From: a virus
Length of the DNA: 64,000 nt
Direction: 5' to 3' (one strand)
Virus record (IMG/VR): IMGVR_UViG_3300002835_007523
Location: 35,094 to 99,093 of that record
A model generated the notes under the pieces. It did no database searches. It worked only from the letters and a program-made list of their open reading frames with translations, and was not told the origin of the DNA. The number at the start of each line of letters is the position of its first letter. The stretch's first letter is position 1. A program made the position numbers and the translations under genes. Below are positions 1-64,000 of this stretch, in pieces.

Positions 1-25
1 TCGGCTCTGAGATTTAGGGGCTACT

Positions 26-595
26 GTGGCTATAACTAATAATGGCCAGCCTCAAGGCCCAATACAATTTACAGACGCTGCCTCCGGAGCACGAGTATTT
101 ATTGGAGGCACAACTCCAACAACTCCTGCCCCAGGAGATATCTGGATAGATTCTGATGTACAGAATAATGCTGGAAAAAACACTATATCTGAAACCACAT
201 TATCAACAGCCTCTGTGTCTCTTACAGTCCCAAACTCTTATAAAGACGTATGCCTAGTACTAAAAAACGTACAGCTATCTACAAACGGAGACATACTTGT
301 CAGATTAAATGCTGACTCTACCGGAGCCAACTATCTTGGCGGATCAGCTCTACACACAATTAGTTCTGTAAAAGCTGGCGGTAACAACCTTATAGTAATA
401 ACCATACAGGAGAGCCAGGCACTTACTCCTAAATTTTCAAGAATAGAGGGAGTATACGTAAACTCCTCTAATGCTTTAGCCTCTGTAACTGCTGCAGGTG
501 GGTATAGTCAAACTACCGCATTAACAACAATTAATTTAGCAACCTCAACCGGCACCTTTGCTGGCGGAACTGCAACCGTATATGGAGTTAACTAA
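26..595 (+). CDS. Putative tail fibre or decoration protein
   Basis: The 189-residue product has no cysteine and is rich in Thr, Ser, Ala, Gly and Asn, as in beta-rich virion surface proteins. An N-terminal stretch with 'GTTPTTPAPGDIWIDSD' is of the kind seen near the start of phage fibre proteins. The start is GTG, about six bases after an AGGGG ribosome-binding site. The stop overlaps the next ATG (TAATG), suggesting coupling to the following fibre-like gene. No family was recognised with certainty; the role rests on composition and on the neighbouring tail genes. Confidence 0.55.
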   Translation: MAITNNGQPQGPIQFTDAASGARVFIGGTTPTTPAPGDIWIDSDVQNNAGKNTISETTLSTASVSLTVPNSYKDVCLVLKNVQLSTNGDILVRLNADSTGANYLGGSALHTISSVKAGGNNLIVITIQESQALTPKFSRIEGVYVNSSNALASVTAAGGYSQTTALTTINLATSTGTFAGGTATVYGVN

Positions 596-831
596 TGGCA
601 ATTAAAAGATGGAATGGAACAACTAGCTCCTGGGAAGCATTTGGAAGTCCCCAGGTAAACATTGCTGCTTTAGGTATAACCGCAGAATCTATTGGCGCAG
701 TATCAAAAACTAATGGATCTATGACCTCTTCAAGCACTAGCTTGACCGCAGTTAGAAATATGACGGTATCCACAAGTGCTCCAACATCTGGTCAAGGATC
801 TGATGGAGACGTCTGGCTGCAGTACGTATAG
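595..831 (+). CDS. Small tail-fibre-associated protein
   Basis: This 78-residue product opens with 'MAIKRWNGTTSSWE', a motif common at the start of small phage fibre or collar proteins, and ends with 'GQGSDGDVWLQYV', resembling the DIWID element of the gene before it. It starts at the overlapping TAATG and lies between two larger fibre-like genes. It probably belongs to the same appendage, but no enzymatic or binding motif is visible. Confidence 0.5.
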   Translation: MAIKRWNGTTSSWEAFGSPQVNIAALGITAESIGAVSKTNGSMTSSSTSLTAVRNMTVSTSAPTSGQGSDGDVWLQYV

Positions 832-840
832 GACTAACAA

Positions 841-2508
841 ATGCCAGGTTCTATTAAAAATGGCGGTATCTGGAGATCCGCAACCGGTCTATACATAAAA
901 GTAGGCGGTACTTGGCGTACCGTCACTTCAGCGTATGTAAAGGTTGGCGGACAATGGAAGCAGTGGTTTGCTTCTAAAATTCAAGACGCATTTAATAGGA
1001 CATCAACCGCTGCTGGTTTAGGCACTGCAGATAGCGGACAGGCTTGGAATGCTACTTCAGGAAACTGGCGCATTAACGGCTCTAATCAAGCACAGAGCGA
1101 TGATTCAGCAAGCAATTATCCAATAGTCTCTGCAAATCTTGGAAACACCGACGTAAAAGTTCAAGCGGATGTATCAGGTGGAGTTGGTCCAGCATTTTGG
1201 GTAAGCAGCGCCGGATCATGGTGGGCTGCAGTCCCTCGTTACACTACCGTTACAACAAACTCTACATCTATAGTATGTGATCAAAACTTGGCATCATGTA
1301 ACGGATCTGGATGTAGTCCTTCAGGAAGTTGTTGCTCAGGAGTATCTGAAAGCTCCTCCAGCAACTGCAATGGTGGGTACGTACAATGTTCAAACTCTTC
1401 ATGCAGCGACTATCCAAATAGATGTGCAGGACCTTTTAGCAGCACAAGCGGTGGCGGACAAACCTGTAATGCTGGTTGCAGTTCAAATCAAAGCGGATGT
1501 CCTGCTGGAAGTTGTTCGTGTTCTTCCTCTACTTCTGGTGGAACCCAATCCTGTACTGGTGGAAAAACAGACGTATTTCAAGGCTCTAACTGCTCTAGTC
1601 TTGGTGGAAACTGTGGTTCTGGGCCGTTTACTGAAACGGTAAATAGCAGCTATTGCGGTGGAAACGCTTGCTATGGAAGCGACTTTATGACTGCTCTTAC
1701 AGCACCAGGTTGCGGTCTTCCTGTCGATAACGGAAGTTACCAATGTTCTGGTGGACAAGTATACGGATCATTTAATGGACAGCCATTTGGATGCTATACA
1801 TATAGCTCTGGTGGAACTCAATATCAAGTAAATGATGGAGGAACCTGTTCAACTTTAGGGTCTGGTTGGTCACAAGTAGGGTGTTCAAACTGCGCTGGTA
1901 TGGGCCCTTGCGGTACTGGAGGATTTGTTTGCTGCTCTAAAAGTGGAACAGCCGGGTATACCTACGTTGGCCCAGGAACATATGTAACTAACTACTGTAA
2001 GGGAACTGGAGAAGTCCCATTTAGTTATACAAACTACTATTGTTATACTGCTCTTGTCGGCAGCCCATCAGTTACTACCTATAACTACTGTACGGGATAT
2101 ACTCAGAACCCAGTAGTAACCACGTACTATGCATATACTTCTTCTACAACAACAATTACTCGCTCATGCTATACGGGTACTAGAACTATTTCAAATCCAA
2201 TTACTAATTATAAGACTGAGTTAGTGCTACTAAGCTCTGTCTCTGGCTCTGTAGTTAGCTCAGCATCATCTACAATCTCTGATAATACCTCTGGGTTTAC
2301 AACTGTAGGGTCAGTGTACGTACAGACTGGAGGAAATGCCATATCTGCATATGCGTATTCCTCAGCAAACCTTGGTGGAAGCCAACTTGGCGCCACCCTT
2401 ACCCACACAGCCTCAAACCCTACTAAGGGAACTTCTGTTGGTATAATTAAGACGCCATCTACGGGAAGTCAAGGCTCTACAGCCGATAACTTCTTAGCCA
2501 CTATATAG
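841..2508 (+). CDS. Tail appendage protein with cysteine-rich insertion
   Basis: A 555-residue protein. Residues 1-45 hold three short repeats of the type 'yiKVGGtWrtv', typical of fibre N-termini. Residues of roughly 45-130 and 460-555 look like the two halves of a concanavalin/laminin-G-like beta-sandwich ('AFNRTSTAAGLGTADSGQ' early, 'NFLATI' at the end). Between them sits a segment of about 300 residues with some 30 cysteines and many Ser, Gly, Thr and Tyr, including SCC, SCSC and VCC clusters. The flanks have almost no cysteine. The protein is probably surface-exposed on the virion and may bind host glycans (inference). Confidence 0.6.
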   Translation: MPGSIKNGGIWRSATGLYIKVGGTWRTVTSAYVKVGGQWKQWFASKIQDAFNRTSTAAGLGTADSGQAWNATSGNWRINGSNQAQSDDSASNYPIVSANLGNTDVKVQADVSGGVGPAFWVSSAGSWWAAVPRYTTVTTNSTSIVCDQNLASCNGSGCSPSGSCCSGVSESSSSNCNGGYVQCSNSSCSDYPNRCAGPFSSTSGGGQTCNAGCSSNQSGCPAGSCSCSSSTSGGTQSCTGGKTDVFQGSNCSSLGGNCGSGPFTETVNSSYCGGNACYGSDFMTALTAPGCGLPVDNGSYQCSGGQVYGSFNGQPFGCYTYSSGGTQYQVNDGGTCSTLGSGWSQVGCSNCAGMGPCGTGGFVCCSKSGTAGYTYVGPGTYVTNYCKGTGEVPFSYTNYYCYTALVGSPSVTTYNYCTGYTQNPVVTTYYAYTSSTTTITRSCYTGTRTISNPITNYKTELVLLSSVSGSVVSSASSTISDNTSGFTTVGSVYVQTGGNAISAYAYSSANLGGSQLGATLTHTASNPTKGTSVGIIKTPSTGSQGSTADNFLATI

Positions 2509-2516
2509 GAGCACAA

Positions 2517-2756
2517 ATGAGCGATAGACCAGCACGTCCCTGGGATTTGTTTAATAAAAACATAGGCCGGGTAGAAAGCGACATAGCCGTAAAGAGACTA
2601 GAAATCTGCAAAGGCTGTGAAAAGTTTATAAAAGCAACAACCCAATGTAAGGAGTGCGGCTGCATAATGAAGCTAAAGACTAAGCTACCAAATGCATCCT
2701 GCCCCCTACACAAGTGGGAAGCAGTATCCGACAAAATCTATAAGGAAGAAATCTAA
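2517..2756 (+). CDS. Small zinc-ribbon protein, phage-conserved type
   Basis: The 79-residue product has the pattern 'RLEICKGCEKF...TQCKECGCIM...SCPLHKW': two CxxC-type knuckles and a terminal C-x2-H. I recognise this as a small conserved protein found among structural genes of many T4-like and other large phages. The cysteines probably bind one or two zinc ions. It overlaps the next gene by one base (TAATG). The specific function is unknown. Confidence 0.6.
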   Translation: MSDRPARPWDLFNKNIGRVESDIAVKRLEICKGCEKFIKATTQCKECGCIMKLKTKLPNASCPLHKWEAVSDKIYKEEI

Positions 2757-2983
2757 TGGCAGAAACAGTAGATAAAGCAAACATACCGCCTATTAAGATA
2801 GCTTTTGTAATTGATGGAGAAGTTGTAGACGTTCTTCATACTGATTCAAGACTTGCCGCTATCTTTTTAAGTGAACCTAAAATTGTAGACGTTACCGACC
2901 TTTATGAAGCAGGATCACCTGTATTTGTAGGAGCTATCGATAACGAGGATGGAACCTTTACAAATCCTGAGAAGAAGGACTAA
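2756..2983 (+). CDS. Conserved hypothetical protein in the neck or tail region
   Basis: A 75-residue acidic product with a beta-strand-rich core ('IKIAFVIDGEVVDVLHTD' then 'IVDVTDLY'). I recall similar small proteins beside neck genes of marine phages, without assigned function. It starts in a TAATG overlap with the zinc-ribbon gene, so both are probably translated together. No catalytic motif is visible. Confidence 0.45.
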   Translation: MAETVDKANIPPIKIAFVIDGEVVDVLHTDSRLAAIFLSEPKIVDVTDLYEAGSPVFVGAIDNEDGTFTNPEKKD

Positions 2984-2988
2984 TTTAA

Positions 2989-3579
2989 ATGCGTGGTGAA
3001 AGAAGGTTGGGACGTTTTGATATTAACCACGAACGTGGCTCAATCATTTCTGGCACCACACGAGAAGTGGTTCGTACAGTCGGATACATTATTGAGTGGT
3101 GGCTATATGATGAGGAAAACACTCTCATAGACCCAATTTATGATGTTGGATCTGACGGTGGCGGAAGAAGATGGCATGGACCACATCACATTCCAACAAT
3201 TAATGCTGCCCTATATCAGGGTGCTGCCCCTCAAAATGACCGAGGTCTCTATAACGCCGATATTTTGCGTGTAACTCTCAACATGGACATCATTGAAGGT
3301 AACAAGCGTACAGGCGGAGAAGCTTTAGTTATCCCAGAACTACGCAGCATGCCTACTAACCCAGATGCTTATCTGCGAGATCGAATAGTCTTTAGAAATG
3401 AAGTTTTCTCTATAAAGCAGCTTTATCCAAAAGGTATTATTACTGATGACTATACCCTTTTTACTATAGACTGCGTTCAGGTAAACCCTGAAGAACTTAT
3501 TAATGATCCTCAGTTTCAACAATACTCAACATATAGTCCATTTGGTCCTAAGGATCAATATGACTGGGAAGGACCATAA
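2989..3579 (+). CDS. Putative neck or head-tail connector protein
   Basis: The 196-residue soluble protein begins 'MRGERRLGRFDINHERG' and contains 'RDRIVFRNEVFSIKQLYPKG', a segment resembling phage neck or head-closure proteins that carry a 'd.i.w.ge.y.v' strand. It precedes tiny structural genes and the sheath operon, a position suited to a connector role. Assignment rests mainly on context and is uncertain. Confidence 0.4.
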   Translation: MRGERRLGRFDINHERGSIISGTTREVVRTVGYIIEWWLYDEENTLIDPIYDVGSDGGGRRWHGPHHIPTINAALYQGAAPQNDRGLYNADILRVTLNMDIIEGNKRTGGEALVIPELRSMPTNPDAYLRDRIVFRNEVFSIKQLYPKGIITDDYTLFTIDCVQVNPEELINDPQFQQYSTYSPFGPKDQYDWEGP

Positions 3580-3580
3580 A

Positions 3581-3721
3581 ATGGCAAAAAACAATCCATG
3601 CTGGGACGGCTATGTTCAGGTAGGATTTAAAAGTCAAGGTGGTAAAAAGGTCCCCAACTGTGTGCCGGAAGGTAAGGGAAAAGACAAGGTTCCGGCCCCT
3701 AAAAAGAAAAAAGGTAAATAA
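3581..3721 (+). CDS. Microprotein with CWDGY...PNCVPEGK motif
   Basis: A 46-residue protein starting two bases after the previous stop. It carries 'NPCWDGYVQVGFKSQGGKK' followed by VPNCVP and a Lys-rich tail. The pattern CW-x-GY...K-x-G-K-x-VPNC is widespread at the C-termini of phage prohead proteases and scaffold proteins, but here it stands alone as a separate gene. Its role is unknown; location suggests virion assembly. Confidence 0.65.
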   Translation: MAKNNPCWDGYVQVGFKSQGGKKVPNCVPEGKGKDKVPAPKKKKGK

Positions 3722-3723
3722 AT

Positions 3724-3897
3724 ATGTGCGCTGTCTGTGGTTGTGGAAAGAAAAAGGGACAAGCCGGATACGGTAAGGGCAAGGCAGGAAAGAAAACCCT
3801 ATCTCCAAAGCAAAAGAAGATTGCCGGTGCTGTAAACCCTAAAGGAAAGATTACAGGAGCCGACTTTAAGGCTCTCAAGAACAGAAAGGGTATGTAA
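3724..3897 (+). CDS. Cys-knuckle, lysine-rich microprotein
   Basis: A 57-residue gene starting with ATG two bases after the previous stop. The N-terminus is 'MCAVCGCGKKKG', with three cysteines in the first seven residues, followed by a basic segment and 'AVNPKGKITGADFKALK'. The cysteine cluster may bind zinc or Fe-S. It resembles the next two reading frames in layout (N-terminal Cys cluster or knuckle plus Lys), suggesting duplication. The function is unknown. Confidence 0.55.
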   Translation: MCAVCGCGKKKGQAGYGKGKAGKKTLSPKQKKIAGAVNPKGKITGADFKALKNRKGM

Positions 3898-3899
3898 CT

Positions 3900-4022
3900 A
3901 TGTGTGCTACCTGCGGATGTATGAAACCAAAAGACAAGCATGGCATGAAAACCCTTGCCGCCGCTAACAAAAAGTTTGCTAAAACTAAGAAAAAAGCGGC
4001 TAAAAAGAAAGAGAAGAAGTGA
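3900..4022 (+). CDS. Cys-knuckle, lysine-rich microprotein
   Basis: The 40-residue product starts 'MCATCGCMKPKDKHGMK', close to the N-terminus of the preceding microprotein, and ends in a run of Lys, Ala and Glu. The ATG lies two bases after the upstream stop, and the gene overlaps the next GTG. The matching 'MCA-x-CGC' start argues that both are translated, related peptides. The function is unknown. Confidence 0.5.
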   Translation: MCATCGCMKPKDKHGMKTLAAANKKFAKTKKKAAKKKEKK

Positions 4023-4099
4023 CAGACCTACCTCTAGCGAAAGAACAATGCAAGTGTGGCAACTGCGCCTGTGGAAAGGGTCAAAATGAAGAAGCCTAA
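4019..4099 (+). CDS. Very short Cys-rich peptide
   Basis: A 26-codon frame from GTG, overlapping the previous stop, reads 'MTDLPLAKEQCKCGNCACGK' and ends in an acidic tail. Four cysteines lie in the pattern CxCxxCxC, matching the knuckle theme of its neighbours. It overlaps the next gene's ATG by 14 bases. It is short enough to be a chance frame, but the cysteine pattern and coupled spacing favour a real peptide. Confidence 0.35.
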   Translation: MTDLPLAKEQCKCGNCACGKGQNEEA

Positions 4100-4376
4100 A
4101 GCTAAAATGATGAAGGGCAAATACGTCAAGTCTAAAGACGAACCAGTTGATGCCTATCTTACTCGAAATCTTGATGAAGAACAAAAAGAAGAGTTTGAGA
4201 AAAAAGATAAAGCTCATGGCAAAAAAGCCGACCCCAAAACTATGCGTAAAGACATATCTATCGATAAGAAGATTATCAAGGGGATAGAAAAGAAGGAAAA
4301 AGCCCACGAAAAGAAGGAAGGCAAAAAGGGCGAAAAAGCTGAGGAAAAACGAGAGAAAAAGAAGAAAAAGAAGTAA
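4086..4376 (+). CDS. Highly charged Lys/Glu-rich protein
   Basis: A 96-residue protein dominated by Lys and Glu, starting 'MKKPKAKMMKGKYVKSKDEP' and ending in a run of Lys. The central part ('PVDAYLTRNLDEEQKEEFEK') is predicted helical and probably forms a coiled coil. The ATG at 4086 was chosen because earlier in-frame starts (GTG 4056) would extend into the Cys-rich peptide. It may bind nucleic acid or act in assembly; no family was recognised. A terminator follows directly. Confidence 0.5.
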   Translation: MKKPKAKMMKGKYVKSKDEPVDAYLTRNLDEEQKEEFEKKDKAHGKKADPKTMRKDISIDKKIIKGIEKKEKAHEKKEGKKGEKAEEKREKKKKKK

Positions 4377-4382
4377 TGATTT

Positions 4383-4405
4383 AGCCCCCTATACGGGGGC
4401 TTTTT
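4383..4405 (+). terminator. Rho-independent terminator
   Basis: A perfect 7-bp stem (AGCCCCC/GGGGGCT) with a 5-base loop is followed by TTTTC. It lies seven bases after the stop of the Lys/Glu-rich gene and closes the first structural operon. Confidence 0.85.
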
Positions 4406-4426
4406 CATTTATCCTTGGACTTGACG

Positions 4427-4440
4427 CCGGGGAAACCCGG
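4427..4440 (+). other. 5'-leader hairpin with GAAA tetraloop
   Basis: CCGGG-GAAA-CCCGG forms a perfect 5-bp stem capped by a GNRA-type tetraloop. It lies in the 80-base leader between the terminator and the next gene. The sequence ACCCTGC also occurs twice in this leader (near 4441 and 4455). It may be a stabilising or regulatory RNA element at the start of the tail operon. Confidence 0.45.
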
Positions 4441-4484
4441 AACCCTGCTGATTTACCCTGCAACCTCTATGGAGGATTTTTACG

Positions 4485-4658
4485 ATGATACTATTAGCCA
4501 AACGGCTAGCCCGTCAAGAAACTGATGCTGACAAAATTGAGTTTGTCAAAGGCATCACTGGTTTTACACCAGAAGAAGGAAGAAAGAAAGCCGTTAAAGG
4601 CTTTGTGGCTGGTTACTTGTTAACCACCGCTGCTCTTGCTTCTAAATGGCGTCGTTAG
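4485..4658 (+). CDS. Small hypothetical protein
   Basis: A 57-residue protein starting 'MILLAKRLARQETDADK', preceded by a GGAGG ribosome-binding site ten bases before the ATG. Its C-terminal half has a moderately hydrophobic stretch ('GFVAGYLLTTAALASK') that could be a membrane segment or a buried helix. It overlaps the next gene by 13 bases and is the first gene after the terminator. The function is unknown. Confidence 0.55.
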   Translation: MILLAKRLARQETDADKIEFVKGITGFTPEEGRKKAVKGFVAGYLLTTAALASKWRR

Positions 4659-4969
4659 AACACTTCATCGTAAAAACAGTATCTCAGGGTCAGCAGAGAA
4701 CAGCAAAGCAACTAACAGCAAAACTCCGTCGTCGTGCGTATGACGCGGGGTGGCCTAGCCATGCCGGAAGACATTTGACTGTCGTTCCAGAAAATAAAGG
4801 ATTTGGAGTAACCTACCCAAAACAGCACGCTAGTCGAATTGAAGCTATGGAGTATGGAACTCAAGATACACCACCATCTCCGGTAGTTCGCCAGTTTTTA
4901 GCTGGAAGTAAGGACACCGATCTTTCTCGACATATTGGTAGCGCAATGCGGAAGGCTGGGTGGATCTAA
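4646..4969 (+). CDS. Putative tail completion protein (HK97 gp10-like)
   Basis: The 107-residue basic protein contains 'IEAMEYGTQDTPPSPVVRQF', resembling the 'E.GT...p..p.l' motif of HK97-gp10-like neck and tail-completion proteins. It is followed by a probable tail-terminator gene and the sheath, the usual order of neck genes before the tail. These proteins help join head to tail. The match is by motif and context only. Confidence 0.5.
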   Translation: MASLEHFIVKTVSQGQQRTAKQLTAKLRRRAYDAGWPSHAGRHLTVVPENKGFGVTYPKQHASRIEAMEYGTQDTPPSPVVRQFLAGSKDTDLSRHIGSAMRKAGWI

Positions 4970-5574
4970 TGCCATTTATCATGAATGAAGACAAAGCCTT
5001 AAAGGCAAAGCTATCTGGCATAACTGTTGCAGATAGTGGAAACCCTACTCGTCCTGTTGGAGTGTGGTTTGGTCAACCAGATAAAGAAATTAGACATCAG
5101 TCTTATCCATATATAACTATAGATCTTATAGCTGTAAATGTTGGAAAAGAAAGAGAGCACAGGGGAGATGTAGTTTTAACTTATACCCCTGAAGGAGCAA
5201 ACCCAAATCAAGAATATAGAACCTATTTTCCAATACCTATAGATTTAGATTATCAAGTATCGACGTGGTCTCGTCAACCAAGGCACGATCGACAAATAAT
5301 GGCTGAACTGTTTAAAACAGATCGGCTTCCATTTAGATTTGGAGGGGTAGTAGTCGAAGAAGACAATACAATTCGTCGTCTAGACCTACTGAGCTTCGCC
5401 AAAAGAGACGCCACAGATCAGGACGGAAAACGTCTGTTCAATAACGTCTACACTGTAAGAATAAGTTCGGAAATTCTTCCGTACCCTCTCGAGCAGTTGC
5501 AGTACCAAGTAACCCAAAACCCAAACATATCGTTCACTTATCAAAATACCCCATTTACGGTCATAAACTCATAA
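4969..5574 (+). CDS. Putative neck or tail terminator protein
   Basis: A 201-residue protein between a tail-completion candidate and the sheath gene. The ATG at 4969 overlaps the upstream stop (TAATG); an in-frame GTG at 4960 is a less likely start. The visible sequence is soluble, mixed alpha/beta, with 'PDKEIRHQSYPYITIDLIAV' typical of proteins that contact the tail top. In T4-like systems this slot holds the sheath terminator (gp15) or neck proteins. No firm homology is claimed. Confidence 0.45.
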   Translation: MPFIMNEDKALKAKLSGITVADSGNPTRPVGVWFGQPDKEIRHQSYPYITIDLIAVNVGKEREHRGDVVLTYTPEGANPNQEYRTYFPIPIDLDYQVSTWSRQPRHDRQIMAELFKTDRLPFRFGGVVVEEDNTIRRLDLLSFAKRDATDQDGKRLFNNVYTVRISSEILPYPLEQLQYQVTQNPNISFTYQNTPFTVINS

Positions 5575-5618
5575 CAATACGGTCCCCCAAGTAAACTAAC
5601 GATTAAGGAGAATATCGA

Positions 5619-7184
5619 ATGGCTACATACAGTAGACCAGGCGTGTTTATTCAAGAAGTGGAGCTTCCACAAGCTATTGAGCTTGGCGAAGGCGGTTCTG
5701 CTATTGGAGCTTTTGTTGGCGCTCTAAATCAGGGTCCAACATCTGCACCGGTACTAGTAAGCTCTTGGTCAGAATTTACCAAGACTTTTGGTTCATTGAA
5801 TGACGCTTACCCAACAACCTGGGCTGCCTACAATTTCTTTGCAAATGGCGGCCGTCAACTATACGTTAAGAGAATTACTGGAAGCGGTGCTGCGGCAGCG
5901 AATGTAACTCTTACAGATAGAGCTCAAACCCCTCAAGACACATTAACTCTTACAGCAAAAAGTGCTGGTACCTGGGCAAATAGCCTTGCAGTATCTGTAA
6001 CTGCTGCTGGAACAGATACTCGCTTTAACCTAACTGTGTACGGTGCTCCTACAATTTCTGGAGTTGCAACATCTAATGTTCTTGAAACCTTCACAGATCT
6101 AAGCATGGATTCAACAGATCCTCGTTACGCAGTTACAGCAATCAATGCAGACTCAGCATATCTAGTAGCGGTAGATGAGCAATCACCTACAGTAGCACCA
6201 GATGATATGCCAGATATTTCTGGACTCGTTGCTTTAGCTGGTGGTTCAAACGGCTCTCAACCAGCCCTAAACGACTACACTTCAGGTCTAAACTCTTTAG
6301 ATCCAATTACTAGTCCACTAGTTATTAATATCCCTGCAGCTGCATATGTGTATACCACTTCAGGTACTGGTGCAGAAAGAACATTCTCACTAGATCTTAG
6401 TGCTGCTGCGGTAGCTTACGCACAAGGTCGTGGAGATGCATTTGCTGTTGTAGATCTTCCTCAAGGCCTAACTGTTGCTGAAGCAAAAACTTACGCATCA
6501 GACCTTAAGGCTAAGTACGCTGCTAACTCTGATGGTGGAGTTGCTGCAATGTACTACCCATGGGTACAGATTCCAGATTCACTAAAGGCATCCAGATCTG
6601 CACTTCGTAATCAAGCTCCTGGAGCAATTATGGTTGGACAGTATCTAGCTACAGATGCATCTAAGGGTGTATTTAAAACTCCAGCTGGATTTACAACTCG
6701 CCTAGCGCTTGCAGTTAATACTCAAAGACTGTTGACAAATGCTGAGCTAGATGCACTAAACACTGGAACTGAACCAATAAACGCTATTCGTCAGGTTCCT
6801 GGCGCTGGCATTGTTGTTATGGGCGGTCGTACCATGAACAATACTACAAACGACCGATACATCAACATCCGTCGTTCTCTTATCTACATCAAGAAAGAGC
6901 TTGAAGATCGAAGCTCTTTTGCAGTGTTTGAGAACAACGATTCAATTTTGTGGAACAGACTATCTGTGGCCCTATCTACGTTCCTACGTGGTTACTGGCA
7001 GCAAGGCGGTCTGCGTGGGGCTAGCCCTCAACAGGCTTTCTATGTAAAAGTAGATGCTACTACCACATCATTTGCAGACATACAGAACGGCCGAGTTAAC
7101 ATTGAGGTGGGAGTTGCGCTGCAATACCCATCTGAGTTCATTGTTATCAAGCTTGGTCAAATTACCGGAAACGCCACTGCGTAA
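5619..7184 (+). CDS. Contractile tail sheath protein
   Basis: The 521-residue product starts 'MATYSRPGVFIQEVELPQ', the hallmark opening of phage sheath proteins (family of T4 gp18). The C-terminal domain has 'SLIYIKKELEDRSSFAVFEN' and 'FLRGYWQQGGLRGASPQQAF', conserved in sheath C-termini, and ends in a beta-strand region that interlocks neighbouring subunits. Sheath subunits polymerise around the tube and contract on infection. A strong AAGGAG site precedes the ATG. It is directly followed by the tube gene, as expected. Confidence 0.93.
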   Translation: MATYSRPGVFIQEVELPQAIELGEGGSAIGAFVGALNQGPTSAPVLVSSWSEFTKTFGSLNDAYPTTWAAYNFFANGGRQLYVKRITGSGAAAANVTLTDRAQTPQDTLTLTAKSAGTWANSLAVSVTAAGTDTRFNLTVYGAPTISGVATSNVLETFTDLSMDSTDPRYAVTAINADSAYLVAVDEQSPTVAPDDMPDISGLVALAGGSNGSQPALNDYTSGLNSLDPITSPLVINIPAAAYVYTTSGTGAERTFSLDLSAAAVAYAQGRGDAFAVVDLPQGLTVAEAKTYASDLKAKYAANSDGGVAAMYYPWVQIPDSLKASRSALRNQAPGAIMVGQYLATDASKGVFKTPAGFTTRLALAVNTQRLLTNAELDALNTGTEPINAIRQVPGAGIVVMGGRTMNNTTNDRYINIRRSLIYIKKELEDRSSFAVFENNDSILWNRLSVALSTFLRGYWQQGGLRGASPQQAFYVKVDATTTSFADIQNGRVNIEVGVALQYPSEFIVIKLGQITGNATA

Positions 7185-7198
7185 GGAGATAAATACTA

Positions 7199-7825
7199 AT
7201 GGCTAATCTATTCGAGCTAAGTACTTTACAGACGGATCCGTTCCGTAATTTTAAGTTCTTAGTTAACTTTACCCTCAATGACGGTAAGAACGCTACCATA
7301 GGACCAAAGTTTGGAAGCATGGGATTTGTCTCTGTTTCTGGTCTAAGCGTTGCTACCGAAGCAATTAGCTACCGTGAAGGCGGCTACAACACAAACATGC
7401 ATCAGATTCCTGGTCAAAGCTCGTTTACCCCAATCACCCTTTCAAAGGGCATTGCTTTGGGTCAAAGCGAACACTCCCTATGGATGAAGAGACTATTTTC
7501 AGTACTAACTGGCGCACAGGGAGTAGCTGGAGTTGGAACTGAGTTCCGCTGCACAGTGGATATCTCAGTACTAAGTCACCCAAATCCAAAGGGCGTTTCA
7601 GGATCTGATTCAACAGCTACTGTAGCTGAGGCAAAAAACCAGCATACTGCTATGCGCTTCCGCGTATATAATGCATGGGTTACAAGTCTTGCATACAGCA
7701 ACCTTGACGCAGGCGGAAGCTCGCTAATGGTTGAAGAAATGACACTCGTCCACGAAGGATTTGACGTCTCATTTGCTACAGGATACAAGACAGCAGAAGA
7801 CGCCCCAGATCTACTCAGCGTATAA
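7199..7825 (+). CDS. Tail tube protein (gp19-like)
   Basis: A 208-residue protein with the signature of contractile tail tubes: 'TDPFRNFKFLVNF' near the start, then 'YREGGYNTNMHQIPGQ' and 'PITLSKGI' in the middle, and a C-terminal strand region 'MVEEMTLVHEGFDV'. These belong to the family of T4 gp19 and related tube proteins. It forms stacked hexamers through which DNA passes. AAGGAG lies upstream of the ATG, and it sits between the sheath gene and the assembly chaperone. Confidence 0.92.
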   Translation: MANLFELSTLQTDPFRNFKFLVNFTLNDGKNATIGPKFGSMGFVSVSGLSVATEAISYREGGYNTNMHQIPGQSSFTPITLSKGIALGQSEHSLWMKRLFSVLTGAQGVAGVGTEFRCTVDISVLSHPNPKGVSGSDSTATVAEAKNQHTAMRFRVYNAWVTSLAYSNLDAGGSSLMVEEMTLVHEGFDVSFATGYKTAEDAPDLLSV

Positions 7826-7848
7826 CTAAAAAGAAATAGGTGAACTAC

Positions 7849-8676
7849 ATGACTACAGAAACGACAATTGCTGCGGCAGATAACCCTGGTCTTGCTAATA
7901 AGCTTGCATCAGAAGCTGTTGCATTAGCAGAACAAGAAAAAGCAGCTACACCGGTAAGGGCTGAGATTAGAAACCCAGCCAATCCGATAGTGGAGCTAGC
8001 AGTTGGATTAGATGTTCCATTTGAAGAGCGTATAACGACAGCCGAAATACGTGAGCTTAATGGAGCAGATGAAGAAGCTATTGCACGTCTAAATGACCCT
8101 GCAAAAGCCTTAATGTTAATCCTAGAGCGTGCTGTAGTCAAGTTGGGAAATAAACCCACTGAAAAAGACCTACTTGACGCGTTGCTGGCAGGAGATAGAG
8201 AACTTCTCCTGCTAGCAATTCGCAAGTTAACCTTTGGAAATGAAGTTAACCTAGAAGGAAACATTTGTCAGGCATGTGTTGAACCTCAAAAGATTCAAAT
8301 AGACCTAGATACAGATGTAGAAGTAAAAAAACTTAATATAGAAGATGTCGAGTTTACTGTGCCATGTAAGGCTGGAGAAGTTCGAGTAAAGCTTCCTACA
8401 GGATTTACACAAAAAGCATTAGTAGCCTCTACTAACAAGACTGCAGCTGAATTGGACTCCGTTGTATTAAAAAACTGCATCCTTAGTATTAATGATAAGC
8501 CCTTGTTAAATCAATCAGAGGTACTAAGGCTTAGCATTAAAGATAGACGTGACATTCTTAAAGAGATCTCTAATCGTAACCCTGGACCACAACTTAGTGA
8601 AATAAGTAAACCTTGCCCAAACTGCGGCCAGGAGGTGTCGCTACCGCTAACCCTAGCGGATTTGTTTCAGGAATGA
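7849..8676 (+). CDS. Tail/baseplate assembly chaperone with zinc finger
   Basis: A 275-residue protein between the tube and tape-measure genes, the slot of tail assembly chaperones. It has a cysteine pair in the middle (CQAC) and a C-terminal knuckle 'CPNCGQEVSLPLTLADLF', characteristic of T4 gp26-like baseplate-hub assembly chaperones. ATG 7849 follows AGGTG; GTG 7840 is an alternative. The last codons contain TTT-CAG before TGA, and an open +1 frame continues for about 50 codons, so a longer frameshift product is likely. Confidence 0.7.
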   Translation: MTTETTIAAADNPGLANKLASEAVALAEQEKAATPVRAEIRNPANPIVELAVGLDVPFEERITTAEIRELNGADEEAIARLNDPAKALMLILERAVVKLGNKPTEKDLLDALLAGDRELLLLAIRKLTFGNEVNLEGNICQACVEPQKIQIDLDTDVEVKKLNIEDVEFTVPCKAGEVRVKLPTGFTQKALVASTNKTAAELDSVVLKNCILSINDKPLLNQSEVLRLSIKDRRDILKEISNRNPGPQLSEISKPCPNCGQEVSLPLTLADLFQE

Positions 8677-8824
8677 AATAAGTTATGAGATCTTGGTAGA
8701 AGCCATAGATCTTTTATCTCAGTTCTATCCTGGATGGACACTAACAGAGTTAATGAATTTAAGCGTAAGAGAAAGAGTCAACTGGCTTAACAAAGCCTCG
8801 AGCAGACCAAGAATGGTTAAGTAA
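8657..8824 (+). CDS. Likely +1 frameshift extension of the assembly chaperone
   Basis: This open frame is +1 to the upstream chaperone, overlaps its end and has no ATG near its beginning. If Phe-tRNA slips from TTT to TTC at 'TTG TTT C', translation continues through 'RNEISYEILVEAIDLLSQFY' to TAA 8822-8824, two bases before the tape-measure ATG. The peptide is protein-like ('YPGWTLTELMNLSVRERVNW'). Frameshifted G/GT-type chaperones before the tape measure are common in tailed phages. Internal TTG initiation is the alternative. Confidence 0.6.
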   Translation, partial: RICFRNEISYEILVEAIDLLSQFYPGWTLTELMNLSVRERVNWLNKASSRPRMVK

Positions 8825-8826
8825 AC

Positions 8827-11808
8827 ATGGCAACTCAGCAGATCTTTTCAGCTAGTGATGATGAGAATCCCTTTTCATCACAAAGTGTTGATAAGTTCTT
8901 TAAGTCCATGGAAAAAGGACTGCAGCAGGACTTAAAACTTATTAAAGAATTCCGTAAAGTAACGGAAGATATTAAGAAAAACATGCAAGAAGCCCTCAAA
9001 GCTGGGGGCGGATCTAGCGCCGGATCAGGAAAAGTTGGTCTTGGTGCTATGCCAAATAAGGCAGTTGTTGGTGGTTTACTAGCCGCTGGAGCTGCCTATG
9101 GCGGAACAAAAATGTTTATGGGAATGGCGCCCAATACAATGGCCGCTGTTACCCAAAGAATGTCTGCTGACACCGTTGCTGGCATCAGTGGACTAAATGC
9201 ACGTCAAGTAATACTTCGTTCAAATGCTAGAGTAGGTAACGGCGCAACAAGCGCTATGGGCCCAACTATGGCTCAAATGAACATGTTGTACGGTGGTGGA
9301 TACACTGCAACTAGCCTAAGCTCTAGAAACGTAATGTCCCAACTAGGCGGACTAAGCGCAATAACTGGCGGAACAAATGAGCAGATGGCTCAAGGCATGG
9401 CGGGCATTAATGCTATGCGTTTCTTACGTATTGGTGTGCAAGCTCGTGACTCTAAGGGAAATCTACGTCCGCCAAACCAATTAATTAATGAAACTTATCG
9501 TTTCTTGTACGGTGGACGAAAAATAACCCCAGAGCAAGCAGCTATGGTTTTAAACCCAGGATCAAAGGGATATCAGACGATATCAATGATCGCTGGTGGT
9601 GATTCTAATCTTATGTCTATTTTGCAGATGGGTATTATTGCTCGTGCCAAAAAAGACTCACCATTAAGTAAAAAAGATTTAGGAAATGCTCAAAGATCAT
9701 TAGATGTAATGGGTGTAGGAAAAGAAAGTCCAATACGAAAACTCTTTAACTATAACACCAGTGAAGCTAGGAAACTACAGGCAACAGAAAAAGGATTAGT
9801 TGGCGGATATAACACAGCACTTAGCGCAACCACTGCTGTAAACAATGGTTTTAGTAGTTTAGCAGAAGCAACTGATGGGTTGACTCAAGCATTTATGGGA
9901 CTAAAAGGATTTTTACAAACCCTTCCTGGAGCGGGAAATACCGGTGCAACACTAGCGGGTATGGGAAGCTCGATAATGGGTATGGGATCAGCAGCCCTTC
10001 AATTTGGAATGCTTCGTATGATGATGGGTAAAAGCGCAGTGCCCGCTGCACTTACTGCAGGAGCCAGCCGGTTAGCCGCTGGAGCCGGACTTAGTGCTGT
10101 TGGTGCTGGAGCAACTGGCGCAATGTTTAGCAAAGGATCACTGTTAAAAAGAGGTGGTAGAGCTGCATTAGCTGCTGGTGCGTATTATGGGATGGAAAAA
10201 CTTCAAGGATTTTTAAATAAAGCTAATGTACCTAGCTGGCTTCGTAGAGGTGGAAACGTAGCTTTTGATGCTCTACAAGGAGGAGTAACTGGAGGAATTG
10301 CTGCAGGACCTTACGGTGCTTTAGCGGGCTCAGTTGTAGGCACAGGCGCTGGAGTAGTCAATCCTTATGGTCAAGGTGGAGGAGACTGCGCTCACGGAAA
10401 TATAGGCTCCCATAACTGTGGAGGAATGGGTGGTGGACAAGACAACATGGTCTTGCAAATGCCAGTTCCTCCAGGAACACGAGTAACTTCAGGTTTTGGT
10501 CCAAGAGACAATTCAAAAAACCCACAGATATCTAGAAACCACACAGGTATTGACTACGCGGTAAAGGTAGGTACGCCAATTGTTGCCGCCGGAGCTGGCG
10601 TAGTAACTGAAACCGGATTGCACAGACAATACGGAAACTATGTGATTATTAGACACGGATCAAGATCTACTCTTTATGCTCACTTAAGTAAAATCTTAGT
10701 TAATAAGGGCGAAAAAGTTGTTGCTGGACAGCAGATTGCACTATCTGGAGGTAAGAAGGGTGCTCAAGGAGCAGGAACCTCTACAGGTCCACACCTTCAC
10801 TTTGAGGTAAGAGCAAATGGTGGAGTTGGAGCTCAAGGAAGAAAAGATCCTCAAGGACTATTTGGAAAAGCATTTAGCTTTATAAAGGGCAAAGTAACCT
10901 CAGGACTTAACTTCTTAAAAAGAACTTCTAACAGGCTTTTTGGAACAAATTTTGCGTACTCTGATGCTGGAGATGACAAGTTTAACTTTAATGCAAGAAA
11001 GCACGATATAACAAAGAAAACGCTAGGTCAATATAACAGTGCTAGCGTCTCAGATATTATTGCTGGATTAAACTTTAGTCCTACGAGCTATTCAGAGCTA
11101 TCTAAGCATATAAATCCAAACGACCCCAAATTTGGAAAGATATTAAACCAAAACTATGACGAGGGTCATGGAAACGAAAAAGGCATTTATGGAGGAAGCC
11201 GACAGGCTCTCATGCAGGCCCTACATGCACAGGGGTTTAGAGGTAAATCCCTAAGAACCGCTTTTGCAGTTGCTCTTGCTGAATCCGGAGGAAGGCCATC
11301 AGCTATAGGAGACGTAGATCTACAAGATAAGAAGTGGGGCCCAAGCTACGGAATCTTCCAGATTAGATCTTTAAAGAATTGGCAAAATCATGATGGAAAA
11401 GGCTCATCTGATCCATGGAGAAATGCTAAAAAGCTTAGAGACCCTAAATTTAACATAGAAGCTGCCTGGGTAAAAAGCAGCAAGGGTAAAAAGTGGGAGG
11501 CTTGGTCTGCTTACAATAATGGGGCGTTTACTAAATTCTTAGATGATGCCGATAGAGTTGCCACTAAAGCAGGAATTGGTGGCGGTCCAGAAACAGCTGG
11601 CGGATTTAACATGGCTCATGTGGCACCAACAGAGACTAGTCACAGCCCTGGAGCTAGAAGCGTATCTTCAAACTCAAATGTAAACATAAAGGTAAATATG
11701 CAGGTAACTCTTGCCAATTCTGGGCCAGGTGAAGCTCAGAGGCTTTTGCGTACCTTTAAAGAGGGTATTGAAAAGGAACTAGAGATTAAAGGAATTGGTG
11801 GATACTAA
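8827..11808 (+). CDS. Tape measure protein with M23 peptidase and transglycosylase domains
   Basis: A 993-residue protein. The N-terminal ~110 residues are helical. The Gly/Ala-rich middle, with hydrophobic stretches, fits a tape measure that sets tail length and enters the envelope. Residues of roughly 550-665 form an M23 metallopeptidase: 'HTGIDY' near 572 and 'HLHFEV' near 655 supply the zinc ligands. Residues of roughly 800-910 look like a soluble-transglycosylase/lysozyme domain with catalytic Glu in 'ALAESGG' (~818) and 'GPSYGIFQIRS'. Together they would cut both the peptides and glycans of the host wall. It is coupled to the next gene (TAATG). Confidence 0.88.
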   Translation: MATQQIFSASDDENPFSSQSVDKFFKSMEKGLQQDLKLIKEFRKVTEDIKKNMQEALKAGGGSSAGSGKVGLGAMPNKAVVGGLLAAGAAYGGTKMFMGMAPNTMAAVTQRMSADTVAGISGLNARQVILRSNARVGNGATSAMGPTMAQMNMLYGGGYTATSLSSRNVMSQLGGLSAITGGTNEQMAQGMAGINAMRFLRIGVQARDSKGNLRPPNQLINETYRFLYGGRKITPEQAAMVLNPGSKGYQTISMIAGGDSNLMSILQMGIIARAKKDSPLSKKDLGNAQRSLDVMGVGKESPIRKLFNYNTSEARKLQATEKGLVGGYNTALSATTAVNNGFSSLAEATDGLTQAFMGLKGFLQTLPGAGNTGATLAGMGSSIMGMGSAALQFGMLRMMMGKSAVPAALTAGASRLAAGAGLSAVGAGATGAMFSKGSLLKRGGRAALAAGAYYGMEKLQGFLNKANVPSWLRRGGNVAFDALQGGVTGGIAAGPYGALAGSVVGTGAGVVNPYGQGGGDCAHGNIGSHNCGGMGGGQDNMVLQMPVPPGTRVTSGFGPRDNSKNPQISRNHTGIDYAVKVGTPIVAAGAGVVTETGLHRQYGNYVIIRHGSRSTLYAHLSKILVNKGEKVVAGQQIALSGGKKGAQGAGTSTGPHLHFEVRANGGVGAQGRKDPQGLFGKAFSFIKGKVTSGLNFLKRTSNRLFGTNFAYSDAGDDKFNFNARKHDITKKTLGQYNSASVSDIIAGLNFSPTSYSELSKHINPNDPKFGKILNQNYDEGHGNEKGIYGGSRQALMQALHAQGFRGKSLRTAFAVALAESGGRPSAIGDVDLQDKKWGPSYGIFQIRSLKNWQNHDGKGSSDPWRNAKKLRDPKFNIEAAWVKSSKGKKWEAWSAYNNGAFTKFLDDADRVATKAGIGGGPETAGGFNMAHVAPTETSHSPGARSVSSNSNVNIKVNMQVTLANSGPGEAQRLLRTFKEGIEKELEIKGIGGY

Positions 11809-13511
11809 TGGCTGCTCCGCTACCCGTATATTACACAATTAAAGCTTACGAAAAGATTGTAGAAAACTTAAACCCAACCGCAGAAGACCAGCAAGGATCT
11901 CAAGGTGGTTGGATTGAGATTACTACAGATAGCAAGCTAGTTAACTATAAGCATCCAGTCAAGTATGTTTTGCAGTTCTTTTTGCAGAGCGATATACTCG
12001 GCCTTAATCCACTAGAGGATAGCCAAGGCGTTAATATTGCTGGTGGTGATGGAACAGTTTTTAAGCAATGGGTAGACGATAATGCTGACAAACTAAAAGT
12101 TAAGGGTTGGAACACATATCAAGACAATAGGTTTGAGCTTATTGTTACAGCTAAAGTAAAAAGTGCTTCAGGTACCCCTAAGTTTAAAGCACAGACTGTT
12201 CCAAACTCAAACGTAAACTCTAGCCCTAATTATTATACCGTAAATATAAAAGCAGGAAAAAAGATTCCTTCAGTTAAGTTTACCGAGGCACAATCAGAGC
12301 CAAATAAACCAAATGAAGTAAAAAATGACGTGACTGAACAAGGTCAGGGATACACCCAGTGGAATGAGTGTAAAAAAGAATGGGTAGTAGTTACCTATGC
12401 TCAGACCACTAAAAATAACGTATTTGGATATGACGTATATTTAATAAAAAGAGACGTAAATGGCACACAGCTAAGTAGACAGCTATTAGGATTTGAGCCA
12501 TCTACTGCTACTAAACGACCTTATTCTGATATTGGAAGAAAAGCTCTTCAAGAAGCATATCAGTGCGTAAAGGCTTCAGAAGACGCCCCAAATGTTCCGA
12601 CACCCTCTGTTACGGTGCAGGAGTACCCACAAGACGAAAGAATAAACCCACCTAACCATAGAATTACTCGAGATGTCTCTTTATCTCAAAAACTTTATTA
12701 TTCTTTGTCTGAGGCTAAGCGACGAGGATCTAAGACAAATCCTGGACTTTATTTTGCTAACTCTACGGAAGAGGCTAGACAACGAGCTGAACAGCGTTAC
12801 TTAGACTCAACAGCTAGAGGACGTCTTGGAACTATATTTCAGGATAAAGATAGTGCTATAGCCCTAAACACCAACAATGACGATAAAAAGCCTTGGGGTT
12901 TTAGATTTATATATAACCCCCAAACTATTGAGTATTCTACCGGTGCAGATATGTCTGTAGACTGGATGCTAAGCTCTAAAGATCCTGCAAACTATATTGG
13001 TGGAAATACCGTTGTTAACTTTATGCTGTATTTAAACAGAATTGCAGACATGACTGAACTACGTCATTTAAAGTCTAATCCAACCGATTACATTAATGGA
13101 TACCCCAGAAAACTTACCGCAGAATCAGTTGCCGGACTACTAAACAGAGGCACGGAGTACGACATAGAGTTCTTATACCGGGTATTGAATGGAAGCCCAA
13201 GACCAAGCATAAATGGTCTTCTTACCTATACAGTAAACGGCAAACCAGCTGTAACTTCAGATTTTGGATATATAACTGGAACCCCTGTGTGGATAAGATT
13301 TCACGAAAACCTTAGGTATAAAGGCTCTATAAACAGTATTTCTGTAAATCACCTAATTTTTAATGAAGAAATGGTGCCTATGTTTTCAACAATGTCTGTA
13401 TCGTTTACTCGTTACCCAATTACCGGAGAAACAGACCCTGCAGTCATTGCAGCCTACTCAGAAAAGATTGCTAAAGACCTTAAAGCTGGAGAGGAGCCAC
13501 CTAGAACATAA
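11808..13511 (+). CDS. Baseplate/tail-tube initiator-like protein
   Basis: A 567-residue protein between the tape measure and a LysM-like gene. Its C-terminal third ('GFRFIYNPQTIEYS', 'VNFMLYLNRIADM', 'MFSTMSVSFTRYP') resembles the tube-initiator or inner-baseplate proteins that carry LysM partners in contractile injection systems. The N-terminal half is unlike families I know. It probably forms part of the hub on which the tube grows. Confidence 0.55.
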   Translation: MAAPLPVYYTIKAYEKIVENLNPTAEDQQGSQGGWIEITTDSKLVNYKHPVKYVLQFFLQSDILGLNPLEDSQGVNIAGGDGTVFKQWVDDNADKLKVKGWNTYQDNRFELIVTAKVKSASGTPKFKAQTVPNSNVNSSPNYYTVNIKAGKKIPSVKFTEAQSEPNKPNEVKNDVTEQGQGYTQWNECKKEWVVVTYAQTTKNNVFGYDVYLIKRDVNGTQLSRQLLGFEPSTATKRPYSDIGRKALQEAYQCVKASEDAPNVPTPSVTVQEYPQDERINPPNHRITRDVSLSQKLYYSLSEAKRRGSKTNPGLYFANSTEEARQRAEQRYLDSTARGRLGTIFQDKDSAIALNTNNDDKKPWGFRFIYNPQTIEYSTGADMSVDWMLSSKDPANYIGGNTVVNFMLYLNRIADMTELRHLKSNPTDYINGYPRKLTAESVAGLLNRGTEYDIEFLYRVLNGSPRPSINGLLTYTVNGKPAVTSDFGYITGTPVWIRFHENLRYKGSINSISVNHLIFNEEMVPMFSTMSVSFTRYPITGETDPAVIAAYSEKIAKDLKAGEEPPRT

Positions 13512-13801
13512 TGCCTAACATAAATAGACTATCTAGATATTATGATGGAAAACTTGCCCAGATCTATAACTCAAAAACCAAGCAATATGACATTGCTGTT
13601 TTTAAAGCAGAATCTGATGAAGTTACCTCTTCTTACATAAACTATACCTGGAAGTATGGAGATTCTCTTGCTGCCTTGTCCGATAAATATTTAGGTATTC
13701 CGGGATACTGGTGGAAGATTATGGAAATAAATCCAGAAATAACAGACCCCTTCTCAATAGAGCCAGGAACAGTTATAAGGGTGCCGTATGTCACAAGATG
13801 A
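13511..13801 (+). CDS. LysM-like baseplate protein (gp53/tail X-like)
   Basis: The 96-residue product has a C-terminal LysM-like fold: 'YTWKYGDSLAALSDKYLG', then 'YWWKIMEINPEI' and a terminal 'IEPGTVIRVPY'. In contractile-tail phages such small LysM proteins (P2 gpX, T4 gp53 C-terminus) sit in the baseplate and may contact peptidoglycan. It overlaps the preceding stop by one base and the following ATG by 14 bases, consistent with one baseplate operon. Confidence 0.8.
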   Translation: MPNINRLSRYYDGKLAQIYNSKTKQYDIAVFKAESDEVTSSYINYTWKYGDSLAALSDKYLGIPGYWWKIMEINPEITDPFSIEPGTVIRVPYVTR

Positions 13802-14639
13802 TCGTAATAACTTTACCTTTACTCAAAACTATACCTGGGAGTCAACTGCTCGTTGGTCTGATTATAAGGCGTACTTTCCATCTACACCAAAGCACGAAAT
13901 GATATTAATGGGTGCTGAGCTTTATCAAGTTGTTGAGGCCCACGATGTGCTTGTCCTAACCTTTAAAGGTAAGCCAGAGAGTGATTTGACTAACTTTGTT
14001 TCTGGAGATCCCGTGGTATTTAGCTATTCTAGTGGAGCTAATAAAAGCAAGTTTAATGGGTACATTTATAAAATACGTCCGGTAACTGATATGAAAACCC
14101 ACATGGTACGTATCATATGTGTGTCTGCATCCTACGTGCTAAAGAATGGTGCTCAAAAGATTTTTAAGAATGTTACAGCAGATCAGGTCGTTTCTAAGGT
14201 GTGCGCTCGCCACGGCTTAGCTACGGTCACTCAAAGACACCCTAGATTAAGAGATAACGTCTCACAATCTGGAGAAACAGACTGGCAGCTGCTACAAAGA
14301 CTAGCTAGACAAACAGGGTTTGCATTAAAGTGTGAAAATACTACTGTATTTTTTGTAAGCAAGTCTAAGATATATAATGCCAAGAAAAAGGGTGCTCCCT
14401 ACTTTAAGTATGTAGACGGTAAAAACCAAAAACAAAGAACTACTGGAACTTGTCTATATTTTGAGCCAGTTGTTTCAGATGAGGTTTTAGAGCTCGGCAC
14501 AAGAGTTGATAGAATTATTACAGGCATAAGCAGCACTACTGGTGAAGTAATATCTGCTACTCACTCACTAAAGGACTTTACTAAACCTGAACTTGGTGTA
14601 GTAACTGTGCCGGATGAGGATTACCTAAATGACATCTAA
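13788..14639 (+). CDS. Baseplate hub protein, late control D-like
   Basis: A 283-residue protein with the phage late-control D/gp27 hallmark 'QSGETDWQLLQRLARQTGF' near residue 165, preceded by a tube-like beta domain ('YIYKIRPVTD'). Members trimerise to form the hub that adapts the sixfold tube to the threefold spike. The gene is followed by a second hub fragment and an OB-fold spike gene, the usual order. The family normally exceeds 320 residues; the shorter length is explained if the next gene supplies the C-terminal part. Confidence 0.82.
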   Translation: MSQDDRNNFTFTQNYTWESTARWSDYKAYFPSTPKHEMILMGAELYQVVEAHDVLVLTFKGKPESDLTNFVSGDPVVFSYSSGANKSKFNGYIYKIRPVTDMKTHMVRIICVSASYVLKNGAQKIFKNVTADQVVSKVCARHGLATVTQRHPRLRDNVSQSGETDWQLLQRLARQTGFALKCENTTVFFVSKSKIYNAKKKGAPYFKYVDGKNQKQRTTGTCLYFEPVVSDEVLELGTRVDRIITGISSTTGEVISATHSLKDFTKPELGVVTVPDEDYLNDI

Positions 14640-15225
14640 GTTTTCTAAACAAAAAGCAAAAGCTAAGTGGAAGTCCTATAACCCTTATGAGGTAGCCGAT
14701 AGCCTTACCGACTCTAAGCTCATTGCTTCAGACATTTCGGATGCTCGTAGATATGCACACCGTGCAAAGGCTACAATAGTTGGAGACTCTAGAGTTAAAC
14801 CATATGAACCCATTTATTTAGATGGGCTACCTAACGGCATGTCTGGATACTGGACAGTCCTATCTGTAAAGCATATCTTTGGATCAGAGCTTGCTAGATA
14901 CATGATTGAGGTGGAACTGGGGACCGATGTTTTAGGTGAAACGGACCCTAACGCATATAAACAGCAGCAATATCGAGACGTAAACAGTGAGATATCAAAG
15001 CAGGCGATACGTACATCTGACTCTAGATTAGTTGATTATTCTTTGTCCGTAAACTCTTCAGCTTTAACAACCCCCAAGGTTTCTTCTCCCGCTATTTCAA
15101 CCCCGGCAAGAGCCTTATCTCCTGACCCAACATCTCCAGATCTGTATCAAACAGCTGTGCCAGATTTTTCATCTATATCTCGTACAACTACTTGGGTTGC
15201 AAATAGCTCTAGGACAGTACTATGA
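14629..15225 (+). CDS. Baseplate hub protein, C-terminal part encoded separately
   Basis: The 198-residue product starts 11 bases before the end of the hub gene. 'ARRYAHRAKATIVGDSRVKP' and 'GYWTVLSVKHIFGSELARYM' are typical of the C-terminal tube-like domain of gpD/gp27 hub proteins. This suggests that the hub is split into two polypeptides. Its last ~60 residues are Ser/Thr/Pro-rich and probably flexible. It overlaps the spike gene by four bases. Confidence 0.65.
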   Translation: MTSKFSKQKAKAKWKSYNPYEVADSLTDSKLIASDISDARRYAHRAKATIVGDSRVKPYEPIYLDGLPNGMSGYWTVLSVKHIFGSELARYMIEVELGTDVLGETDPNAYKQQQYRDVNSEISKQAIRTSDSRLVDYSLSVNSSALTTPKVSSPAISTPARALSPDPTSPDLYQTAVPDFSSISRTTTWVANSSRTVL

Positions 15226-15839
15226 GCACAAGTTCATTTTTAGACTATGGGATGGACCCTCAAGGTCGTCACAGGTTTTATGGCATATACGAGGGCAAAG
15301 TGGTATCTGTTAATGATCCCCTAAAAAGAAACAGAATACAGGTAAAGGTGTTTCAAACTACGGGGCAGGAGACTACCGCTTGGGCAAGAGCTTGCCTTCC
15401 AATAACTGATTCATCATACCATCCAGATCATGCTCCCCACACTGCAGCTCAAATAGCCGCTATGCTGACAACTACCCCCGTATCGGTTACCGACTCCAGA
15501 GGGGATACGGAGACTGTACCGGCCCTAACTATTGTTCCAAAATCTCCAGGAAATCAACAGCTTAATCATCAACACGTGGTTACTAAGAAAAAGACAAAGA
15601 TTAAAGGCAAAAGCATATTTGTAGATAATGCGCCCACATCTACGACAGACTCAAAAGAAAATAGTCTTTATACTACAGCTAGTGGATTAAGTGCCCCAGG
15701 AACAACCACTACAGACACCTCTATAAAGGCTCCAGAGCATACCTTTCATAGAAGCGTCCCTGTAGTAGGCCAAATGGTTTGGGTTATGTTTGTTGCGGGA
15801 GATCCAGAATATCCGGTATGGGTTGGAGTACAGCAATGA
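15222..15839 (+). CDS. Baseplate spike, gp5/VgrG-like OB-fold protein
   Basis: A 205-residue protein with an OB-fold: 'YGIYEGKVVSVNDPLKRNRI' opens it, and 'PVVGQMVWVMFVAGDPEYPV' closes it. This pair of motifs is characteristic of gp5 N-terminal/gpV-type spike proteins. A ~90-residue Thr/Lys-rich insert lies between them. The C-terminus ends right after the fold, so no lysozyme or beta-helix needle is attached. It sits after the hub genes, as expected for the central spike. Confidence 0.8.
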   Translation: MSTSSFLDYGMDPQGRHRFYGIYEGKVVSVNDPLKRNRIQVKVFQTTGQETTAWARACLPITDSSYHPDHAPHTAAQIAAMLTTTPVSVTDSRGDTETVPALTIVPKSPGNQQLNHQHVVTKKKTKIKGKSIFVDNAPTSTTDSKENSLYTTASGLSAPGTTTTDTSIKAPEHTFHRSVPVVGQMVWVMFVAGDPEYPVWVGVQQ

Positions 15840-16228
15840 TATCTATAAGCTATCCCTTTACACTAGACGCCTTTGGTAAAACAGACTCTACATATAGAGA
15901 GTCAAAAATTTACTTAGATAAATTAGTTACCCTGTTGTCTACCCATATTGGGCAAAGACCTATGCTTCCAGAATATGGAACAGATATAGCAACCGCCTTA
16001 TTTGAGAACGATAATGATTTTGTTGCGGCAGTCCGTGCTGCAATAACTACTGCAGTAGCTAGGTGGATACCGGCTATTACAATTAGCAGTGTTGATATCT
16101 CCACCCCTGATTTTGATGGTTATTCAAGTATTATTTTAGGAATAGAGCTTCCAAACGATACTACAACATCAATCACTGTAAATTCAGCTATTTTTGGAGC
16201 TGACGGATCCGTTAGCAGATTAGGATAA
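15836..16228 (+). CDS. Baseplate wedge protein, gp25-like
   Basis: The 130-residue product contains 'RPMLPEYGTDIATALFEN', the conserved core of the T4 gp25/W-like family, which joins the baseplate wedge to the sheath. The ATG at 15836 overlaps the end of the spike gene and was preferred to an upstream in-frame start that would lie inside that gene. Its length is typical of the family. Confidence 0.85.
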   Translation: MISISYPFTLDAFGKTDSTYRESKIYLDKLVTLLSTHIGQRPMLPEYGTDIATALFENDNDFVAAVRAAITTAVARWIPAITISSVDISTPDFDGYSSIILGIELPNDTTTSITVNSAIFGADGSVSRLG

Positions 16229-16230
16229 AA

Positions 16231-17769
16231 ATGAGCCAAATAGACTATACCTCAAGAGACTTTGAATCTCTAAAACTGGATCTTATAAATCTTGTAAATG
16301 TTAGGACTGGATATGACTGGGTTGTTGATGACCCGTCTGATTTAGGCTCAGTTCTTCTAGAAGCTGTTGCATATATGGGAGACGTCATGTCTTACTATAT
16401 AGACCGAGTCGCAAATGAAACCTCTGTAGAAACAGCAGTAAAACGAGAGACCTTACTTAAATTTGCAGAGCTGTACGGCTATAGGCCTTCTGGTCCTATT
16501 CCGGCACAGGTAAGCGTTGCTTTTACAAATATAAGCACCGAAACTCTAGACCTACCTATTGGTACGCAGGTTATGGCCCCATTAACCTATGGTCCATTTA
16601 CCGAAGTATTCTTTGAAACAACTCAGGCTGTAGTTCAATTACAGCCCGATCAAACAATCACAGTTACAGCTAGAGAAGGAAAGACGGTAAATACAGATCG
16701 TCCAGACCTTATTAATCCAGCTACTAATAAACCCCTACCTGTTAACTTGGGAACATCGTCAGGACTAGCCAACCAAGAATTTTACATTTATGAGCCTGGA
16801 GTTGTAGATAACTCTCTTGTAGTATACGTTGGTCAGGGAGTAGCTTTTGGTTCTTGGAGGTATGTAGATAGCTTAGCTGATTATGGTCCAAACTCACTAA
16901 TTTTTACGACAAGAATTGACGAAGATGGGTCTACTACCGTTGTATTTGGAGATGGAGTTAATGGAGCAATACCTCCAGTCAATCAGTTGATTTCTGCACT
17001 GTATAAAAACAGTTTGGGCATAGCTGGAAACGTAATTGCTAACGCTATAAAAGAAGTGACATTTATTCCTGGAAACGGAAATCCGGAAGCACTCTCATAC
17101 CTTTCAGTGTCTAATGCTTCAGCCGCAATTGGAGGGGCAGACGCAGACTCCTTAGAGCAGCTTCGTAAAGGAATTAAGTCAGCAATCATATCAAGAAAAA
17201 GAGCAGTTACTTTAGAAGATTATGAAAAGCTTGCTATGCAGGTCTCTGGAGTAGCTAAGGTAAAAGCAGTTGCTGGAGTCTATAGCTCAGTAACCCTATA
17301 TGTACAGTCACCAGATGACGGAAGCACGACTCCTGGAATATATAATGGAAGCACCACTACTGCTTGGAATACGTCAGCTGCAGCAATTTCTGCGTATCTT
17401 GAAGATAAAATTCCAGTTGGAACAACAGTTACAGTTCAAAACCCAACATATGTACCTATCTATCTAACTGTAGCTTTAACCTTGGCAGACCAATATAAGC
17501 ACTCTGCTGTAAAACTTGCAGTATCTAAAGCCCTTTTAAATCCAGGTGGCCTATTCCACTACGACAAAAATGAGTTTGGAAGATCCATTCCTAAGTCCTC
17601 AGTTATTGCTACAATTGCGGGTATAGAGGGCGTAGTGTCCGTAGACATAACCAAAATGAATACGGATAATGGGGCTAGCTCAGCATCTATAACTTTAGCT
17701 GCTGGTCAAATACCATACCTGCTTCCAGCCAATCTAGTGTTCCCCACCCCAATCGGTGGAATAGCGTAA
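16231..17769 (+). CDS. Baseplate wedge protein, gp6/baseplate J-like
   Basis: A 512-residue protein of the baseplate J/gp6 family. It begins 'IDYTSRDFESLKLDLINLV', followed by 'DDPSDLGSVLLEAVAYMGD', both hallmarks of gp6-like wedges. The C-terminal half has 'RAVTLEDYEKLAMQVSGVAK' and 'KVKAVAG', conserved in the family. It dimerises to form the inner baseplate ring with the gp25-like partner encoded just upstream. Confidence 0.9.
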   Translation: MSQIDYTSRDFESLKLDLINLVNVRTGYDWVVDDPSDLGSVLLEAVAYMGDVMSYYIDRVANETSVETAVKRETLLKFAELYGYRPSGPIPAQVSVAFTNISTETLDLPIGTQVMAPLTYGPFTEVFFETTQAVVQLQPDQTITVTAREGKTVNTDRPDLINPATNKPLPVNLGTSSGLANQEFYIYEPGVVDNSLVVYVGQGVAFGSWRYVDSLADYGPNSLIFTTRIDEDGSTTVVFGDGVNGAIPPVNQLISALYKNSLGIAGNVIANAIKEVTFIPGNGNPEALSYLSVSNASAAIGGADADSLEQLRKGIKSAIISRKRAVTLEDYEKLAMQVSGVAKVKAVAGVYSSVTLYVQSPDDGSTTPGIYNGSTTTAWNTSAAAISAYLEDKIPVGTTVTVQNPTYVPIYLTVALTLADQYKHSAVKLAVSKALLNPGGLFHYDKNEFGRSIPKSSVIATIAGIEGVVSVDITKMNTDNGASSASITLAAGQIPYLLPANLVFPTPIGGIA

Positions 17770-17778
17770 GGATAAAAA

Positions 17779-18321
17779 ATGCCAGCATCATTTCCCACTA
17801 CCGTAAGACAGTTTACGGCAAAAGTAGATCTACAAGATACGATTCTTGCAGATCACATTAACGCTCTACAAGATGAAGTTAGAGCTATAGAAATAACCCT
17901 AAATGGAACTACGGATGCAACAAACGGCCTACTTACGTCAAATTATTCGGGAACATTTTCATCTACAAGCACTTGGAACTCTTTAGACGATAGAATCTCT
18001 AATATTGAGGCTGGACTTGTAAATGGCTTAGCTATAAGCCCATACGTAAAAAAAGCTGGGGACAACATGTCTGTCTCCAATGCAGTTGCTTTAACATTAA
18101 AGAATACCAGTGCAACAACCACCTCTAACCTATTTGAGGCATATAACTCTGCAAATATTCTAGGGTTTGCTTTAAATGGTTCAGGTTTACCAAAAGTGGG
18201 AACTGCTAACGTACTATACGTTGGAAGCTCTGAGTACACAACTCTAGACAACAAAGCTCAAACAGCACTAGAAACAGCAGAGTCTGCTCCGTTTAATTCA
18301 TTTTTGTTAGCGGGTATGTAA
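17779..18321 (+). CDS. Putative baseplate-attached fibre protein
   Basis: The 180-residue product starts 'MPASFPTTVRQFTAKVDLQD', then 'HINALQDEVRAIEITL', a helical N-terminal segment common in baseplate-attached fibre proteins of large phages. The rest is Ser/Thr/Asn-rich. It follows the wedge genes and precedes the large appendage protein. The role is inferred from these features. Confidence 0.55.
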   Translation: MPASFPTTVRQFTAKVDLQDTILADHINALQDEVRAIEITLNGTTDATNGLLTSNYSGTFSSTSTWNSLDDRISNIEAGLVNGLAISPYVKKAGDNMSVSNAVALTLKNTSATTTSNLFEAYNSANILGFALNGSGLPKVGTANVLYVGSSEYTTLDNKAQTALETAESAPFNSFLLAGM

Positions 18322-18327
18322 CCTTAA

Positions 18328-20958
18328 ATGGCTAGATATTCGTTTGCAACATACGGTTCTCCTAACCTTAGATACGGTCAGGTAGAAAATAATAGAGCTT
18401 ACTATAACGTAAGCCTATTTGCATGGAGCTATACGTATAATGCTGTTTCTTTAATCTGGGGCTCAGTTTTAACAGACCCCCTAGATCCAGCCCCAACACA
18501 CTGGAAGCTAGTAAAGAACACTACTGGAAATCCAGACACTCCGTATGATGCCGAAGTTGTAGACCAGGGAACAATTTCTGAATATCGATTATCAGCAATA
18601 GATTCAGACCTAGTTGAGGGTCAACAGATAATTTATTCTTTTTGGATATTTAATGGAGTAAAGTGGATTAACTGTGGATACTCAGACGTAATAACAGTCG
18701 GTGATTCTGGAACTCTAGGTAAAGTAGAAAAATGGATTCCTTCAGCATGGCTAAATGCTATAGCTGGTACGGGAGACGCTACTGGAGAACCTAGCGATCT
18801 AGATCTAAATAAAATATTATCTGCCTATACATTTTTTTATGACTCTTTAAGAGCAAAAATTCAACTTTTAGAAAGCTCTATGTCTTATAAAGACATACCC
18901 ATACAATTTCTTAAGTCTAAGATACAGGATTTGGGATTTAATTATGAGCCAGTTTTGGGAGACATTTACCATAGAAGTCTTTACAGAATAGGTGATGAGG
19001 TAAATTCTGAAAAGGGAACAACAATCGGAATTAAAGAGTTTACTACCGCATTAACTCACTGGAATAGCAGGGTTTCTGTAGGAAAAAATCTACTATTAGA
19101 CTATAACGACTCTTCATTTGAAGAATCTGCTGGAAGATGGTCTACTACTGCCGGAACAGTTCAACACATTCATTTTACAGAGTCTCTTTCTACTGTTGGG
19201 GTTTTAGTAGCAGCACCTACTCCAACAATTAATTATAACTATGGACTTTTTGGTCCTAGATCTGTAGGTTTTGGATGGGTTCATGGGCATAATACCTCTC
19301 CAGTATTGACTTTACCAGCATCATCTTCAGACATAATTAAGTATGGTGTTCCAGTTAAACCTAATACTAGGTACTTATTTAGCGGATACTTTAGAGTAAA
19401 AGATACAACTAAAGCGGGGTCTGCTAAAGTAAAAATTAGTTGGTATAACCAATCCGGAACCCTAATATCAACAACTCTTGACGGAACAGCAGTTACTTTA
19501 ACTAGTTCTTGGCAACAAGTATTCTCTAAATCAGACTCTGGAACAAATGGACAACTTGCACCAAGCAATGCATATTACGCACAGCTAACAATAACATTTA
19601 CAAACTCAAGCAACCAAGCAGAATACATAATGGATATGTTTCAGTTTGAAGTTGTTAATGGATCATCTACCTATGAAGATGCAAGAAAAGCCATCGTATA
19701 TGTTGAGGGTGAGACCGTAAACTATATTCATAACCCATCTTTTGAATCAAATACAAACGGTTGGACAGCCCTAAACGGAACATTGACGACTGCAACTAGC
19801 CCATCAGGAGCAATAGTATTTGGGTCAAAATTTGCGAAACTTACCGCTAGTTCAGACGGTAGAACAGGCATAACCTCTGAGTGGATGCCTATAGATCCCA
19901 ATGAAAACTATACCTTTAGCGCACATGTGTCCTCAAATACAACAAAGGTTGTAAAAGCAAGAATTGAGTTTTCATCCGCCCTTAGTCAAGAAGAACAAAA
20001 CACAATACTTACTGACGAAGACGGAAGCTACTACTCAACCGCGGTTTACTATGTTGATTCAGATCCACTAACTTTAAGTGCTACCCCACAAAGGCTGCAC
20101 ATAACTGCTCTCGCCCCAGACTTCTCAACTGATGCTGGGTACCCCCTTGCTAAAGTATCTTTATATGTAGATGATGCAGTCTCTGGAGAAATGCTCTATA
20201 TAGACGCCCTACAGCTAGAGGATTCTTTAGAGCCTACTTCATATTTTGATGGGTCTGGAGCCCCAGCAATAACTAACCCACTTACTCAAGAATATATAGA
20301 TGCTTTTGACTGCCTTTGGGAAGACGAAACAAATTCTCACGGTAGAAGCTATCGTTGGCAGAACTACGCAAACAAGCTAGCTAGACTTGCAGCAAACATG
20401 GTAAAAGTTGTACCAAATGGATCTAGTTGGGAAATTAGGTCTGGATTCCCAACACCTGCATACCAAGAGCTATCCCCATCAGTTCTAACTGCTCCATCAT
20501 TTGAGCAGAGCACTACAGGTTGGAACGGCGGGAACGCAACAATCTCCAGAAGCGTAACTCGAGGCAGCTTATTTGATGAATACACTACTCATGGAAGCGC
20601 ATTTGGAAAAGTAACCTCTACAAATGGATCTTCAACATTCTCTGCATATACGGACAACACTCCTATAGTAACTAACGCTGGATACTATGCATCTATCGCT
20701 GTCAAACCAGAAAACGAAGACGCATATGGAAACTACACGTTAGAAGTAAAGTTTTATGACGATTTCAACATCGTAGTAACAACAAAAACAGCGTCAGCAA
20801 GAAACATAAGGTTTGATCGATGGGGATATCTGGGGGTATTTGCCCAGAAGTCAGAAATTTATGGAGCTACCTACGCCGTACTAAAAGTAACGTGTACTCC
20901 AGACTCCCCAGCAGCCGGTCGAGTGTTCTATCTTGACAGGGTTGTATTTAGGCAGTAG
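18328..20958 (+). CDS. Tail protein I-like baseplate protein with carbohydrate-binding repeats
   Basis: An 876-residue protein. The N-terminal ~250 residues resemble wedge/tail protein I ('PIQFLKSKIQDLGFNYEPVL'). After that come three beta-sandwich modules of CBM4/9-like type, marked by 'YNDSSFEESAGRWS', 'IHNPSFESNTNGWT' and 'TAPSFEQSTTGWNG' near residues 255, 465 and 720. Such modules bind glycans or build rigid rods. The protein probably links baseplate to receptor recognition. It is the last of the tail genes. Confidence 0.7.
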   Translation: MARYSFATYGSPNLRYGQVENNRAYYNVSLFAWSYTYNAVSLIWGSVLTDPLDPAPTHWKLVKNTTGNPDTPYDAEVVDQGTISEYRLSAIDSDLVEGQQIIYSFWIFNGVKWINCGYSDVITVGDSGTLGKVEKWIPSAWLNAIAGTGDATGEPSDLDLNKILSAYTFFYDSLRAKIQLLESSMSYKDIPIQFLKSKIQDLGFNYEPVLGDIYHRSLYRIGDEVNSEKGTTIGIKEFTTALTHWNSRVSVGKNLLLDYNDSSFEESAGRWSTTAGTVQHIHFTESLSTVGVLVAAPTPTINYNYGLFGPRSVGFGWVHGHNTSPVLTLPASSSDIIKYGVPVKPNTRYLFSGYFRVKDTTKAGSAKVKISWYNQSGTLISTTLDGTAVTLTSSWQQVFSKSDSGTNGQLAPSNAYYAQLTITFTNSSNQAEYIMDMFQFEVVNGSSTYEDARKAIVYVEGETVNYIHNPSFESNTNGWTALNGTLTTATSPSGAIVFGSKFAKLTASSDGRTGITSEWMPIDPNENYTFSAHVSSNTTKVVKARIEFSSALSQEEQNTILTDEDGSYYSTAVYYVDSDPLTLSATPQRLHITALAPDFSTDAGYPLAKVSLYVDDAVSGEMLYIDALQLEDSLEPTSYFDGSGAPAITNPLTQEYIDAFDCLWEDETNSHGRSYRWQNYANKLARLAANMVKVVPNGSSWEIRSGFPTPAYQELSPSVLTAPSFEQSTTGWNGGNATISRSVTRGSLFDEYTTHGSAFGKVTSTNGSSTFSAYTDNTPIVTNAGYYASIAVKPENEDAYGNYTLEVKFYDDFNIVVTTKTASARNIRFDRWGYLGVFAQKSEIYGATYAVLKVTCTPDSPAAGRVFYLDRVVFRQ

Positions 20959-20967
20959 GTTCCTGCC

Positions 20968-21243
20968 ATGACTACTGTTTTAATTGCCGGACTTGCCTCT
21001 GCATGCGTACTTACCGCTGTAGAAGGTCTTTTAATATCTCTTGGAAAATGGCGGGGATTGCTAAGCCTAATAATGTCCACAACTGGAATACTGGTTATGG
21101 CTGGCTATAGTAAATTTACTATATTTGAGATCCTGGCCGCAACATTTGTTGGACTAGTCCTATCCCTTGCCGTAGAGCAGGTTTTTACGGGCGTATCCCT
21201 GCGTGAGGTACGCAATTTGCCAAAGAGGGTAGATAGGCTGTAG
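20968..21243 (+). CDS. Small membrane protein
   Basis: The 91-residue product has two to three hydrophobic segments ('LIAGLASACVLTAVEGLLI', 'LLSLIMSTTGILVMAG', 'ILAATFVGLVLSLAVE') and a basic C-terminal tail. No signal-peptide cleavage site or catalytic motif is seen. Its place between tail and replication genes could fit a holin-like role, but there is no endolysin beside it. No Shine-Dalgarno site was seen before the ATG. Confidence 0.5.
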   Translation: MTTVLIAGLASACVLTAVEGLLISLGKWRGLLSLIMSTTGILVMAGYSKFTIFEILAATFVGLVLSLAVEQVFTGVSLREVRNLPKRVDRL

Positions 21244-21272
21244 AACTACACCATTGAGGCTAGGAGGGCCAA

Positions 21273-22184
21273 ATGAAAGCCGAAGTGTATGACAACCCAA
21301 TGTTGTCAATGAATGCTCGTTTCCTATATCTGTACTTCCTTCGTATAGGTCGAGTAGCCACAGTTGAAGAGCTAACAACAGCTCTTGCTGAAAGCGAATA
21401 CGCAATCAAGAATGCAATGAAGGAACTAAAGAAGCTTGACTACATACGGGCAGTCAAGTATCAGGTCAATGGTCAGTGGCGGACTTTATTGAAGTTTTCG
21501 GACGAGTCCCTTAATGTTACCGTAAAAACCATGCTTGAGATTCAGGCACCGACAGACGAAATACCGACGGTCGGTAAAACGCCTGTTCTATCTGTCTGCA
21601 ATACTAGTGATAAGTCTATTAGTGATATAGATAGCTTAGAAGTACTACGTACTTCTAATCTAGGAATTCATCCTGAATTCCAAGGAGATGAAATGAACTG
21701 GCCAATACTGGGCGATGAAACCCCCCGAAAAAAGACTGACGATGAAGTGGGCGTTGTTGGGAAGATCGATGATCAACAAAAGCGGATCAACTCAAAATAC
21801 AAACCAACCCGTTTTGAGGACACCCCTCAAAGCAAGCATCGATCTAACCGGCCCGAAGAGGACTGGACAACAACCGACCTTGTTGCGGAGTTTTATTATC
21901 TTTATCGGGAGAAGTGCGGTAATGTTCCGGCTCAAGTCAATGGACAGCAGTTTACTGTTTGGATCAACCGTCAAGTTGGCGAAGGTACCCATCGCACTGT
22001 TATCCTAAAGGCTATTCGTAAATTCTTTAATGATCGTAGGTTGTTAAAGGATCCCGGTGTTGGAGAACCCTTATGGCGAAAGTTTATAAAGTTCTACTAC
22101 ACTGTGTACGGAACAGTTTCTAAGGATACGAAGCAAGAGAATCTCTCAAACCAAGAGAAGATGCTAAAGCTTCTAGAGGGGTAA
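21273..22184 (+). CDS. Winged-helix replication initiator-like protein
   Basis: A 303-residue protein. Residues 1-80 form a winged-helix domain ('ARFLYLYFLRIGRVATVEEL', then 'YAIKNAMKELKKLDYI'). A polar linker follows, and the C-terminal ~90 residues ('WTTTDLVAEFYYLYREKCG', 'EPLWRKFIKFYYTVYG') resemble primosomal DnaD/replication-organiser domains. It precedes the helicase-loader gene, so it probably recognises the origin and recruits that loader (inference). AGGAGG precedes the ATG. Confidence 0.65.
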   Translation: MKAEVYDNPMLSMNARFLYLYFLRIGRVATVEELTTALAESEYAIKNAMKELKKLDYIRAVKYQVNGQWRTLLKFSDESLNVTVKTMLEIQAPTDEIPTVGKTPVLSVCNTSDKSISDIDSLEVLRTSNLGIHPEFQGDEMNWPILGDETPRKKTDDEVGVVGKIDDQQKRINSKYKPTRFEDTPQSKHRSNRPEEDWTTTDLVAEFYYLYREKCGNVPAQVNGQQFTVWINRQVGEGTHRTVILKAIRKFFNDRRLLKDPGVGEPLWRKFIKFYYTVYGTVSKDTKQENLSNQEKMLKLLEG

Positions 22185-22187
22185 GTT

Positions 22188-22889
22188 GTGTACAGCTTAG
22201 AAGAAATATCTCCACGTACTAGGGCGCAAATAAATGCTGCACAGTTTCCATTAAAAACTATTGGCAGAGAATTTGAAGATCTAGATTCTTATTACCCAAA
22301 CAAAGAGCAAACATCTGTTGTAGAGATCGCTCATGATTGGATGCAAGAAGTTATCGATGGAGATGTTATTAGAGCTAAGGGTTCAGATACTTGTGGTCTT
22401 GGGCTGCTCTTGATTGGAGAGCCTGGCCACGGAAAAACAACTCTTGCATCTGTGATTGGTCAGACACTTATACGGTTATCTCCAAAAGAAGTTTGGGGAC
22501 CTACAGATCAAGTAATAACCCGACCAGTTTTCTTTGCGGATTATCCAAAGCTTCTTCGTTTACAAAAACGTCAATGGTCGGATGAAGACGAAACAGAAAA
22601 GTCTCTCATAGATTGTATTTATGGTGAGGCTAAACCCGGAGACAATGTTCGTCTGCTTATACTTGATGATTTAGGTAAAGAATATAGAACTGCTTCTGGT
22701 TGGTCAGAAAACACATTTGATGCTTTACTGCGTGCAAGGTACAACGCTGGGTTACCTACGATTGTAACTACCAATACACCTATGGGTGAATGGGCAGATA
22801 CATACGGAGATTCCATGGCGAGTTTCGCACACGAAGCGTTTGTTCCAATTGCAATAATATCTACTAGGGGGGACAGAAGAAGAAAATGA
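22188..22889 (+). CDS. DnaC-like AAA+ helicase loader
   Basis: The 233-residue ATPase has Walker A 'GEPGHGKTT' near residue 77, Walker B 'LLILDDLGKEY' near residue 158 and a sensor 'TIVTTNTP', the pattern of DnaC/IstB-type loaders. It would place the replicative helicase encoded downstream onto DNA using ATP. The start is GTG after GAGGGG. It lies three bases after the initiator-like gene and overlaps the SWIM-type gene by four bases. Confidence 0.85.
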   Translation: MYSLEEISPRTRAQINAAQFPLKTIGREFEDLDSYYPNKEQTSVVEIAHDWMQEVIDGDVIRAKGSDTCGLGLLLIGEPGHGKTTLASVIGQTLIRLSPKEVWGPTDQVITRPVFFADYPKLLRLQKRQWSDEDETEKSLIDCIYGEAKPGDNVRLLILDDLGKEYRTASGWSENTFDALLRARYNAGLPTIVTTNTPMGEWADTYGDSMASFAHEAFVPIAIISTRGDRRRK

Positions 22890-23194
22890 AAATGAAAGAG
22901 TTAAAGAACGTGCCCGCTTATGAATGGAAAACCATTCAGTTCTTTGTATCGTTGAATGGTATCTCTGAGGTACAGATATCTAACGATAATACTATGCGCT
23001 GCACTTGTGATGGTTACAAGTCTCGCAAAAAGTGTAAGCACATAGTCTTCTGTCTAAATGAAACTAATGACGATTTTGTATATCCAATAAAAATATCTGA
23101 GGCGACACCACAGGAATACATAGATCGAGCAAAAACATCCGCAGAGGAGTTTAGAAATCTACTCCTCAAATACGGGAGAATATTGGCTCTATAG
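22886..23194 (+). CDS. SWIM zinc-finger protein
   Basis: A 102-residue protein with a SWIM motif, CxC-x(n)-CxH: 'MRCTCDGYKSRKKCKHIVFC'. SWIM domains bind zinc and mediate DNA or protein contacts, often beside helicases. The rest of the protein has no recognised domain. Its overlap with the helicase-loader gene and proximity to the replicative helicase suggest a replication accessory. Confidence 0.7.
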   Translation: MKMKELKNVPAYEWKTIQFFVSLNGISEVQISNDNTMRCTCDGYKSRKKCKHIVFCLNETNDDFVYPIKISEATPQEYIDRAKTSAEEFRNLLLKYGRILAL

Positions 23195-23197
23195 ACT

Positions 23198-23602
23198 ATG
23201 AAGGGGGGCGATATCTCAAACGAAGTGCCGCAGAGAATTGCGGTTACTTTAGACTGCATTCTTGACAAAACACCGACATCAAAACGTGTGCTTGGAATTC
23301 CTGTCTTTTCTGAAGAGGTTTCTTATAACAGACAGGCTCTAGCTAGGTTCTGGAATTTTGCTCAAAAGTACGGCTACGTTATGGAGTTAGTTGGTTTTGG
23401 GTATACACGAAAAGAAATGAAAGAGATTATGGATGACCTAGATAATCTAGGAACAAATCCTTTTAACTATTCTGCGGCGTATAAGGTAATATCAGACTTT
23501 TCATCACAACTCCCATATAGACCAGAATTAAAACATGTGGTAGACATACCCACTCGCGGTCTTATGTACGGAAGTTGGTATCTAGAAATGGGGGCTCTCT
23601 AA
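23198..23602 (+). CDS. Hypothetical replication-region protein
   Basis: A 134-residue soluble protein, three bases after the SWIM gene and ending in a TAATG overlap with the helicase gene. Visible features are a Tyr/Phe-rich middle ('ALARFWNFAQKYGYVMELV') and a conserved-looking end ('IPTRGLMYGSWYLEMG'). I do not recognise the family. Its tight placement suggests a replisome accessory. Confidence 0.5.
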   Translation: MKGGDISNEVPQRIAVTLDCILDKTPTSKRVLGIPVFSEEVSYNRQALARFWNFAQKYGYVMELVGFGYTRKEMKEIMDDLDNLGTNPFNYSAAYKVISDFSSQLPYRPELKHVVDIPTRGLMYGSWYLEMGAL

Positions 23603-24828
23603 TGGCAGCAGATAATGAGATTCGCCTCCTGTCAAAAGCAATACGAGATAGGGATATATCTCCACTTTTAGATCGAGGCATTCAAGACGGTTGGTTTTAC
23701 GTAGATGAAAATAGGGCTGTTTGGAAGTTCCTACGGGAGCATGTAGCCAAGTATTCCGAGGTACCCACAGCAACTACCGTAAAGGATAATTTTCCTAACT
23801 TTAGGCTTTTAAACGTAGAGGACTCCCTGGAGTACCTGGTAGATCAGCTCTCTGAGTTTCGTATCCGCCAAAAGACCATAGAGCTGGTTCAGACGGCCGG
23901 AACCCTTATTGCCGACGGAGATCATAGGGGAGCCCTTGAACAGGTCTCTATGGGCCTTGCAAAGCTCCAGGACGAGGGCGTAGGAAAGTCCTCAGACATA
24001 GACCTGACCAAAGAGCCTCTAAGTCGCTTTGACGAGTACTTGAATATTAAAACCCGCCCTAACGGGCTCCTTGGCATGTCCACAGGATTTAAGGGTATAG
24101 ACGTTGCAACTGCCGGTTTACAGCCCCAACAGTTAGTGACAATTGTTGCTCCCCCTAAAACTGGTAAATCAGTGCTCTCAATGCAGATGGCAGTAAATAT
24201 TCATGAAGATGGTTTTGTTCCTATGTTTCAGTCTTTTGAAATGACTAATCTTGAGCAACAGAGACGACATGACTCAATGAGGGCGCACATCTCTCATTCT
24301 CGTTTAATTCGTGGAGCTTTGAAACCAGAAGAAGAAGAGCGCTATAGACTGATGTTGGAACGCATGGAAAAAATGCACAACTTCTATTTAACGGATTCTG
24401 TCTCTGCCCTAACTTTAACTTCATTGTCTATAAAAATAGACAAGATTAGGCCTGATGCTGTTTTTGTTGACGGTGTTTATTTGATGGTTGACGAGATGAC
24501 GGGTGAGTCAAATACCCCTATGGCGCTTACCAACATAACCCGCGGAATGAAGCGACTTGCACAAAAGCATAATGTTCCTATTGTCATGAGCACTCAAGCT
24601 CTTCGTCACAAAATGCGTGGAGGAAAAGTTACCTCTGACTCAATCGGTTATTCGTCTTCCTTTGTCCAAGACTCTGACATAGTTATGACTTTAGAGCGTC
24701 AGGACGAGGAAGACGATAGTTCAAGAGTTCTTAGAATAGATAAAAGCCGTAATAGCGCTCCTGCAGAGATAGAGCTTTTGTGGGACTGGGAGGAAGGAAA
24801 GTTCCAAGAGTATGGACAGTCCATTTAA
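23602..24828 (+). CDS. DnaB-like replicative helicase
   Basis: The 408-residue protein has an N-terminal helical domain and a RecA-type ATPase core with Walker A 'APPKTGKSVLSM' near residue 183 and Walker B 'AVFVDGVYLMVDEM' near residue 287. 'STQALRHKMRGG' and 'GYSSSFVQDSDIVMTLERQ' match the DnaB motifs around the glutamine switch and arginine finger. It would unwind DNA at the fork after loading by the DnaC-like protein. ATG 23602 was chosen over an earlier in-frame ATG inside the upstream gene. Confidence 0.87.
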   Translation: MAADNEIRLLSKAIRDRDISPLLDRGIQDGWFYVDENRAVWKFLREHVAKYSEVPTATTVKDNFPNFRLLNVEDSLEYLVDQLSEFRIRQKTIELVQTAGTLIADGDHRGALEQVSMGLAKLQDEGVGKSSDIDLTKEPLSRFDEYLNIKTRPNGLLGMSTGFKGIDVATAGLQPQQLVTIVAPPKTGKSVLSMQMAVNIHEDGFVPMFQSFEMTNLEQQRRHDSMRAHISHSRLIRGALKPEEEERYRLMLERMEKMHNFYLTDSVSALTLTSLSIKIDKIRPDAVFVDGVYLMVDEMTGESNTPMALTNITRGMKRLAQKHNVPIVMSTQALRHKMRGGKVTSDSIGYSSSFVQDSDIVMTLERQDEEDDSSRVLRIDKSRNSAPAEIELLWDWEEGKFQEYGQSI

Positions 24829-25054
24829 CGGAACTCAACTTTGTTCTAAAGTTGATGATCCTGAAATTTTCTTTCCAGAAGATTACTTAGATACTAAGCA
24901 TCTTTCTATGGTAAGGGCTATTTGTAACGGGTGCCCAATAATTTCTGGATGTTTAGAGTATGCGATAAAGGATCCTTCTTTAGAGGGTATCTGGGCTGGA
25001 ACAACTCCTAGACAGAGATTAAAGATTCGTTCTAGAAGGAGACAGTCCGCATGA
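24812..25054 (+). CDS. WhiB-like Fe-S transcription factor
   Basis: An 80-residue Wbl protein. Four cysteines (11, 38, 41, 47) give the canonical C-x26-C-x2-C-x5-C cluster that holds a [4Fe-4S], and the 'EGIWAG' turn that follows is diagnostic. A basic C-terminal tail ('RQRLKIRSRRRQ') would contact DNA. WhiB proteins bind the primary sigma factor region 4 in Actinobacteria. The gene overlaps the end of the helicase gene. Confidence 0.9.
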   Translation: MDSPFNGTQLCSKVDDPEIFFPEDYLDTKHLSMVRAICNGCPIISGCLEYAIKDPSLEGIWAGTTPRQRLKIRSRRRQSA

Positions 25055-25269
25055 GCTCTATACGACAGTTAAAGCCAGACTATACCGGCACGATGGAGTA
25101 TGAAAACCAGGTAATGCATGAGTGCCCGGTATGTGAGTCCACTATTTGGAATATAAAAGCGCAGTTTGAAGATTATGAAATATCAATGTACTTTTTAGAT
25201 ATGGAATGCGCTAGTTGTGGGACGTATGCAAAGGCGCCTACTCCTTTAGATAGGCCAAATCTTGTTTAG
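25051..25269 (+). CDS. Small zinc-ribbon protein
   Basis: The 72-residue product has two CxxC knuckles ('HECPVCEST' and 'ECASCGTYAK') about 32 residues apart, forming a zinc ribbon. It overlaps both neighbours by a few bases. It is acidic and lacks a catalytic motif, so it may be a replication or transcription accessory. Confidence 0.6.
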   Translation: MSSIRQLKPDYTGTMEYENQVMHECPVCESTIWNIKAQFEDYEISMYFLDMECASCGTYAKAPTPLDRPNLV

Positions 25270-26206
25270 TGACGGCATAGTAGAGGAGGCTGCAAGACGC
25301 CTTGGCATAGTTACTTGGGGTAGGGGCGATGAGCTTCGCTCTAACTGTCCTATGCATCGTAAGCGCACAGGAAAAGAAGATGATAATCCCTCTTGGTCAA
25401 TAAACGCTGTGTCTGGAGCCCATCACTGTTTTTCTTGCGGGTATAAGGGCAACTTAATAACTCTTGTATGTGAAATAAAAGAGTTAGATTACGATGATGC
25501 ACGATCTTGGATATATTCAAACCTTGATGTAGATCTAGAAGCCTTATCTAAACAGCTTGAGGAAATAAAAGATTCTTATATACCTCCTGCTCAGCTTGTT
25601 CCTATGAGTGAGGCAAGGCTTGCTGTCTTTTCTACTCCGCCAGACTGGGCATTAGAGGCTAGGGGTTTGACTGAAGATGCATGCAAAAAGTATGGTGTTT
25701 TGTGGAACACCAAGTCAAATGAGTGGGTACTTCCAATACGTGAGCCAGATAGCAATAAGCTTTTAGGTTGGCAAGAAAAGGGGCAAGTAACAAGGTCTTT
25801 TTTTAACCGTCCTGTTGGAGTTCCTAAATCAAAAACTATGTTTGGTCTTAACGCCTGGCAAGGGGGAACAATGATCGTTGTTGAGTCTCCTTTGGACGCT
25901 GTAAAACTAGAGAGCGTTGGAGTTTCTGGAGGGGTAGCAATATACGGCGCCTCGTACAGTTTTCAGCAAATAGATCTTATGAGAAGAGCTGATCGTTTAA
26001 TCTTTGCGATAGATAATCCAGCCGTAGATCCTGCCGGTAAGAAGTCCTTCAATCAGTTTTTAGTTGACTCTAGAAAAAATGGGTTAGAGTTTCTTATGTT
26101 TAACTACTCAGATCAATCAAAAGATATTGGAGATATGTCCGCAGAAGCAATACGTTTAGGAGTAACAACCGCTACACATTGTGTGCTTTTAAAGGAATTA
26201 AAGTGA
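25262..26206 (+). CDS. DnaG-type DNA primase
   Basis: A 314-residue primase-like protein. Its N-terminal zinc finger has the CHC2 pattern ('NCPMH' and 'CFSCGYKGN'). The C-terminal half holds a Toprim core with 'MIVVESPLDAVKLE' (catalytic Glu near 208) and 'RLIFAIDNPAVDPAG'. It would make RNA primers for PolA. The start is TTG, overlapping the upstream gene. It is short for DnaG, lacking the C-terminal helicase-binding domain. Confidence 0.82.
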   Translation: MFSDGIVEEAARRLGIVTWGRGDELRSNCPMHRKRTGKEDDNPSWSINAVSGAHHCFSCGYKGNLITLVCEIKELDYDDARSWIYSNLDVDLEALSKQLEEIKDSYIPPAQLVPMSEARLAVFSTPPDWALEARGLTEDACKKYGVLWNTKSNEWVLPIREPDSNKLLGWQEKGQVTRSFFNRPVGVPKSKTMFGLNAWQGGTMIVVESPLDAVKLESVGVSGGVAIYGASYSFQQIDLMRRADRLIFAIDNPAVDPAGKKSFNQFLVDSRKNGLEFLMFNYSDQSKDIGDMSAEAIRLGVTTATHCVLLKELK

Positions 26207-27792
26207 CATTTACAGGAACTCTCCTTCCATATCAACCAGAGGCCGTAGACAAGATGTGCGATCGCGGCAAGGTTTTGGTTGCTTACGATTTAGGGCTAGG
26301 CAAGACAGTGTTGACTATAGCTGCGCTAGAGCGGTTGATGGACAACCGTTCCGTACGTGAGCCGGGTATAATCATCTGCTTGTCTAGCCTTAAATACCAA
26401 TGGGCAGACCAAATAAGGAGATTTACAAGTGATACTTCAAACCCTTTGGTCATTGATGGAACGCCAAAGCAAAGAGCAGCTCAGTATGCCAAAGCGCTCG
26501 ACTGGGCTAATTCAGGGGTTGATTACATCATTCTCAATTACGAGCAGGTTGTTAACGACTGGGCTACCGTGTCCAAACTGCCAAGAGGATTTATCGTCTG
26601 TGACGAAGCAACAGCAATCAAATCCTTTAGATCAAAAAGATCAAAATACATAAAGAAGCTATCCAGTAATTATAAGTTTGCTCTAACAGGCACTCCCGTA
26701 GAGAACGGTAAGCCAGAAGAGTTATATTCAATAATGCAGTTTGTTGACCCAACTGTTTTAGGAAGATTTGATCTTTTTGATAAAACATTTATAGTTAGAA
26801 ATCGTTTTGGTGGTGTTGAAAGATATAGAAATATAGACATCCTCAGTAAAACAATAAAAGACGCTGCAGTAAGAAAGCGTCAAGAAGATCCTGATGTATC
26901 TCCTTATCTTCCCGACGTTATTACAAAAGAACCAATACTTGTTCCTTTTTCTAAAGCTGCCAAAGAAATTTATACTAAGATAACTGATGACCTTTTACTA
27001 GATCTAGATGATGCTATGGAGTCCTTCGGTTCTTCATTTGACATATTTTCCCATTATGGTCAGGGAGATCAAGGCGGACCTATGGATGAACTCAGGGGAA
27101 GAATTATGTCAAAACTAACTGCCTTAAGAATGTGGTGTGATCATCCGGATCTGTTAATACATTCCGGCAAGATTTACAACCCTATGCAGGGAGTGGGGTC
27201 TAAATATGCGTTTGAGTGCATACAAGACGGTTTACTAGACGGTACTTGGAAGTCTCCAAAGCTTGAGATTTTAAAAAACTATGTAGACGAGTTCTTGTCT
27301 TTAGACGAAAGTAATAAAGTTGTTATATTTACTACCTACGTAAATATGGTTACTTTTATACAGCAGGCATTGCCGTATGAGTCTGTTATTTACACCGGCA
27401 AACTAAATGCAAAAGAGAAAGAGTTAGCAAAAACAAAGTTTCAAACTTCACCAGATTGTAGAGTTTTTATATCCTCTGACGCCGGTGGATATGGTATAGA
27501 TCTTCCTCAAGCAAATCTATTAATTAACTATGATTTACCATGGAATGCCGGGTTAGCGGTTCAGAGAAATGGTAGAATTAAGCGTGCCTCAAGCTCTTGG
27601 AAGAGCGTAGTTATTCAGGACATACTGATGGACGGATCTATTGAGCAGAGGCAACATGAGCTCCTAATACAAAAAGCCGCAGTAGCAAGCGCTGTAGTAG
27701 ACGGTGCAGGATTAGATGATCGAGGCGGAATAAAACTAACGGCTGGATCTCTGAGGGCTTTTTTAGTTAATGCTTCAACAATTATAGTTTAG
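26203..27792 (+). CDS. SNF2-like superfamily 2 helicase
   Basis: A 529-residue ATPase with SF2 motifs: Walker A 'YDLGLGKTVLTI' near residue 30, a DEAH-like 'VCDEATAIKSF' near 132, motif III 'ALTGTPVENG', and C-terminal motifs 'DAGGYGIDLPQANLLINYDL' and 'QRNGRIKRASS'. This fits the SNF2/DEAD family of phage helicases. It probably remodels nucleic acid or removes proteins during replication. GTG 26203 was chosen because AAAGGA lies six bases upstream; TTG 26179 is an alternative. Confidence 0.85.
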   Translation: MTFTGTLLPYQPEAVDKMCDRGKVLVAYDLGLGKTVLTIAALERLMDNRSVREPGIIICLSSLKYQWADQIRRFTSDTSNPLVIDGTPKQRAAQYAKALDWANSGVDYIILNYEQVVNDWATVSKLPRGFIVCDEATAIKSFRSKRSKYIKKLSSNYKFALTGTPVENGKPEELYSIMQFVDPTVLGRFDLFDKTFIVRNRFGGVERYRNIDILSKTIKDAAVRKRQEDPDVSPYLPDVITKEPILVPFSKAAKEIYTKITDDLLLDLDDAMESFGSSFDIFSHYGQGDQGGPMDELRGRIMSKLTALRMWCDHPDLLIHSGKIYNPMQGVGSKYAFECIQDGLLDGTWKSPKLEILKNYVDEFLSLDESNKVVIFTTYVNMVTFIQQALPYESVIYTGKLNAKEKELAKTKFQTSPDCRVFISSDAGGYGIDLPQANLLINYDLPWNAGLAVQRNGRIKRASSSWKSVVIQDILMDGSIEQRQHELLIQKAAVASAVVDGAGLDDRGGIKLTAGSLRAFLVNASTIIV

Positions 27793-27800
27793 GAGAGATA

Positions 27801-27944
27801 ATGCCAAACTCACCAAAGACTCCTACCCGCACAATTCGGGTTTCCAACGAGCTATGGGCTGCCGTTAAGGAGAGGGCTAAAATAGACGGGCGTACCGTCA
27901 CAGACGTGATTATAGAGGCCCTAAAGAACTATATAAAGGACTAG
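27801..27944 (+). CDS. Ribbon-helix-helix DNA-binding protein
   Basis: This 47-residue gene follows AGGAG. It has 'TRTIRVSNELWAAVKERAK' (beta strand and first helix) and 'GRTVTDVIIEALKNYI' (second helix), the Arc/CopG fold. Such dimers bind DNA through the strand. It sits directly before the promoter at 27954-27981, so it may autoregulate or control the next operon. Confidence 0.75.
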   Translation: MPNSPKTPTRTIRVSNELWAAVKERAKIDGRTVTDVIIEALKNYIKD

Positions 27945-27953
27945 GCTACCGGG

Positions 27954-27981
27954 TTGCACTTTGTCAGTGGGTGGGTATAAG
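27954..27981 (+). promoter_or_regulatory. Probable sigma-70-type promoter
   Basis: TTGCAC and TATAAG are separated by 16 bases and lie about 30 bases before the ATG at 28012. This is a good match to the housekeeping consensus and is placed between the ribbon-helix-helix gene and the next operon. Confidence 0.5.
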
Positions 27982-28011
27982 CTATAGCAAAACTTACCTA
28001 GGAGGGTAATC

Positions 28012-28449
28012 ATGGCAAAAGTTGCTACACCACCACGCAAACCGAGCTCTAATCCATTGATGGTTAAAGTTCGTGAATTTATTTCATATAAAAAGCAAAT
28101 AGATAAACTATCTAAAGCGCAGGACGAGATTAAAAAAGATCTCATGCAAACCGTTGAAGAAATTGGAGAGGTCGATGATGCTGGTCATCAGTGGCTTCAA
28201 CTTCCAGAAGAAGTAGACGGCTATGCTGCTCTACAGCGTCAGCGTCGTGTATCTCAAAAGCTTGATATGGATGCTGCTGAAGAGATCCTAAAGAAAAAGG
28301 GCCTATACGAAAAGTGCGTAACTATGGTTCCTATGATTGAAGAGGACGCTGTTATGGGCGCCCTATATCTTGGTGAACTTACTGAGGAAGAAGTAGATCA
28401 GATATTCCCAAAGACTATAACTTGGGCATTCGTTCCTAAGAAAGCTTAA
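28012..28449 (+). CDS. Hypothetical protein conserved near phage replication genes
   Basis: A 145-residue protein preceded by AGGAGGG. The first half is Lys-rich with a probable coiled coil ('YKKQIDKLSKAQDEIKKDL'), and the second half is mixed ('LDMDAAEEILKKKGLYEKC', 'LTEEEVDQIFP'). I have the impression of similar proteins beside PolA in actinophages, but no function is known to me. It is the first gene of the PolA operon. Confidence 0.5.
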   Translation: MAKVATPPRKPSSNPLMVKVREFISYKKQIDKLSKAQDEIKKDLMQTVEEIGEVDDAGHQWLQLPEEVDGYAALQRQRRVSQKLDMDAAEEILKKKGLYEKCVTMVPMIEEDAVMGALYLGELTEEEVDQIFPKTITWAFVPKKA

Positions 28450-28455
28450 TATTTT

Positions 28456-28929
28456 ATGCCTGATGTAATTGACAAAATGTTCGGAGAGGTGGGAGAGTTC
28501 TACCCCGGCTCTAAGAAAAAGAGACGTCCAAAGTCAGGTGAACAAAAAAAAGTAAATAACGAAAAAGAACTCTGGCAAGAAAAGCCTCAAGTAAAGAAAC
28601 TTCCAAATGGAAAAGTAGTAGAGCTCTACAGCGTAGGCGCTTTATCTGTTGCATTAGGAAGACCTTTAGTTACTCTTCGTTTATGGGAGAGAAAGGGCTA
28701 TATTCCCAGAGCTCCATACAGACTAAAATCTGTAGTTGTTGGCGATAAAAAGAGGCCAGGCAATCGCATGTATAGCCGTGCTATAATTGAGTCAACAATA
28801 AAGAGTTTTCAATCTCGGGGACTTCTCGAAGCCCCCAGGATTGATTGGAATCGCTTTCCTGATCTTTCAATAGAACTATTGGAGAACTGGACAGAGATTC
28901 ACAAAAAAGAAACTACTAATGACCAATGA
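28456..28929 (+). CDS. MerR-like helix-turn-helix protein
   Basis: The 157-residue product has an HTH of MerR/excisionase type near residues 58-88: 'YSVGALSVALGRPLVTLRLW' followed by ERKGYIPRAPYR. The N-terminal 50 residues are basic. This arrangement is typical of small phage DNA-binding regulators. It overlaps the ssDNA-binding-like reading frame downstream, so it may regulate replication genes. Confidence 0.7.
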   Translation: MPDVIDKMFGEVGEFYPGSKKKRRPKSGEQKKVNNEKELWQEKPQVKKLPNGKVVELYSVGALSVALGRPLVTLRLWERKGYIPRAPYRLKSVVVGDKKRPGNRMYSRAIIESTIKSFQSRGLLEAPRIDWNRFPDLSIELLENWTEIHKKETTNDQ

Positions 28930-28961
28930 TCAATGATCCTATGAAGAAAGGAACCACCCAA

Positions 28962-29672
28962 ATGGGCGTTCAAGCAACAAACTCACTCCGCATCAAAAAA
29001 GATGCACCAAACGTAGATACTTATGTATCTGACATTCAAGAAGACGGCGTACTCGATGAGTCGCTGTTTGAAGAAGAAAATGAAGACGAAACTCCAGAGC
29101 GTTCGTCTGTAATTCAAACAGGATGGGCAGCAGCCCGTCGTTCTGACTCCGCTGACAAATCTTTCACACCAGACTTTAAGTTTGATGAGGATGTTCAGCT
29201 TGTTAAATTCCTATCATCTGAGCCAATGAGCTTCCTACAACACTGGGTACAACGCCCAGGTAAGAAGTCCTTTATTGGTTGGGAGAACGACCCACTATCT
29301 CGTGTAGGAAATAAGCCTGATCGTAAGTTTGCATTTACTGTTGTAAATCTTTCTGACGAAGAGCCAACTGTTCAACTAATGATTGCTGGTGTTCGTTTAG
29401 CTAAGCAGTTAGAGAAGTTGAATTCCGATAAGAGAACCGGCCCAATCGATCGTCCAGATATTTACTGGGCAGTAAGTAAGTCTGGTGTAGGCACCAAGAC
29501 TATTTACCACATTGAGTCTGTAAAAGAACGCGACCTTGCTCAAGACTTTGGTATTGATCCAGTCGCTGCAGGCAAGCTAATCTCAACACTTAAGCCCCTT
29601 GGACCTGAGGCTCTACGTGTATCAACCTCTGCTGAACTAGAGGAAATTGCAAAAGAAATTCTTGCAAGCTAG
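28962..29672 (+). CDS. Probable single-stranded DNA-binding protein
   Basis: The 236-residue product has an acidic segment near residues 28-48 and a core with 'VQLVKFLSSEPMSFLQHWV', 'KKSFIGWENDPLSRVGNKP', 'RKFAFTVVNLSD' and 'PDIYWAVSKSG'. This order is that of OB-fold phage ssDNA-binding proteins found just before PolA, though the usual zinc cysteines are absent. ATG 28962 follows AAAGGA; ATG 28926 overlaps the previous stop and is an alternative. Confidence 0.6.
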   Translation: MGVQATNSLRIKKDAPNVDTYVSDIQEDGVLDESLFEEENEDETPERSSVIQTGWAAARRSDSADKSFTPDFKFDEDVQLVKFLSSEPMSFLQHWVQRPGKKSFIGWENDPLSRVGNKPDRKFAFTVVNLSDEEPTVQLMIAGVRLAKQLEKLNSDKRTGPIDRPDIYWAVSKSGVGTKTIYHIESVKERDLAQDFGIDPVAAGKLISTLKPLGPEALRVSTSAELEEIAKEILAS

Positions 29673-29683
29673 TTTAAAAATAT

Positions 29684-29730
29684 TGCTGGGGGGAAGTGGT
29701 TCCCCTCCCCATAGGTAACTCCCCCCAGCA
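29684..29730 (+). other. Intergenic stem-loop upstream of the polymerase gene
   Basis: TGCTGGGGGG and CCCCCCAGCA form a perfect 10-bp stem enclosing 27 bases. Inside lies GGGGAA-GTGG-TTCCCC, a 6-bp hairpin that uses part of the same left arm, so the two cannot form together. The downstream sequence is not U-rich. It could be a weak terminator, attenuator or mRNA stabiliser between the SSB-like and polymerase genes. Confidence 0.5.
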
Positions 29731-29748
29731 TTCCAAAGAGAGGTTTAT

Positions 29749-31728
29749 ATGAACATTATTACGTCTAAAAAAGATTTAGATAATCTAGTTAAGTACTACT
29801 CTGACATGCCTGCATTTGCTTTTGACGTAGAAACTGTAGGAGATCATAGAGGAGATCCTAGAAGAAATACTATTACTTGGATATCTCTTGCTACTGATGG
29901 ACGAGTAGATGTAATTCCTATGGGACACCCAAACGGTGAGTATCTTCGTACTGAGTACCCCTTACTTGCTTCCGGCTCTTTGCGTGTAGAAAAAGGCCTA
30001 GAACTTAGACCACAGGACTATAGTAAAGACGACAAGAAGGCTGTCCGTATATTTGGAGACCCTCCAACACAGCTTACCCCGGCAGAGGTTTTTTCTGCTC
30101 TTAAGCCTTTACTTAACAGCGATAAGGTAAAGGTTGGCCACAACTTAAAATTTGATTTACAGAGCGTGACTAAGTACATTAAAAACCTTCCTTTGACCCC
30201 ATATTTCTGCACCTTAAATGCTGCCTTTATTTTGGATAACAGAAATAGAAATGCTTTAGGTCTTGATGATTGTTTGAAGAGGGAGTTTGGTTATGAGATG
30301 GTCAAGGGCGTCGGTAAAGAGGTAGAGAAGTACAGTTTTGAAGAGGTCGCTACTTATTCCGGTTTAGATGCTGAATGGACTTGGAAACTCTACAAGAAGT
30401 TTCATGAAGATCTAACTAAGGACGGGTTGATGGGGATATTTAGTCTTGAGATGGATGTTCTTGAGGTCATCTGTAGTATGGAGTTACGTGGGGCTGATAT
30501 CGATGTTGCTCAGCTTGCAAACTTAAAGGTAGATATAGAAAAGCAACTAGAAGATACCAAGGGTCAGATCTACGCTTTAGCAAAGCGTCCTTTTAATATA
30601 AATTCTGTACCAGAAAAACAATCTTTGTTATTTACTCCAAAAAAGGATGGGGGAAGAGGCATACGACCAAAGGTCATGACTCCAGCAGGGCAGAGAAGAA
30701 TTCAAGATGAGGGAAAAGAACCAACTGTTTACGATTTTTCTGTGGCTGAACCGGCTTTAGATCAGTTTAGGGGTAAAGACGAGTTAGTAGATGCTTTGCT
30801 TACATATTCAGATTTAAACAAGCTTATGACTACGTATGTAATGCCATACCTAGGTGGCGACATTACTCGCACTCTTGGTGGAAAGTCTAAAGTTATTGCA
30901 AAAGAAAGTTTGTTGTATAAGGGACGTATACATACCGACTTTGTTCAGTACGGAGCTGAGACCGGTCGTTTCTCGAGTAGAAATCCTAATCTACAAAATG
31001 TACCTGCTCCACACACGTTTAACGGAAAAGCTGTTCGTAACCTTTTTGTTGCTCCACCAGGTCATAAGTTAGTTGTAGCTGACTACTCTCAAATTGAGCC
31101 TCGAATAATTGCATCCTTTAGTCAGGATCGCATTATGTGTGAGGCATATAAAAAGGGAGAAGATATCTATACAACTATCGGAGACACCATGGGAGTAGAT
31201 CGTAAGGCCGGAAAGGTTTTAGTTCTTTCTTTAGCCTATGGAGTAGGTCCGGATAAGATTGCTACAGAAATAGGGTGTTCACTCCCCGATGCAAAAAAGC
31301 TTCTTGACTCTTTTGCTGCCCGATTTCCTTCCGTCAGCAGGTATAAAAAGCTTGTCATATCTGAGAGCAGAAGAAAGTCTCCAGTTCCTTACGTAAGCAC
31401 CATGCTACATAGGCGCCGGTATCTTCCAGATTTGAGATCAAAAGAGATGTGGAAGAGGGCTAGGGCTGAACGTCAGGCTTTTAATACCGTAATTCAAGGG
31501 TCTGCAGCAGACCTTATAAAGGTTGCTATGATACGGGCATTCCATATGATTCCAGATGAGGCAAGCCTAGTGTTAACTGTTCATGACGAGCTCGTAACCG
31601 TTACTCCTGACTATCTGGCGGAAGAAACGGCAGAGGCTATTAGATCTGCAATGGAAGGCATTACTGCTTTAAATGTTCCGGTAATTGCAGATATAACAAT
31701 AGTTCAGAGATGGGGAGAGGCAAAATGA
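29749..31728 (+). CDS. polA: DNA polymerase I (family A)
   Basis: The 659-residue polymerase has a 3'-5' exonuclease domain (Asp26/Glu28 in 'FAFDVETVGD', then 'VGHNLKFDLQS' and 'YSGLDAEWT') and a polymerase domain with motif A 'VVADYSQIEPRI', motif B 'RKAGKVLVLSLAYG' and motif C 'VLTVHDELV'. No 5'-3' exonuclease is present. At the position equivalent to E. coli Phe762 the residue is Leu (493). It is presumably the replicative polymerase. The stop overlaps the next ATG (ATGA). Confidence 0.93.
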   Translation: MNIITSKKDLDNLVKYYSDMPAFAFDVETVGDHRGDPRRNTITWISLATDGRVDVIPMGHPNGEYLRTEYPLLASGSLRVEKGLELRPQDYSKDDKKAVRIFGDPPTQLTPAEVFSALKPLLNSDKVKVGHNLKFDLQSVTKYIKNLPLTPYFCTLNAAFILDNRNRNALGLDDCLKREFGYEMVKGVGKEVEKYSFEEVATYSGLDAEWTWKLYKKFHEDLTKDGLMGIFSLEMDVLEVICSMELRGADIDVAQLANLKVDIEKQLEDTKGQIYALAKRPFNINSVPEKQSLLFTPKKDGGRGIRPKVMTPAGQRRIQDEGKEPTVYDFSVAEPALDQFRGKDELVDALLTYSDLNKLMTTYVMPYLGGDITRTLGGKSKVIAKESLLYKGRIHTDFVQYGAETGRFSSRNPNLQNVPAPHTFNGKAVRNLFVAPPGHKLVVADYSQIEPRIIASFSQDRIMCEAYKKGEDIYTTIGDTMGVDRKAGKVLVLSLAYGVGPDKIATEIGCSLPDAKKLLDSFAARFPSVSRYKKLVISESRRKSPVPYVSTMLHRRRYLPDLRSKEMWKRARAERQAFNTVIQGSAADLIKVAMIRAFHMIPDEASLVLTVHDELVTVTPDYLAEETAEAIRSAMEGITALNVPVIADITIVQRWGEAK

Positions 31729-32201
31729 GTTGGTTTAGAAGAAAGAAACGTCGTAAGATAGAAACTCGTATTATAGATGTGCCACTACCTATACTCATTA
31801 GACAAAATGTCTATGACTCTGTATTTGATGATGTAGAGCTTATATCCAATCGTATGGGGTTACCCCCAATATCTGCTGAAGTTTCGGATATGGAAAAAGA
31901 TGCAAGCTTCAATAGGATCTCTAGATTTTCTCCACTTTTGCCATTCATAGATGCCCACGCAGATATATCTGCTCGTGTATCCGCCACAGCTTATCTTTTA
32001 ACCCTTAGTGATGGAGATGAAGATAGGGATCTTCTTGAGAAAGAACTAGAAGAAATAATTTCTTTATTTAAGCTAGTTTCTGTTTCAGCGTCTGTATCCT
32101 GCATATCCACTCTTTTAAATCTAGGGTTATTAGACACTGATGTGGTGCCAAAAGACGACGAAATTACTCTTGAAGAAATGTACTTGGAGGAAGAACAATG
32201 A
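31725..32201 (+). CDS. Hypothetical replication-operon protein
   Basis: A 158-residue protein with a very basic start ('MSWFRRKKRRKIETR') and a mostly helical, acidic rest, ending in 'ITLEEMYLEEEQ'. It begins at an ATGA overlap with PolA and ends in an ATGA overlap with the next gene. ATG 31725 was chosen because GGAGAGG precedes it. No known family was recognised. Confidence 0.5.
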   Translation: MSWFRRKKRRKIETRIIDVPLPILIRQNVYDSVFDDVELISNRMGLPPISAEVSDMEKDASFNRISRFSPLLPFIDAHADISARVSATAYLLTLSDGDEDRDLLEKELEEIISLFKLVSVSASVSCISTLLNLGLLDTDVVPKDDEITLEEMYLEEEQ

Positions 32202-32581
32202 CAAACGCAGACTGGTATGCAAAAAAACTAAGCCAACAACCTCGGCCTTCTATGCCGCCAAGCGCTCCCCCTCAACCTCGTGTATACAGTCATACGCCTG
32301 GAAATCCAAATATTCCCGTAACTTATGATCAAAATAGCGATCAACTAGTCACTAAAGCACAAAGCGCAAGACAAGTTGACAGGTGTCCTGGATGTAATTC
32401 TGGAAATTATATGGCACCGACAGGTACTAATCTGAAGCGTTGCTATGACTGTGGATACCCACTAGTTCAGGCTGGAACAGGAGTTGGTGTTCCTACAGAT
32501 GGTGCACCCGCAAGACCTGCTAAGCAACCTGCTGTAGGATCTGGATTTAACCCAAACGTAATCGTAGATAGGATCGGATGA
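32198..32581 (+). CDS. Zinc-ribbon protein with proline-rich N-terminus
   Basis: The 127-residue product starts with a Pro-rich stretch ('QQPRPSMPPSAPPQPR') and has two CxxC pairs ('DRCPGCNSGNYM', 'RCYDCGYPL') forming a zinc ribbon. The end ('GFNPNVIVDRIG') may be a docking tail. It lies between a PolA-linked gene and RecA, with overlaps on both sides. The role is unknown. Confidence 0.55.
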   Translation: MTNADWYAKKLSQQPRPSMPPSAPPQPRVYSHTPGNPNIPVTYDQNSDQLVTKAQSARQVDRCPGCNSGNYMAPTGTNLKRCYDCGYPLVQAGTGVGVPTDGAPARPAKQPAVGSGFNPNVIVDRIG

Positions 32582-33642
32582 TGCCCGTGATAAGCGCAGA
32601 CGTATTAAAAGTAGTTGCAAATCTAAACAAGAAGTTAGGACCTAATACTGTGGTTCCTGCAAGCACTGTTCAAATGCCAAAGAGAATAACATCAGGATCC
32701 TTAACTCTAGATGTAGTTCTTGGTGGCGGATGGCCAATGAATCACTGGGTAGAGATTGTTGGAGAGGCTTCTCATGGAAAAACTGCTATAGCACTTAAGA
32801 CTATTGCAGCTAATCAAGCTTTAGATCCAAACTTTACTGTTATATGGATTGCTGCAGAACAGTTTGATTCTGGTTATGCAGAGATGTGTGGAGTTGACAC
32901 AGAACGTGTCATTCTTGTAGAAACTAATAGCATGGAGGATGCATTCGATGCGGTTATTCAATTTTGCGAGAGTAAAGCGATTGATATGGTGGTCGTTGAT
33001 TCTCTCCCTGCCCTGGTTCCTAGCGCAGAAGATGAAAAAACAATGGATGAATTTACTGTTGGACGAGGAGCCCTTATCACCAACAAGTTTTTCAGAAAAG
33101 TGGGAGGAGCAACAAAGCGAGACTTGGTAGAGGCCGAGCGCCCAATGCTTGGAATTATTATTAACCAGTACCGAATGAAGATCGGAGTAATGCATGGGGA
33201 TCCGCGAACTACGCCGGGTGGACTTGGAAAAGATTACGCTTATTCAATCCGTTGTGAAGTCAAGAGAGACGAATGGCTTGAGGTCGGTACTGGGCAAGAT
33301 AAGCGACGTGTTGGGCAAACTATTCGCGTAAGAACCATTAAAAACAAGACTTTCCCCCCTCAGCAGACTGCTTATCTTGACTTCTACTTCTCGGATGGAG
33401 GAGTTATTGATAAAGGAGGGTATGATAAGGGCAAGGAAATTGTGGCTTTGGCCCTACTCAACGGCATCGTTGAGCGAAGAGGTGGCTGGATGTACTACAA
33501 GGACCGCAAATGGCAAGGAGCTCAAGCATTGATTGACTCTCTTCGTGAAGAGATTGATCTTGCTCAAGAGATAAGCAAGGCTGTTCTTGACTCGCTACGT
33601 ACTAGTCCTCTGATTGAAATGACTTCAGTGGATGAAGACTGA
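32578..33642 (+). CDS. recA: RecA-like recombinase
   Basis: A 354-residue RecA/UvsX-family ATPase. Walker A is 'GEASHGKTA' (residues ~62-70), Walker B 'DMVVVDSLPALVP', and 'TPGGLGKDYAYSIRCEVKR' matches the region after loop L2. It would catalyse strand exchange in repair and recombination-dependent replication. The Walker A serine (GPESSGKTT in bacterial RecA) is replaced by His in the SHGKT form. It overlaps the resolvase-like gene. Confidence 0.87.
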   Translation: MMPVISADVLKVVANLNKKLGPNTVVPASTVQMPKRITSGSLTLDVVLGGGWPMNHWVEIVGEASHGKTAIALKTIAANQALDPNFTVIWIAAEQFDSGYAEMCGVDTERVILVETNSMEDAFDAVIQFCESKAIDMVVVDSLPALVPSAEDEKTMDEFTVGRGALITNKFFRKVGGATKRDLVEAERPMLGIIINQYRMKIGVMHGDPRTTPGGLGKDYAYSIRCEVKRDEWLEVGTGQDKRRVGQTIRVRTIKNKTFPPQQTAYLDFYFSDGGVIDKGGYDKGKEIVALALLNGIVERRGGWMYYKDRKWQGAQALIDSLREEIDLAQEISKAVLDSLRTSPLIEMTSVDED

Positions 33643-33949
33643 GGGACAAAAGCAGTCTAGAAAACATGAGAATAGACTAGCCAAACTAGTTGATGGTAAG
33701 CGTACAGCTGCGTCTGGAGCTTTTTGGTCACGGAAGGGTGACGTCCGAAACGATGATCTATTAATAGAGCATAAGTGGACGGGTAAAAAACAAGTAACCA
33801 TAAAGTCCGAAGTTCTTAAGAAGATTACTAAGGAAGCAATACTAGACAGTCGAATGCCTGTCTTAGGTATTCACTTAGACGGGGAGAACTACGTGATATT
33901 GGGAGAGGAGGATTTCTTTGAATTACGTAATACTATCCGAGGTGAATAA
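33632..33949 (+). CDS. PD-(D/E)XK resolvase-like nuclease
   Basis: A 105-residue protein with 'ASGAFWSRKGDVRNDDLLIE' followed by HKWTGKK. This is the PD-(D/E)XK active-site layout (acidic residue in GDV, then E-x-K) as in Hjc-like Holliday-junction resolvases. It is followed directly by a WhiB-like gene and overlaps RecA, so a role in recombination is likely. Confidence 0.65.
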   Translation: MKTEGQKQSRKHENRLAKLVDGKRTAASGAFWSRKGDVRNDDLLIEHKWTGKKQVTIKSEVLKKITKEAILDSRMPVLGIHLDGENYVILGEEDFFELRNTIRGE

Positions 33950-34267
33950 TTGGAAATTGACAATCAAGTCCCATGGGCTTGGCGCTATGAGGCAAAGTGT
34001 CGTGGCGAAGACACTGAACTCTTTTTTCCACCACGAGACAAGGAACTGTACAAGCCGATAGCAGATTCTGCTAAGGCTATCTGTTGGGGTAGGGATGGAC
34101 GTCCAGAGTGTCCGGTGAGAAAAGAGTGTTTAAAAGAAGCTATAAAAAACGACGAGCTTCATGGAATTTTTGGTGGCATGAGTCACCGAGAAAGAAATGC
34201 GCTTAAAAGAAAATATACTAGACTGGGATACACTCTAGAGGAATGGTTAGATGAAAGGGAGCCTTAG
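33950..34267 (+). CDS. WhiB-like protein with atypical cysteine spacing
   Basis: The 105-residue Wbl protein has cysteines at 17, 45, 54 and 60 and a 'GIFGGMS' turn. The usual C-x2-C is expanded to C-x8-C by 'WGRDGRPE', while C-x5-C is retained. A basic C-terminus follows. TTG is the start, after GAGGTG. It probably still binds Fe-S but may use a different geometry. It overlaps the nuclease downstream by one base. Confidence 0.8.
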   Translation: MEIDNQVPWAWRYEAKCRGEDTELFFPPRDKELYKPIADSAKAICWGRDGRPECPVRKECLKEAIKNDELHGIFGGMSHRERNALKRKYTRLGYTLEEWLDEREP

Positions 34268-35124
34268 TGAGAAAGTATGCGGTTACAAGTACGGAGTTAA
34301 AAAACTTCTTATCTGCGACTAAAAAAGATACTAGGTTGATGGGGGCCGTAGAACGTCACATACTCTCTAGACCCGCCGATCCACGTGATCGAAAGGTAAT
34401 ACATCCCTCTGAGTTTATAAAAGACGACTGGTGTAAGCGTGCTGCTTACTATGCTCTTAAGGGCCAGTATGTAGAGACTTCAGATAAGCCTACTCTTAGA
34501 AAACAATCTATCTTTGATGAGGGGCACGCAATCCACGCTAAGTGGCAAGGTTACCTTAGAGATATGGGTGTTTTATATGGCCTATGGTCTACCGGTTCTT
34601 GGGACCTTTCTGCCAATGTAAAAAAGAGCGCAAAGTATAAAGAAGTTCCCCTAAGAAGTGACCGTTACATGATTTCAGGTCATTCTGACGGCTGGATAAA
34701 GGGTTTAGGAGAAGACTTTCTTATAGAAATTAAATCAATAGGAACTGGGACTATTAGGATGGAAGCGCCCAGCTTACTTACCGGCGACATAGAAAGCTCT
34801 TGGAAAAACATACGAAATCCATTTCCTTCTCACATATTGCAGGGTCAGGTTTATCTACATCTTGCTCACCTTATGGTTGAGGAGGGTATCTTGGAGTCAG
34901 CACCAAACGAGATAGTCTTTATATATGAACTAAAAGCAAATCAAGATTACAAAGAATTTGCTGTAGCTTATTCTCCAGACTCCGTGGCGCACCTTTTTGA
35001 TGCTGCACTTGACGTAGCCTGGGCTGTAGACAATAATCGTCCACCATCATGCTCTGTAGCTCCAAAGAGGGGTTACTGCAAAAAGTGTGAGCCATACAAG
35101 GAGGCAACTGATGTCACTAAGTAG
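34267..35124 (+). CDS. Cas4/RecB-like PD-(D/E)XK exonuclease
   Basis: A 285-residue nuclease. The catalytic core has 'ISGHSDGWI' and 'DFLIEIKSIG' (E-x-K), followed by 'ILQGQVYLHL', the Q-x3-Y motif of RecB/Cas4-type domains. One cysteine near residue 56 and a C-terminal CKKC pair ('GYCKKCEPY') suggest an Fe-S cluster as in Cas4/AddB. It likely processes DNA ends for the RecA-like protein. GTG is the start. Confidence 0.75.
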   Translation: MRKYAVTSTELKNFLSATKKDTRLMGAVERHILSRPADPRDRKVIHPSEFIKDDWCKRAAYYALKGQYVETSDKPTLRKQSIFDEGHAIHAKWQGYLRDMGVLYGLWSTGSWDLSANVKKSAKYKEVPLRSDRYMISGHSDGWIKGLGEDFLIEIKSIGTGTIRMEAPSLLTGDIESSWKNIRNPFPSHILQGQVYLHLAHLMVEEGILESAPNEIVFIYELKANQDYKEFAVAYSPDSVAHLFDAALDVAWAVDNNRPPSCSVAPKRGYCKKCEPYKEATDVTK

Positions 35125-35593
35125 GAAGGTTACAGAATCTCTTTTAGAGCTTGGCTTTACTTTATCTCCAAAGCCTAAGTATGAAATACCCGAGTTACCT
35201 AGAGATATAACAATGCTAGATGATGAGGGGTTGATGGATCTTTTTGTTCAGTTTACTCAATGGAATGATCATCTCTCCGGTATTAGAGCTGTTGCTGTGA
35301 TTAATGAGAGAGAAGCAGAGCGTTCTTTAGATACACGAGAAGCTCAGCTAATGCTTGAGGCCTGGGCAGAGGGCAGCAAACAAACAGTTACTTTACAAAA
35401 AGCCGCGCTTGCAGCTAACCCAGAGATTGTCTCTTTAAAGGATGAGGTTGACACCAAGTATGCCTATAGAAAAATTATAGAGACTAGGGCTGAAACTGTG
35501 GAGCGCGATTCTCAGGTAGTATCCAGAGAGTTGACTCGTAGAACTTCAGAGATCTCTGGATTTAGGGCTAGAACAAGGAAATTTACAACATGA
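35111..35593 (+). CDS. Hypothetical helical protein
   Basis: A 160-residue protein, mainly helical ('VINEREAERSLDTREAQLML') with a basic C-terminus. The ATG at 35111 follows AAGGAGG. It lies between the nuclease and the dNMP kinase gene, overlapping both neighbours by a few bases. I recognise no family, but similar size and position are seen in phage replication clusters. Confidence 0.5.
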   Translation: MSLSRKVTESLLELGFTLSPKPKYEIPELPRDITMLDDEGLMDLFVQFTQWNDHLSGIRAVAVINEREAERSLDTREAQLMLEAWAEGSKQTVTLQKAALAANPEIVSLKDEVDTKYAYRKIIETRAETVERDSQVVSRELTRRTSEISGFRARTRKFTT

Positions 35594-36123
35594 TTATCGG
35601 GCTTACTGGATACGCAAGAACTGGAAAAGACACTGTTGCTTCGGTATTAGTAAAAGATTTTGGCTTTGAGAGGATTGCTTTTGCTGATCCTATTCGAGAA
35701 TTGCTTTATGAACTTAATCCTAAAGTTAATGGGATATACCTCCGAGAGATGGTAGAAGAGCACGGTTGGGAAATAACTAAGAGTCAGATGGAAGTACGAC
35801 GACTTTTGCAAGATTTAGGGATAGGTGCTCGTAAGGTTTTTGGCTCTACTTTTTGGGTAGAGAGGGCTATGTTTAAAATGTCTATAGATAAGAATTATGT
35901 GATAACTGATGTGCGGTTTAGAAATGAAGCCGACGCAATTCGTAGTCTTCCATCTAAAATCTGGAGAATTCAGCGAAGCGGGGTTGTTGCAATAAATGAT
36001 CACGTTTCTGAACATGACATGGATTATTATAACGTGGACTATACGTTAATTAATGAGGGGCCAATAGAGTATCTGTCTATTCTTGTGCATGAGCAGATGG
36101 AGTTACTTGGTGTCAAGAAGTAA
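35590..36123 (+). CDS. Deoxynucleoside monophosphate kinase
   Basis: The 177-residue kinase begins with a P-loop 'MIIGLTGYARTGKDTVASVL' and has 'FADPIRELLYEL' and 'VITDVRFRNEADAI', the pattern of T4-gp1-like dNMP kinases. It converts dNMPs to dNDPs, supplying precursors along with the reductase encoded at 47182. It overlaps its upstream neighbour by four bases and the resolvase start by 14 bases. Confidence 0.82.
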   Translation: MIIGLTGYARTGKDTVASVLVKDFGFERIAFADPIRELLYELNPKVNGIYLREMVEEHGWEITKSQMEVRRLLQDLGIGARKVFGSTFWVERAMFKMSIDKNYVITDVRFRNEADAIRSLPSKIWRIQRSGVVAINDHVSEHDMDYYNVDYTLINEGPIEYLSILVHEQMELLGVKK

Positions 36124-36694
36124 TCCTAAAATAATTGACGGTGGATTATCCTTAGACGATCCTTGCGATAAATATGTGGGCATTGATCAGTCATATAGCG
36201 GGTTTGCTATAACTGTTTTATCTGCAAAAGGTACATTTCATACTGAGGTGTTTGAGGCGCCAGGCCGTGGTGTAGACCGCCTATCTGCCATTCAGCTTTT
36301 TATTGGGGACTTATTGGGTGAAAGAACTACTAATGTAAAGGGTTCTGCCATGGAAGGATATGCCTACGGAGCACAGATGGCCCATATGGCTGGAGAGCTT
36401 GGTGGCTTAGTAAAGATAGAGTTAAAGTGCTGGCTTTATTACGAAGATAATGCAAAATACCCCCTAATAATTCCACCCGCTATGTTAAAAAAGTACGTTA
36501 CGGGTAAGGGACAAGGGGTAAAAAAGAATCAAATACTCCTTAGTGTGTATAAAAAATGGGGGGTAGAGTTTATGGATGACAACGCTGCCGACTCATATGC
36601 CCTGGCTAGAATAGCTGCCGGTATAGCTGATTTAGAGTATGAGAAAGAGATAATAACAAAGACTTTAGACCCCAAATATAGGGAAAAACCCTGA
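36110..36694 (+). CDS. RuvC-like Holliday junction resolvase
   Basis: The 194-residue protein has the RNase-H-like core: 'YVGIDQSYSGFAITV' (first Asp), 'SAMEGYAYG' (Glu) and 'MDDNAADSYALARIA' (last acidic cluster). It would resolve branched DNA. GTG 36110 was chosen because GGAG lies eight bases upstream; TTG 36107 and ATG 36089 are alternatives. Confidence 0.75.
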   Translation: MSRSNPKIIDGGLSLDDPCDKYVGIDQSYSGFAITVLSAKGTFHTEVFEAPGRGVDRLSAIQLFIGDLLGERTTNVKGSAMEGYAYGAQMAHMAGELGGLVKIELKCWLYYEDNAKYPLIIPPAMLKKYVTGKGQGVKKNQILLSVYKKWGVEFMDDNAADSYALARIAAGIADLEYEKEIITKTLDPKYREKP

Positions 36695-36742
36695 TACTAG
36701 TTCCTGAGGGCTCACACTAATTCGATCCCAAAGGAATAAAAA

Positions 36743-37024
36743 TTGACTACGGCACAAGAAGAAGAAAAGTTTTTACGCGTTGGGGCAGGTTCCAACGCTC
36801 AGTCAGTAGGCTCAGCAATTGCTCATGCCTTATACGAATCTCCACAGGTTAAGCTGCGAGCTGTTGGCGCATCAGCTGTAAATCAAGCTGTAAAAGCCAT
36901 CGCTATAGCCAGCGGTTACGTAGCCCCACGGGGAATGAGGTTAGCCTGTATCCCAGGATTTACCACTGTTGACTCCAGAGACGGACAAATCTCTGCGATT
37001 GTCTTTACAATCTTTGTTAATTAA
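36743..37024 (+). CDS. SpoVS-like protein
   Basis: A 93-residue protein of the SpoVS family: 'VGAGSNAQSVGSAIAHAL', 'VKLRAVGASAVNQAVKAIAI' and 'GYVAPRGMRLACIPGF' follow the family's order through almost the whole length. SpoVS acts in sporulation in Bacillus and its fold is Alba-like, hinting at nucleic-acid binding. TTG is the start, after AAAGGA. It stands alone after the recombination block. Confidence 0.85.
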   Translation: MTTAQEEEKFLRVGAGSNAQSVGSAIAHALYESPQVKLRAVGASAVNQAVKAIAIASGYVAPRGMRLACIPGFTTVDSRDGQISAIVFTIFVN

Positions 37025-37065
37025 AGTACCCTTAAGGTGAGATCTCAACTCGAAAAGGAATAATT

Positions 37066-37422
37066 ATGGCCAAATCATCAATTCCAAGCCCAGATGAGGC
37101 ATTGGCAGGAATGGCAAACTCTGGACGTACCCCAATGGGCAAGTCTGGTGCAAGCTTTACCTCACCATCTGCATCACCTAAGGCCGGTAAGCTTGTGAAG
37201 AAAACGGGAAACGCTAAAGGCGCAACCGATCCATATGCTCAACCAGTAGGCATTAGAAAGAATGTGCCAGATACTCACGGCGCAAGCTACGGTGTCCGAG
37301 CACGCTACATGCGTCAGACCTCTCCAGAAGCTGGGGCAACTCAGGCAAATGGACGAATGTTCAAGTCTGTAGTTAATAGGACAAACCCTAACTTTGAAGC
37401 GGGAAATAGCACGTCCTACTAA
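37066..37422 (+). CDS. Hypothetical low-complexity protein
   Basis: The 118-residue product is rich in Ser, Ala, Gly, Pro and Lys with no hydrophobic core ('SGASFTSPSASPKAGKLVKK'), so it is probably disordered. It has no cysteine. It starts after AAAGGAATAATT and ends at a terminator hairpin. Low-complexity proteins like this are often virion components, but the role is unknown. Confidence 0.5.
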   Translation: MAKSSIPSPDEALAGMANSGRTPMGKSGASFTSPSASPKAGKLVKKTGNAKGATDPYAQPVGIRKNVPDTHGASYGVRARYMRQTSPEAGATQANGRMFKSVVNRTNPNFEAGNSTSY

Positions 37423-37438
37423 AAGTGTGTATAGTAAG

Positions 37439-37478
37439 GCCGGTGTGGGGAACTACCTCATACCGGCTTTATGTTTTA
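37439..37478 (+). terminator. Rho-independent terminator
   Basis: GCCGGTGTGGGG and CCTCATACCGGC form a 12-bp stem (two G-U pairs) around AACTA, followed by a TTTATGTTTT tract. It ends the operon of the low-complexity gene, and the next gene starts within 15 bases. Confidence 0.8.
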
Positions 37479-37491
37479 CTGGGAGAAATAT

Positions 37492-37737
37492 ATGATCGGC
37501 AAAGCGTTTGCAGACTTTAAGCAACAGCAGGGACTAGATAAAAAGCGCTGTATAGTTGGTTCGTGGGTAGACTCTTTGAACGAAGAGGACAGAAAAGAAA
37601 TTAACACAATATTTTTTGATGATGGAGTATCAACAGCAAAGCTTCTTTCTTTTCTAAAAACGATTAATATAGACTCATTTAGTAATGAGGCGTTACGTAA
37701 ACATAGAGTAGGCGGATGTTCATGTCAGACAGCATAA
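37492..37737 (+). CDS. Hypothetical protein
   Basis: An 81-residue protein starting 'MIGKAFADFKQQQGLDKKRC' and ending 'RVGGCSCQTA'. ATG 37492 follows GGGAGA; an earlier in-frame ATG at 37471 lies in the terminator tail. The sequence resembles small accessory proteins that pair with the next phosphoesterase gene, which it overlaps by 16 bases, but no family was recognised. Confidence 0.5.
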   Translation: MIGKAFADFKQQQGLDKKRCIVGSWVDSLNEEDRKEINTIFFDDGVSTAKLLSFLKTINIDSFSNEALRKHRVGGCSCQTA

Positions 37738-38909
37738 ATATATCTGAAGCAGTAAAAAGCTTTAAAGATGAACGAACAAACAAAGAAGCTTTAGGAATTA
37801 TTGCTGATCTACTAGATAGAAATAATATTGATGTAGATGAAGTAGGTAAGATAACTAGAGTAAGTCTTTATCAAACAGCTGCTAAAGATGCTGATGGAGA
37901 AATCCAAACAAAAGACCTTGTAGGAATTCAGATTAGCCCTAAATGGGAGCAAGGACCTGAGTGGCCTGTAGTACAACAAGCTAAACCAGTAGTAATAAAT
38001 GCTCCAAAGAAACCTAATAAAGCTCCAGCATTAATTGGTGGCTGGAAACAAGCGGTTATTCTTCCAGATCCACAAATTGGTTTTAGACAGTTTGATGACA
38101 AGTTAGATCCATTCCACGATGATGCGGCAATGAATGTAGCTTTACAAGTAACTGCAGCACTAGAGCATGAAAACGGTGTTGATCAAGTTGTAAATCTTGG
38201 TGATTTTTTAGATCTTCCTGCACAAGGAAAATATGAACAGGAAGCAGCGTTTGCATTCACTACACAGCAGGCTATAGATCGAGGACATCTATTCCTAGGA
38301 GAACAGCGAGCTGCTGCACCAAATGCAAAGATTGTTGTATTAGAAGGAAATCATGATCGTAGAATGCAAAAGTTTGTTCAAGCAAATGCATTAGCTGCTT
38401 TTGGTTTACGACGTGCAAATGTTCCAGATTCTTGGCCGGTAATGTCCTTGCCTTATCTTTTAAGGTTAGACGAATTAGATATTGAGTATATTGATGCCTA
38501 TCCAGCCGGTATGTGGTGGATTAACGACAGCCTTAGAGCAATTCATGGAGACAAAGTAAACTCCGGTGGAAGCACTGCTATGAAGTACACAAATGAGATG
38601 CCACATATTTCCACAGTCTTTGGGCATATCCATCGTCAAGAGATTCAGTCAAAGACTACTTTTGACCGAGCCGGTAAGATAAAAGCAATGGCAATTAGTC
38701 CAGGATGTCTTTGCCGGGTAGATGGCGCCGTACCAAGTGTTAAGGGTTCTGTTGGAATTGACGGACGTCCGGTAACTTACTATGAAAATTGGCAGCAAGG
38801 AATATCTGTCATTACATATAAGCCAGAAGGATCTTTCCATGTAGAGCTTGTACATATTGATGACGGAAAAACCCTTTTTAGAGGACAAGAGTTTAAAGCT
38901 GCCGTATAG
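37722..38909 (+). CDS. Calcineurin-like metallophosphoesterase
   Basis: The 395-residue protein carries the phosphoesterase motifs in order: 'AVILPDPQIGFRQFDD', 'VVNLGDFLDLP' (GD-x2-D), 'IVVLEGNHDRRM' (GNHD), 'LRAIHGDK' and 'TVFGHIHRQ' (GH-x-H). The first motif has DPQ where most members have D-x-H. Substrate unknown; such enzymes cleave phosphodiesters or phosphate monoesters. The N-terminal ~110 residues are unlike known domains. ATG 37722 is preferred because GGCGG lies about seven bases upstream. Confidence 0.8.
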   Translation: MSDSINISEAVKSFKDERTNKEALGIIADLLDRNNIDVDEVGKITRVSLYQTAAKDADGEIQTKDLVGIQISPKWEQGPEWPVVQQAKPVVINAPKKPNKAPALIGGWKQAVILPDPQIGFRQFDDKLDPFHDDAAMNVALQVTAALEHENGVDQVVNLGDFLDLPAQGKYEQEAAFAFTTQQAIDRGHLFLGEQRAAAPNAKIVVLEGNHDRRMQKFVQANALAAFGLRRANVPDSWPVMSLPYLLRLDELDIEYIDAYPAGMWWINDSLRAIHGDKVNSGGSTAMKYTNEMPHISTVFGHIHRQEIQSKTTFDRAGKIKAMAISPGCLCRVDGAVPSVKGSVGIDGRPVTYYENWQQGISVITYKPEGSFHVELVHIDDGKTLFRGQEFKAAV

Positions 38910-38951
38910 TACGGACAGTATTTACAACTAGCCTCCTGGGGAAATATATAC

Positions 38952-39146
38952 ATGACTGATCTTCAAATAGGAATGTCCATAGTTCTTGGAACATTAACAC
39001 TCTTAGGTGTCGTAGAGCTTCGAATTGCAAAATTAGTAAAGCGACTAGTAAAAGAATATTTAACTGAACTTAAGCCAAACGGTGGAGGATCAGTTAAAGA
39101 CAAGGTTGATGAAATTCATCGCCTATTAGTGAACAAGGAGAAATAG
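38952..39146 (+). CDS. Small membrane protein
   Basis: The 64-residue product has one N-terminal hydrophobic segment ('GMSIVLGTLTLLGVVEL') and a charged C-terminal tail ('VKDKVDEIHRLLVNKEK'). It is one base before the next small membrane protein gene. The pair may form a holin or membrane complex, but no endolysin is near. Confidence 0.5.
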   Translation: MTDLQIGMSIVLGTLTLLGVVELRIAKLVKRLVKEYLTELKPNGGGSVKDKVDEIHRLLVNKEK

Positions 39147-39147
39147 A

Positions 39148-39342
39148 ATGGATTTAGAAACTCTAAAATCCATGGGTGGATCCTGGGTGCGTGCTTCTGC
39201 TGCCGCAGTCTTGGCTCTATACCTAAACGGAGAAACAGACCTCAAGGTACTTGCAACAGCTTTCTTGGCAGGTATCATTGGACCAGCAGCTAAGTTCCTT
39301 AACCCAAAGGACGCCTCTTACGGCCTTGGAGCTAAGAAGTAA
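39148..39342 (+). CDS. Holin-like small membrane protein
   Basis: A 64-residue protein with two short hydrophobic stretches ('WVRASAAAVLALYLNG' and 'LATAFLAGIIGPAAKFL') and a basic end. It has size and arrangement reminiscent of actinophage holin-like proteins. It is coupled to the preceding small membrane gene and followed by a terminator. The holin call is inference. Confidence 0.5.
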   Translation: MDLETLKSMGGSWVRASAAAVLALYLNGETDLKVLATAFLAGIIGPAAKFLNPKDASYGLGAKK

Positions 39343-39361
39343 CAACAAAACTTAATAAAAG

Positions 39362-39397
39362 CGGGGACAGAGCAAGTATCTGTCCCCGTTTTGTTTT
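39362..39397 (+). terminator. Rho-independent terminator
   Basis: CGGGGACAG and CTGTCCCCG form a perfect 9-bp stem with a 9-base loop, followed by TTTTGTTTT. It closes the phosphoesterase and membrane-protein operon. Confidence 0.85.
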
Positions 39398-39402
39398 ATA
39401 CT
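39397..39402 (+). promoter_or_regulatory. Possible -10 element for a leaderless mRNA
   Basis: TATACT lies six bases before the ATG at 39409, and no Shine-Dalgarno sequence is visible between. The spacing would put transcription start at or next to the ATG. The -35 region is poor. Confidence 0.35.
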
Positions 39403-39408
39403 GACTGC

Positions 39409-39951
39409 ATGCCTCAGTCACATCAAAACTGGCAATACCTAGGTGCCAATGGTTATATCGGTGCGTACACCACTACGGGTGGTGGCGGAACACCGGTCGT
39501 ACCACGAAGCGACCTAGACTTTTTACGTTTAGGTGTTGGTAGAGCTCCACAAGCCGAATATCCAGATGGCTACCTTGGAACAATTAGATCTCGTCGTGAT
39601 GATAAAGGTAAGCCCTATTCTGTTTCAGACACTGTTCTCGACTCATTAAAGAATCGTCAAAATCAAAGAGCCTATCAACGAGGAGTTCACAAGGGCGAGC
39701 GCATAGACGCTGCTCAATACATGTGGCCAGCCGGTTTAGCCCCAGATAGAAGATTAAAAGCTAGAGTTACCCCAGAGAATGTAGCTGGTGGAATAACTAT
39801 GAACATACTTCGTAGTGCACCAAAGATGAACCTTGCCCCAGCACCTAAGCTTATAAATGACGGAAAAGCCAACATTTCTGCAAATGTACCTGCTGAGTTT
39901 AATCCTCGCATAAGTCAGCAGTTCTCACACCTACGTCCAGTTTGGAACTAA
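39409..39951 (+). CDS. Hypothetical, possibly virion-associated protein
   Basis: A 180-residue protein, Gly/Pro-rich at the start ('GAYTTTGGGGTPVVPRSD') and mostly basic afterwards. It ends one base before the next ATG. No motif was recognised. It opens an operon of small basic proteins that could be structural. The promoter-like TATACT lies just upstream. Confidence 0.45.
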   Translation: MPQSHQNWQYLGANGYIGAYTTTGGGGTPVVPRSDLDFLRLGVGRAPQAEYPDGYLGTIRSRRDDKGKPYSVSDTVLDSLKNRQNQRAYQRGVHKGERIDAAQYMWPAGLAPDRRLKARVTPENVAGGITMNILRSAPKMNLAPAPKLINDGKANISANVPAEFNPRISQQFSHLRPVWN

Positions 39952-40311
39952 ATGAACTCACAAGATTCAATCTATGACCGCAGTAAGCCTCGAGGCATAG
40001 TTGCTGATCAAGAAGAGGTGGGCATTCGTTATGACTATATGGGCCCATTTGCCAACGTACAGGACGCATTAATTGGTCAGGCTTTAAACTCAGTTGTTAT
40101 GCCAAGAGAATCGCTTCCTGAGATTGTTCGGCCACGACTCCCTCAAGTAATGCTTTTTAGAGAACGCTTTGGTTATAGAACCAGGGCGTTAAATATTACA
40201 GACGTTATTAACGTGGATGAAGAGTTCCAGCCAACTCGGGTAGACTTCACCGGTGGTCAAGCAGGCTATCAAGGCACGCTACGAAACGCACAAGGTGGAG
40301 GATTTTGGTGA
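39952..40311 (+). CDS. Hypothetical protein
   Basis: The 119-residue product has a mixed polar sequence with 'NVQDALIGQALNSVVMPRES' and 'FRERFGYRTRALNITDV', and a Gly-rich end. It begins directly after the preceding stop and overlaps the thioredoxin gene by four bases. No known domain was recognised. Confidence 0.45.
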   Translation: MNSQDSIYDRSKPRGIVADQEEVGIRYDYMGPFANVQDALIGQALNSVVMPRESLPEIVRPRLPQVMLFRERFGYRTRALNITDVINVDEEFQPTRVDFTGGQAGYQGTLRNAQGGGFW

Positions 40312-40562
40312 GCAAAGAGCTTTGGTATTTTTATGCAGACTGGTGTCCTTATTGCCAAAAACAAAAGCCAATTATGGAAGAGTACACTAAGTCTAATCCT
40401 GATGTAGAGGTTATTTGGCTTAACGAAGCTAGTGAAAAAGATGCTGTAGAGTTAAACGGAATAAGCGGATATCCAACCTTCATACCATTTAAAAATGGAG
40501 TTCCTTTAGAACGAGTAAACGGAGTTCAAGAAAAGGTTAAGCTAGAGGCTATATTTGCATGA
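40308..40562 (+). CDS. Thioredoxin-like protein
   Basis: An 84-residue protein with the thioredoxin/glutaredoxin active site 'ADWCPYCQKQKPIMEEY' (Cys13 and Cys16) and a cis-Pro in 'GYPTFIPF'. GTG 40308 follows GGAGG. It probably supplies electrons or keeps proteins reduced, possibly for the B12-dependent reductase encoded downstream (inference). It is short, lacking the N-terminal strand of full-length thioredoxin. Confidence 0.85.
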   Translation: MSKELWYFYADWCPYCQKQKPIMEEYTKSNPDVEVIWLNEASEKDAVELNGISGYPTFIPFKNGVPLERVNGVQEKVKLEAIFA

Positions 40563-40735
40563 GTATCGATACTGTATACCACGGAAGCATTGAGTGTCCT
40601 AAATGTGGGGCGCTCATGACTCCTATCGAGGCCGCTTTTTCTGGTGCATCTAAGTTCTGCCCAACCTGCAGAAATGTCATGTACAGAAAAAATGCTAAGC
40701 AAGCAATGGCAGGAGGATCTCGTGGCGAAAGGTAA
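40559..40735 (+). CDS. Zinc-ribbon microprotein
   Basis: A 58-residue gene overlapping the thioredoxin stop (ATGA). It has two CxxC knuckles ('IECPKCGALM' and 'KFCPTCRNVM') about 20 residues apart and a basic tail. It ends inside the next gene's start region. The fold is a zinc ribbon; the function is unknown. Confidence 0.6.
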   Translation: MSIDTVYHGSIECPKCGALMTPIEAAFSGASKFCPTCRNVMYRKNAKQAMAGGSRGER

Positions 40736-41030
40736 AGCTCCCAAAGCCCCTAGACCTAAAGCACCGCCTAAGGCAATAAGTGGAAAAAGGTCCGCTCAAG
40801 TATCAAAAGCAAAACTATCACCTGGTGGCGCATCAATCGGGTCTATGAGTAGCGGATGGTCAAAACAAGCTCGCAGAGCCCCTTGGGTAGCCGGTCAGTC
40901 AATGAACATACATCCTGGAAATCCAGAGGCTATCTCCAGATATCGCCACTCAAAGAAGTTTGTAGCCCGGACCAAGAAGGTAATTCGTCCAAGAGTCCGT
41001 AAATATAGGAAGCCAGAAACCCCAAAATAG
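40722..41030 (+). CDS. Basic low-complexity protein
   Basis: A 102-residue protein rich in Lys, Pro, Ala and Ser ('KAPKAPRPKAPPKAISGK', then 'VIRPRVRKYRKPETPK'). GTG 40722 follows AGGAGG five bases earlier. It is probably disordered and may bind nucleic acid. It overlaps the zinc-ribbon gene. Confidence 0.5.
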   Translation: MAKGKAPKAPRPKAPPKAISGKRSAQVSKAKLSPGGASIGSMSSGWSKQARRAPWVAGQSMNIHPGNPEAISRYRHSKKFVARTKKVIRPRVRKYRKPETPK

Positions 41031-41044
41031 GAGAAACTATAGGT

Positions 41045-41197
41045 ATGGCAATCTTAAATCCCCTGACTGGAAAGAAGCAAAAGGTTATAATTAAACCTGT
41101 TAAAGCTCTCAACCACGAAGATTTAGCTAAAGCTAAAGAGAAGGCCAAGCCAAAGGCAGAAAAGAAGAAGAAGAATGCTAAAGCCAACAAAAAGTAA
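41045..41197 (+). CDS. Lysine-rich microprotein
   Basis: A 50-residue product starting 'MAILNPLTGKKQKVI' and then dominated by Lys and Ala. The ATG lies 14 bases after the previous stop with GGAGAAAC as ribosome-binding site. It is basic, with no hydrophobic core, and overlaps the next frame. It may bind DNA or RNA. Confidence 0.5.
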   Translation: MAILNPLTGKKQKVIIKPVKALNHEDLAKAKEKAKPKAEKKKKNAKANKK

Positions 41198-41318
41198 AAA
41201 AGAGATGGCTACTGAGTCTAAAAAGACCGCTAAGTCAGTAGATAAGCATAAGTCTGCCATGGAAGCTTTGAGCAGAGCAACCTCAAAAAAAGGTAAGGAA
41301 AACAAAAATGGCCGTTAA
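41175..41318 (+). CDS. Lysine-rich microprotein
   Basis: A 47-codon frame overlapping both neighbours by 23 and 11 bases: 'MLKPTKSKKEMATESKK', then SVDKHKSAMEALSRA. An internal ATG at 41205 could be the true start, giving 37 residues. The sequence is Lys/Ser/Ala-rich like its neighbours, which makes it likely to be expressed. Confidence 0.4.
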   Translation: MLKPTKSKKEMATESKKTAKSVDKHKSAMEALSRATSKKGKENKNGR

Positions 41319-41592
41319 TCAATCACGTTCTATGACCAATGATTTTAATGATGGGTCTACTGATGGTAAGTATCGCAAGGTACGTCCTAACACCGTAGTT
41401 GCTCCAGGAATGGGTGAGCAAATCGTAAGTGCTAACCGTAGCGATCTAAATCCATACTGGAACTATGACTTTATTGATCAAGAAGACACCTCTAAGGTTA
41501 ACCCTGCCGGTGATTCTGCAAAGACCTCTGTTCCAAAGAAGAGCGATCCTCTATCTTTTATTTGGAATGATCAAATGGGAGCTAACTACTAA
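41308..41592 (+). CDS. Hypothetical protein
   Basis: The 94-residue product has a charged, polar sequence ('FNDGSTDGKYRKVRPNTVV', 'DPLSFIWNDQMGANY'). It overlaps the Lys-rich frame upstream and ends one base into the next gene's start (TAATG). Possibly a virion-associated protein. No homology was recognised. Confidence 0.45.
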   Translation: MAVNQSRSMTNDFNDGSTDGKYRKVRPNTVVAPGMGEQIVSANRSDLNPYWNYDFIDQEDTSKVNPAGDSAKTSVPKKSDPLSFIWNDQMGANY

Positions 41593-42116
41593 TGATTCCA
41601 AATCCAGGGCAATTTATAAAGAAGGGGTCCTTACCACCTTCAAGCGGACCTAGACAATTAGTTCTTCCAGGCATGGAGACTATTCGCCCAAACATTAGAC
41701 GTCCTGAAGATAAGGACATACCTCGTCGTCCCGAAAAAAACCCACATATGCCAGCTATTGGTCCAACACCTAATGACCGTGCAAAAGAAAAAAGAAAAAT
41801 ACAGCCAGAAGACGTTCATCCTAGAAAAAAGGATTACATCAATAAAACACCAGTAGATAAGCAATTTCCACATACTAATGATGAGTATAAGAAGCGGCAT
41901 AAAGAGTATGAGTCTTATAAAAATAAAAGACAAAATACTATTAAAAAGAAAAAAGATGATGACGATGATAATAAGGGTGGCGCTGGTGGAGCTAAGGTTC
42001 CGCGTAAGCCTAAGCCAAGCCCTCAATCACCAGGAGAATATCGTCCTATAGAGCGTAGAGTAGATAAAGACTACGCACGTAGACAGGACAGATACCGCGT
42101 TACGTTAGCGAGGTAG
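41592..42116 (+). CDS. Proline/lysine-rich hypothetical protein
   Basis: A 174-residue highly charged protein rich in Pro, Lys, Arg and Asp, with a run of five Asp near residue 122 and a Gly/Ala-Lys region. It is probably extended or disordered. It overlaps its upstream neighbour by one base (TAATG). Composition suggests nucleic-acid or capsid association, but there is no direct evidence. Confidence 0.45.
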   Translation: MIPNPGQFIKKGSLPPSSGPRQLVLPGMETIRPNIRRPEDKDIPRRPEKNPHMPAIGPTPNDRAKEKRKIQPEDVHPRKKDYINKTPVDKQFPHTNDEYKKRHKEYESYKNKRQNTIKKKKDDDDDNKGGAGGAKVPRKPKPSPQSPGEYRPIERRVDKDYARRQDRYRVTLAR

Positions 42117-42121
42117 TCTCT

Positions 42122-42379
42122 ATGGATGACAAGGTCGTTCAGTTCCCCGGAGAGAATACTCGAGAAATACGAGTAAAACTACGCACAGATCCCATTGCGG
42201 TTTCTGATATTCATGCTGCTCCTAGAGGTAAATCAAAATCTGTTCGTCAACGCTACATCACAGAGATGAAGAACAAGCAAATAGCTGAGCAGAAAAAGAA
42301 AGAGTTTTCTGTTGGTCGAGGTGAAAAAGCTTTATATCAGGCTGCTGATTACATACAAGGTAAGTTTAGGAAGAAGTAA
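42122..42379 (+). CDS. Basic hypothetical protein
   Basis: The 85-residue product contains 'GKSKSVRQRYITEMKNKQIA' and ends in 'DYIQGKFRKK'. It is basic and helix-rich. It overlaps the next gene by one base. No function is assigned. Confidence 0.45.
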   Translation: MDDKVVQFPGENTREIRVKLRTDPIAVSDIHAAPRGKSKSVRQRYITEMKNKQIAEQKKKEFSVGRGEKALYQAADYIQGKFRKK

Positions 42380-43377
42380 TGGCTGGAAAATCCATATTAG
42401 ACGGCAGAGCTAGTCAGGTATATAGCTCCTGTCTTGCTGATGGCTGTGAAGAGCCTGCACGTAAAATGACTAGCTTTTCTGGTCTTGGAGAGCTTAGAGT
42501 AGTTCCTAAACCTAATAAAGATGCAAAACCAGCGCCTGCTTCTAGAGAGCCGTATGATCCCCATACCATTCATTTTGCACCCCTCTGTAGAAAACACGCT
42601 GAGCGTGCTGGTTCAAAGGGAGCTAGATCTGTTAATCTTACAAAAAAAGTGGCTGAAACCTGGCGTCAAGGCGAAGCAAATATTAGTGCTATAGAGCCTG
42701 ATAAGGTTCCATTAAACCCTAGAAAAAAAGATAAGCCAAAAATGACTTTTATGTCTGGTAAGGCTACGGGAACATCAGATCCAATTCAAGAGTATATAAA
42801 TTACAACATTAAAACTGCAAAGACTAAAGAACAGAAAGACGAATTTAGTTCAATGAGTCATGAACGTGCAGTTAGCGCTCGCAGATCAGAGCATTGGAAA
42901 GACAGGTCTTTAAGTAAGGCTTTAGAACGTGTACGAAAGCCGGATGTAGAAAAAGAAAACCTTTTAAAAGAGCACCTTTCTGCTATTAAAGAAGATAATG
43001 AAAAGTACTTAAAAGATACTGGTTCTACAACTGAAAAGGGAAACTGGAACGCAAGATCTGCAGAAGAAAATCCTTTTTTTGCGAGTCATATGCGTAGAAC
43101 CACTAGAGATTATTACTTTAGACCTAGTAAAGATCCAAACAGAGAGGTCGTCCCTCATAAGCCTCCAAAGCCAAAATATGTTAGCTCTAGAGCCAAGTCT
43201 GCTGGACCACAAAAAAGTGGAGATGTTATTCTTACTGGTCGTCAAGCTGCTATGGAAAGAAGCTTAGAGCCTCGTCTAGAGAATATAGAAAAGGAATACC
43301 AGCAAAAGAAGCAGGCTAGAATTGCTGGAAAACAATTCAACAAACCGGCAACAGTTATTGTTACCCCCGGTAAGTAA
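42379..43377 (+). CDS. Large basic hypothetical protein with N-terminal cysteines
   Basis: A 332-residue basic protein. The first ~75 residues have 'SSCLADGCEEPARKM' and 'HFAPLCRKHAERAG', a pattern of zinc-binding C/H residues. The rest is Lys/Arg/Glu-rich, helical and probably extended ('KEDNEKYLKDTGST'). It lies at the end of the basic-protein block. Possibly structural or nucleoid-associated. Confidence 0.5.
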   Translation: MAGKSILDGRASQVYSSCLADGCEEPARKMTSFSGLGELRVVPKPNKDAKPAPASREPYDPHTIHFAPLCRKHAERAGSKGARSVNLTKKVAETWRQGEANISAIEPDKVPLNPRKKDKPKMTFMSGKATGTSDPIQEYINYNIKTAKTKEQKDEFSSMSHERAVSARRSEHWKDRSLSKALERVRKPDVEKENLLKEHLSAIKEDNEKYLKDTGSTTEKGNWNARSAEENPFFASHMRRTTRDYYFRPSKDPNREVVPHKPPKPKYVSSRAKSAGPQKSGDVILTGRQAAMERSLEPRLENIEKEYQQKKQARIAGKQFNKPATVIVTPGK

Positions 43378-43393
43378 TCCTTTTTTATCCTGA

Positions 43394-43399
43394 TAGACT
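43394..43399 (+). promoter_or_regulatory. Possible -10 element for a leaderless mRNA
   Basis: TAGACT lies six bases before the ATG at 43406 with no Shine-Dalgarno sequence in between, the same layout as at 39397. A T-rich stretch precedes it. Confidence 0.3.
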
Positions 43400-43405
43400 C
43401 CCGGA

Positions 43406-43969
43406 ATGACTATTCTAGGACCAAATGGCGAGCCCGCAGACTCCTCAGGTGAGTACGTTCAAGTTGTTGACAACGGGCCAAAGATTCGCCTGCTTTATTG
43501 CTATCAATGTAAAACTATAGAGGAGCTACCTGATTTTGAGGGTCGTCCAGAAGACGATCATCTATTAGAGATTTTAGTTGAGAGGCATCAGTCTGCCGGG
43601 GTACCTCATACGGGGTTCCTATCTAAAATTGGACTTAAAACTTACACGAATCATCGTGAAGAGATCGTTAAAAATCTTAGAAACAAAGTTGGCGGAGGTT
43701 TAGCTGACTTAGATCCCGACTACTACACAACTAAAGCAACTTTTTATGATGATGCAATGAAATGCTATAACGCTCACTTGCGTCCCGAAGGAGCTTGTTC
43801 TGATTGGAAAGCCTCAAATAAGAAGTTAGTTCCAAATACTGTCAAGGAAAGAAAAGAGTTAGGTCTTTCTTTGAAAACAGCAGCTCATACCTTTTTGTGT
43901 GACTTTTGCCCAGTAAAAACTTATATGGTTACTAAGGCTCGTAAAGAAGCCGGAATGTACAACGAATAG
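43406..43969 (+). CDS. Zinc-finger hypothetical protein
   Basis: The 187-residue protein has an N-terminal CxxC ('LLYCYQCKTIEEL') and a C-terminal 'TFLCDFCPVKTYM', pointing to zinc sites at both ends. A middle cysteine pair ('KCYNAHLRPEGACSDW') adds two more. No catalytic motif was recognised. I have an impression of similar proteins near reductase genes in actinophages. Confidence 0.5.
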   Translation: MTILGPNGEPADSSGEYVQVVDNGPKIRLLYCYQCKTIEELPDFEGRPEDDHLLEILVERHQSAGVPHTGFLSKIGLKTYTNHREEIVKNLRNKVGGGLADLDPDYYTTKATFYDDAMKCYNAHLRPEGACSDWKASNKKLVPNTVKERKELGLSLKTAAHTFLCDFCPVKTYMVTKARKEAGMYNE

Positions 43970-43978
43970 GAGAATAAA

Positions 43979-44224
43979 ATGGAAGAGCAAGTTCAAGAGA
44001 CTGTAGAAGACACAAAGCCTAAAATCGTAACTGGTTTTGCTGTTCTAATTGATGAGCGTGGAAATATGTTCGTAGAGCGTAATCCTGAGGTATTTGCGGT
44101 ACCTGTCGAGCGTCAAGCCTCTTTTGTAGAGATTCGTAGACACTGCTCCGAGATTATCCATGACCTAAATGCTCAAGCTTCCGCAGAATATGTTGCCTTA
44201 AAGCTCTCTGCAAAAGGAGAATAG
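43979..44224 (+). CDS. Hypothetical protein
   Basis: An 81-residue acidic protein with a strand-rich core ('GFAVLIDERGNMFVERNPEV') and a helical C-terminus ('IRRHCSEIIHDLNAQASAEY'). It follows GGAG. No family was recognised. Confidence 0.45.
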   Translation: MEEQVQETVEDTKPKIVTGFAVLIDERGNMFVERNPEVFAVPVERQASFVEIRRHCSEIIHDLNAQASAEYVALKLSAKGE

Positions 44225-44262
44225 GCTGACATACACCAAAATAGGCTGAAGAATTAGCTATT

Positions 44263-45183
44263 ATGAGCGACTTGTCTAAATTTGGTGAGGTTCACCCACA
44301 TCAGGGTGACACTTCATACTTCAGCGCACCAGAAACAGATTTAGATCCAAATCTCTTTTTAGGTAATAAGCTGCGTCCCTGGATACGCAACAGCATAACT
44401 AGAATTTTATTTGACTATCTTGCTGTTAGATATACTCACCCAGAAAGATGGGCTCATGTATGGCTTGCTGGGTCGGGTGTCTCATATCAGTGGTCAGCTT
44501 CTCGAGATCCGGGAGATTTGGACTGCTTAATAGGTATAGATTATGTTGCCTTTAGAAAGTACAACCTAGAATATAGCGGCTTATCTGATCGTGAGATAGC
44601 CTCTACTTTTAATGAGGACTTTAACAAAGATCTTATGCCAAATACAAAGCGTTGGAATGGGTATGAACTAACCTTTTACGTAAATCCTCAAACAGATATA
44701 CGAGATATTAACCCATACGCAGCCTACGATCTAACCCGAGATGAGTGGACTGTTGAGCCTTCTCGTAGTCAAACACCTTTGTACACCAAGGCTTGGGAAC
44801 AAAAGGCAGAAAGAGACTACAAAGCAGCAAACGATATAATTAATCGTTACTCTCAAGCCCTTACTGATGTAAAAGCTACCGGCAATCCTGCGTACCGAAT
44901 AAATGCAGAACGACGCTTAAATGAGGCAATAGCTCAAGCCGTTGCATTTTATGAGGATATTCATGCCGGAAGAAAGATTGCTTTTAGTAAAATTGGGCAA
45001 GGATATGCTGACTACAACAATTATAGATGGCAAGCAGGCAAGCGTTCTGGGGTTGTCCAAGCACTGCGTGCAATCAAAGATTATAAAGATAAAGCGGACA
45101 AAGCAGAAGAGCTAGATACCTACGGAGTAGAACTTCCTACTTCTGAAACTTTAATAAGAAGGACGGCTATAAATAGGCGATGA
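44263..45183 (+). CDS. Nucleotidyltransferase-fold protein
   Basis: The 306-residue protein has 'VWLAGSGVSYQWSASRDPGD' followed by LDCLIGID near residues 65-92. This is the GS...D-x-D layout of the nucleotidyltransferase superfamily. The C-terminal half is helical with many Lys and Arg. The substrate is unknown: it could modify tRNA, DNA ends, proteins or small molecules. It overlaps the HAD-like gene (GATGA). Confidence 0.6.
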   Translation: MSDLSKFGEVHPHQGDTSYFSAPETDLDPNLFLGNKLRPWIRNSITRILFDYLAVRYTHPERWAHVWLAGSGVSYQWSASRDPGDLDCLIGIDYVAFRKYNLEYSGLSDREIASTFNEDFNKDLMPNTKRWNGYELTFYVNPQTDIRDINPYAAYDLTRDEWTVEPSRSQTPLYTKAWEQKAERDYKAANDIINRYSQALTDVKATGNPAYRINAERRLNEAIAQAVAFYEDIHAGRKIAFSKIGQGYADYNNYRWQAGKRSGVVQALRAIKDYKDKADKAEELDTYGVELPTSETLIRRTAINRR

Positions 45184-45644
45184 CTGTTCTCATGTCTATG
45201 GAGGGAGTACTTCGTACAGAAACTGGCGACCCAATACATCAAGGATTAAAGCTATATAGAACTCTAGCTCAGTCCTATAGAATTATATTGGCCACTGATG
45301 GCCTAAAAGAAGAGGCAGAGCACTGGTTACGAGCTAACCTAGTTACTGGGTATGCAGATATTTTTGATGCTAGGTCTGCTTTTGATGGTCAAGATTTACG
45401 TTTACGTCAGCTAGCTAAAGCAAGGTCTTCAGGCCCTGTTGAGCTATTTGTTGACTGTGATGCTGATAGGTGTGCTCAAGCCTATGCCTCCGGGGTGCTG
45501 GTTATCTTATTTGCAGCCCCTAAATTTATAAGAACAAAGCGGGTAGTAAAGCCTTGGGAAGATATGAAGGTAGAGCTGCAAAAGCAAAAAGAATTAACTG
45601 CTAGGATCGTATTAGACGACAATTTCGACAAACAATGGGAGTAA
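45180..45644 (+). CDS. HAD-like protein lacking the first catalytic Asp
   Basis: A 154-residue protein with a haloacid-dehalogenase-like order: 'LMSMEGVLR' at motif I, 'ILATDG' at motif II, 'VELFVDCDADRCAQAYASGV' at motif IV. The motif I Asp pair (D-x-D) is replaced by 'SME', so it may be inactive or act as a binding or regulatory partner. It overlaps the nucleotidyltransferase gene by four bases and is followed by the barrel-like gene. Confidence 0.55.
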   Translation: MTVLMSMEGVLRTETGDPIHQGLKLYRTLAQSYRIILATDGLKEEAEHWLRANLVTGYADIFDARSAFDGQDLRLRQLAKARSSGPVELFVDCDADRCAQAYASGVLVILFAAPKFIRTKRVVKPWEDMKVELQKQKELTARIVLDDNFDKQWE

Positions 45645-45647
45645 CAA

Positions 45648-47132
45648 GTGGATATAGTCTTTTTGGGCGGAGAAGTCCCCTCCCATAGAAAGCTATTAGT
45701 TGAAGCCGGTGTAAAACATATAGGTATTAACTATTGGCGACTAGTAAAGCGTGGCCTACCAAAAAACAAAGAGTACATACTCTCTGAGCGATTCCCAGAC
45801 GACGTATACATCTACCTAACCGGTGGCGCCCCACAGGCAGACGATAGCGGGATGAGCAATGTTGAGATTGAGGATTTTGCGGCAGACTATGAAGAGTTTG
45901 TAGCCCTTAATGATCAAAGATTATTCTTAGTTCAAGAGTTTGATTCAGAGAAGCTGGGCCCGGTATGGGTAGAGCAACAGCGTAGGTCTTTATGGGATGA
46001 GTTTGATCCAGAACGATTTTTGCCTATTTGGGACTTCCAATCTAGTCATGCAGCCCTATTTGCTCTAGCTGAGAGGTACCCAAACGTAGGTATTTTAGGC
46101 GACGATATAGAAGAAGATCTAACTCTCTCGGCTCGAGTTCGAGCTATGCAATCCCAGTTTCAGACCAGGTTTCACGGAATTGCCTGTGCAAAGCCCGACA
46201 ACCTTCGTCAGGTGCCCCTAGCAACCGCTAGCACGCTTGCCTGGGTTGCCCCAATGATTAGGGGAGAAACTATTGTCTGGGACGGGACTCAACTTGTTAG
46301 ATATCAAAAGAAGCAAAAAGATCAAGCTCGCCCAAGATACAAAGCGGTCATAGAACGGGCAGGTTTAGATTTTGACGCCATATTGGCCGATGACAGTAAT
46401 GAAGTTACAAAGCTCGCTGTTTGGTCGTATCTTCAGCTAGAACGTCATTTATCTAAAAATAATCTAATACTGTTATCAGATAACAGTGATGATAAGGATG
46501 ATCCAGGAAGTTCGGAAACAGGGGGTGTAGCACCTGATAATAGCGTCCCAGAAGTGAGAAACTCTAGAAATAAAATCTCTGTTAGAGACGCTTCAGAAAT
46601 GACTACACTGCCAGTTTTTTCAGTTAATACAAAGACTGTAATTGATAAGGATGAGGCTGGACGAGATACTATCAGAGACGTTCCCATTCTTGAAACTACT
46701 GGGGCGTCATTACGTCAATGCAATACTTGCTTTGTTGCAGCTAACTGCCCGGCTATGAAACCTAATTCATCTTGCGCTTTTAACCTTCCAGTAGAGGTCA
46801 AGACTAAGGAACAATTAAAGGGATTATTAAACGCAATTATTGAAATGCAGGGCGCTAGAGTGGCTTTTGCACGGTTTAGCGAAGAATTAAACGGCGGATA
46901 TCCAGATCCTAATACAAGCCAGGAAATAGATAGGCTCTTTAAAATTGTTAAGCAACTAAAAGAGTTGGAAGAAAACAAAGAGTTCATTAGAATAACTGCA
47001 GAGAGGCAAACGAGTGGAGGTGTACTGTCAGCGCTCTTTGGAGATAGAGCAAGTGTCTTAAAAGAGCTACCGAACGACGGGCTTTCCGAAGAGGAAACTA
47101 CTAGAATTATCTCCGACTCCCTAGAAAACTAA
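45648..47132 (+). CDS. Barrel-like protein with Cys-rich C-terminal knuckle
   Basis: The 494-residue protein starts 'MDIVFLGGEVPSHRKLLVEA'. Residues 1-270 alternate strands and helices. 'RFHGIACAKPDNLRQVPLAT', followed by ASTLAW, weakly recalls TGT/DpdA-type barrels, which swap bases in tRNA or DNA. A Ser/Asp-rich linker (~280-310) is followed by 'CNTCFVAANCPAMKPNSSC', a C-x2-C-x5-C-x8-C cluster likely to bind zinc or Fe-S. An inverted repeat lies inside the gene at 46470-46486. GTG is the start. The function is uncertain. Confidence 0.5.
   Translation: MDIVFLGGEVPSHRKLLVEAGVKHIGINYWRLVKRGLPKNKEYILSERFPDDVYIYLTGGAPQADDSGMSNVEIEDFAADYEEFVALNDQRLFLVQEFDSEKLGPVWVEQQRRSLWDEFDPERFLPIWDFQSSHAALFALAERYPNVGILGDDIEEDLTLSARVRAMQSQFQTRFHGIACAKPDNLRQVPLATASTLAWVAPMIRGETIVWDGTQLVRYQKKQKDQARPRYKAVIERAGLDFDAILADDSNEVTKLAVWSYLQLERHLSKNNLILLSDNSDDKDDPGSSETGGVAPDNSVPEVRNSRNKISVRDASEMTTLPVFSVNTKTVIDKDEAGRDTIRDVPILETTGASLRQCNTCFVAANCPAMKPNSSCAFNLPVEVKTKEQLKGLLNAIIEMQGARVAFARFSEELNGGYPDPNTSQEIDRLFKIVKQLKELEENKEFIRITAERQTSGGVLSALFGDRASVLKELPNDGLSEEETTRIISDSLEN
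46470..46486. repeat. Inverted repeat CTGTTATC-A-GATAACAG
   Basis: Perfect 8-bp arms with one central base, inside the barrel-like gene. The same palindrome core occurs at 47136-47156, before the reductase. It may be a second operator for the same regulator. Confidence 0.6.
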
Positions 47133-47135
47133 AGT

Positions 47136-47156
47136 GGCTGTTATCTGATAACAGCC
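47136..47156. promoter_or_regulatory. Operator-like palindrome upstream of the reductase
   Basis: GGCTGTTATC and GATAACAGCC, perfect 10-bp arms with one central T, lie in the gap before the reductase start. No U-run follows, so an operator is more likely than a terminator. It shares the core with 46470-46486. Confidence 0.55.
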
Positions 47157-47181
47157 GTTATTTACCATGAAAGGACACTTT

Positions 47182-49200
47182 GTGTTTTCGTTCAAATTAA
47201 CAGAAGATTTTGTATCCTCCTACCGTTCAAAGAGAGTGCCTTGGGGCTATACCGATGCAGGTGGAAATTCGGTAGGTGAGATAACTTTTATGCGAACATA
47301 CTCTCGCCTAAAAGAAGATGGAACCAAAGAAACCTGGGTAGATGTTTGCCGACGGGTTATCGAGGGAATGTACTCAATTCAAAAAGACCATTGCAAAACT
47401 AACCGCCTTCCTTGGAACGGTCAGCAGGCCCAGTCCTCTGCCCAAGAGGCTTTTGATCGCTTGTTCAACTTAAAGTGGACCCCACCCGGACGTGGTCTTT
47501 GGATGATGGGTACCCCGTTTGTAAATGAACACAGAAATTCGGCAGCACTTCAAAACTGCGCTTTCGTGTCTACCTCAGATATGTCAAAGCTAGATCCCGC
47601 TGCTCCTTTTGTATTCTTGATGGAAGCTTCAATGCTTGGAGTAGGGGTCGGTTTTGATACAAAGGGGGCGGATAAAGAGTTCACTATTTATGAGCCACAA
47701 AAAGGAGAAACCTATGTCGTCCCAGACACCAGAGAGGGGTGGGTCGAGTCGACCGCGCTCCTCATCAATGCTTACCTACGAGCAGATTCGAAAGCTCCAG
47801 TATTCGATTACAAAGAAATCCGTCCTGCAGGCACTCCGATCAAAACCTTCGGAGGAACAGCAGCCGGACCAGACCCATTAATTAGACTTCATAAAGCAAT
47901 AGATAAAATCTTTGTTAATAGGGCTGGAGATAGGATAACTACTAAGGACATTGTTGATATCGCAAACCTTATAGGCGTATGCGTAGTATCAGGAAACGTA
48001 CGTAGATCCGCTGAGCTGGCTTTAGGTCAACCAACAGATATAAACTTTGTTAATTTGAAGAACCCCGAAAAGTTCCCAGAACGCAATAGTTATGATCCAG
48101 AGAATCCTGGTTGGGGATGGATGTCTAATAACTCCCTTGAGGCTACAGTTGGGATGGATTACTCCCCATATGTGGAGGCTATTGCTTTAAACGGTGAGCC
48201 CGGGTTTATTTGGCTTGATGTATCTAGAAAGTATGGGCGCCTCAATGACCCAGAAAATAACAAAGATTATAGAGCGGCTGGTTATAACCCTTGCGCTGAG
48301 CAGACTCTCGAGAGCTACGAGTGCTGTACCTTGGTGGAAACCTATATCAACCGGCACGAAGATCTTAAAGACTATCTAAGAACTTTGAAGTTTGCCTATC
48401 TTTATGCCAAAACTGTAACTTTAATTCCTACACATTGGCCTCACACAAATGCCATCATGCAGCGCAATCGTAGAATCGGCTGCTCTGTATCTGGTTTGGC
48501 AGCTTTTGCTGATACAAAGGGACTACCCAAGTTAAGGGAGTGGCTAAACTCCGGGTACTCTGAGGTTCAAAAGTGGGACCATATGTATTCTGAGTGGTTA
48601 TGCGTCAGAGAATCGATCAAGACAACAAGTATTAAACCTTCAGGAACTGTATCTATTCTTGCTGGCGAGACTCCCGGAGTACATTGGCCAATCGGTGGGC
48701 AATATGTTCTTCGTTCAATACGCTTTGCAAAGATAGACCCAATGATTAAGCTCTTTAAGAAGGCCGGATACATAGTAGAAGACTCCGTTACAGATCCGGA
48801 AAACACAGCCGTTGTTTACTTCCCAATTAAGAGCATCCCGGTACGTCCTGAGAAGGAAGTAACAATCTTTGAAAAGGCAAACCTTGCCGCCCTTGCTCAA
48901 CAGTATTGGGCAGACAACTCAGTATCAGTAACTCTTAGCTTTGATAGGGAGTCAGAGGCTACCCATATAGGCACAGTATTACACATGTACGAAGGAAGAC
49001 TCAAGACTGTAAGCTTCCTTCCGCAGGGTAAGGACGTTTATCCTCAACAGCCTTATACTGAGATTACTGAGCAGGAATACTCTAAGTACGTAGGCAAACT
49101 AAAGCCAATAGATCTGTCTACAATTTACGGCGGTAATGCTGTAGAGGGTTCTGGAGAGGCTTACTGCACAACCGATGTCTGCGAAATAAAGATTGGATAG
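47182..49200 (+). CDS. Adenosylcobalamin-dependent ribonucleotide reductase (class II, monomeric)
   Basis: A 672-residue reductase of the RTPR type: 'VPWGYTDAGGNSVGEITFMR', 'PPGRGLWMMGTPFV', 'LQNCAFVST' (first redox Cys) and 'NPCAEQTLESYECC' (thiyl-radical Cys and active-site Glu), with a C-terminal 'YCTTDVCEIK' cysteine pair for re-reduction. It makes dNTPs from NTPs without oxygen-dependent radical generation. GTG 47182 after AAAGGA was preferred over ATG 47167, which lacks a ribosome-binding site. The thioredoxin-like gene at 40308 may supply electrons. Confidence 0.92.
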   Translation: MFSFKLTEDFVSSYRSKRVPWGYTDAGGNSVGEITFMRTYSRLKEDGTKETWVDVCRRVIEGMYSIQKDHCKTNRLPWNGQQAQSSAQEAFDRLFNLKWTPPGRGLWMMGTPFVNEHRNSAALQNCAFVSTSDMSKLDPAAPFVFLMEASMLGVGVGFDTKGADKEFTIYEPQKGETYVVPDTREGWVESTALLINAYLRADSKAPVFDYKEIRPAGTPIKTFGGTAAGPDPLIRLHKAIDKIFVNRAGDRITTKDIVDIANLIGVCVVSGNVRRSAELALGQPTDINFVNLKNPEKFPERNSYDPENPGWGWMSNNSLEATVGMDYSPYVEAIALNGEPGFIWLDVSRKYGRLNDPENNKDYRAAGYNPCAEQTLESYECCTLVETYINRHEDLKDYLRTLKFAYLYAKTVTLIPTHWPHTNAIMQRNRRIGCSVSGLAAFADTKGLPKLREWLNSGYSEVQKWDHMYSEWLCVRESIKTTSIKPSGTVSILAGETPGVHWPIGGQYVLRSIRFAKIDPMIKLFKKAGYIVEDSVTDPENTAVVYFPIKSIPVRPEKEVTIFEKANLAALAQQYWADNSVSVTLSFDRESEATHIGTVLHMYEGRLKTVSFLPQGKDVYPQQPYTEITEQEYSKYVGKLKPIDLSTIYGGNAVEGSGEAYCTTDVCEIKIG

Positions 49201-49207
49201 GAAATAA

Positions 49208-49372
49208 ATGGCACCAATTGACGAAGATGATTGGGACTGGGACAAGATACAGGAAGAATCAGATGGCCCAGATTTTGAAGAAGAGTACGACTCTATTGAT
49301 TGGGACGAAGACGCCCTTGATGAAGAGGAGTTGGAAGATTGGGACTTTGAAGAAGAGGACGAAGAGGTCTAA
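49208..49372 (+). CDS. Very acidic 54-residue protein
   Basis: A 54-residue product starting 'MAPIDEDDWDWDKI' in which more than half the residues are Asp or Glu, with several Trp-Asp pairs. The start lies seven bases after the reductase stop. It has no basic residues beyond a single Lys. It could be a DNA mimic, inhibitor or accessory to the reductase; no family was recognised. Confidence 0.55.
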   Translation: MAPIDEDDWDWDKIQEESDGPDFEEEYDSIDWDEDALDEEELEDWDFEEEDEEV

Positions 49373-49384
49373 CTTCGCGGAATG

Positions 49385-49425
49385 GGCATACGTATGCCTG
49401 CCTGCCTGCCTGCCAACACAAACAT
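49385..49425 (+). repeat. Palindrome, TGCC tandem repeat and 13-base motif
   Basis: GGCATAC/GTATGCC (49385-49398) is a perfect palindrome. It runs into five tandem TGCC units (49395-49414), and the last overlaps CCAACACAAACAT (49413-49425), a motif found four more times on the minus strand. Confidence 0.7.
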
Positions 49426-49432
49426 TTTAAGA

Positions 49433-49506
49433 CCAATCGCAAGAGAAGAACGGCACGTAACAACTCTTGCGATTGGCCCCTGTCTTGGTGGGAGAAGCCA
49501 CCAAGA
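49433..49506. terminator. Two hairpins at the convergent gene junction
   Basis: CCAATCGCAAGAG/CTCTTGCGATTGG gives a 13-bp stem (49433-49476), and TCTTGGTGG/CCACCAAGA a 9-bp stem (49483-49506). They lie between converging genes and could stop transcription from both sides, although U-tracts are weak. Confidence 0.6.
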
Positions 49507-49509
49507 ATA

Positions 49510-50139
49510 TTATGCTGTTGCTTCTTCTTGTTCTTTAGCTTTTGCTCTTAAGTCTGCATAGTAGGCTGTTGATTTATCCAGCCATTGCTGTGCAACGGCT
49601 AGGTTTTTTTCTGTCTCCTCATGGTCTGCCGGATCTATTTGAAGTTCCATAAACCTAGAGGGTGCTCTAGTAAGTGATTCAGAAGGGTCTAAGAAGATGT
49701 GCCTGTACGTATACTTTTCTGCGTCACTCCACGTAATTGTCGCAGCCTGTGTATACATGCGGCTATTTTCTATATAGTATTTCCAGCGCTCGCCATCTTC
49801 CCCAACCCATTCCATGCTGGAACCTTCAGTTGTCCATGGAGCCATAACCCCAATGAATAAATCTTCTTGACCGGTTTTGGAGTTGTATCCAACAAGTCTG
49901 AAGGTGTTAGGTTTAGTTCCAGGCTCTGTTTCAAAGCCTAGTTTATTAAATACTGACTCGACTGATTTTGCATTTTCTATGTCAGAGTCATTCATCCAAG
50001 AGAACCACTTGTCTCCGTTAGATGATCCGCCACGTTTGATGGCGTGATACTTCTTTGGCATAGATCTAATAGCTTGTAAAGATCTTGGATTATCCTCAAT
50101 CTCCCAATCAGAACTATGCAGCTCTACGTAGTATCCCAT
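49510..50139 (-). CDS. Hypothetical protein
   Basis: A 209-residue protein with 'YHAIKRGGSSNGDKWFSWM' and 'EWVGEDGERWKYYIENSRM', Trp/Tyr-rich and acidic, and a helical C-terminus. AGGAGGG precedes the ATG. It is the last gene of the leftward arm and ends at the convergent junction. No family was recognised. Confidence 0.5.
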   Translation of the reverse strand: MGYYVELHSSDWEIEDNPRSLQAIRSMPKKYHAIKRGGSSNGDKWFSWMNDSDIENAKSVESVFNKLGFETEPGTKPNTFRLVGYNSKTGQEDLFIGVMAPWTTEGSSMEWVGEDGERWKYYIENSRMYTQAATITWSDAEKYTYRHIFLDPSESLTRAPSRFMELQIDPADHEETEKNLAVAQQWLDKSTAYYADLRAKAKEQEEATA

Positions 50140-50164
50140 TTCTTTCCCTCCTAGTTGGTTTTGT

Positions 50165-50404
50165 TTATAGCTTCACTTCAACTACACAGCTGAAGATCTT
50201 GTTGTCATCAGATGCTACCCAAGGTAAACGACCTCGGTTTAGAACACTGGCTGCCCAACGCTTTGCTGGAGCAAGGCTGCCCCAAGCTGAGTAACGGGTT
50301 GGGATGTCATCGGCTCCGCCCACTACCTTTACGTGTGCTAACCACGCTCCGCCCTTTTCCTGGTTTTTTTCTAGCATTACTTGATACTGCACTTTTGCTC
50401 GCAC
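50165..50404 (-). CDS. Hypothetical protein overlapping the repair gene
   Basis: A 79-residue protein starting at GTG after AAAGGAG. It reads 'MRAKVQYQVMLEKNQEKGGA' and then 'VASDDNKIFSCVVEVKL'. Its first 98 bases overlap the C-terminus of the pyrimidine-dimer glycosylase-like gene in another frame. The ribosome-binding site supports the long form; ATG 50377 is an alternative. Confidence 0.45.
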   Translation of the reverse strand: MRAKVQYQVMLEKNQEKGGAWLAHVKVVGGADDIPTRYSAWGSLAPAKRWAASVLNRGRLPWVASDDNKIFSCVVEVKL

Positions 50405-50873
50405 GTTTTGCTCCTTTTGTATTTTGTCTTGTTTTATATACTGTTACACGAAGAGTTCCATCTTCCTTTGGCCATTTGTATGGCAAGTCCTCTGGAACAG
50501 CAAACGTGTAGTGAAGAGGATCTTTACGTTTTAGGTTAGATTGATGGCTCTCGTGAAACTCTTGATTGCCCATCCACCATGGCCTTGATATATCCGGGGG
50601 GATCTCCTTCATTAACTCAGCAACCTGATTGGCTACTGAATCCTTATAACCTCGGTTAACCCACTCTACACACATGGCGAGTGTGTATACGCATAGGCTT
50701 CCCTCATGTCCACGCCACATTACTGCAGCGGGATGATTGCGCCAACCTTTTGTATAACCAAGATTGACCCGTAGTATTTGTAGTGCTTCTACACGCTGTT
50801 TGCCTAGACGTTTGTTGTCTAGGCTGGCGGCAGTCTTTGCATAGTCTGGATATGGAAGGAAAGTATTTACCAT
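50307..50873 (-). CDS. Pyrimidine-dimer DNA glycosylase-like protein
   Basis: The 188-residue product has the Pyr_excise/T4-endonuclease-V-like pattern: 'FLPYPDYAKTAASLDNKRLG', 'KQRVEALQILRV' and 'GWRNHPAAVMWRGHEGSLCV'. Such enzymes excise UV dimers. The C-terminus ('STRKGSGRSR') is very basic and lies in a region overlapping another gene. The ATG overlaps the previous stop (TAATG). Confidence 0.7.
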   Translation of the reverse strand: MVNTFLPYPDYAKTAASLDNKRLGKQRVEALQILRVNLGYTKGWRNHPAAVMWRGHEGSLCVYTLAMCVEWVNRGYKDSVANQVAELMKEIPPDISRPWWMGNQEFHESHQSNLKRKDPLHYTFAVPEDLPYKWPKEDGTLRVTVYKTRQNTKGAKRASKSAVSSNARKKPGKGRSVVSTRKGSGRSR

Positions 50874-51067
50874 TAGTCTTCCTCCTCAACCTCTGTAACT
50901 TCCCACGCTTCAGTGCCTTCCCACTCTAATGGTTCCGGCAGAGTAGCTTTTTCAAGAAGTAAAGATAGTTCTTCTTCACCAGCACCTCTGGCTTCGTAGT
51001 CATCTTCAGCTTCTATTGTAGTTTCATAGTAGACGGATGATTTTACCTGCACTGTGAACTTGGCCAT
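50873..51067 (-). CDS. Small acidic protein
   Basis: A 64-residue protein starting 'MAKFTVQVKSSVYYETTIEA', strand-rich at the N-terminus and strongly acidic at the end. GGAGGAAT precedes the ATG. It sits between the HicA-like and glycosylase-like genes and does not resemble HicB antitoxins. The function is unknown. Confidence 0.5.
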   Translation of the reverse strand: MAKFTVQVKSSVYYETTIEAEDDYEARGAGEEELSLLLEKATLPEPLEWEGTEAWEVTEVEEED

Positions 51068-51306
51068 TATTCCTCCTCTCTTGCGTTAAAGCCAATCTTT
51101 TTAAGATCTTTGTAGATCTCAAGAGTTGTTCTATAGTCCGCACTTCTTCCTGAAGAGATTACTATAACTTGATTGGTTTTTGGATTTTTTATACGAATAT
51201 GACCTCTTGATGTTTGAGATATCTGAAGTCCGTTTTTCGAAAGCTTTGCTACTAGCTTTCTCATATCCTTGTCCTTCAGCCGTAGCGTAGCCATCTGGTA
51301 TATCAT
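51067..51306 (-). CDS. HicA-like protein
   Basis: A 79-residue basic protein with 'MRKLVAKLSKNGLQISQTSR' followed by 'GHIRIKNPK'. This resembles the HicA mRNA-interferase fold (dsRBD-like), in which a conserved His follows the Gly. No HicB-like antitoxin is beside it. It may be an RNA-binding protein or a domesticated toxin. Start and neighbours overlap closely. Confidence 0.5.
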   Translation of the reverse strand: MIYQMATLRLKDKDMRKLVAKLSKNGLQISQTSRGHIRIKNPKTNQVIVISSGRSADYRTTLEIYKDLKKIGFNAREEE

Positions 51307-51312
51307 TCATGC

Positions 51313-51507
51313 TCACCCCCCATCCTTCTCGTCCATGTTTGTTACGGAAAGCAGTTTGACATGCTCGCCGCCTCTGAGGAAGTCTTTGTTGATGCCGTTC
51401 TTAAGGAACTGGTCGTAGAACCATAAGTCCCATGCTTGCTGTTCGTATGGCTCATTTACACGGCCCTCATAGATTTGCACCTCAAAGACTACTTTTAGTC
51501 TAAGCAT
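51313..51507 (-). CDS. Small hypothetical protein
   Basis: The 64-residue product has 'VVFEVQIYEGRVNEPYEQQA' and 'WFYDQFLKNGINKDFLRGGE', suggesting a beta-alpha fold. It is coupled to the upstream gene (TAATG). No family was recognised. Confidence 0.45.
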   Translation of the reverse strand: MLRLKVVFEVQIYEGRVNEPYEQQAWDLWFYDQFLKNGINKDFLRGGEHVKLLSVTNMDEKDGG

Positions 51508-52136
51508 TACTCGTCCTCTCCTTCTACTTGTAGTTTTTCATCTTTAAGCGCAGCTAAAGCAAGAAGACTGGAGAAACCTCCTTCCCCATCCATCTGTGCT
51601 TGAAACGATCTGTAGCTCATTGGATTGAACCAGCGCTTTAGCATCTTGCCAGCCTTGACTAGCAAGAAACCGCAGGTGTTGTGTTTATCTGTTGTGTCCA
51701 CGTCAAAGGACATATGAAACATTAAGTTAGGATGCTCTTCGCTAAAGCGTCGATATGCATGTAGCGGCGGGATACATTGAGTTACATAGCTGTACGCAAC
51801 GATCCTATTTGCAACCATGCCAGTGTTTAGATTTGCGGTTAGCATCTCTGTTTCTTCATCATCAAGCTCCACGTCGGCTGTAAGTTTTACCTCCATGAAG
51901 TCTTTGAATACACCCCAGTTTTCATCCTTCCAGGTCATAGGATCTATTGCCCCGTATTTCTCTAGCATTGATGGGGTTATTAGATTGGGATCCAAAGACT
52001 TTACTTCGTCTGGAATTGGGATTGCTTTTTCTAACGATATTGGCGATTCAGAAGTAGAGACCCAGTCCATAAACGACTGTATGTCTTCTTTGTTGCCAAG
52101 AACCGTCATCTTATTTTTACATGCTGGTTCGTGCAT
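51507..52136 (-). CDS. Api92/YubB-like (DUF1281-type) protein
   Basis: A 209-residue protein resembling the Api92/YubB family, with 'KNKMTVLGNKEDIQSFMDWV' at the start and 'MTWKDENWGVFKD' in the middle. Known members are phage- and plasmid-encoded and have a ferredoxin-like N-terminal fold. The function is unknown. It overlaps the next gene by one base. Confidence 0.6.
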   Translation of the reverse strand: MHEPACKNKMTVLGNKEDIQSFMDWVSTSESPISLEKAIPIPDEVKSLDPNLITPSMLEKYGAIDPMTWKDENWGVFKDFMEVKLTADVELDDEETEMLTANLNTGMVANRIVAYSYVTQCIPPLHAYRRFSEEHPNLMFHMSFDVDTTDKHNTCGFLLVKAGKMLKRWFNPMSYRSFQAQMDGEGGFSSLLALAALKDEKLQVEGEDE

Positions 52137-52372
52137 TATTCGTGCCCTTCTTCTAGATGTTTTATGGCTATTGCTTTTGTATGTTTGGCGGTCTGTTCTC
52201 TAGACCAATTGCCAACTATTTCAAACAGCGTACCCTCTTTCTCAAGTTCGTCAAGTACAACCATAGCTACGTGTACTGCTTGCTCGATTATCATGGGTTT
52301 GATCATATCTGGGACGTCAGACATATCCGGTAAGCAACCGAAGTTGTCGTTGTCCTTATTTTCTTCTGCCAT
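52136..52372 (-). CDS. Small acidic hypothetical protein
   Basis: A 78-residue protein, acidic at the N-terminus ('MAEENKDNDNFGCLPD') and with a helical centre ('IKPMIIEQAVHVAMVVLDEL'). GAGGGGAAAG precedes the ATG. It overlaps the next gene (TAATG). No function is assigned. Confidence 0.45.
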   Translation of the reverse strand: MAEENKDNDNFGCLPDMSDVPDMIKPMIIEQAVHVAMVVLDELEKEGTLFEIVGNWSREQTAKHTKAIAIKHLEEGHE

Positions 52373-52395
52373 TTCTTTCCCCTCTCGTTGCTTTA

Positions 52396-52968
52396 TTAGT
52401 CTTCGACCGCAGTGTTTGTTGCGGTGACTAATTTGTTCTCAAGGTCAGTAACGAATATCTGTATGTCTTCGTAGAACTTAGCGTCAACATACTGTTCGTC
52501 TGAGATCTTGAGCAACTCGATCATTGCAGACATGCGGTCATACTTAGAGCCTAGGCTCTTGCCACGACCGTACTGCCCTGCGTTCTCTTCCTTCACCCAT
52601 TCCTGGATTATTTGAAGAGCTTCTTTGGATACCGGACTACCCTTTGGTTTCATTGGCCAGGTAGGTATATCTCTAGATTGGATAGTAAAGCTAACAGTTC
52701 CTGGACCCATACCATCACCGTTGTTTCTATAGTGATAGCGATCTATGTTGGTATTGATATCGATGCTACTAATTGTTGGTATAAGACTCAACAGATATTC
52801 TCTATTGCTCTCTGCCCAACGATCGTAGTCGAATCGCTCTACCTGCGTGCTCAAGGCTTTATACTTTTCTATAATTGCCTTGTTCTTTTCCATACGAGTA
52901 ATAGCATCTACTCGTCTAATCAGAAACGGTGCTGTAGACCGTCTCGTCCTCTGAGTCGTTGTTGACAT
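52396..52968 (-). CDS. Hypothetical helical protein
   Basis: A 190-residue protein with long helices ('RMEKNKAIIEKYKALSTQV', 'RMSAMIELLKIS') and a beta-rich middle ('RYHYRNNGDGMGPGTVSFTI'). GGAGAACC precedes the ATG. It overlaps its upstream neighbour by 53 bases. No family was recognised. Confidence 0.5.
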   Translation of the reverse strand: MSTTTQRTRRSTAPFLIRRVDAITRMEKNKAIIEKYKALSTQVERFDYDRWAESNREYLLSLIPTISSIDINTNIDRYHYRNNGDGMGPGTVSFTIQSRDIPTWPMKPKGSPVSKEALQIIQEWVKEENAGQYGRGKSLGSKYDRMSAMIELLKISDEQYVDAKFYEDIQIFVTDLENKLVTATNTAVED

Positions 52969-53230
52969 CAGGTTCTCCTCTCTTGTATGATATTGGTTCT
53001 ACTTTAGGTGTTTCCTTTGTATTGCTTGCAGTGAGTATCTTGTCCATATCTTCTGTCTCTAGATTGTTGAGCGCCCATTCCTGAGGCTCAAGCAATTCAT
53101 GTATATCGAAGTTGGAGATATCACTATCTGCTACGAGGTCTGCTGCCTCTAAGCAGAATATGTATGCGTCGTGGTCTGTATCAAACGGACCTATTGCATC
53201 ATTTGTTAGTGTGTCTAGAACGATGTACAA
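52916..53230 (-). CDS. Hypothetical protein
   Basis: The 104-residue product is acidic, starting 'MYIVLDTLTNDAIGPFDTDH'. Its 3' end overlaps the following gene by 53 bases, and its 5' end the preceding gene by 16 bases. It has no recognised domain. Confidence 0.4.
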   Translation of the reverse strand: MYIVLDTLTNDAIGPFDTDHDAYIFCLEAADLVADSDISNFDIHELLEPQEWALNNLETEDMDKILTASNTKETPKVEPISYKRGEPDVNNDSEDETVYSTVSD

Positions 53231-53703
53231 TCTGTTTCACTCCCATCTCCACTGAGCATACTAAGCTCTAGCTCTTCTGCTGCTATTTGATTTGGTAACT
53301 TGCAGTCGTTTACCATTTCTGCACGAGTGCTAAGCATGTCAACTCCCTTGACCGCTCCGATTTGCATACCGACTATAGCCTTGGCATATAGTTGTATGAA
53401 CTTGTGGTCGCTGTCAACGGCCATACCCATAGCCACGATTTCTTTTGCCTTATCTACGTCTGCTTTAGGACCACCTAGTAGGTATTGTCCTGCAGCAATA
53501 GATAGGGGAGATATTGCCATCTTTGGGTTGGATGAGTTGTTTTGTATGTCCTTGGCTAGGTTTTCCCAGAACAGCGGATCATACTTGTTGAAGTCAGCAA
53601 AGTCTCTGAAGGTTTCCTTATAGTTTATAAGAACTATCATTCGAGAGATGTCTTTGCTATCTGCTCTATCCTTGAGTCCATCAAGGATTATCTTTCTGTA
53701 CAT
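53215..53703 (-). CDS. DUF4192-like hypothetical protein (weak)
   Basis: The 162-residue protein has a repeat-like helical segment ('AISPLSIAAGQYLLGGPKAD', then KAKEIVAMGMAVD) reminiscent of the C-terminus of DUF4192 proteins of Actinobacteria. A GGGAGG site precedes the ATG. It sits beside the VWA/MoxR pair, so it may belong to that system. Confidence 0.4.
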   Translation of the reverse strand: MYRKIILDGLKDRADSKDISRMIVLINYKETFRDFADFNKYDPLFWENLAKDIQNNSSNPKMAISPLSIAAGQYLLGGPKADVDKAKEIVAMGMAVDSDHKFIQLYAKAIVGMQIGAVKGVDMLSTRAEMVNDCKLPNQIAAEELELSMLSGDGSETDCTSF

Positions 53704-53713
53704 ATACCCTCCC

Positions 53714-55705
53714 TTATATTCTCTGTTTTTTCTTAATTGCTCCGACCACTACTTCCTTAGCCAAAGCAAGTAAGTCTTTGCTTGAGTTAACTCGCTTAAA
53801 CAATTCAGCACCATGTTGTAGCTCATACTCCGGGCTACCATACTTGTTGATTGCTTGCTGGTTTCTCTCTTCTATGGAGGCATAGTCTCTGTCACGCATG
53901 ATTAACACCATCGTGGTCAAGATACCCCGCTTGCTGATGCGTTTAATTACATCATCATTTTTATCAGAGTTAAAGACACCGTCCGTAATCATGAACAGCA
54001 TCTTATTCTTACGTTGAGATGACAGTAGTACTTTTTCTGCCATCAGTAACGACTCGTATGGATCGGTACCGCCATTGCCATAGATGAACTTGTACTTGGT
54101 ACGTTCAGCTTTCTGGGCTCTTGTGTATGCGATCTCTGTCTTGTCGTCAAATGCATAGACAGTTACTGGACAGTCTATGTGCTCTAAAGCACGTTTAATA
54201 GTCCAGCACATTAGAGATGCTTGACGATCGTTATTGTCACTGTTCATTGAGCCAGAACGATCGATCAAGATAACAGCTTCTATGTCTGTGCTGTCATCCC
54301 CTTCAGTCCAACGGTCAAAGGCTTCTTCGGCATTCCTATTGCGTATAAACCTACGCACATTCAGCTTGCCGGAAGATACTCCCCTGAACCAGTGTGGTTC
54401 TGAGTCATCTCTAAGCTTTTGTAGTTCGTGTGAGAATTTCTTGTAGTCTAGAAGATTAACTGGTGGGACAGGGACAGAGTCAAAGACTCCAGCCTCGGCC
54501 TCATCGAAATCTTCACGACCAGTTATGATTACTCGCTGCTTTCTGCGTATATCACGTAGAACATCTTTACGTGAATATATGTCTTCTAAAGCATCTTGTA
54601 TATCATCCATTAGATCATTGGGTATACCACCGAAACTCTTGTGGTGTCCGCTACCAGCATTCAAAGAGATCTGATCTTCTAACTCTGGGTCGAGTTGATC
54701 AATGCGTTCTTTGTTTTGCTGACGCAGTTCAAGAGCTTCTTCAGCATTCTGTGGAATTGTTGTAGAACTTATTGGTACTCCATTACCACCTTTTACGATG
54801 GATGATGATTCTTCCGAATCGTCCGGGCCAACTGGGAATCCACAGCCACCAGGCCATTCTTCTTGTTCCTCAGTAACGTCTTGCGGAGTTGCTGGGTCTT
54901 TGGGTGTATAGACTGACTCTCTTGTACCCATGTTTGCAGCAACCTTTGCGTCACGTTCTTGAGCTTTGCCTGGTTCTGGTCTACCCTTGATTAACGGTAG
55001 TCTGTCCATACATCCAGCATGTCCAGCATTCATCATCTCTTGATCTAGCTCATCAAGTACGAGCTTTTGAAACTCCTCGATCAATTGTTGAGCACGTTTG
55101 TAGTCTCTTGGAAATGCTAAGAGTCTGTACTCATCAATGATGCGTTGAATGTCTGGAATTAGTTCTGGTTTGTAGAACATATCTCTAAACGCTTCTCTGA
55201 TATGAACTGGCAAGTAACGTCTACCATAAAGCATTGGGTAGTTTGTCACTGCAGTATCTGGAGTTGCCGCTGCATGCTTGAGTGCAATCTCTTGCAAGTA
55301 GGGCATGACTGATGGATACCTTGCAATGAACAACGTCTCGCATCGTGCGTCCTCCAACAGGTTAAACGCCATGTAAAAACCTGTATCAATGACCCACTTG
55401 ATTATCGTTGTTCCTTTGCGAGGAGAATAGAAGTGATGAGCCAATTCGTGATAGTTAAGACCAGTCACGTTAGTCAGCGTTTCTATATCCATTTCGTCTA
55501 TCTTTGAAGCATTTAGCCAGATCGTTTCACCATCCGACCACGCTGCTGCGTGACCTTCTTTAACGACCTGAACAGTGATAGGATCGCCAGTTAGAACTCG
55601 ATCAGCACCCTCATACACTCTGGCAAGTGTTGAGAGTTGGAGTGCTCGAATCTGTTCTTTCTCAGATCGAAACTCTCCTTGTTCTATCTCATCTACATAT
55701 CCCAT
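53714..55705 (-). CDS. VWA-domain protein with HExxH motif
   Basis: A 663-residue protein. Residues 86-90 are HELAH in 'LNYHELAHHFY', the zinc-peptidase signature. An acidic middle region follows, and a VWA domain begins near residue 475 with MIDAS motif 'AVILIDRSGSMNSD', further 'MITDGVF' and a threonine-containing loop. This resembles the CobT/VWA partner of MoxR ATPases. It is encoded nine bases downstream of the MoxR-like gene. It may act in metal insertion, complex remodelling or proteolysis. Confidence 0.8.
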   Translation of the reverse strand: MGYVDEIEQGEFRSEKEQIRALQLSTLARVYEGADRVLTGDPITVQVVKEGHAAAWSDGETIWLNASKIDEMDIETLTNVTGLNYHELAHHFYSPRKGTTIIKWVIDTGFYMAFNLLEDARCETLFIARYPSVMPYLQEIALKHAAATPDTAVTNYPMLYGRRYLPVHIREAFRDMFYKPELIPDIQRIIDEYRLLAFPRDYKRAQQLIEEFQKLVLDELDQEMMNAGHAGCMDRLPLIKGRPEPGKAQERDAKVAANMGTRESVYTPKDPATPQDVTEEQEEWPGGCGFPVGPDDSEESSSIVKGGNGVPISSTTIPQNAEEALELRQQNKERIDQLDPELEDQISLNAGSGHHKSFGGIPNDLMDDIQDALEDIYSRKDVLRDIRRKQRVIITGREDFDEAEAGVFDSVPVPPVNLLDYKKFSHELQKLRDDSEPHWFRGVSSGKLNVRRFIRNRNAEEAFDRWTEGDDSTDIEAVILIDRSGSMNSDNNDRQASLMCWTIKRALEHIDCPVTVYAFDDKTEIAYTRAQKAERTKYKFIYGNGGTDPYESLLMAEKVLLSSQRKNKMLFMITDGVFNSDKNDDVIKRISKRGILTTMVLIMRDRDYASIEERNQQAINKYGSPEYELQHGAELFKRVNSSKDLLALAKEVVVGAIKKKQRI

Positions 55706-55714
55706 TTATTGCTC

Positions 55715-57106
55715 CTAGTTCTTTGTCTTTAGCCAAGCGTCTACTTCATCTGCGACAGGAGTCTCAGATCCTTTATCTTGTACTAGCTGTACCTCATTGA
55801 GGTTGAACTCTTCACGAAGATTGTATTCGTGAGTTTGGAATACAAGCTGGACCTTGTCCTGCTCGTCCTTGTCAAAGTGTGCAATAAAGTTAGCTACTGC
55901 AAACTCATAGCCAAATGCTGGTATAAAGCGTTCAAGCTCCATTGCCATATTGGTTGAGATTGGAGTTTCAAACTCACCTTTTGCTGCTTCGTTACGCATT
56001 TGCTTGACGATAAGTTTGATGGTCTTAGACTTAATCAACTTATCCTCGACATCGTCGTCGTAGTCCCAGTGAATTTGAACTGAGAAACGATTACGCATAG
56101 CAAAATTGAGCGGCGTAGTACCGACATACTCTGGGTTCATGGTGGCAAAGATCATGAGGTCTGGATGAGCCTCAATTGTCTCGCCGTGATGATCCAATAG
56201 CTGAAGGACACGTCGTCCGTCAAGGAGTGAATATAGACTGGTGTATATCTTTGGCGAGATAAAGTTAAACTCGTCAAGGATGAGTACGCCACCGTTACGA
56301 ACAACGTCAGTAACAGGACCGTCAATCCAGGCAAAGCCACCTGTCTCATGGTCATATATATCTTTACCAAAGAGAGTAGATGTCTCTAGCGCTGCATTGC
56401 CAGACACTTGAGCAACACGCTGTCTGCGTGCAGATGCCCATGCTAGAACTGCAGTAGTCTTACCGGGACCGGTAGGGCCGTAGATAAGGACGTCTTCGCC
56501 CATTTCTTTGGCCTTGTCAAAGCGTTCAAAGTCGGACTTGCCGAATAGAGTGCGATTGACATACTTAGATGCAAGCTCAAGCGGCGGTATTGAAGCTAGT
56601 GCTAGTGATAACACTTTGCCGTGTGTCTGAACCTGTGTAACTGGCGATGTTTGTGTTGGAGCGGACTCTGGCTCATCTCTACGCAGATCGATAATGCTTT
56701 CTGCTAGGGATTTGTCCTCGACGGATACTTTGTCATACAGTTCTTGTATGGCTTCTGTAGCTGGTCTACCATCTACTGTCTTGGAATTCTTGAATGATGA
56801 CAACGCTTTGTTGCCAAGCACTGGAGAATATCCACGCTCACTGATCTGTGTGTAATCACCGTCAGTTACATAGACAGCGATTGGTCGATTAGTTACGGTC
56901 TCGTGTTCAGATACAACGTCCAATAACGAATAGAGAGTAGTCGGTTGCCACTTGTTATGTGGACCTTTTTCTCCATCAGTTACTCTGGAATAAACCAGAA
57001 CTGGAACAGATTCGTTGTTCAGATCATTGTTAGGAACAATAAGAGTTTGACGCTTATTTGCTCCCATAGACGGTGTATACGTCTCGACGAACATCGCTAT
57101 ATTCAT
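55715..57106 (-). CDS. MoxR-like AAA+ ATPase
   Basis: A 463-residue protein. The N-terminal ~150 residues have no recognised domain. The AAA+ core has Walker A 'IYGPTGPGKTTAVL' (~210), Walker B 'VLILDEFNFISP' (~274), sensor 'IFATMNPEYVG' and arginine-finger 'FAMRNRFSVQIHWDY', typical of MoxR/CobS. It would remodel a partner, most likely the adjacent VWA protein. It is the first gene after the structured 341-base gap. GAAGGGAAAGG precedes the ATG. Confidence 0.85.
   Translation of the reverse strand: MNIAMFVETYTPSMGANKRQTLIVPNNDLNNESVPVLVYSRVTDGEKGPHNKWQPTTLYSLLDVVSEHETVTNRPIAVYVTDGDYTQISERGYSPVLGNKALSSFKNSKTVDGRPATEAIQELYDKVSVEDKSLAESIIDLRRDEPESAPTQTSPVTQVQTHGKVLSLALASIPPLELASKYVNRTLFGKSDFERFDKAKEMGEDVLIYGPTGPGKTTAVLAWASARRQRVAQVSGNAALETSTLFGKDIYDHETGGFAWIDGPVTDVVRNGGVLILDEFNFISPKIYTSLYSLLDGRRVLQLLDHHGETIEAHPDLMIFATMNPEYVGTTPLNFAMRNRFSVQIHWDYDDDVEDKLIKSKTIKLIVKQMRNEAAKGEFETPISTNMAMELERFIPAFGYEFAVANFIAHFDKDEQDKVQLVFQTHEYNLREEFNLNEVQLVQDKGSETPVADEVDAWLKTKN
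56647..56659 (-). repeat. 13-base motif copy inside the MoxR-like gene
   Basis: CCAACACAAACAT on the minus strand, within codons for Pro-Thr-Gln-Thr. It is identical to the intergenic copies over 13 bases but followed by C, not T. Confidence 0.5.
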
Positions 57107-57447
57107 TGTTGCCTTTCCCTTCTTTAGTTGGTATTTCTACCTCACCACTTACACGGTGTAAGTGGCTAGCAAGATAACCAAACCTGTTGGTTACCCTACT
57201 AGCCACTAACTAAATGGGCAAGGGGCTAACGCCGATATGCAGACGCGTTAGCCCCCGGCACCGGTATAGGCAAAACTACTTACCGAAGCTACTTACTCGC
57301 AGGAAGGAGATGAATCCAGGTTCTCCGATGATGTAAGCGCTATGCACTTACGATATTCGGCCAGAAACAAGGATTGAGAGCTCTGGTCTACTTTCTTTAG
57401 AGGAAGCCTGTTTTGCCTACCCCTCCGTCAACCGGTGTTGACGAAAT
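57107..57447. other. Structured 341-base intergenic region
   Basis: This gap has no gene. It holds a 10-bp palindrome (57145-57165) overlapping a competing 9-bp stem (57161-57169/57199-57207), an 11-bp hairpin (57222-57255), a 7-bp hairpin (57426-57443) and a distant 10-bp inverted repeat (57267-57276/57410-57419). GTAAGT/ACTTAC occurs five times. It may hold an origin, an ncRNA or a control region for the MoxR operon. Confidence 0.6.
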
Positions 57448-58173
57448 CTATACTTGCTCAAGAGTTATGGTTGAATCCCAAGCCGCTCTCAATATAGGTG
57501 CACTATCTAACAGTGTGGCTTTCCACTCTTTTGATATTGCCTCTGATATTTCTTTGGTTGATAGGCCCTGTTGTCTACCATCCATATGCCATCTATTGAC
57601 GCACTTCATATACAGAGATATAGACTCTGGCATTGGTTTACCGTTCAATAGTTTGGGGAACTCATTTGCTAGGTCAATAGATAGGGCTGTGTGTTTGTAT
57701 ATGCCTGCCATATTTATGGCAAGAGGACCGTAAAACTTTACGGCATGAGCAGGCCAGCCATTCCTCCAATTATACGTTGACATAATTCTGTATATTCGAA
57801 TTATCTCTACAAGATATCTAGGCCGTAGAGTTTGATTGTTGTACCACTTTATTTTCTTTATTAGTTCGGCTGCAACTAGTAGGGGATAGTCCTCGTATAG
57901 TTGTGTGTAATAACAGGGTAGGTACCCATATTTACCGTTGTAGATTGCTTTTGCTATTACTTCTGGGGGAATCTTTTCTGCAGTTTCATGGCCTTCTGTA
58001 AAATAAAACGGGGTATATAGCGGCCGTTCACCATCTGTAGATAACCACGATGGAACTTCATCTCTTATGAATTTACTGGCTTCATCGTGGTCGTCTTCTC
58101 CTAGTGTTAACACTTCAAGGTCTTGACTTGTGTCTTGATCTCTGTGAGTTAACATAGTTGTTTCATTGGTCAC
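57448..58173 (-). CDS. Hypothetical protein
   Basis: The 241-residue protein is acidic at the start and has 'YGYLPCYYTQLYEDYPLLVA' and 'STYNWRNGWPAHAVKFYGPL', Tyr/Trp-rich helical segments. GTG is the start after AAGGAGAAAAAG. It lies upstream of the structured gap. No family was recognised. Confidence 0.45.
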   Translation of the reverse strand: MTNETTMLTHRDQDTSQDLEVLTLGEDDHDEASKFIRDEVPSWLSTDGERPLYTPFYFTEGHETAEKIPPEVIAKAIYNGKYGYLPCYYTQLYEDYPLLVAAELIKKIKWYNNQTLRPRYLVEIIRIYRIMSTYNWRNGWPAHAVKFYGPLAINMAGIYKHTALSIDLANEFPKLLNGKPMPESISLYMKCVNRWHMDGRQQGLSTKEISEAISKEWKATLLDSAPILRAAWDSTITLEQV

Positions 58174-58885
58174 CTTTTTCTCCTTCCTTTTCTTTGACTA
58201 TATTTATTAGCAGTTTTGGTTTATGTACTTGAAGTATCTTTCCAGTAGCAAGATCAATAGTTAAAGGATCTCCATCCCACTGAAAAGCTTTTCGTTTACC
58301 GCCCAAATCTCTGTGCCCAACACCGTTGCAAAATCGACATTCGATTTTAGCTCTGTGATTATCTGGGTTGAGATTTGGATTGCTTTGCAAACAGTTACAG
58401 CCGTATACCGTGAAGGTTTGACCACTAAATGTTTTTACCTCTTGATATCTGAATCTGTTAGTGTTTTTATTTCTTGCTTTATCTTTTTGTCCATTGCATT
58501 GATACCAATGTACTCCTTTACCTACGCATTTGGGGCAAGGCACCTTTCTAGTGTCAGTAAAGGTGTCTCCCTCTTGAAGTAAATAGAGTTTATGATTCCT
58601 CTGTACAAGACCTTCAAGGTTTGCATATCTGATTAATACATCTCTTGTTGATGGATAACTAAAGGACCGATCCAAGGCTATAATTGCTAATCCATTTGGA
58701 AGATAGCGAATTAGATCAGGACCCCAGTTTTTGAAATGTATGCCAATAGATGCACCGTCATTTCTGTACGTTGCATACAGTCTTTTGTTGTAGAGAGTTC
58801 TAAAAATCTTTTTTCTACCTCTATCGATGTATGCTTTTGCTGAATCATAATCGTGGACAATTGCATTCCAACGATTACTTGTCAT
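58163..58885 (-). CDS. Protein with DnaJ-like zinc knuckles
   Basis: A 240-residue protein with 'CPKCVGKGVHWYQC' and 'ECRFCNGVGHRD', matching the CxxCxGxG zinc knuckles of DnaJ proteins, plus a third Cys pair ('YGCNCLQ'). The J-domain itself is absent. It may be a zinc-dependent chaperone or nucleic-acid binder. AAAGGAAACC precedes the ATG. Confidence 0.6.
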   Translation of the reverse strand: MTSNRWNAIVHDYDSAKAYIDRGRKKIFRTLYNKRLYATYRNDGASIGIHFKNWGPDLIRYLPNGLAIIALDRSFSYPSTRDVLIRYANLEGLVQRNHKLYLLQEGDTFTDTRKVPCPKCVGKGVHWYQCNGQKDKARNKNTNRFRYQEVKTFSGQTFTVYGCNCLQSNPNLNPDNHRAKIECRFCNGVGHRDLGGKRKAFQWDGDPLTIDLATGKILQVHKPKLLINIVKEKEGEKGDQ

Positions 58886-59073
58886 GGTTTCCTTTCATAT
58901 GTTTGAAGGCAGTTTATCCCTTCACATGCCTAGGTGACGAGCCTGCGTTATTACCTTAGGTAACCGGCCATGAAGACCAAGCTGCACCCCTTCCGATGCA
59001 GATAGTGACAACTACCGATGAATCAGGGTTTCGACGGCAAGGCGGTCTCCGTCCTAATGATGGCCTGTTGTCG

Positions 59074-59147
59074 TGCGCTGTGTAGGACTTGAACCTACGA
59101 CGACCGGATTATGAGTCCGGGGCTCTAACCAACTGAGCTAACAGCGC
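59074..59147 (-). tRNA. tRNA with CAT anticodon (Ile2 or Met)
   Basis: The minus strand folds into a full cloverleaf: 7-bp acceptor stem (GCGCTGT/ACAGCGC), D-arm GCTC/GAGC, anticodon stem CCGGA/TCCGG with loop CTCATAA, 5-base variable loop and T-arm GTAGG/CCTAC with TTCAAGT. The discriminator is A and no CCA is encoded. The anticodon CAT could read Met or, if lysidine-modified, Ile (AUA). TTCAAGT is the form in bacterial tRNA-Ile2. The gene lies 24 bases after a coding stop. Confidence 0.9.
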
Positions 59148-59153
59148 GGGGGA

Positions 59154-59166
59154 ATGTTTGTGTTGG
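59154..59166 (-). repeat. 13-base motif copy, intergenic before the tRNA
   Basis: CCAACACAAACAT on the minus strand, six bases before the tRNA 5' end and a few bases after the preceding stop. In intergenic copies the motif continues with a T. Confidence 0.6.
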
Positions 59167-59171
59167 TACGC

Positions 59172-59459
59172 CTATTTATGGCTATCACACGTGCATTCTT
59201 GCCCATCAGCAAGTGCGTATTTACTGTAGTCCACATTAGGTACGGCCATAGTAAATACTCTTATCATGCGTCTAACTTTCCACTCCATTAGTTGTGCAGG
59301 AAATGCTGCACCCCACATGGTGTCATAACTTTGTATCTGATCTACTCGTATGATGGACTCACTGGTCCTATGGCTTTGAGGCCAGTTGTAATTAGTTATC
59401 TTATAGATAACTGGGGTATCACAACGATACCTAACTGATTCATCTATCACTCCATGCAT
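59172..59459 (-). CDS. Small hypothetical protein
   Basis: A 95-residue protein with 'PVIYKITNYNWPQSHR' and a CTC motif near the end ('QECTCDSHK'). It overlaps its upstream WhiB-like gene by one base (TAATG). The tRNA follows 24 bases downstream. No family was recognised. Confidence 0.45.
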   Translation of the reverse strand: MHGVIDESVRYRCDTPVIYKITNYNWPQSHRTSESIIRVDQIQSYDTMWGAAFPAQLMEWKVRRMIRVFTMAVPNVDYSKYALADGQECTCDSHK

Positions 59460-59788
59460 TACTCATCTCTCTTTCGTGTTCTTCGTATCCGTATAACATA
59501 CAGTTCATCTTCGTCTAAACCTCCCCACACACCAAAGTCTTGACGAGTATTGACTGCAAAGTCAAGGCATTCTGTAGTTACGGTGCAGGTAGCACAGACT
59601 AGCTTTGCCTGTCGTGTTCTTTCATCCTTTTCCGGACCGCGTTCTTGGTCGGGATGAAAGAATAGTTCTGGATCTACAGTTCTACAAGCAGCATCCTCTT
59701 GCCACTGGTAATTCTTTAGCGTCGGTGTAGGTAATCGTTTGATTACTACATTTGTTTGAACAATAGTGCGTCGTATCCTAGAGGACAT
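59459..59788 (-). CDS. WhiB-like Fe-S transcription factor
   Basis: The 109-residue Wbl protein has cysteines at 35, 65, 68 and 74 and the 'FGVWGGLDEDE' turn, all canonical. An N-terminal extension of ~30 residues precedes the core, and the C-terminus is basic ('RIRRTRKRDE'). It is the third Wbl gene of the phage and lies in the leftward arm, so it may act early. It overlaps its neighbour by 11 bases. Confidence 0.9.
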   Translation of the reverse strand: MSSRIRRTIVQTNVVIKRLPTPTLKNYQWQEDAACRTVDPELFFHPDQERGPEKDERTRQAKLVCATCTVTTECLDFAVNTRQDFGVWGGLDEDELYVIRIRRTRKRDE

Positions 59789-60149
59789 AGATCTTTCCCT
59801 TCTTTGCTAGTTGCTTACGCTTTCTTTTTGATATTGGTTCTATGTATACGCCCATAGATAATGCTTCTTCTAATGTGCGTGCGTTGTTTAGTGACAGCGC
59901 TTTGTGTGCCGGAACTATTACTCCAGTCACGTTCATACCTTCATTACCTACACGGTTGAATCCGTATGGGCTGAAGTAGACATATGGTTTTAGTCTAACC
60001 CTAACCATATATCCGGAGCCTAATCCGTCTGCCATATCTAGTCCGTGAGCAACAGTGCCGCCAGATATTCCAGGTGACTGGAGATACACTGGCTTTGATG
60101 CTTGGTTTAGTCTACGAAGCAGGCGTAGTGTTTCTACTGCCTTGTTCAT
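59778..60149 (-). CDS. Hypothetical protein
   Basis: A 123-residue basic protein with 'SGGTVAHGLDMADGLGSGYM' and 'VYIEPISKRKRKQLAKKGKI'. AAGGGAAACA precedes the ATG. It overlaps the WhiB-like gene by 11 bases, so translation is probably coupled. No family was recognised. Confidence 0.45.
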   Translation of the reverse strand: MNKAVETLRLLRRLNQASKPVYLQSPGISGGTVAHGLDMADGLGSGYMVRVRLKPYVYFSPYGFNRVGNEGMNVTGVIVPAHKALSLNNARTLEEALSMGVYIEPISKRKRKQLAKKGKIYVL

Positions 60150-60160
60150 TGTTTCCCTTC

Positions 60161-60529
60161 TTATTCGTATGTTGCTTGAGTTGGGGAAATCAGTGTTATC
60201 TTAGATTCAAATGCGAACAGTTGTTCTATCTGTTGGTCTGTAAGGCTAAGGTATTCACCATCCAGATTAGAACCATTGGTTAGAAGAACATCTCCAACCA
60301 TTACATCATGTGGACCATGATTAGTGTGATAGAGGGCTGTTGCAATAGGGTTTTGATCTAACTGCAGCATCTTGCCCTCTTCATTGCATAGCATGTCTAC
60401 GTTTTGTTTAGGAAGATAGACGCACTCATACAGCCCACCAACAGCAGCCTGAATATCTTTCAGGGTTAGCTTTTCGTATGACTGTATTGTTTTAGAGCCG
60501 TCTGTCTTGAGTAAGACAGTCTTTATCAT
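60161..60529 (-). CDS. DUF3846-like protein
   Basis: A 122-residue protein with 'IQAAVGGLYECVYLPKQN', 'MLCNEEGKMLQLDQNPIATA' and 'MVGDVLLT', matching the order seen in DUF3846 proteins, which are common in actinophages. The function is unknown. It starts just after the upstream gene's stop. Confidence 0.65.
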   Translation of the reverse strand: MIKTVLLKTDGSKTIQSYEKLTLKDIQAAVGGLYECVYLPKQNVDMLCNEEGKMLQLDQNPIATALYHTNHGPHDVMVGDVLLTNGSNLDGEYLSLTDQQIEQLFAFESKITLISPTQATYE

Positions 60530-60757
60530 TTACTTGCCCTTCTTAGTAGTTGTTTTCTTTACTGCTTTCTTTACTGTTTTCTTCTTTGCTGCTTTTTCTT
60601 CTAACTGCTTCTCGAGGTCATCAAGAGCAGAGTTATAACCATCTGTGTATCCTTGGTAGTAAGACTCTCCACTACCTTGGCGCACTCCGAACATCCAGCC
60701 TGTTGCTAAAGCAATGGCTATGAGTGCTACAAAGAATATAACTGTGTATGTATCCAT
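60530..60757 (-). CDS. Membrane-anchored Lys-rich protein
   Basis: The 75-residue protein begins with one membrane helix ('VIFFVALIAIALATGWMFG'), then has a Tyr/Gly-rich part and a Lys/Thr-rich tail ('KKAVKKTTTKKGK'). Four start codons lie in a row; ATG 60757 was chosen for spacing from AAAGGAGG. Probably in the inner membrane with a cytoplasmic basic tail. Confidence 0.55.
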   Translation of the reverse strand: MDTYTVIFFVALIAIALATGWMFGVRQGSGESYYQGYTDGYNSALDDLEKQLEEKAAKKKTVKKAVKKTTTKKGK

Positions 60758-60790
60758 CATCATCACCTCCTTTCATTGGTGACTGGTCTC

Positions 60791-61636
60791 TTATAGAGAC
60801 TTGGCTTCTTCTAACTGCTTTGCTAACTCTGCGGCTTGAGCCTCGAGTTCTGCAACCTTTGCTTCTTTGATCTTGGTCTTTGCTGATGCAAAGAATGATG
60901 CCAACTCAGCAACCTCATCCATAGAAAAGTCTAGGGTTCTGAATCCCTTGGACACCTCTACAGACATAGAGTGTGGGTTGACGGTGTAAGTAAGTTCGCG
61001 GCTGCCGTTATCGCAGCAGCAACGACGCTTGTAGCAACGTCCGCACATATTGTAATCACCCCCTAAGTTGTTCTCTTTTTCGAACTCTTCTCTTCGTTTA
61101 TAATGGTCAAAGTCTCTGACCAGCTTGCGAATAGAGTTATCGAAATGACCTTCATTCCAACTGTGCTTTGTTATGAGTTCCTCGACGGACTCGAACCAGA
61201 AAGACATGAACGCCTTATCTGAAGTTACCGGAGCATCAAAGGCTTTGAAATGGAAGAACTTGTCGACTTCATCGTCATAGAAGATGCTGTCATCCCTCCA
61301 TGCATACCTGTATGAGTGCATATGGCTTGGATCAGTCAATACGCCGTATACATATTCCGGAGATACTTCTCGTATACATAGGAATTTGTCTGAATCACGA
61401 CGTACACCGCATGACATATCTACAATGTGAAAGCGTTCGTCATCATAGACTAGCGTTCTTGGATAGTCTGTCATGACTTTAGCGTACTTGTGCCAGTCCT
61501 CAGAGGCAGACACTTTGTGGTTACCTCTGTTTAGATAACTGCCGCGCTCACCATTTTTATAGTAGTAGAGATACATACTAAGTGATCGTTTTTGCGTTTC
61601 TGGTAAAAGGTCGAGAAGAGCGGAATTTCCGTTCAT
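60791..61636 (-). CDS. Hypothetical protein with Cys-rich segment
   Basis: The 281-residue protein is acidic and Tyr-rich in its first half ('YLYYYKNGERGSYLNRGNHK'). A cysteine-rich knuckle ('CGRCYKRRCCCDNGSR') lies near residue 195, and the end forms a coiled coil ('EAKVAELEAQAAELAKQLEE'). ATG 61636 follows GGAGAGAGGTG; a longer upstream start would cover the 13-base motif. Confidence 0.55.
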   Translation of the reverse strand: MNGNSALLDLLPETQKRSLSMYLYYYKNGERGSYLNRGNHKVSASEDWHKYAKVMTDYPRTLVYDDERFHIVDMSCGVRRDSDKFLCIREVSPEYVYGVLTDPSHMHSYRYAWRDDSIFYDDEVDKFFHFKAFDAPVTSDKAFMSFWFESVEELITKHSWNEGHFDNSIRKLVRDFDHYKRREEFEKENNLGGDYNMCGRCYKRRCCCDNGSRELTYTVNPHSMSVEVSKGFRTLDFSMDEVAELASFFASAKTKIKEAKVAELEAQAAELAKQLEEAKSL

Positions 61637-61688
61637 ACTCACCTCTCTCCTACCTGTTGGACAGGCAGGCAGCAGGGCATGGGCGCGA

Positions 61689-61701
61689 ATGTTTGTGTTG
61701 G
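61689..61701 (-). repeat. 13-base motif copy, intergenic
   Basis: CCAACACAAACAT on the minus strand, about 50 bases before the gene start at 61636. GGCATGG and CCATGCC flank it, so it can sit in the loop of a 7-bp hairpin. Confidence 0.6.
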
Positions 61702-61726
61702 CGACCATGCCTCACTGTCTGACTAT

Positions 61727-62050
61727 TCAGTCTGAGTAATACTCGTTCAAGAGTCTGTACTCTAATCTATCTTTGCCACGCATGAAGCGATACACATACT
61801 TTCTGTACCAGCCATTGAAGAAGCGTTGCTTTACAAAGTCTATGCATACGTCAAAGATCTCTGTATTGGGGTTGTATTCCTGCAGGGCATTTTCCATCGC
61901 ATCATTGAGGAAGCAACCATCGCCCTCTTCATCTTTGTAGTTCCAAGTAATAGGCTCATCACCGTAGTAATAGATGGTGGCCAATATAACCTTGCGTTTG
62001 AGCGGGATTAGATTGCCTTGCTCATCATCTCTGAATCGTTTTATTCTCAT
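61727..62050 (-). CDS. Hypothetical protein
   Basis: A 107-residue protein starting 'MRIKRFRDDEQGNLIPLK', with 'FVKQRFFNGWYRKYVYRFM' later. GGAGGTGA precedes the ATG. It overlaps the microprotein gene upstream (ATGA). No family was recognised. Confidence 0.5.
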   Translation of the reverse strand: MRIKRFRDDEQGNLIPLKRKVILATIYYYGDEPITWNYKDEEGDGCFLNDAMENALQEYNPNTEIFDVCIDFVKQRFFNGWYRKYVYRFMRGKDRLEYRLLNEYYSD

Positions 62051-62175
62051 TTCACCTCCCTGTTGAATGTTGGATCGCAATCTGGGCAAGAAGAAACCCA
62101 CCTTACTTGTGAGGCGCCGAAGCCCCCGAACATACTTCCTTCAGCACACTTGAGGCAGACAAATACAATACTCAT
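62047..62175 (-). CDS. Zinc-knuckle microprotein
   Basis: A 42-residue product with two CxxC pairs ('VFVCLKCAEG', 'SSCPDCDPT') and a Gly-Phe-rich centre. GGAGGTGG precedes the ATG. It overlaps both neighbours by one to four bases (TAATG upstream and ATGA downstream). Probably a zinc ribbon of unknown role. Confidence 0.6.
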   Translation of the reverse strand: MSIVFVCLKCAEGSMFGGFGASQVRWVSSCPDCDPTFNREVK

Positions 62176-62303
62176 TAGCCACCTCCTGTGGGCTTGTGCT
62201 TGACGCCACATGAGGGGCATGTAACGCCATTGAGAGTAAGTGCGTCAAGTGTTATCAACTTGCCACACTTACATTTGATGATGCGGGCGGGGATACTTAC
62301 CAT
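62175..62303 (-). CDS. Zinc-knuckle microprotein
   Basis: A second 42-residue zinc ribbon: 'IIKCKCGKLITL' and 'GVTCPSCGVKHK'. It is coupled to its neighbours by overlaps. The tandem arrangement suggests a set of related small proteins that act on nucleic acid or host factors. Confidence 0.6.
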   Translation of the reverse strand: MVSIPARIIKCKCGKLITLDALTLNGVTCPSCGVKHKPTGGG

Positions 62304-62557
62304 GTCCGCTCAGCAAACCTAGCAGCAGCCTCAGTCTGATTATCAAAGTAATCACCTGAATGGCAGGCACCGCTTATTTCGTTGTATGACCATACGACAT
62401 ACGGATGATGTGGGGATGCGGGGGCATGACAAAGCACTATTGTGCAATGTGGTTCATTATTGACTGGTTTAGACAACAATACTGTCGCCCCAGCAGAAGC
62501 CCCCTTACCCTGCAGAACAATACCTGTCTTGACAACAGATACTATTTGATCGCTCAT
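62297..62557 (-). CDS. Hypothetical protein
   Basis: The 86-residue product has a beta-rich sequence ('VVKTGIVLQGKGASAGATVL', 'HHPYVVWSYNEI'). GGGAGAG precedes the ATG. It overlaps the zinc-knuckle gene by seven bases. The function is unknown. Confidence 0.5.
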   Translation of the reverse strand: MSDQIVSVVKTGIVLQGKGASAGATVLLSKPVNNEPHCTIVLCHAPASPHHPYVVWSYNEISGACHSGDYFDNQTEAAARFAERTW

Positions 62558-62634
62558 AGACTCTCCCTTCTCGGCCTAGACAGCCGTAGACCCCAGCGAA
62601 ACCGACGGAAAATTTCGCGGGGGCCTAAAGCAGC

Positions 62635-62913
62635 CTAGTCTGCTTCTCTAGAGGAAAACAGGGGAGTTACATTGTCAGGTACTGGAACACAGCAATCACC
62701 CTGACATTTAGTAGGGTCGAAAGTCCATTTGAACTCGCCCCCACACTCTGTCTTGAATAGAACACCATCATCTATCCAATCAAGAGCTTTAGCCATACCC
62801 TCACTGATCAGATGTCGTTTGGACATGTGAAATGTAGTCACACCAACTACACCTGCGATAATGAGGTCTATAAACAGATTGAAACCATTGTAAAACATGA
62901 TTTCACCACCCAC
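62635..62913 (-). CDS. Small membrane protein with Cys-rich tail
   Basis: This protein has an N-terminal hydrophobic helix ('LFIDLIIAGVVGVTTFHM') and a C-terminal cysteine group ('KCQGDCCVPVPD'). The start is uncertain: GTG 62913 is spaced best from a full AAGGAGGTGA site; ATG 62898 is the alternative. No function is assigned. Confidence 0.45.
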   Translation of the reverse strand: MGGEIMFYNGFNLFIDLIIAGVVGVTTFHMSKRHLISEGMAKALDWIDDGVLFKTECGGEFKWTFDPTKCQGDCCVPVPDNVTPLFSSREAD

Positions 62914-62926
62914 GGGCATCACCTCC

Positions 62927-63157
62927 TTATGTTGTGGGAATATTCAGTTGCGTAGTAGAAGAATCGGCGGGAATCCAAGTTACTATTGAGTCAAGGAAGA
63001 GATGTTTGTGTTGGCAATCAGTGCATTGTGCGGTGACTGAGCAATCGTCGTTTTTAGTGAGATACTCCTCGTTGATACGAGGGTGTGCCGCGTATGTAAT
63101 GACATTAGGTGTCTTACACACAAGGCAGGTGTAATCGAGCCATATTGGGGCTCCCAT
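62927..63157 (-). CDS. Zinc-ribbon protein
   Basis: The 76-residue product has CxxC pairs 'TCLVCKTPN' and 'QCTDCQHKH' about 30 residues apart. AAGGAGGAAAT precedes the ATG. A copy of the 13-base repeat lies within its codons for Cys-Gln-His-Lys-His. The function is unknown. Confidence 0.6.
   Translation of the reverse strand: MGAPIWLDYTCLVCKTPNVITYAAHPRINEEYLTKNDDCSVTAQCTDCQHKHLFLDSIVTWIPADSSTTQLNIPTT
63002..63014 (-). repeat. 13-base motif copy inside the zinc-ribbon gene
   Basis: CCAACACAAACAT on the minus strand, in coding sequence (Gln-His-Lys-His), followed by C. It may be coincidental in this coding context. Confidence 0.45.
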
Positions 63158-63166
63158 ATTTCCTCC

Positions 63167-63328
63167 TTAGTTAGATATGAGGGAAGACATATCACGTTTG
63201 ATAGTGATGTACGCAGCAGCGCATGGATAACAGTATTTGCCTGTCATCTGTATCTCAAAGATCATTGTGGCATCAACGCCAGAATGAACGAGATTTGTAT
63301 TACTACAGCCGGGTGTAGCACAACTCAT
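63167..63328 (-). CDS. Zinc-binding microprotein
   Basis: A 53-residue protein starting 'MSCATPGCSNTN', with a second cysteine pair 'KYCYPCAAAYI'. The four cysteines (3, 8, 33, 36) probably bind zinc. AAGGAGGTGAG precedes the ATG, and the stop lies inside the next ribosome-binding site. It overlaps the upstream gene (ATGA). Confidence 0.6.
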   Translation of the reverse strand: MSCATPGCSNTNLVHSGVDATMIFEIQMTGKYCYPCAAAYITIKRDMSSLISN

Positions 63329-63471
63329 TTACTCACCTCCTTATGTTTAGACTCAAGTAGCAGATTAGCGTTCTTGAGACAGGTATCGCACCCACACGAG
63401 TCTCGTAGGGCATTTACAATCTCATAGAACTCCCATGTGCCTATCGTGATAGTCGTTTGACCGATGTCCAT
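63325..63471 (-). CDS. Small protein with CGCDTC knuckle
   Basis: A 48-residue protein with 'ALRDSCGCDTCLKNANLLLE'. ATG 63471 follows AGGAGGG at the right spacing; an upstream GTG lacks a site. It is coupled to the next gene by ATGA. The function is unknown. Confidence 0.5.
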   Translation of the reverse strand: MDIGQTTITIGTWEFYEIVNALRDSCGCDTCLKNANLLLESKHKEVSK

Positions 63472-63540
63472 ACAGACCCTCCTGTCGTATGTGATAACAG
63501 CATGACCCTCATGCCGAAAACCTGGTTGCTCTGCCACACA

Positions 63541-63716
63541 GTTGAGTGGCGTGCGTCACAGTGGCCTATTCTTCTAACAGAGATGTTAGAGAACTAAGAT
63601 TATAGTTTCTCCATAGCGACACACAGAGGGCGGGAAAGTATAAGACCCCCTGTGTGCCACTAAAGAGAGAGAGACTATGCCCCTTCTGACATAGTCTCTC
63701 CCCTGCCTCTAGCGTC
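63541..63716. other. Noncoding region with hairpins and a -10-like box
   Basis: This 176-base stretch holds TCTAACA/TGTTAGA (63573-63590), a CACACAG hairpin near 63625-63657, and an 11-bp stem at 63669-63700 that fits a terminator for the gene on its right. TATAAT (minus strand, 63604-63599) could be the -10 box for the leftward genes. Confidence 0.5.
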
Positions 63717-64000
63717 TTACGCTAGAAGTGTAGTTAGCAAGGCTTGAACCTTGACTAACTCAGCACGCTCAGCTGAATTGAGCGATGTGTCGACATTGGC
63801 AACGAGAACGTCTGCGAATGCTGGTGCTTGCTTGACAATGTCAATAGCAGCAGCATCACGAGCAGCGCTTCGTGCGTCAGCCTTAGCCTCACCCTCAAGA
63901 ATGAGTGCGTCGAACGCATCATTGAGGGCTTCGTCGGCAGTTGTCTCTAGGGCAGACTTGATGTCTTCCCATGAGACGAACTTGGCAGCAAGAGAAGCGG
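63717..64000 (-). CDS. Ala-rich hypothetical protein, 5' end outside window
   Basis: At least 94 residues, Ala-rich and helical ('FDALILEGEAKADARSAARD', 'ADVLVANVDTSLNSAERAEL'), ending in LLTTLLA. The start lies beyond the window. A 7-bp hairpin (63709-63725) overlaps its stop codon. No family was recognised. Confidence 0.55.
   Translation of the reverse strand, partial: ASLAAKFVSWEDIKSALETTADEALNDAFDALILEGEAKADARSAARDAAAIDIVKQAPAFADVLVANVDTSLNSAERAELVKVQALLTTLLA

Follow-up and report, generated by a model that had tools for sequence, protein, structure and literature searches.

In the leader of the phage lambda N gene, the nutL boxB hairpin and a hairpin for RNase III lie ahead of the ribosome-binding site of N. 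Structures consisting of an acceptor stem and a T-arm are minimal substrates of RNase P and RNase Z, and tRNA-like elements of the mascRNA/MEN-beta type are processed from longer RNAs. Larger structured RNAs are known as well, and GOLLD and ROOL are often phage-borne. Together with OLE they represent the large and ornate non-coding RNAs (ncRNAs) of phages and bacteria (PMC12286853, PMC2864571). The present analysis concerns a non-coding gap in front of a gene for a MoxR-like ATPase in an uncultured phage. Comparison with related phages shows that the gap corresponds to a conserved, predicted structured RNA on the minus strand, whose position relative to moxR is fixed.

The region upstream of moxR

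The window is the whole stretch of DNA analysed, i.e. the final 64 kb (positions 35094-99093) of a phage record of 99,093 bases. Between 49.5 and 63 kb of the window the minus strand predominates among the larger open reading frames (ORFs). The gap is bounded by two minus-strand genes and adjoins moxR on the upstream side. The features are as follows:

57448-58173, minus strand: gene of unknown function, on the other side of the gap from moxR
57107-57447, minus strand: structured RNA region (the gap), MFE -138.9 kcal/mol, z -9.1; position and architecture common to the relatives L004-L007
57423-57446, minus strand: H0, 5' hairpin UUUCGUCAACACCGGUUGACGGAG; counterpart in relatives not recognised
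57263-57421, minus strand: domain 1, multibranch; closing helix GGUAGGCAAAAC (57410-57421) / GUUUUGCCUAUACC (57263-57276), with 10 pairs at a probability of about 1
57333-57351, minus strand: hairpin GUAAGUGC-AUA-GCGCUUAC within domain 1, holding one GTAAGT; not conserved
57221-57256, minus strand: H2, 12-bp hairpin with the loop GUCUG-CA-UAUCG (57233-57244); covariation over six sequences
57117-57218, minus strand: domain 3; CCCAUUUAGU (57209-57218) pairs with ACUAAAGAAGGG (57117-57128), the latter containing the moxR Shine-Dalgarno sequence
57161-57207, minus strand: long hairpin of about 21 pairs, replacing the tRNA-like element of relatives
57145-57165, minus strand: 21-nt palindrome CCACTTACACCGTGTAAGTGG, i.e. 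CCACTTACAC-G-GTGTAAGTGG; shares 4 bp with the long hairpin; according to the predicted fold of the complete RNA it does not form
57112-57122, minus strand: moxR Shine-Dalgarno sequence GAAGGGAAAGG; its GGG (57117-57119) about 90% paired
55715-57106, minus strand: moxR, MoxR/CobS-like AAA ATPase of 463 aa (Pfam AAA_5, 3.7e-20); syntenic in relatives; first gene downstream of the RNA
53714-55705: VWA protein, next after moxR (Pfam VWA_2, 1.8e-5, slightly below the family cut-off)

The gap contains no ORF longer than 37 aa, and no promoter-like site was found on its minus strand. Elsewhere on the same strand of the window, 50307-50873 encodes a pyrimidine dimer glycosylase (Pfam Pyr_excise), and a WhiB-like protein recognised by eye (59459-59788) suggests that the host is an actinobacterium.

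Folding and repeats of the gap

The original prediction described nested inverted repeats in the gap, and all of those named are present. Folded as minus-strand RNA, the gap lies far beyond chance, since none of 100 dinucleotide shuffles reached an energy as low as its -138.9 kcal/mol (z -9.1). One 200-nt piece has the third lowest energy among 1278 scanned in the window. The 11-bp hairpin at 57222-57255 forms 12 pairs as RNA (H2), the 7-bp hairpin at 57426-57443 forms 9-10 pairs (H0), and the distant 10-bp inverted repeat is found at 57267-57276 and 57410-57419. The 10-bp palindrome and the 9-bp stem both exist as well, but the latter turned out to be the end of the much longer hairpin 57161-57207. 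The attenuator-like mutual exclusion proposed for these left stems is one-sided in energy: the overlap comprises only 4 bp, the long hairpin is favoured by 5.4 kcal/mol and the pair probability of the palindrome in the full RNA fold is about 0.001. Relatives have a covarying 7-bp hairpin roughly where the palindrome is located in the window.

A second strong and mostly non-coding fold is found on the minus strand at 63440-63720 (z -7.5), with the lowest 200-nt energies of the window. It is composed of a hairpin (63666-63703) with a CU-rich tail, followed by a long hairpin AGUGGCACACAGGGGG...CCCUCUGUGUGUCGCU. A similar place in L004 (1515-1900) also folds strongly (z -5.4).

Five GTAAGT/ACTTAC sites had been noted as half-sites recalling the iterons of an origin. 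All of them exist, at 57147 (not 57149, as given at first), 57158, 57278, 57291 and 57346, where 0.19 would be expected from the density in the window. Together with the 21-nt palindrome, five such sites in 341 nt are what a DNA element would offer, either an iteron-based replication origin or an array of repressor operators. This reading is nevertheless very improbable. Six of seven homologous gaps (L004, L005, L006, L024, L026 and L030) lack the sites and L007 has one; the gap has a GC content of 48%, above that of the genome, and lacks an AT-rich stretch; the skew does not change at the gap. Furthermore, covariation, conserved loops and U-G pairs point to RNA, and three of the five sites fall mostly inside stems. 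Some hexamer occurs at least five times in 4.2% of random 341-nt stretches, and the half-sites taken alone would fit a non-coding gap whose inverted repeats came together by chance. As an account of the whole gap, chance is hardly credible given the fold (z -9.1) and the strong covariation in relatives.

Conservation of the H2 hairpin

With the MoxR and VWA proteins as queries, 50 distinct moxR upstream regions were obtained, plus that of L007. The gap is unchanged in L002 and L003. In L004-L007, whose MoxR proteins are 50-60% identical to that of the window, the gap has a similar length and the same plan but a different sequence. Among cultured phages, the nearest relatives found were Brevibacterium phage Cantare and the Gordonia phages GMA6 and DalanDe, with an identity of about 44% in the core of the ATPase. 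In these phages no more than 51-66 nt precede the moxR homologue, and the gap is therefore special to an uncultured lineage. No MoxR relative in cellular genomes was matched by the patterns used.

The best conserved part is H2. Its loop is invariant across carriers, GUCUG-N1-2-(U/C)AUCG, whereas the stem varies freely: in six sequences both partners have changed in 9 of the 12 pairs, and 98.6% of the cells are paired, compared with about 43% in a control with the partner slid by one column. U-G pairs identify the minus strand as the functional one. The covariance model R1, built from the six sequences, was searched against 640 kb from 51 sources and independently recovered L026-L028 (E 1e-6 to 2e-5). 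Confident matches were obtained in 10 of the 51 sources, every one upstream of moxR, and weak second copies of H2 lie within domain 1 of L005/L006 (0.006), L007 (0.17) and L004 (2.9); nothing else in the 640 kb was convincing. Two DNA-pattern scans of a viral collection with the loop motif gave no true member beyond the phages already known. The remaining loop-motif matches were rejected as unrelated contigs with similarity mainly in the loop. The number of independent sequences with H2 is only about six. In the MoxR tree the carriers fall into a single clade (support 100/99). L007, too short for this tree, groups with L004-L006 (support 99/97).

A hairpin at such a place could also be an intrinsic terminator or attenuator between the upstream genes and moxR-VWA, with the remainder of the gap as spacer. 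Strong U-run hairpins do stand before the small gene in the related phages L024, L031, L053 and L060. In the window H2 is followed by UGCCCAUUUAG and not by a U-run, a terminator scan found none there, and termination does not need an invariant loop of 11-12 nt. As it would also leave domains 1 and 3 unexplained, this reading is regarded as improbable.

Domain 1

Directly 5' of H2 a long-range helix encloses a multibranch domain in the window and in L004-L007, formed by unrelated sequences with pair probabilities mostly above 0.9. It beats shuffles in four independent lineages (Fisher p 8e-8), and chance is ruled out for this helix as well as for H2. In L004-L006 the 5' strand of the helix lies partly within the end of the upstream gene. 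The interior of the domain in the window is not alignable with that of L004-L007, and a search for the closing helix in L024, L026 and L030 did not find it.

Domain 3 and the tRNA-like element

Every member has a helix-rich domain between H2 and moxR, in L024 and L026-L028 following an intervening small gene. The comparison shows a conserved predicted architecture, with the closing helix of domain 1, H2, and domain 3 immediately before moxR. In the window, L004-L007 and L026 the predicted domain 3 helix takes in the moxR Shine-Dalgarno sequence with a homologous upstream strand. Tested against shuffles, this helix is significant for the combined clade (p 2e-5), whereas for the window taken by itself it is not (p 0.27). 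On this comparison, the Shine-Dalgarno sequence lies within the predicted helix in the close relatives of the window; in L030 and L028 the pairing is not clear, and partly paired Shine-Dalgarno sequences occur also at other genes of the window.

In eight relatives (L004-L006, L024, L026-L028 and L030) domain 3 encloses a tRNA-like acceptor stem and T-arm, for example GCGUG...CAAGG-UUCAAGU-CCUUG-A-CACGCA, in which 7 of 11 pairs are double-changed. It is followed by hairpin 3b, 100% paired and with 6 of its 7 pairs double-changed. Neither ARAGORN nor the Rfam tRNA model reports a tRNA or tmRNA for the element before moxR. An acceptor stem with a 5-bp T-arm and a 7-nt T-loop was not found in the window, which, like L007, has a plain long hairpin instead. 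Because L007 groups with L004-L006, one form has replaced the other at least once. At 59074-59147 the minus strand of the window carries a tRNA gene with CAT anticodon, which resembles the element in its T-arm and 3' acceptor and is a possible source of it.

The conserved architecture, the covariation and the predicted pairing with the moxR Shine-Dalgarno sequence favour the two remaining options of the original prediction, a structured ncRNA or a switch controlling the MoxR operon.

A different RNA in the sister clade

A sister clade of phages has a different conserved RNA upstream of moxR, with 22 members (e.g. L036:1552-1717 and L039:5007-5170). It precedes an intervening gene for a small acidic protein. 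Its closing helix pairs GGUUGGCU with AGCCAACC and shows compensatory changes (8 of 15 pairs), and its 3' part is conserved as GUCCCUG...GCAACGGGGGUAAGCC. The model R2 was built from 18 of these phages and added L034, L056, L116 and L150. As R2 found no match in the clade of the window (window, L004-L007, L024, L026-L028 and L030), homology with the window RNA is undetectable and identity of the two RNAs is not claimed. The slot before moxR is nevertheless occupied by a predicted structured RNA in both clades, and in still other relatives it holds hairpins resembling terminators. A cobalamin riboswitch had been suspected from the CobS/CobT-like genes and from a GCAACGG motif of the sister clade, but was rejected with no Rfam match; the members scanned gave no credible match to any Rfam family.

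Most relatives, among them L029, L031, L032, L036 and L040, encode a small acidic protein between the RNA and moxR. It measures about 80 aa (MCHECDDE...EEREEFLDYA...LITEWP...); its gene is missing before moxR in the window, L004-L007 and L030. In addition, a recurring motif, approximately GCGGGAG-stem-GACGAAAAC, is located after the preceding gene and upstream of the RNA in L026, L030, L031, L032, L036 and L055, and looks like another small hairpin or pseudoknot.

Interpretation

With a probability of roughly 55%, the gap is a predicted cis-acting structured RNA within a polycistronic phage transcript, serving as a translational or processing leader for moxR. Domain 3 would keep the translation of moxR low, and the invariant H2 loop would be a putative recognition site for a protein, an RNA or a small ligand. 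The element enclosed by domain 3 may be a site of processing or binding, either as a long RNase III-like hairpin (window and L007) or as a minimal acceptor/T-arm of the RNase P/RNase Z type (others). Processing or binding would then open the Shine-Dalgarno sequence or separate the RNA from the moxR message. A point against the leader is that simple Shine-Dalgarno masking needs neither a conserved H2 loop nor a domain 1 of this size.

It is possible, though rather unlikely, that the RNA is instead a stand-alone phage ncRNA which is cut from the operon transcript at the long hairpin or tRNA-like element and acts in trans or as an RNA-protein particle, with moxR as a mere neighbour. The size of about 300 nt, the multibranch domain and the invariant loop are closer to free RNAs than to a simple leader, the acceptor/T-arm elements of relatives are located at the 3' end, and the sister clade retains a different structured RNA in spite of a small gene before moxR. 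Against this stand the position upstream of moxR, fixed throughout the H2 clade, the extension of the last helix into the moxR Shine-Dalgarno sequence, and a minus strand of the gap without a promoter-like site.

Beyond the leader function a wider reading may be put forward tentatively. The phage RNA would then belong to a new class: a three-domain particle, either free or acting in cis, whose invariant loop (GUCUG-N-UAUCG) binds a dedicated factor, and whose minimal tRNA-like element and long double-stranded hairpin interchange as a processing or control site before the MoxR-VWA operon. At the same position the sister phages have a conserved RNA that is unrelated, which would imply that the operon depends on control by RNA or on a partner RNA.

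Comparison with known systems

At the gathering threshold of Rfam 15 the only match in the window is the tRNA at 59074-59147, and the relatives behave likewise. The gap alone gave only chance matches to miRNA, snoRNA and HCV families at E<5, and no known riboswitch aptamer was matched even at permissive Rfam thresholds. In the open literature on phage structured RNAs near MoxR, GOLLD/ROOL-type RNAs, tRNA-like leaders and RNase III/lambda N leaders (subscription journals being mostly outside this coverage) no account of the RNA was found. The analysis adds at least one conserved structured RNA absent from Rfam; the sister phages contribute a second class, which is the larger. The RNA lies at a fixed place before an operon for a MoxR-like ATPase and a VWA protein, a type which many phages carry. 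The replacement of a tRNA-like element by a long hairpin at the same site offers a testable case of two RNA-processing signals for one job.

With Shine-Dalgarno-sequestering leaders and riboswitches of bacteria the RNA shares a last helix predicted to include the Shine-Dalgarno sequence of the downstream gene, but it has no match to a known aptamer. The acceptor stem and T-arm of relatives, with a tRNA-type loop, recall the mascRNA/MEN-beta type (RF01684); the T-arm match is weak (13.5 bits) and far under gathering, D and anticodon arms are lacking, and the window itself has the plain long hairpin. GOLLD, ROOL and OLE are likewise multi-domain, highly structured and conserved within lineages, but measure 500-800 nt against about 300 nt here, whereas the gap RNA is without an Rfam match and tied to one gene. 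The order of parts is that of the phage lambda N leader: a hairpin with a conserved loop, a long hairpin suited to RNase III and a Shine-Dalgarno sequence predicted to be controlled by the region. The predicted gap RNA differs in the absence of boxA and boxB sequences, in its additional multibranch domain and in preceding a MoxR ATPase. It is not taken to be a member of the lambda N system, and the resemblance to that leader is one of anatomy.
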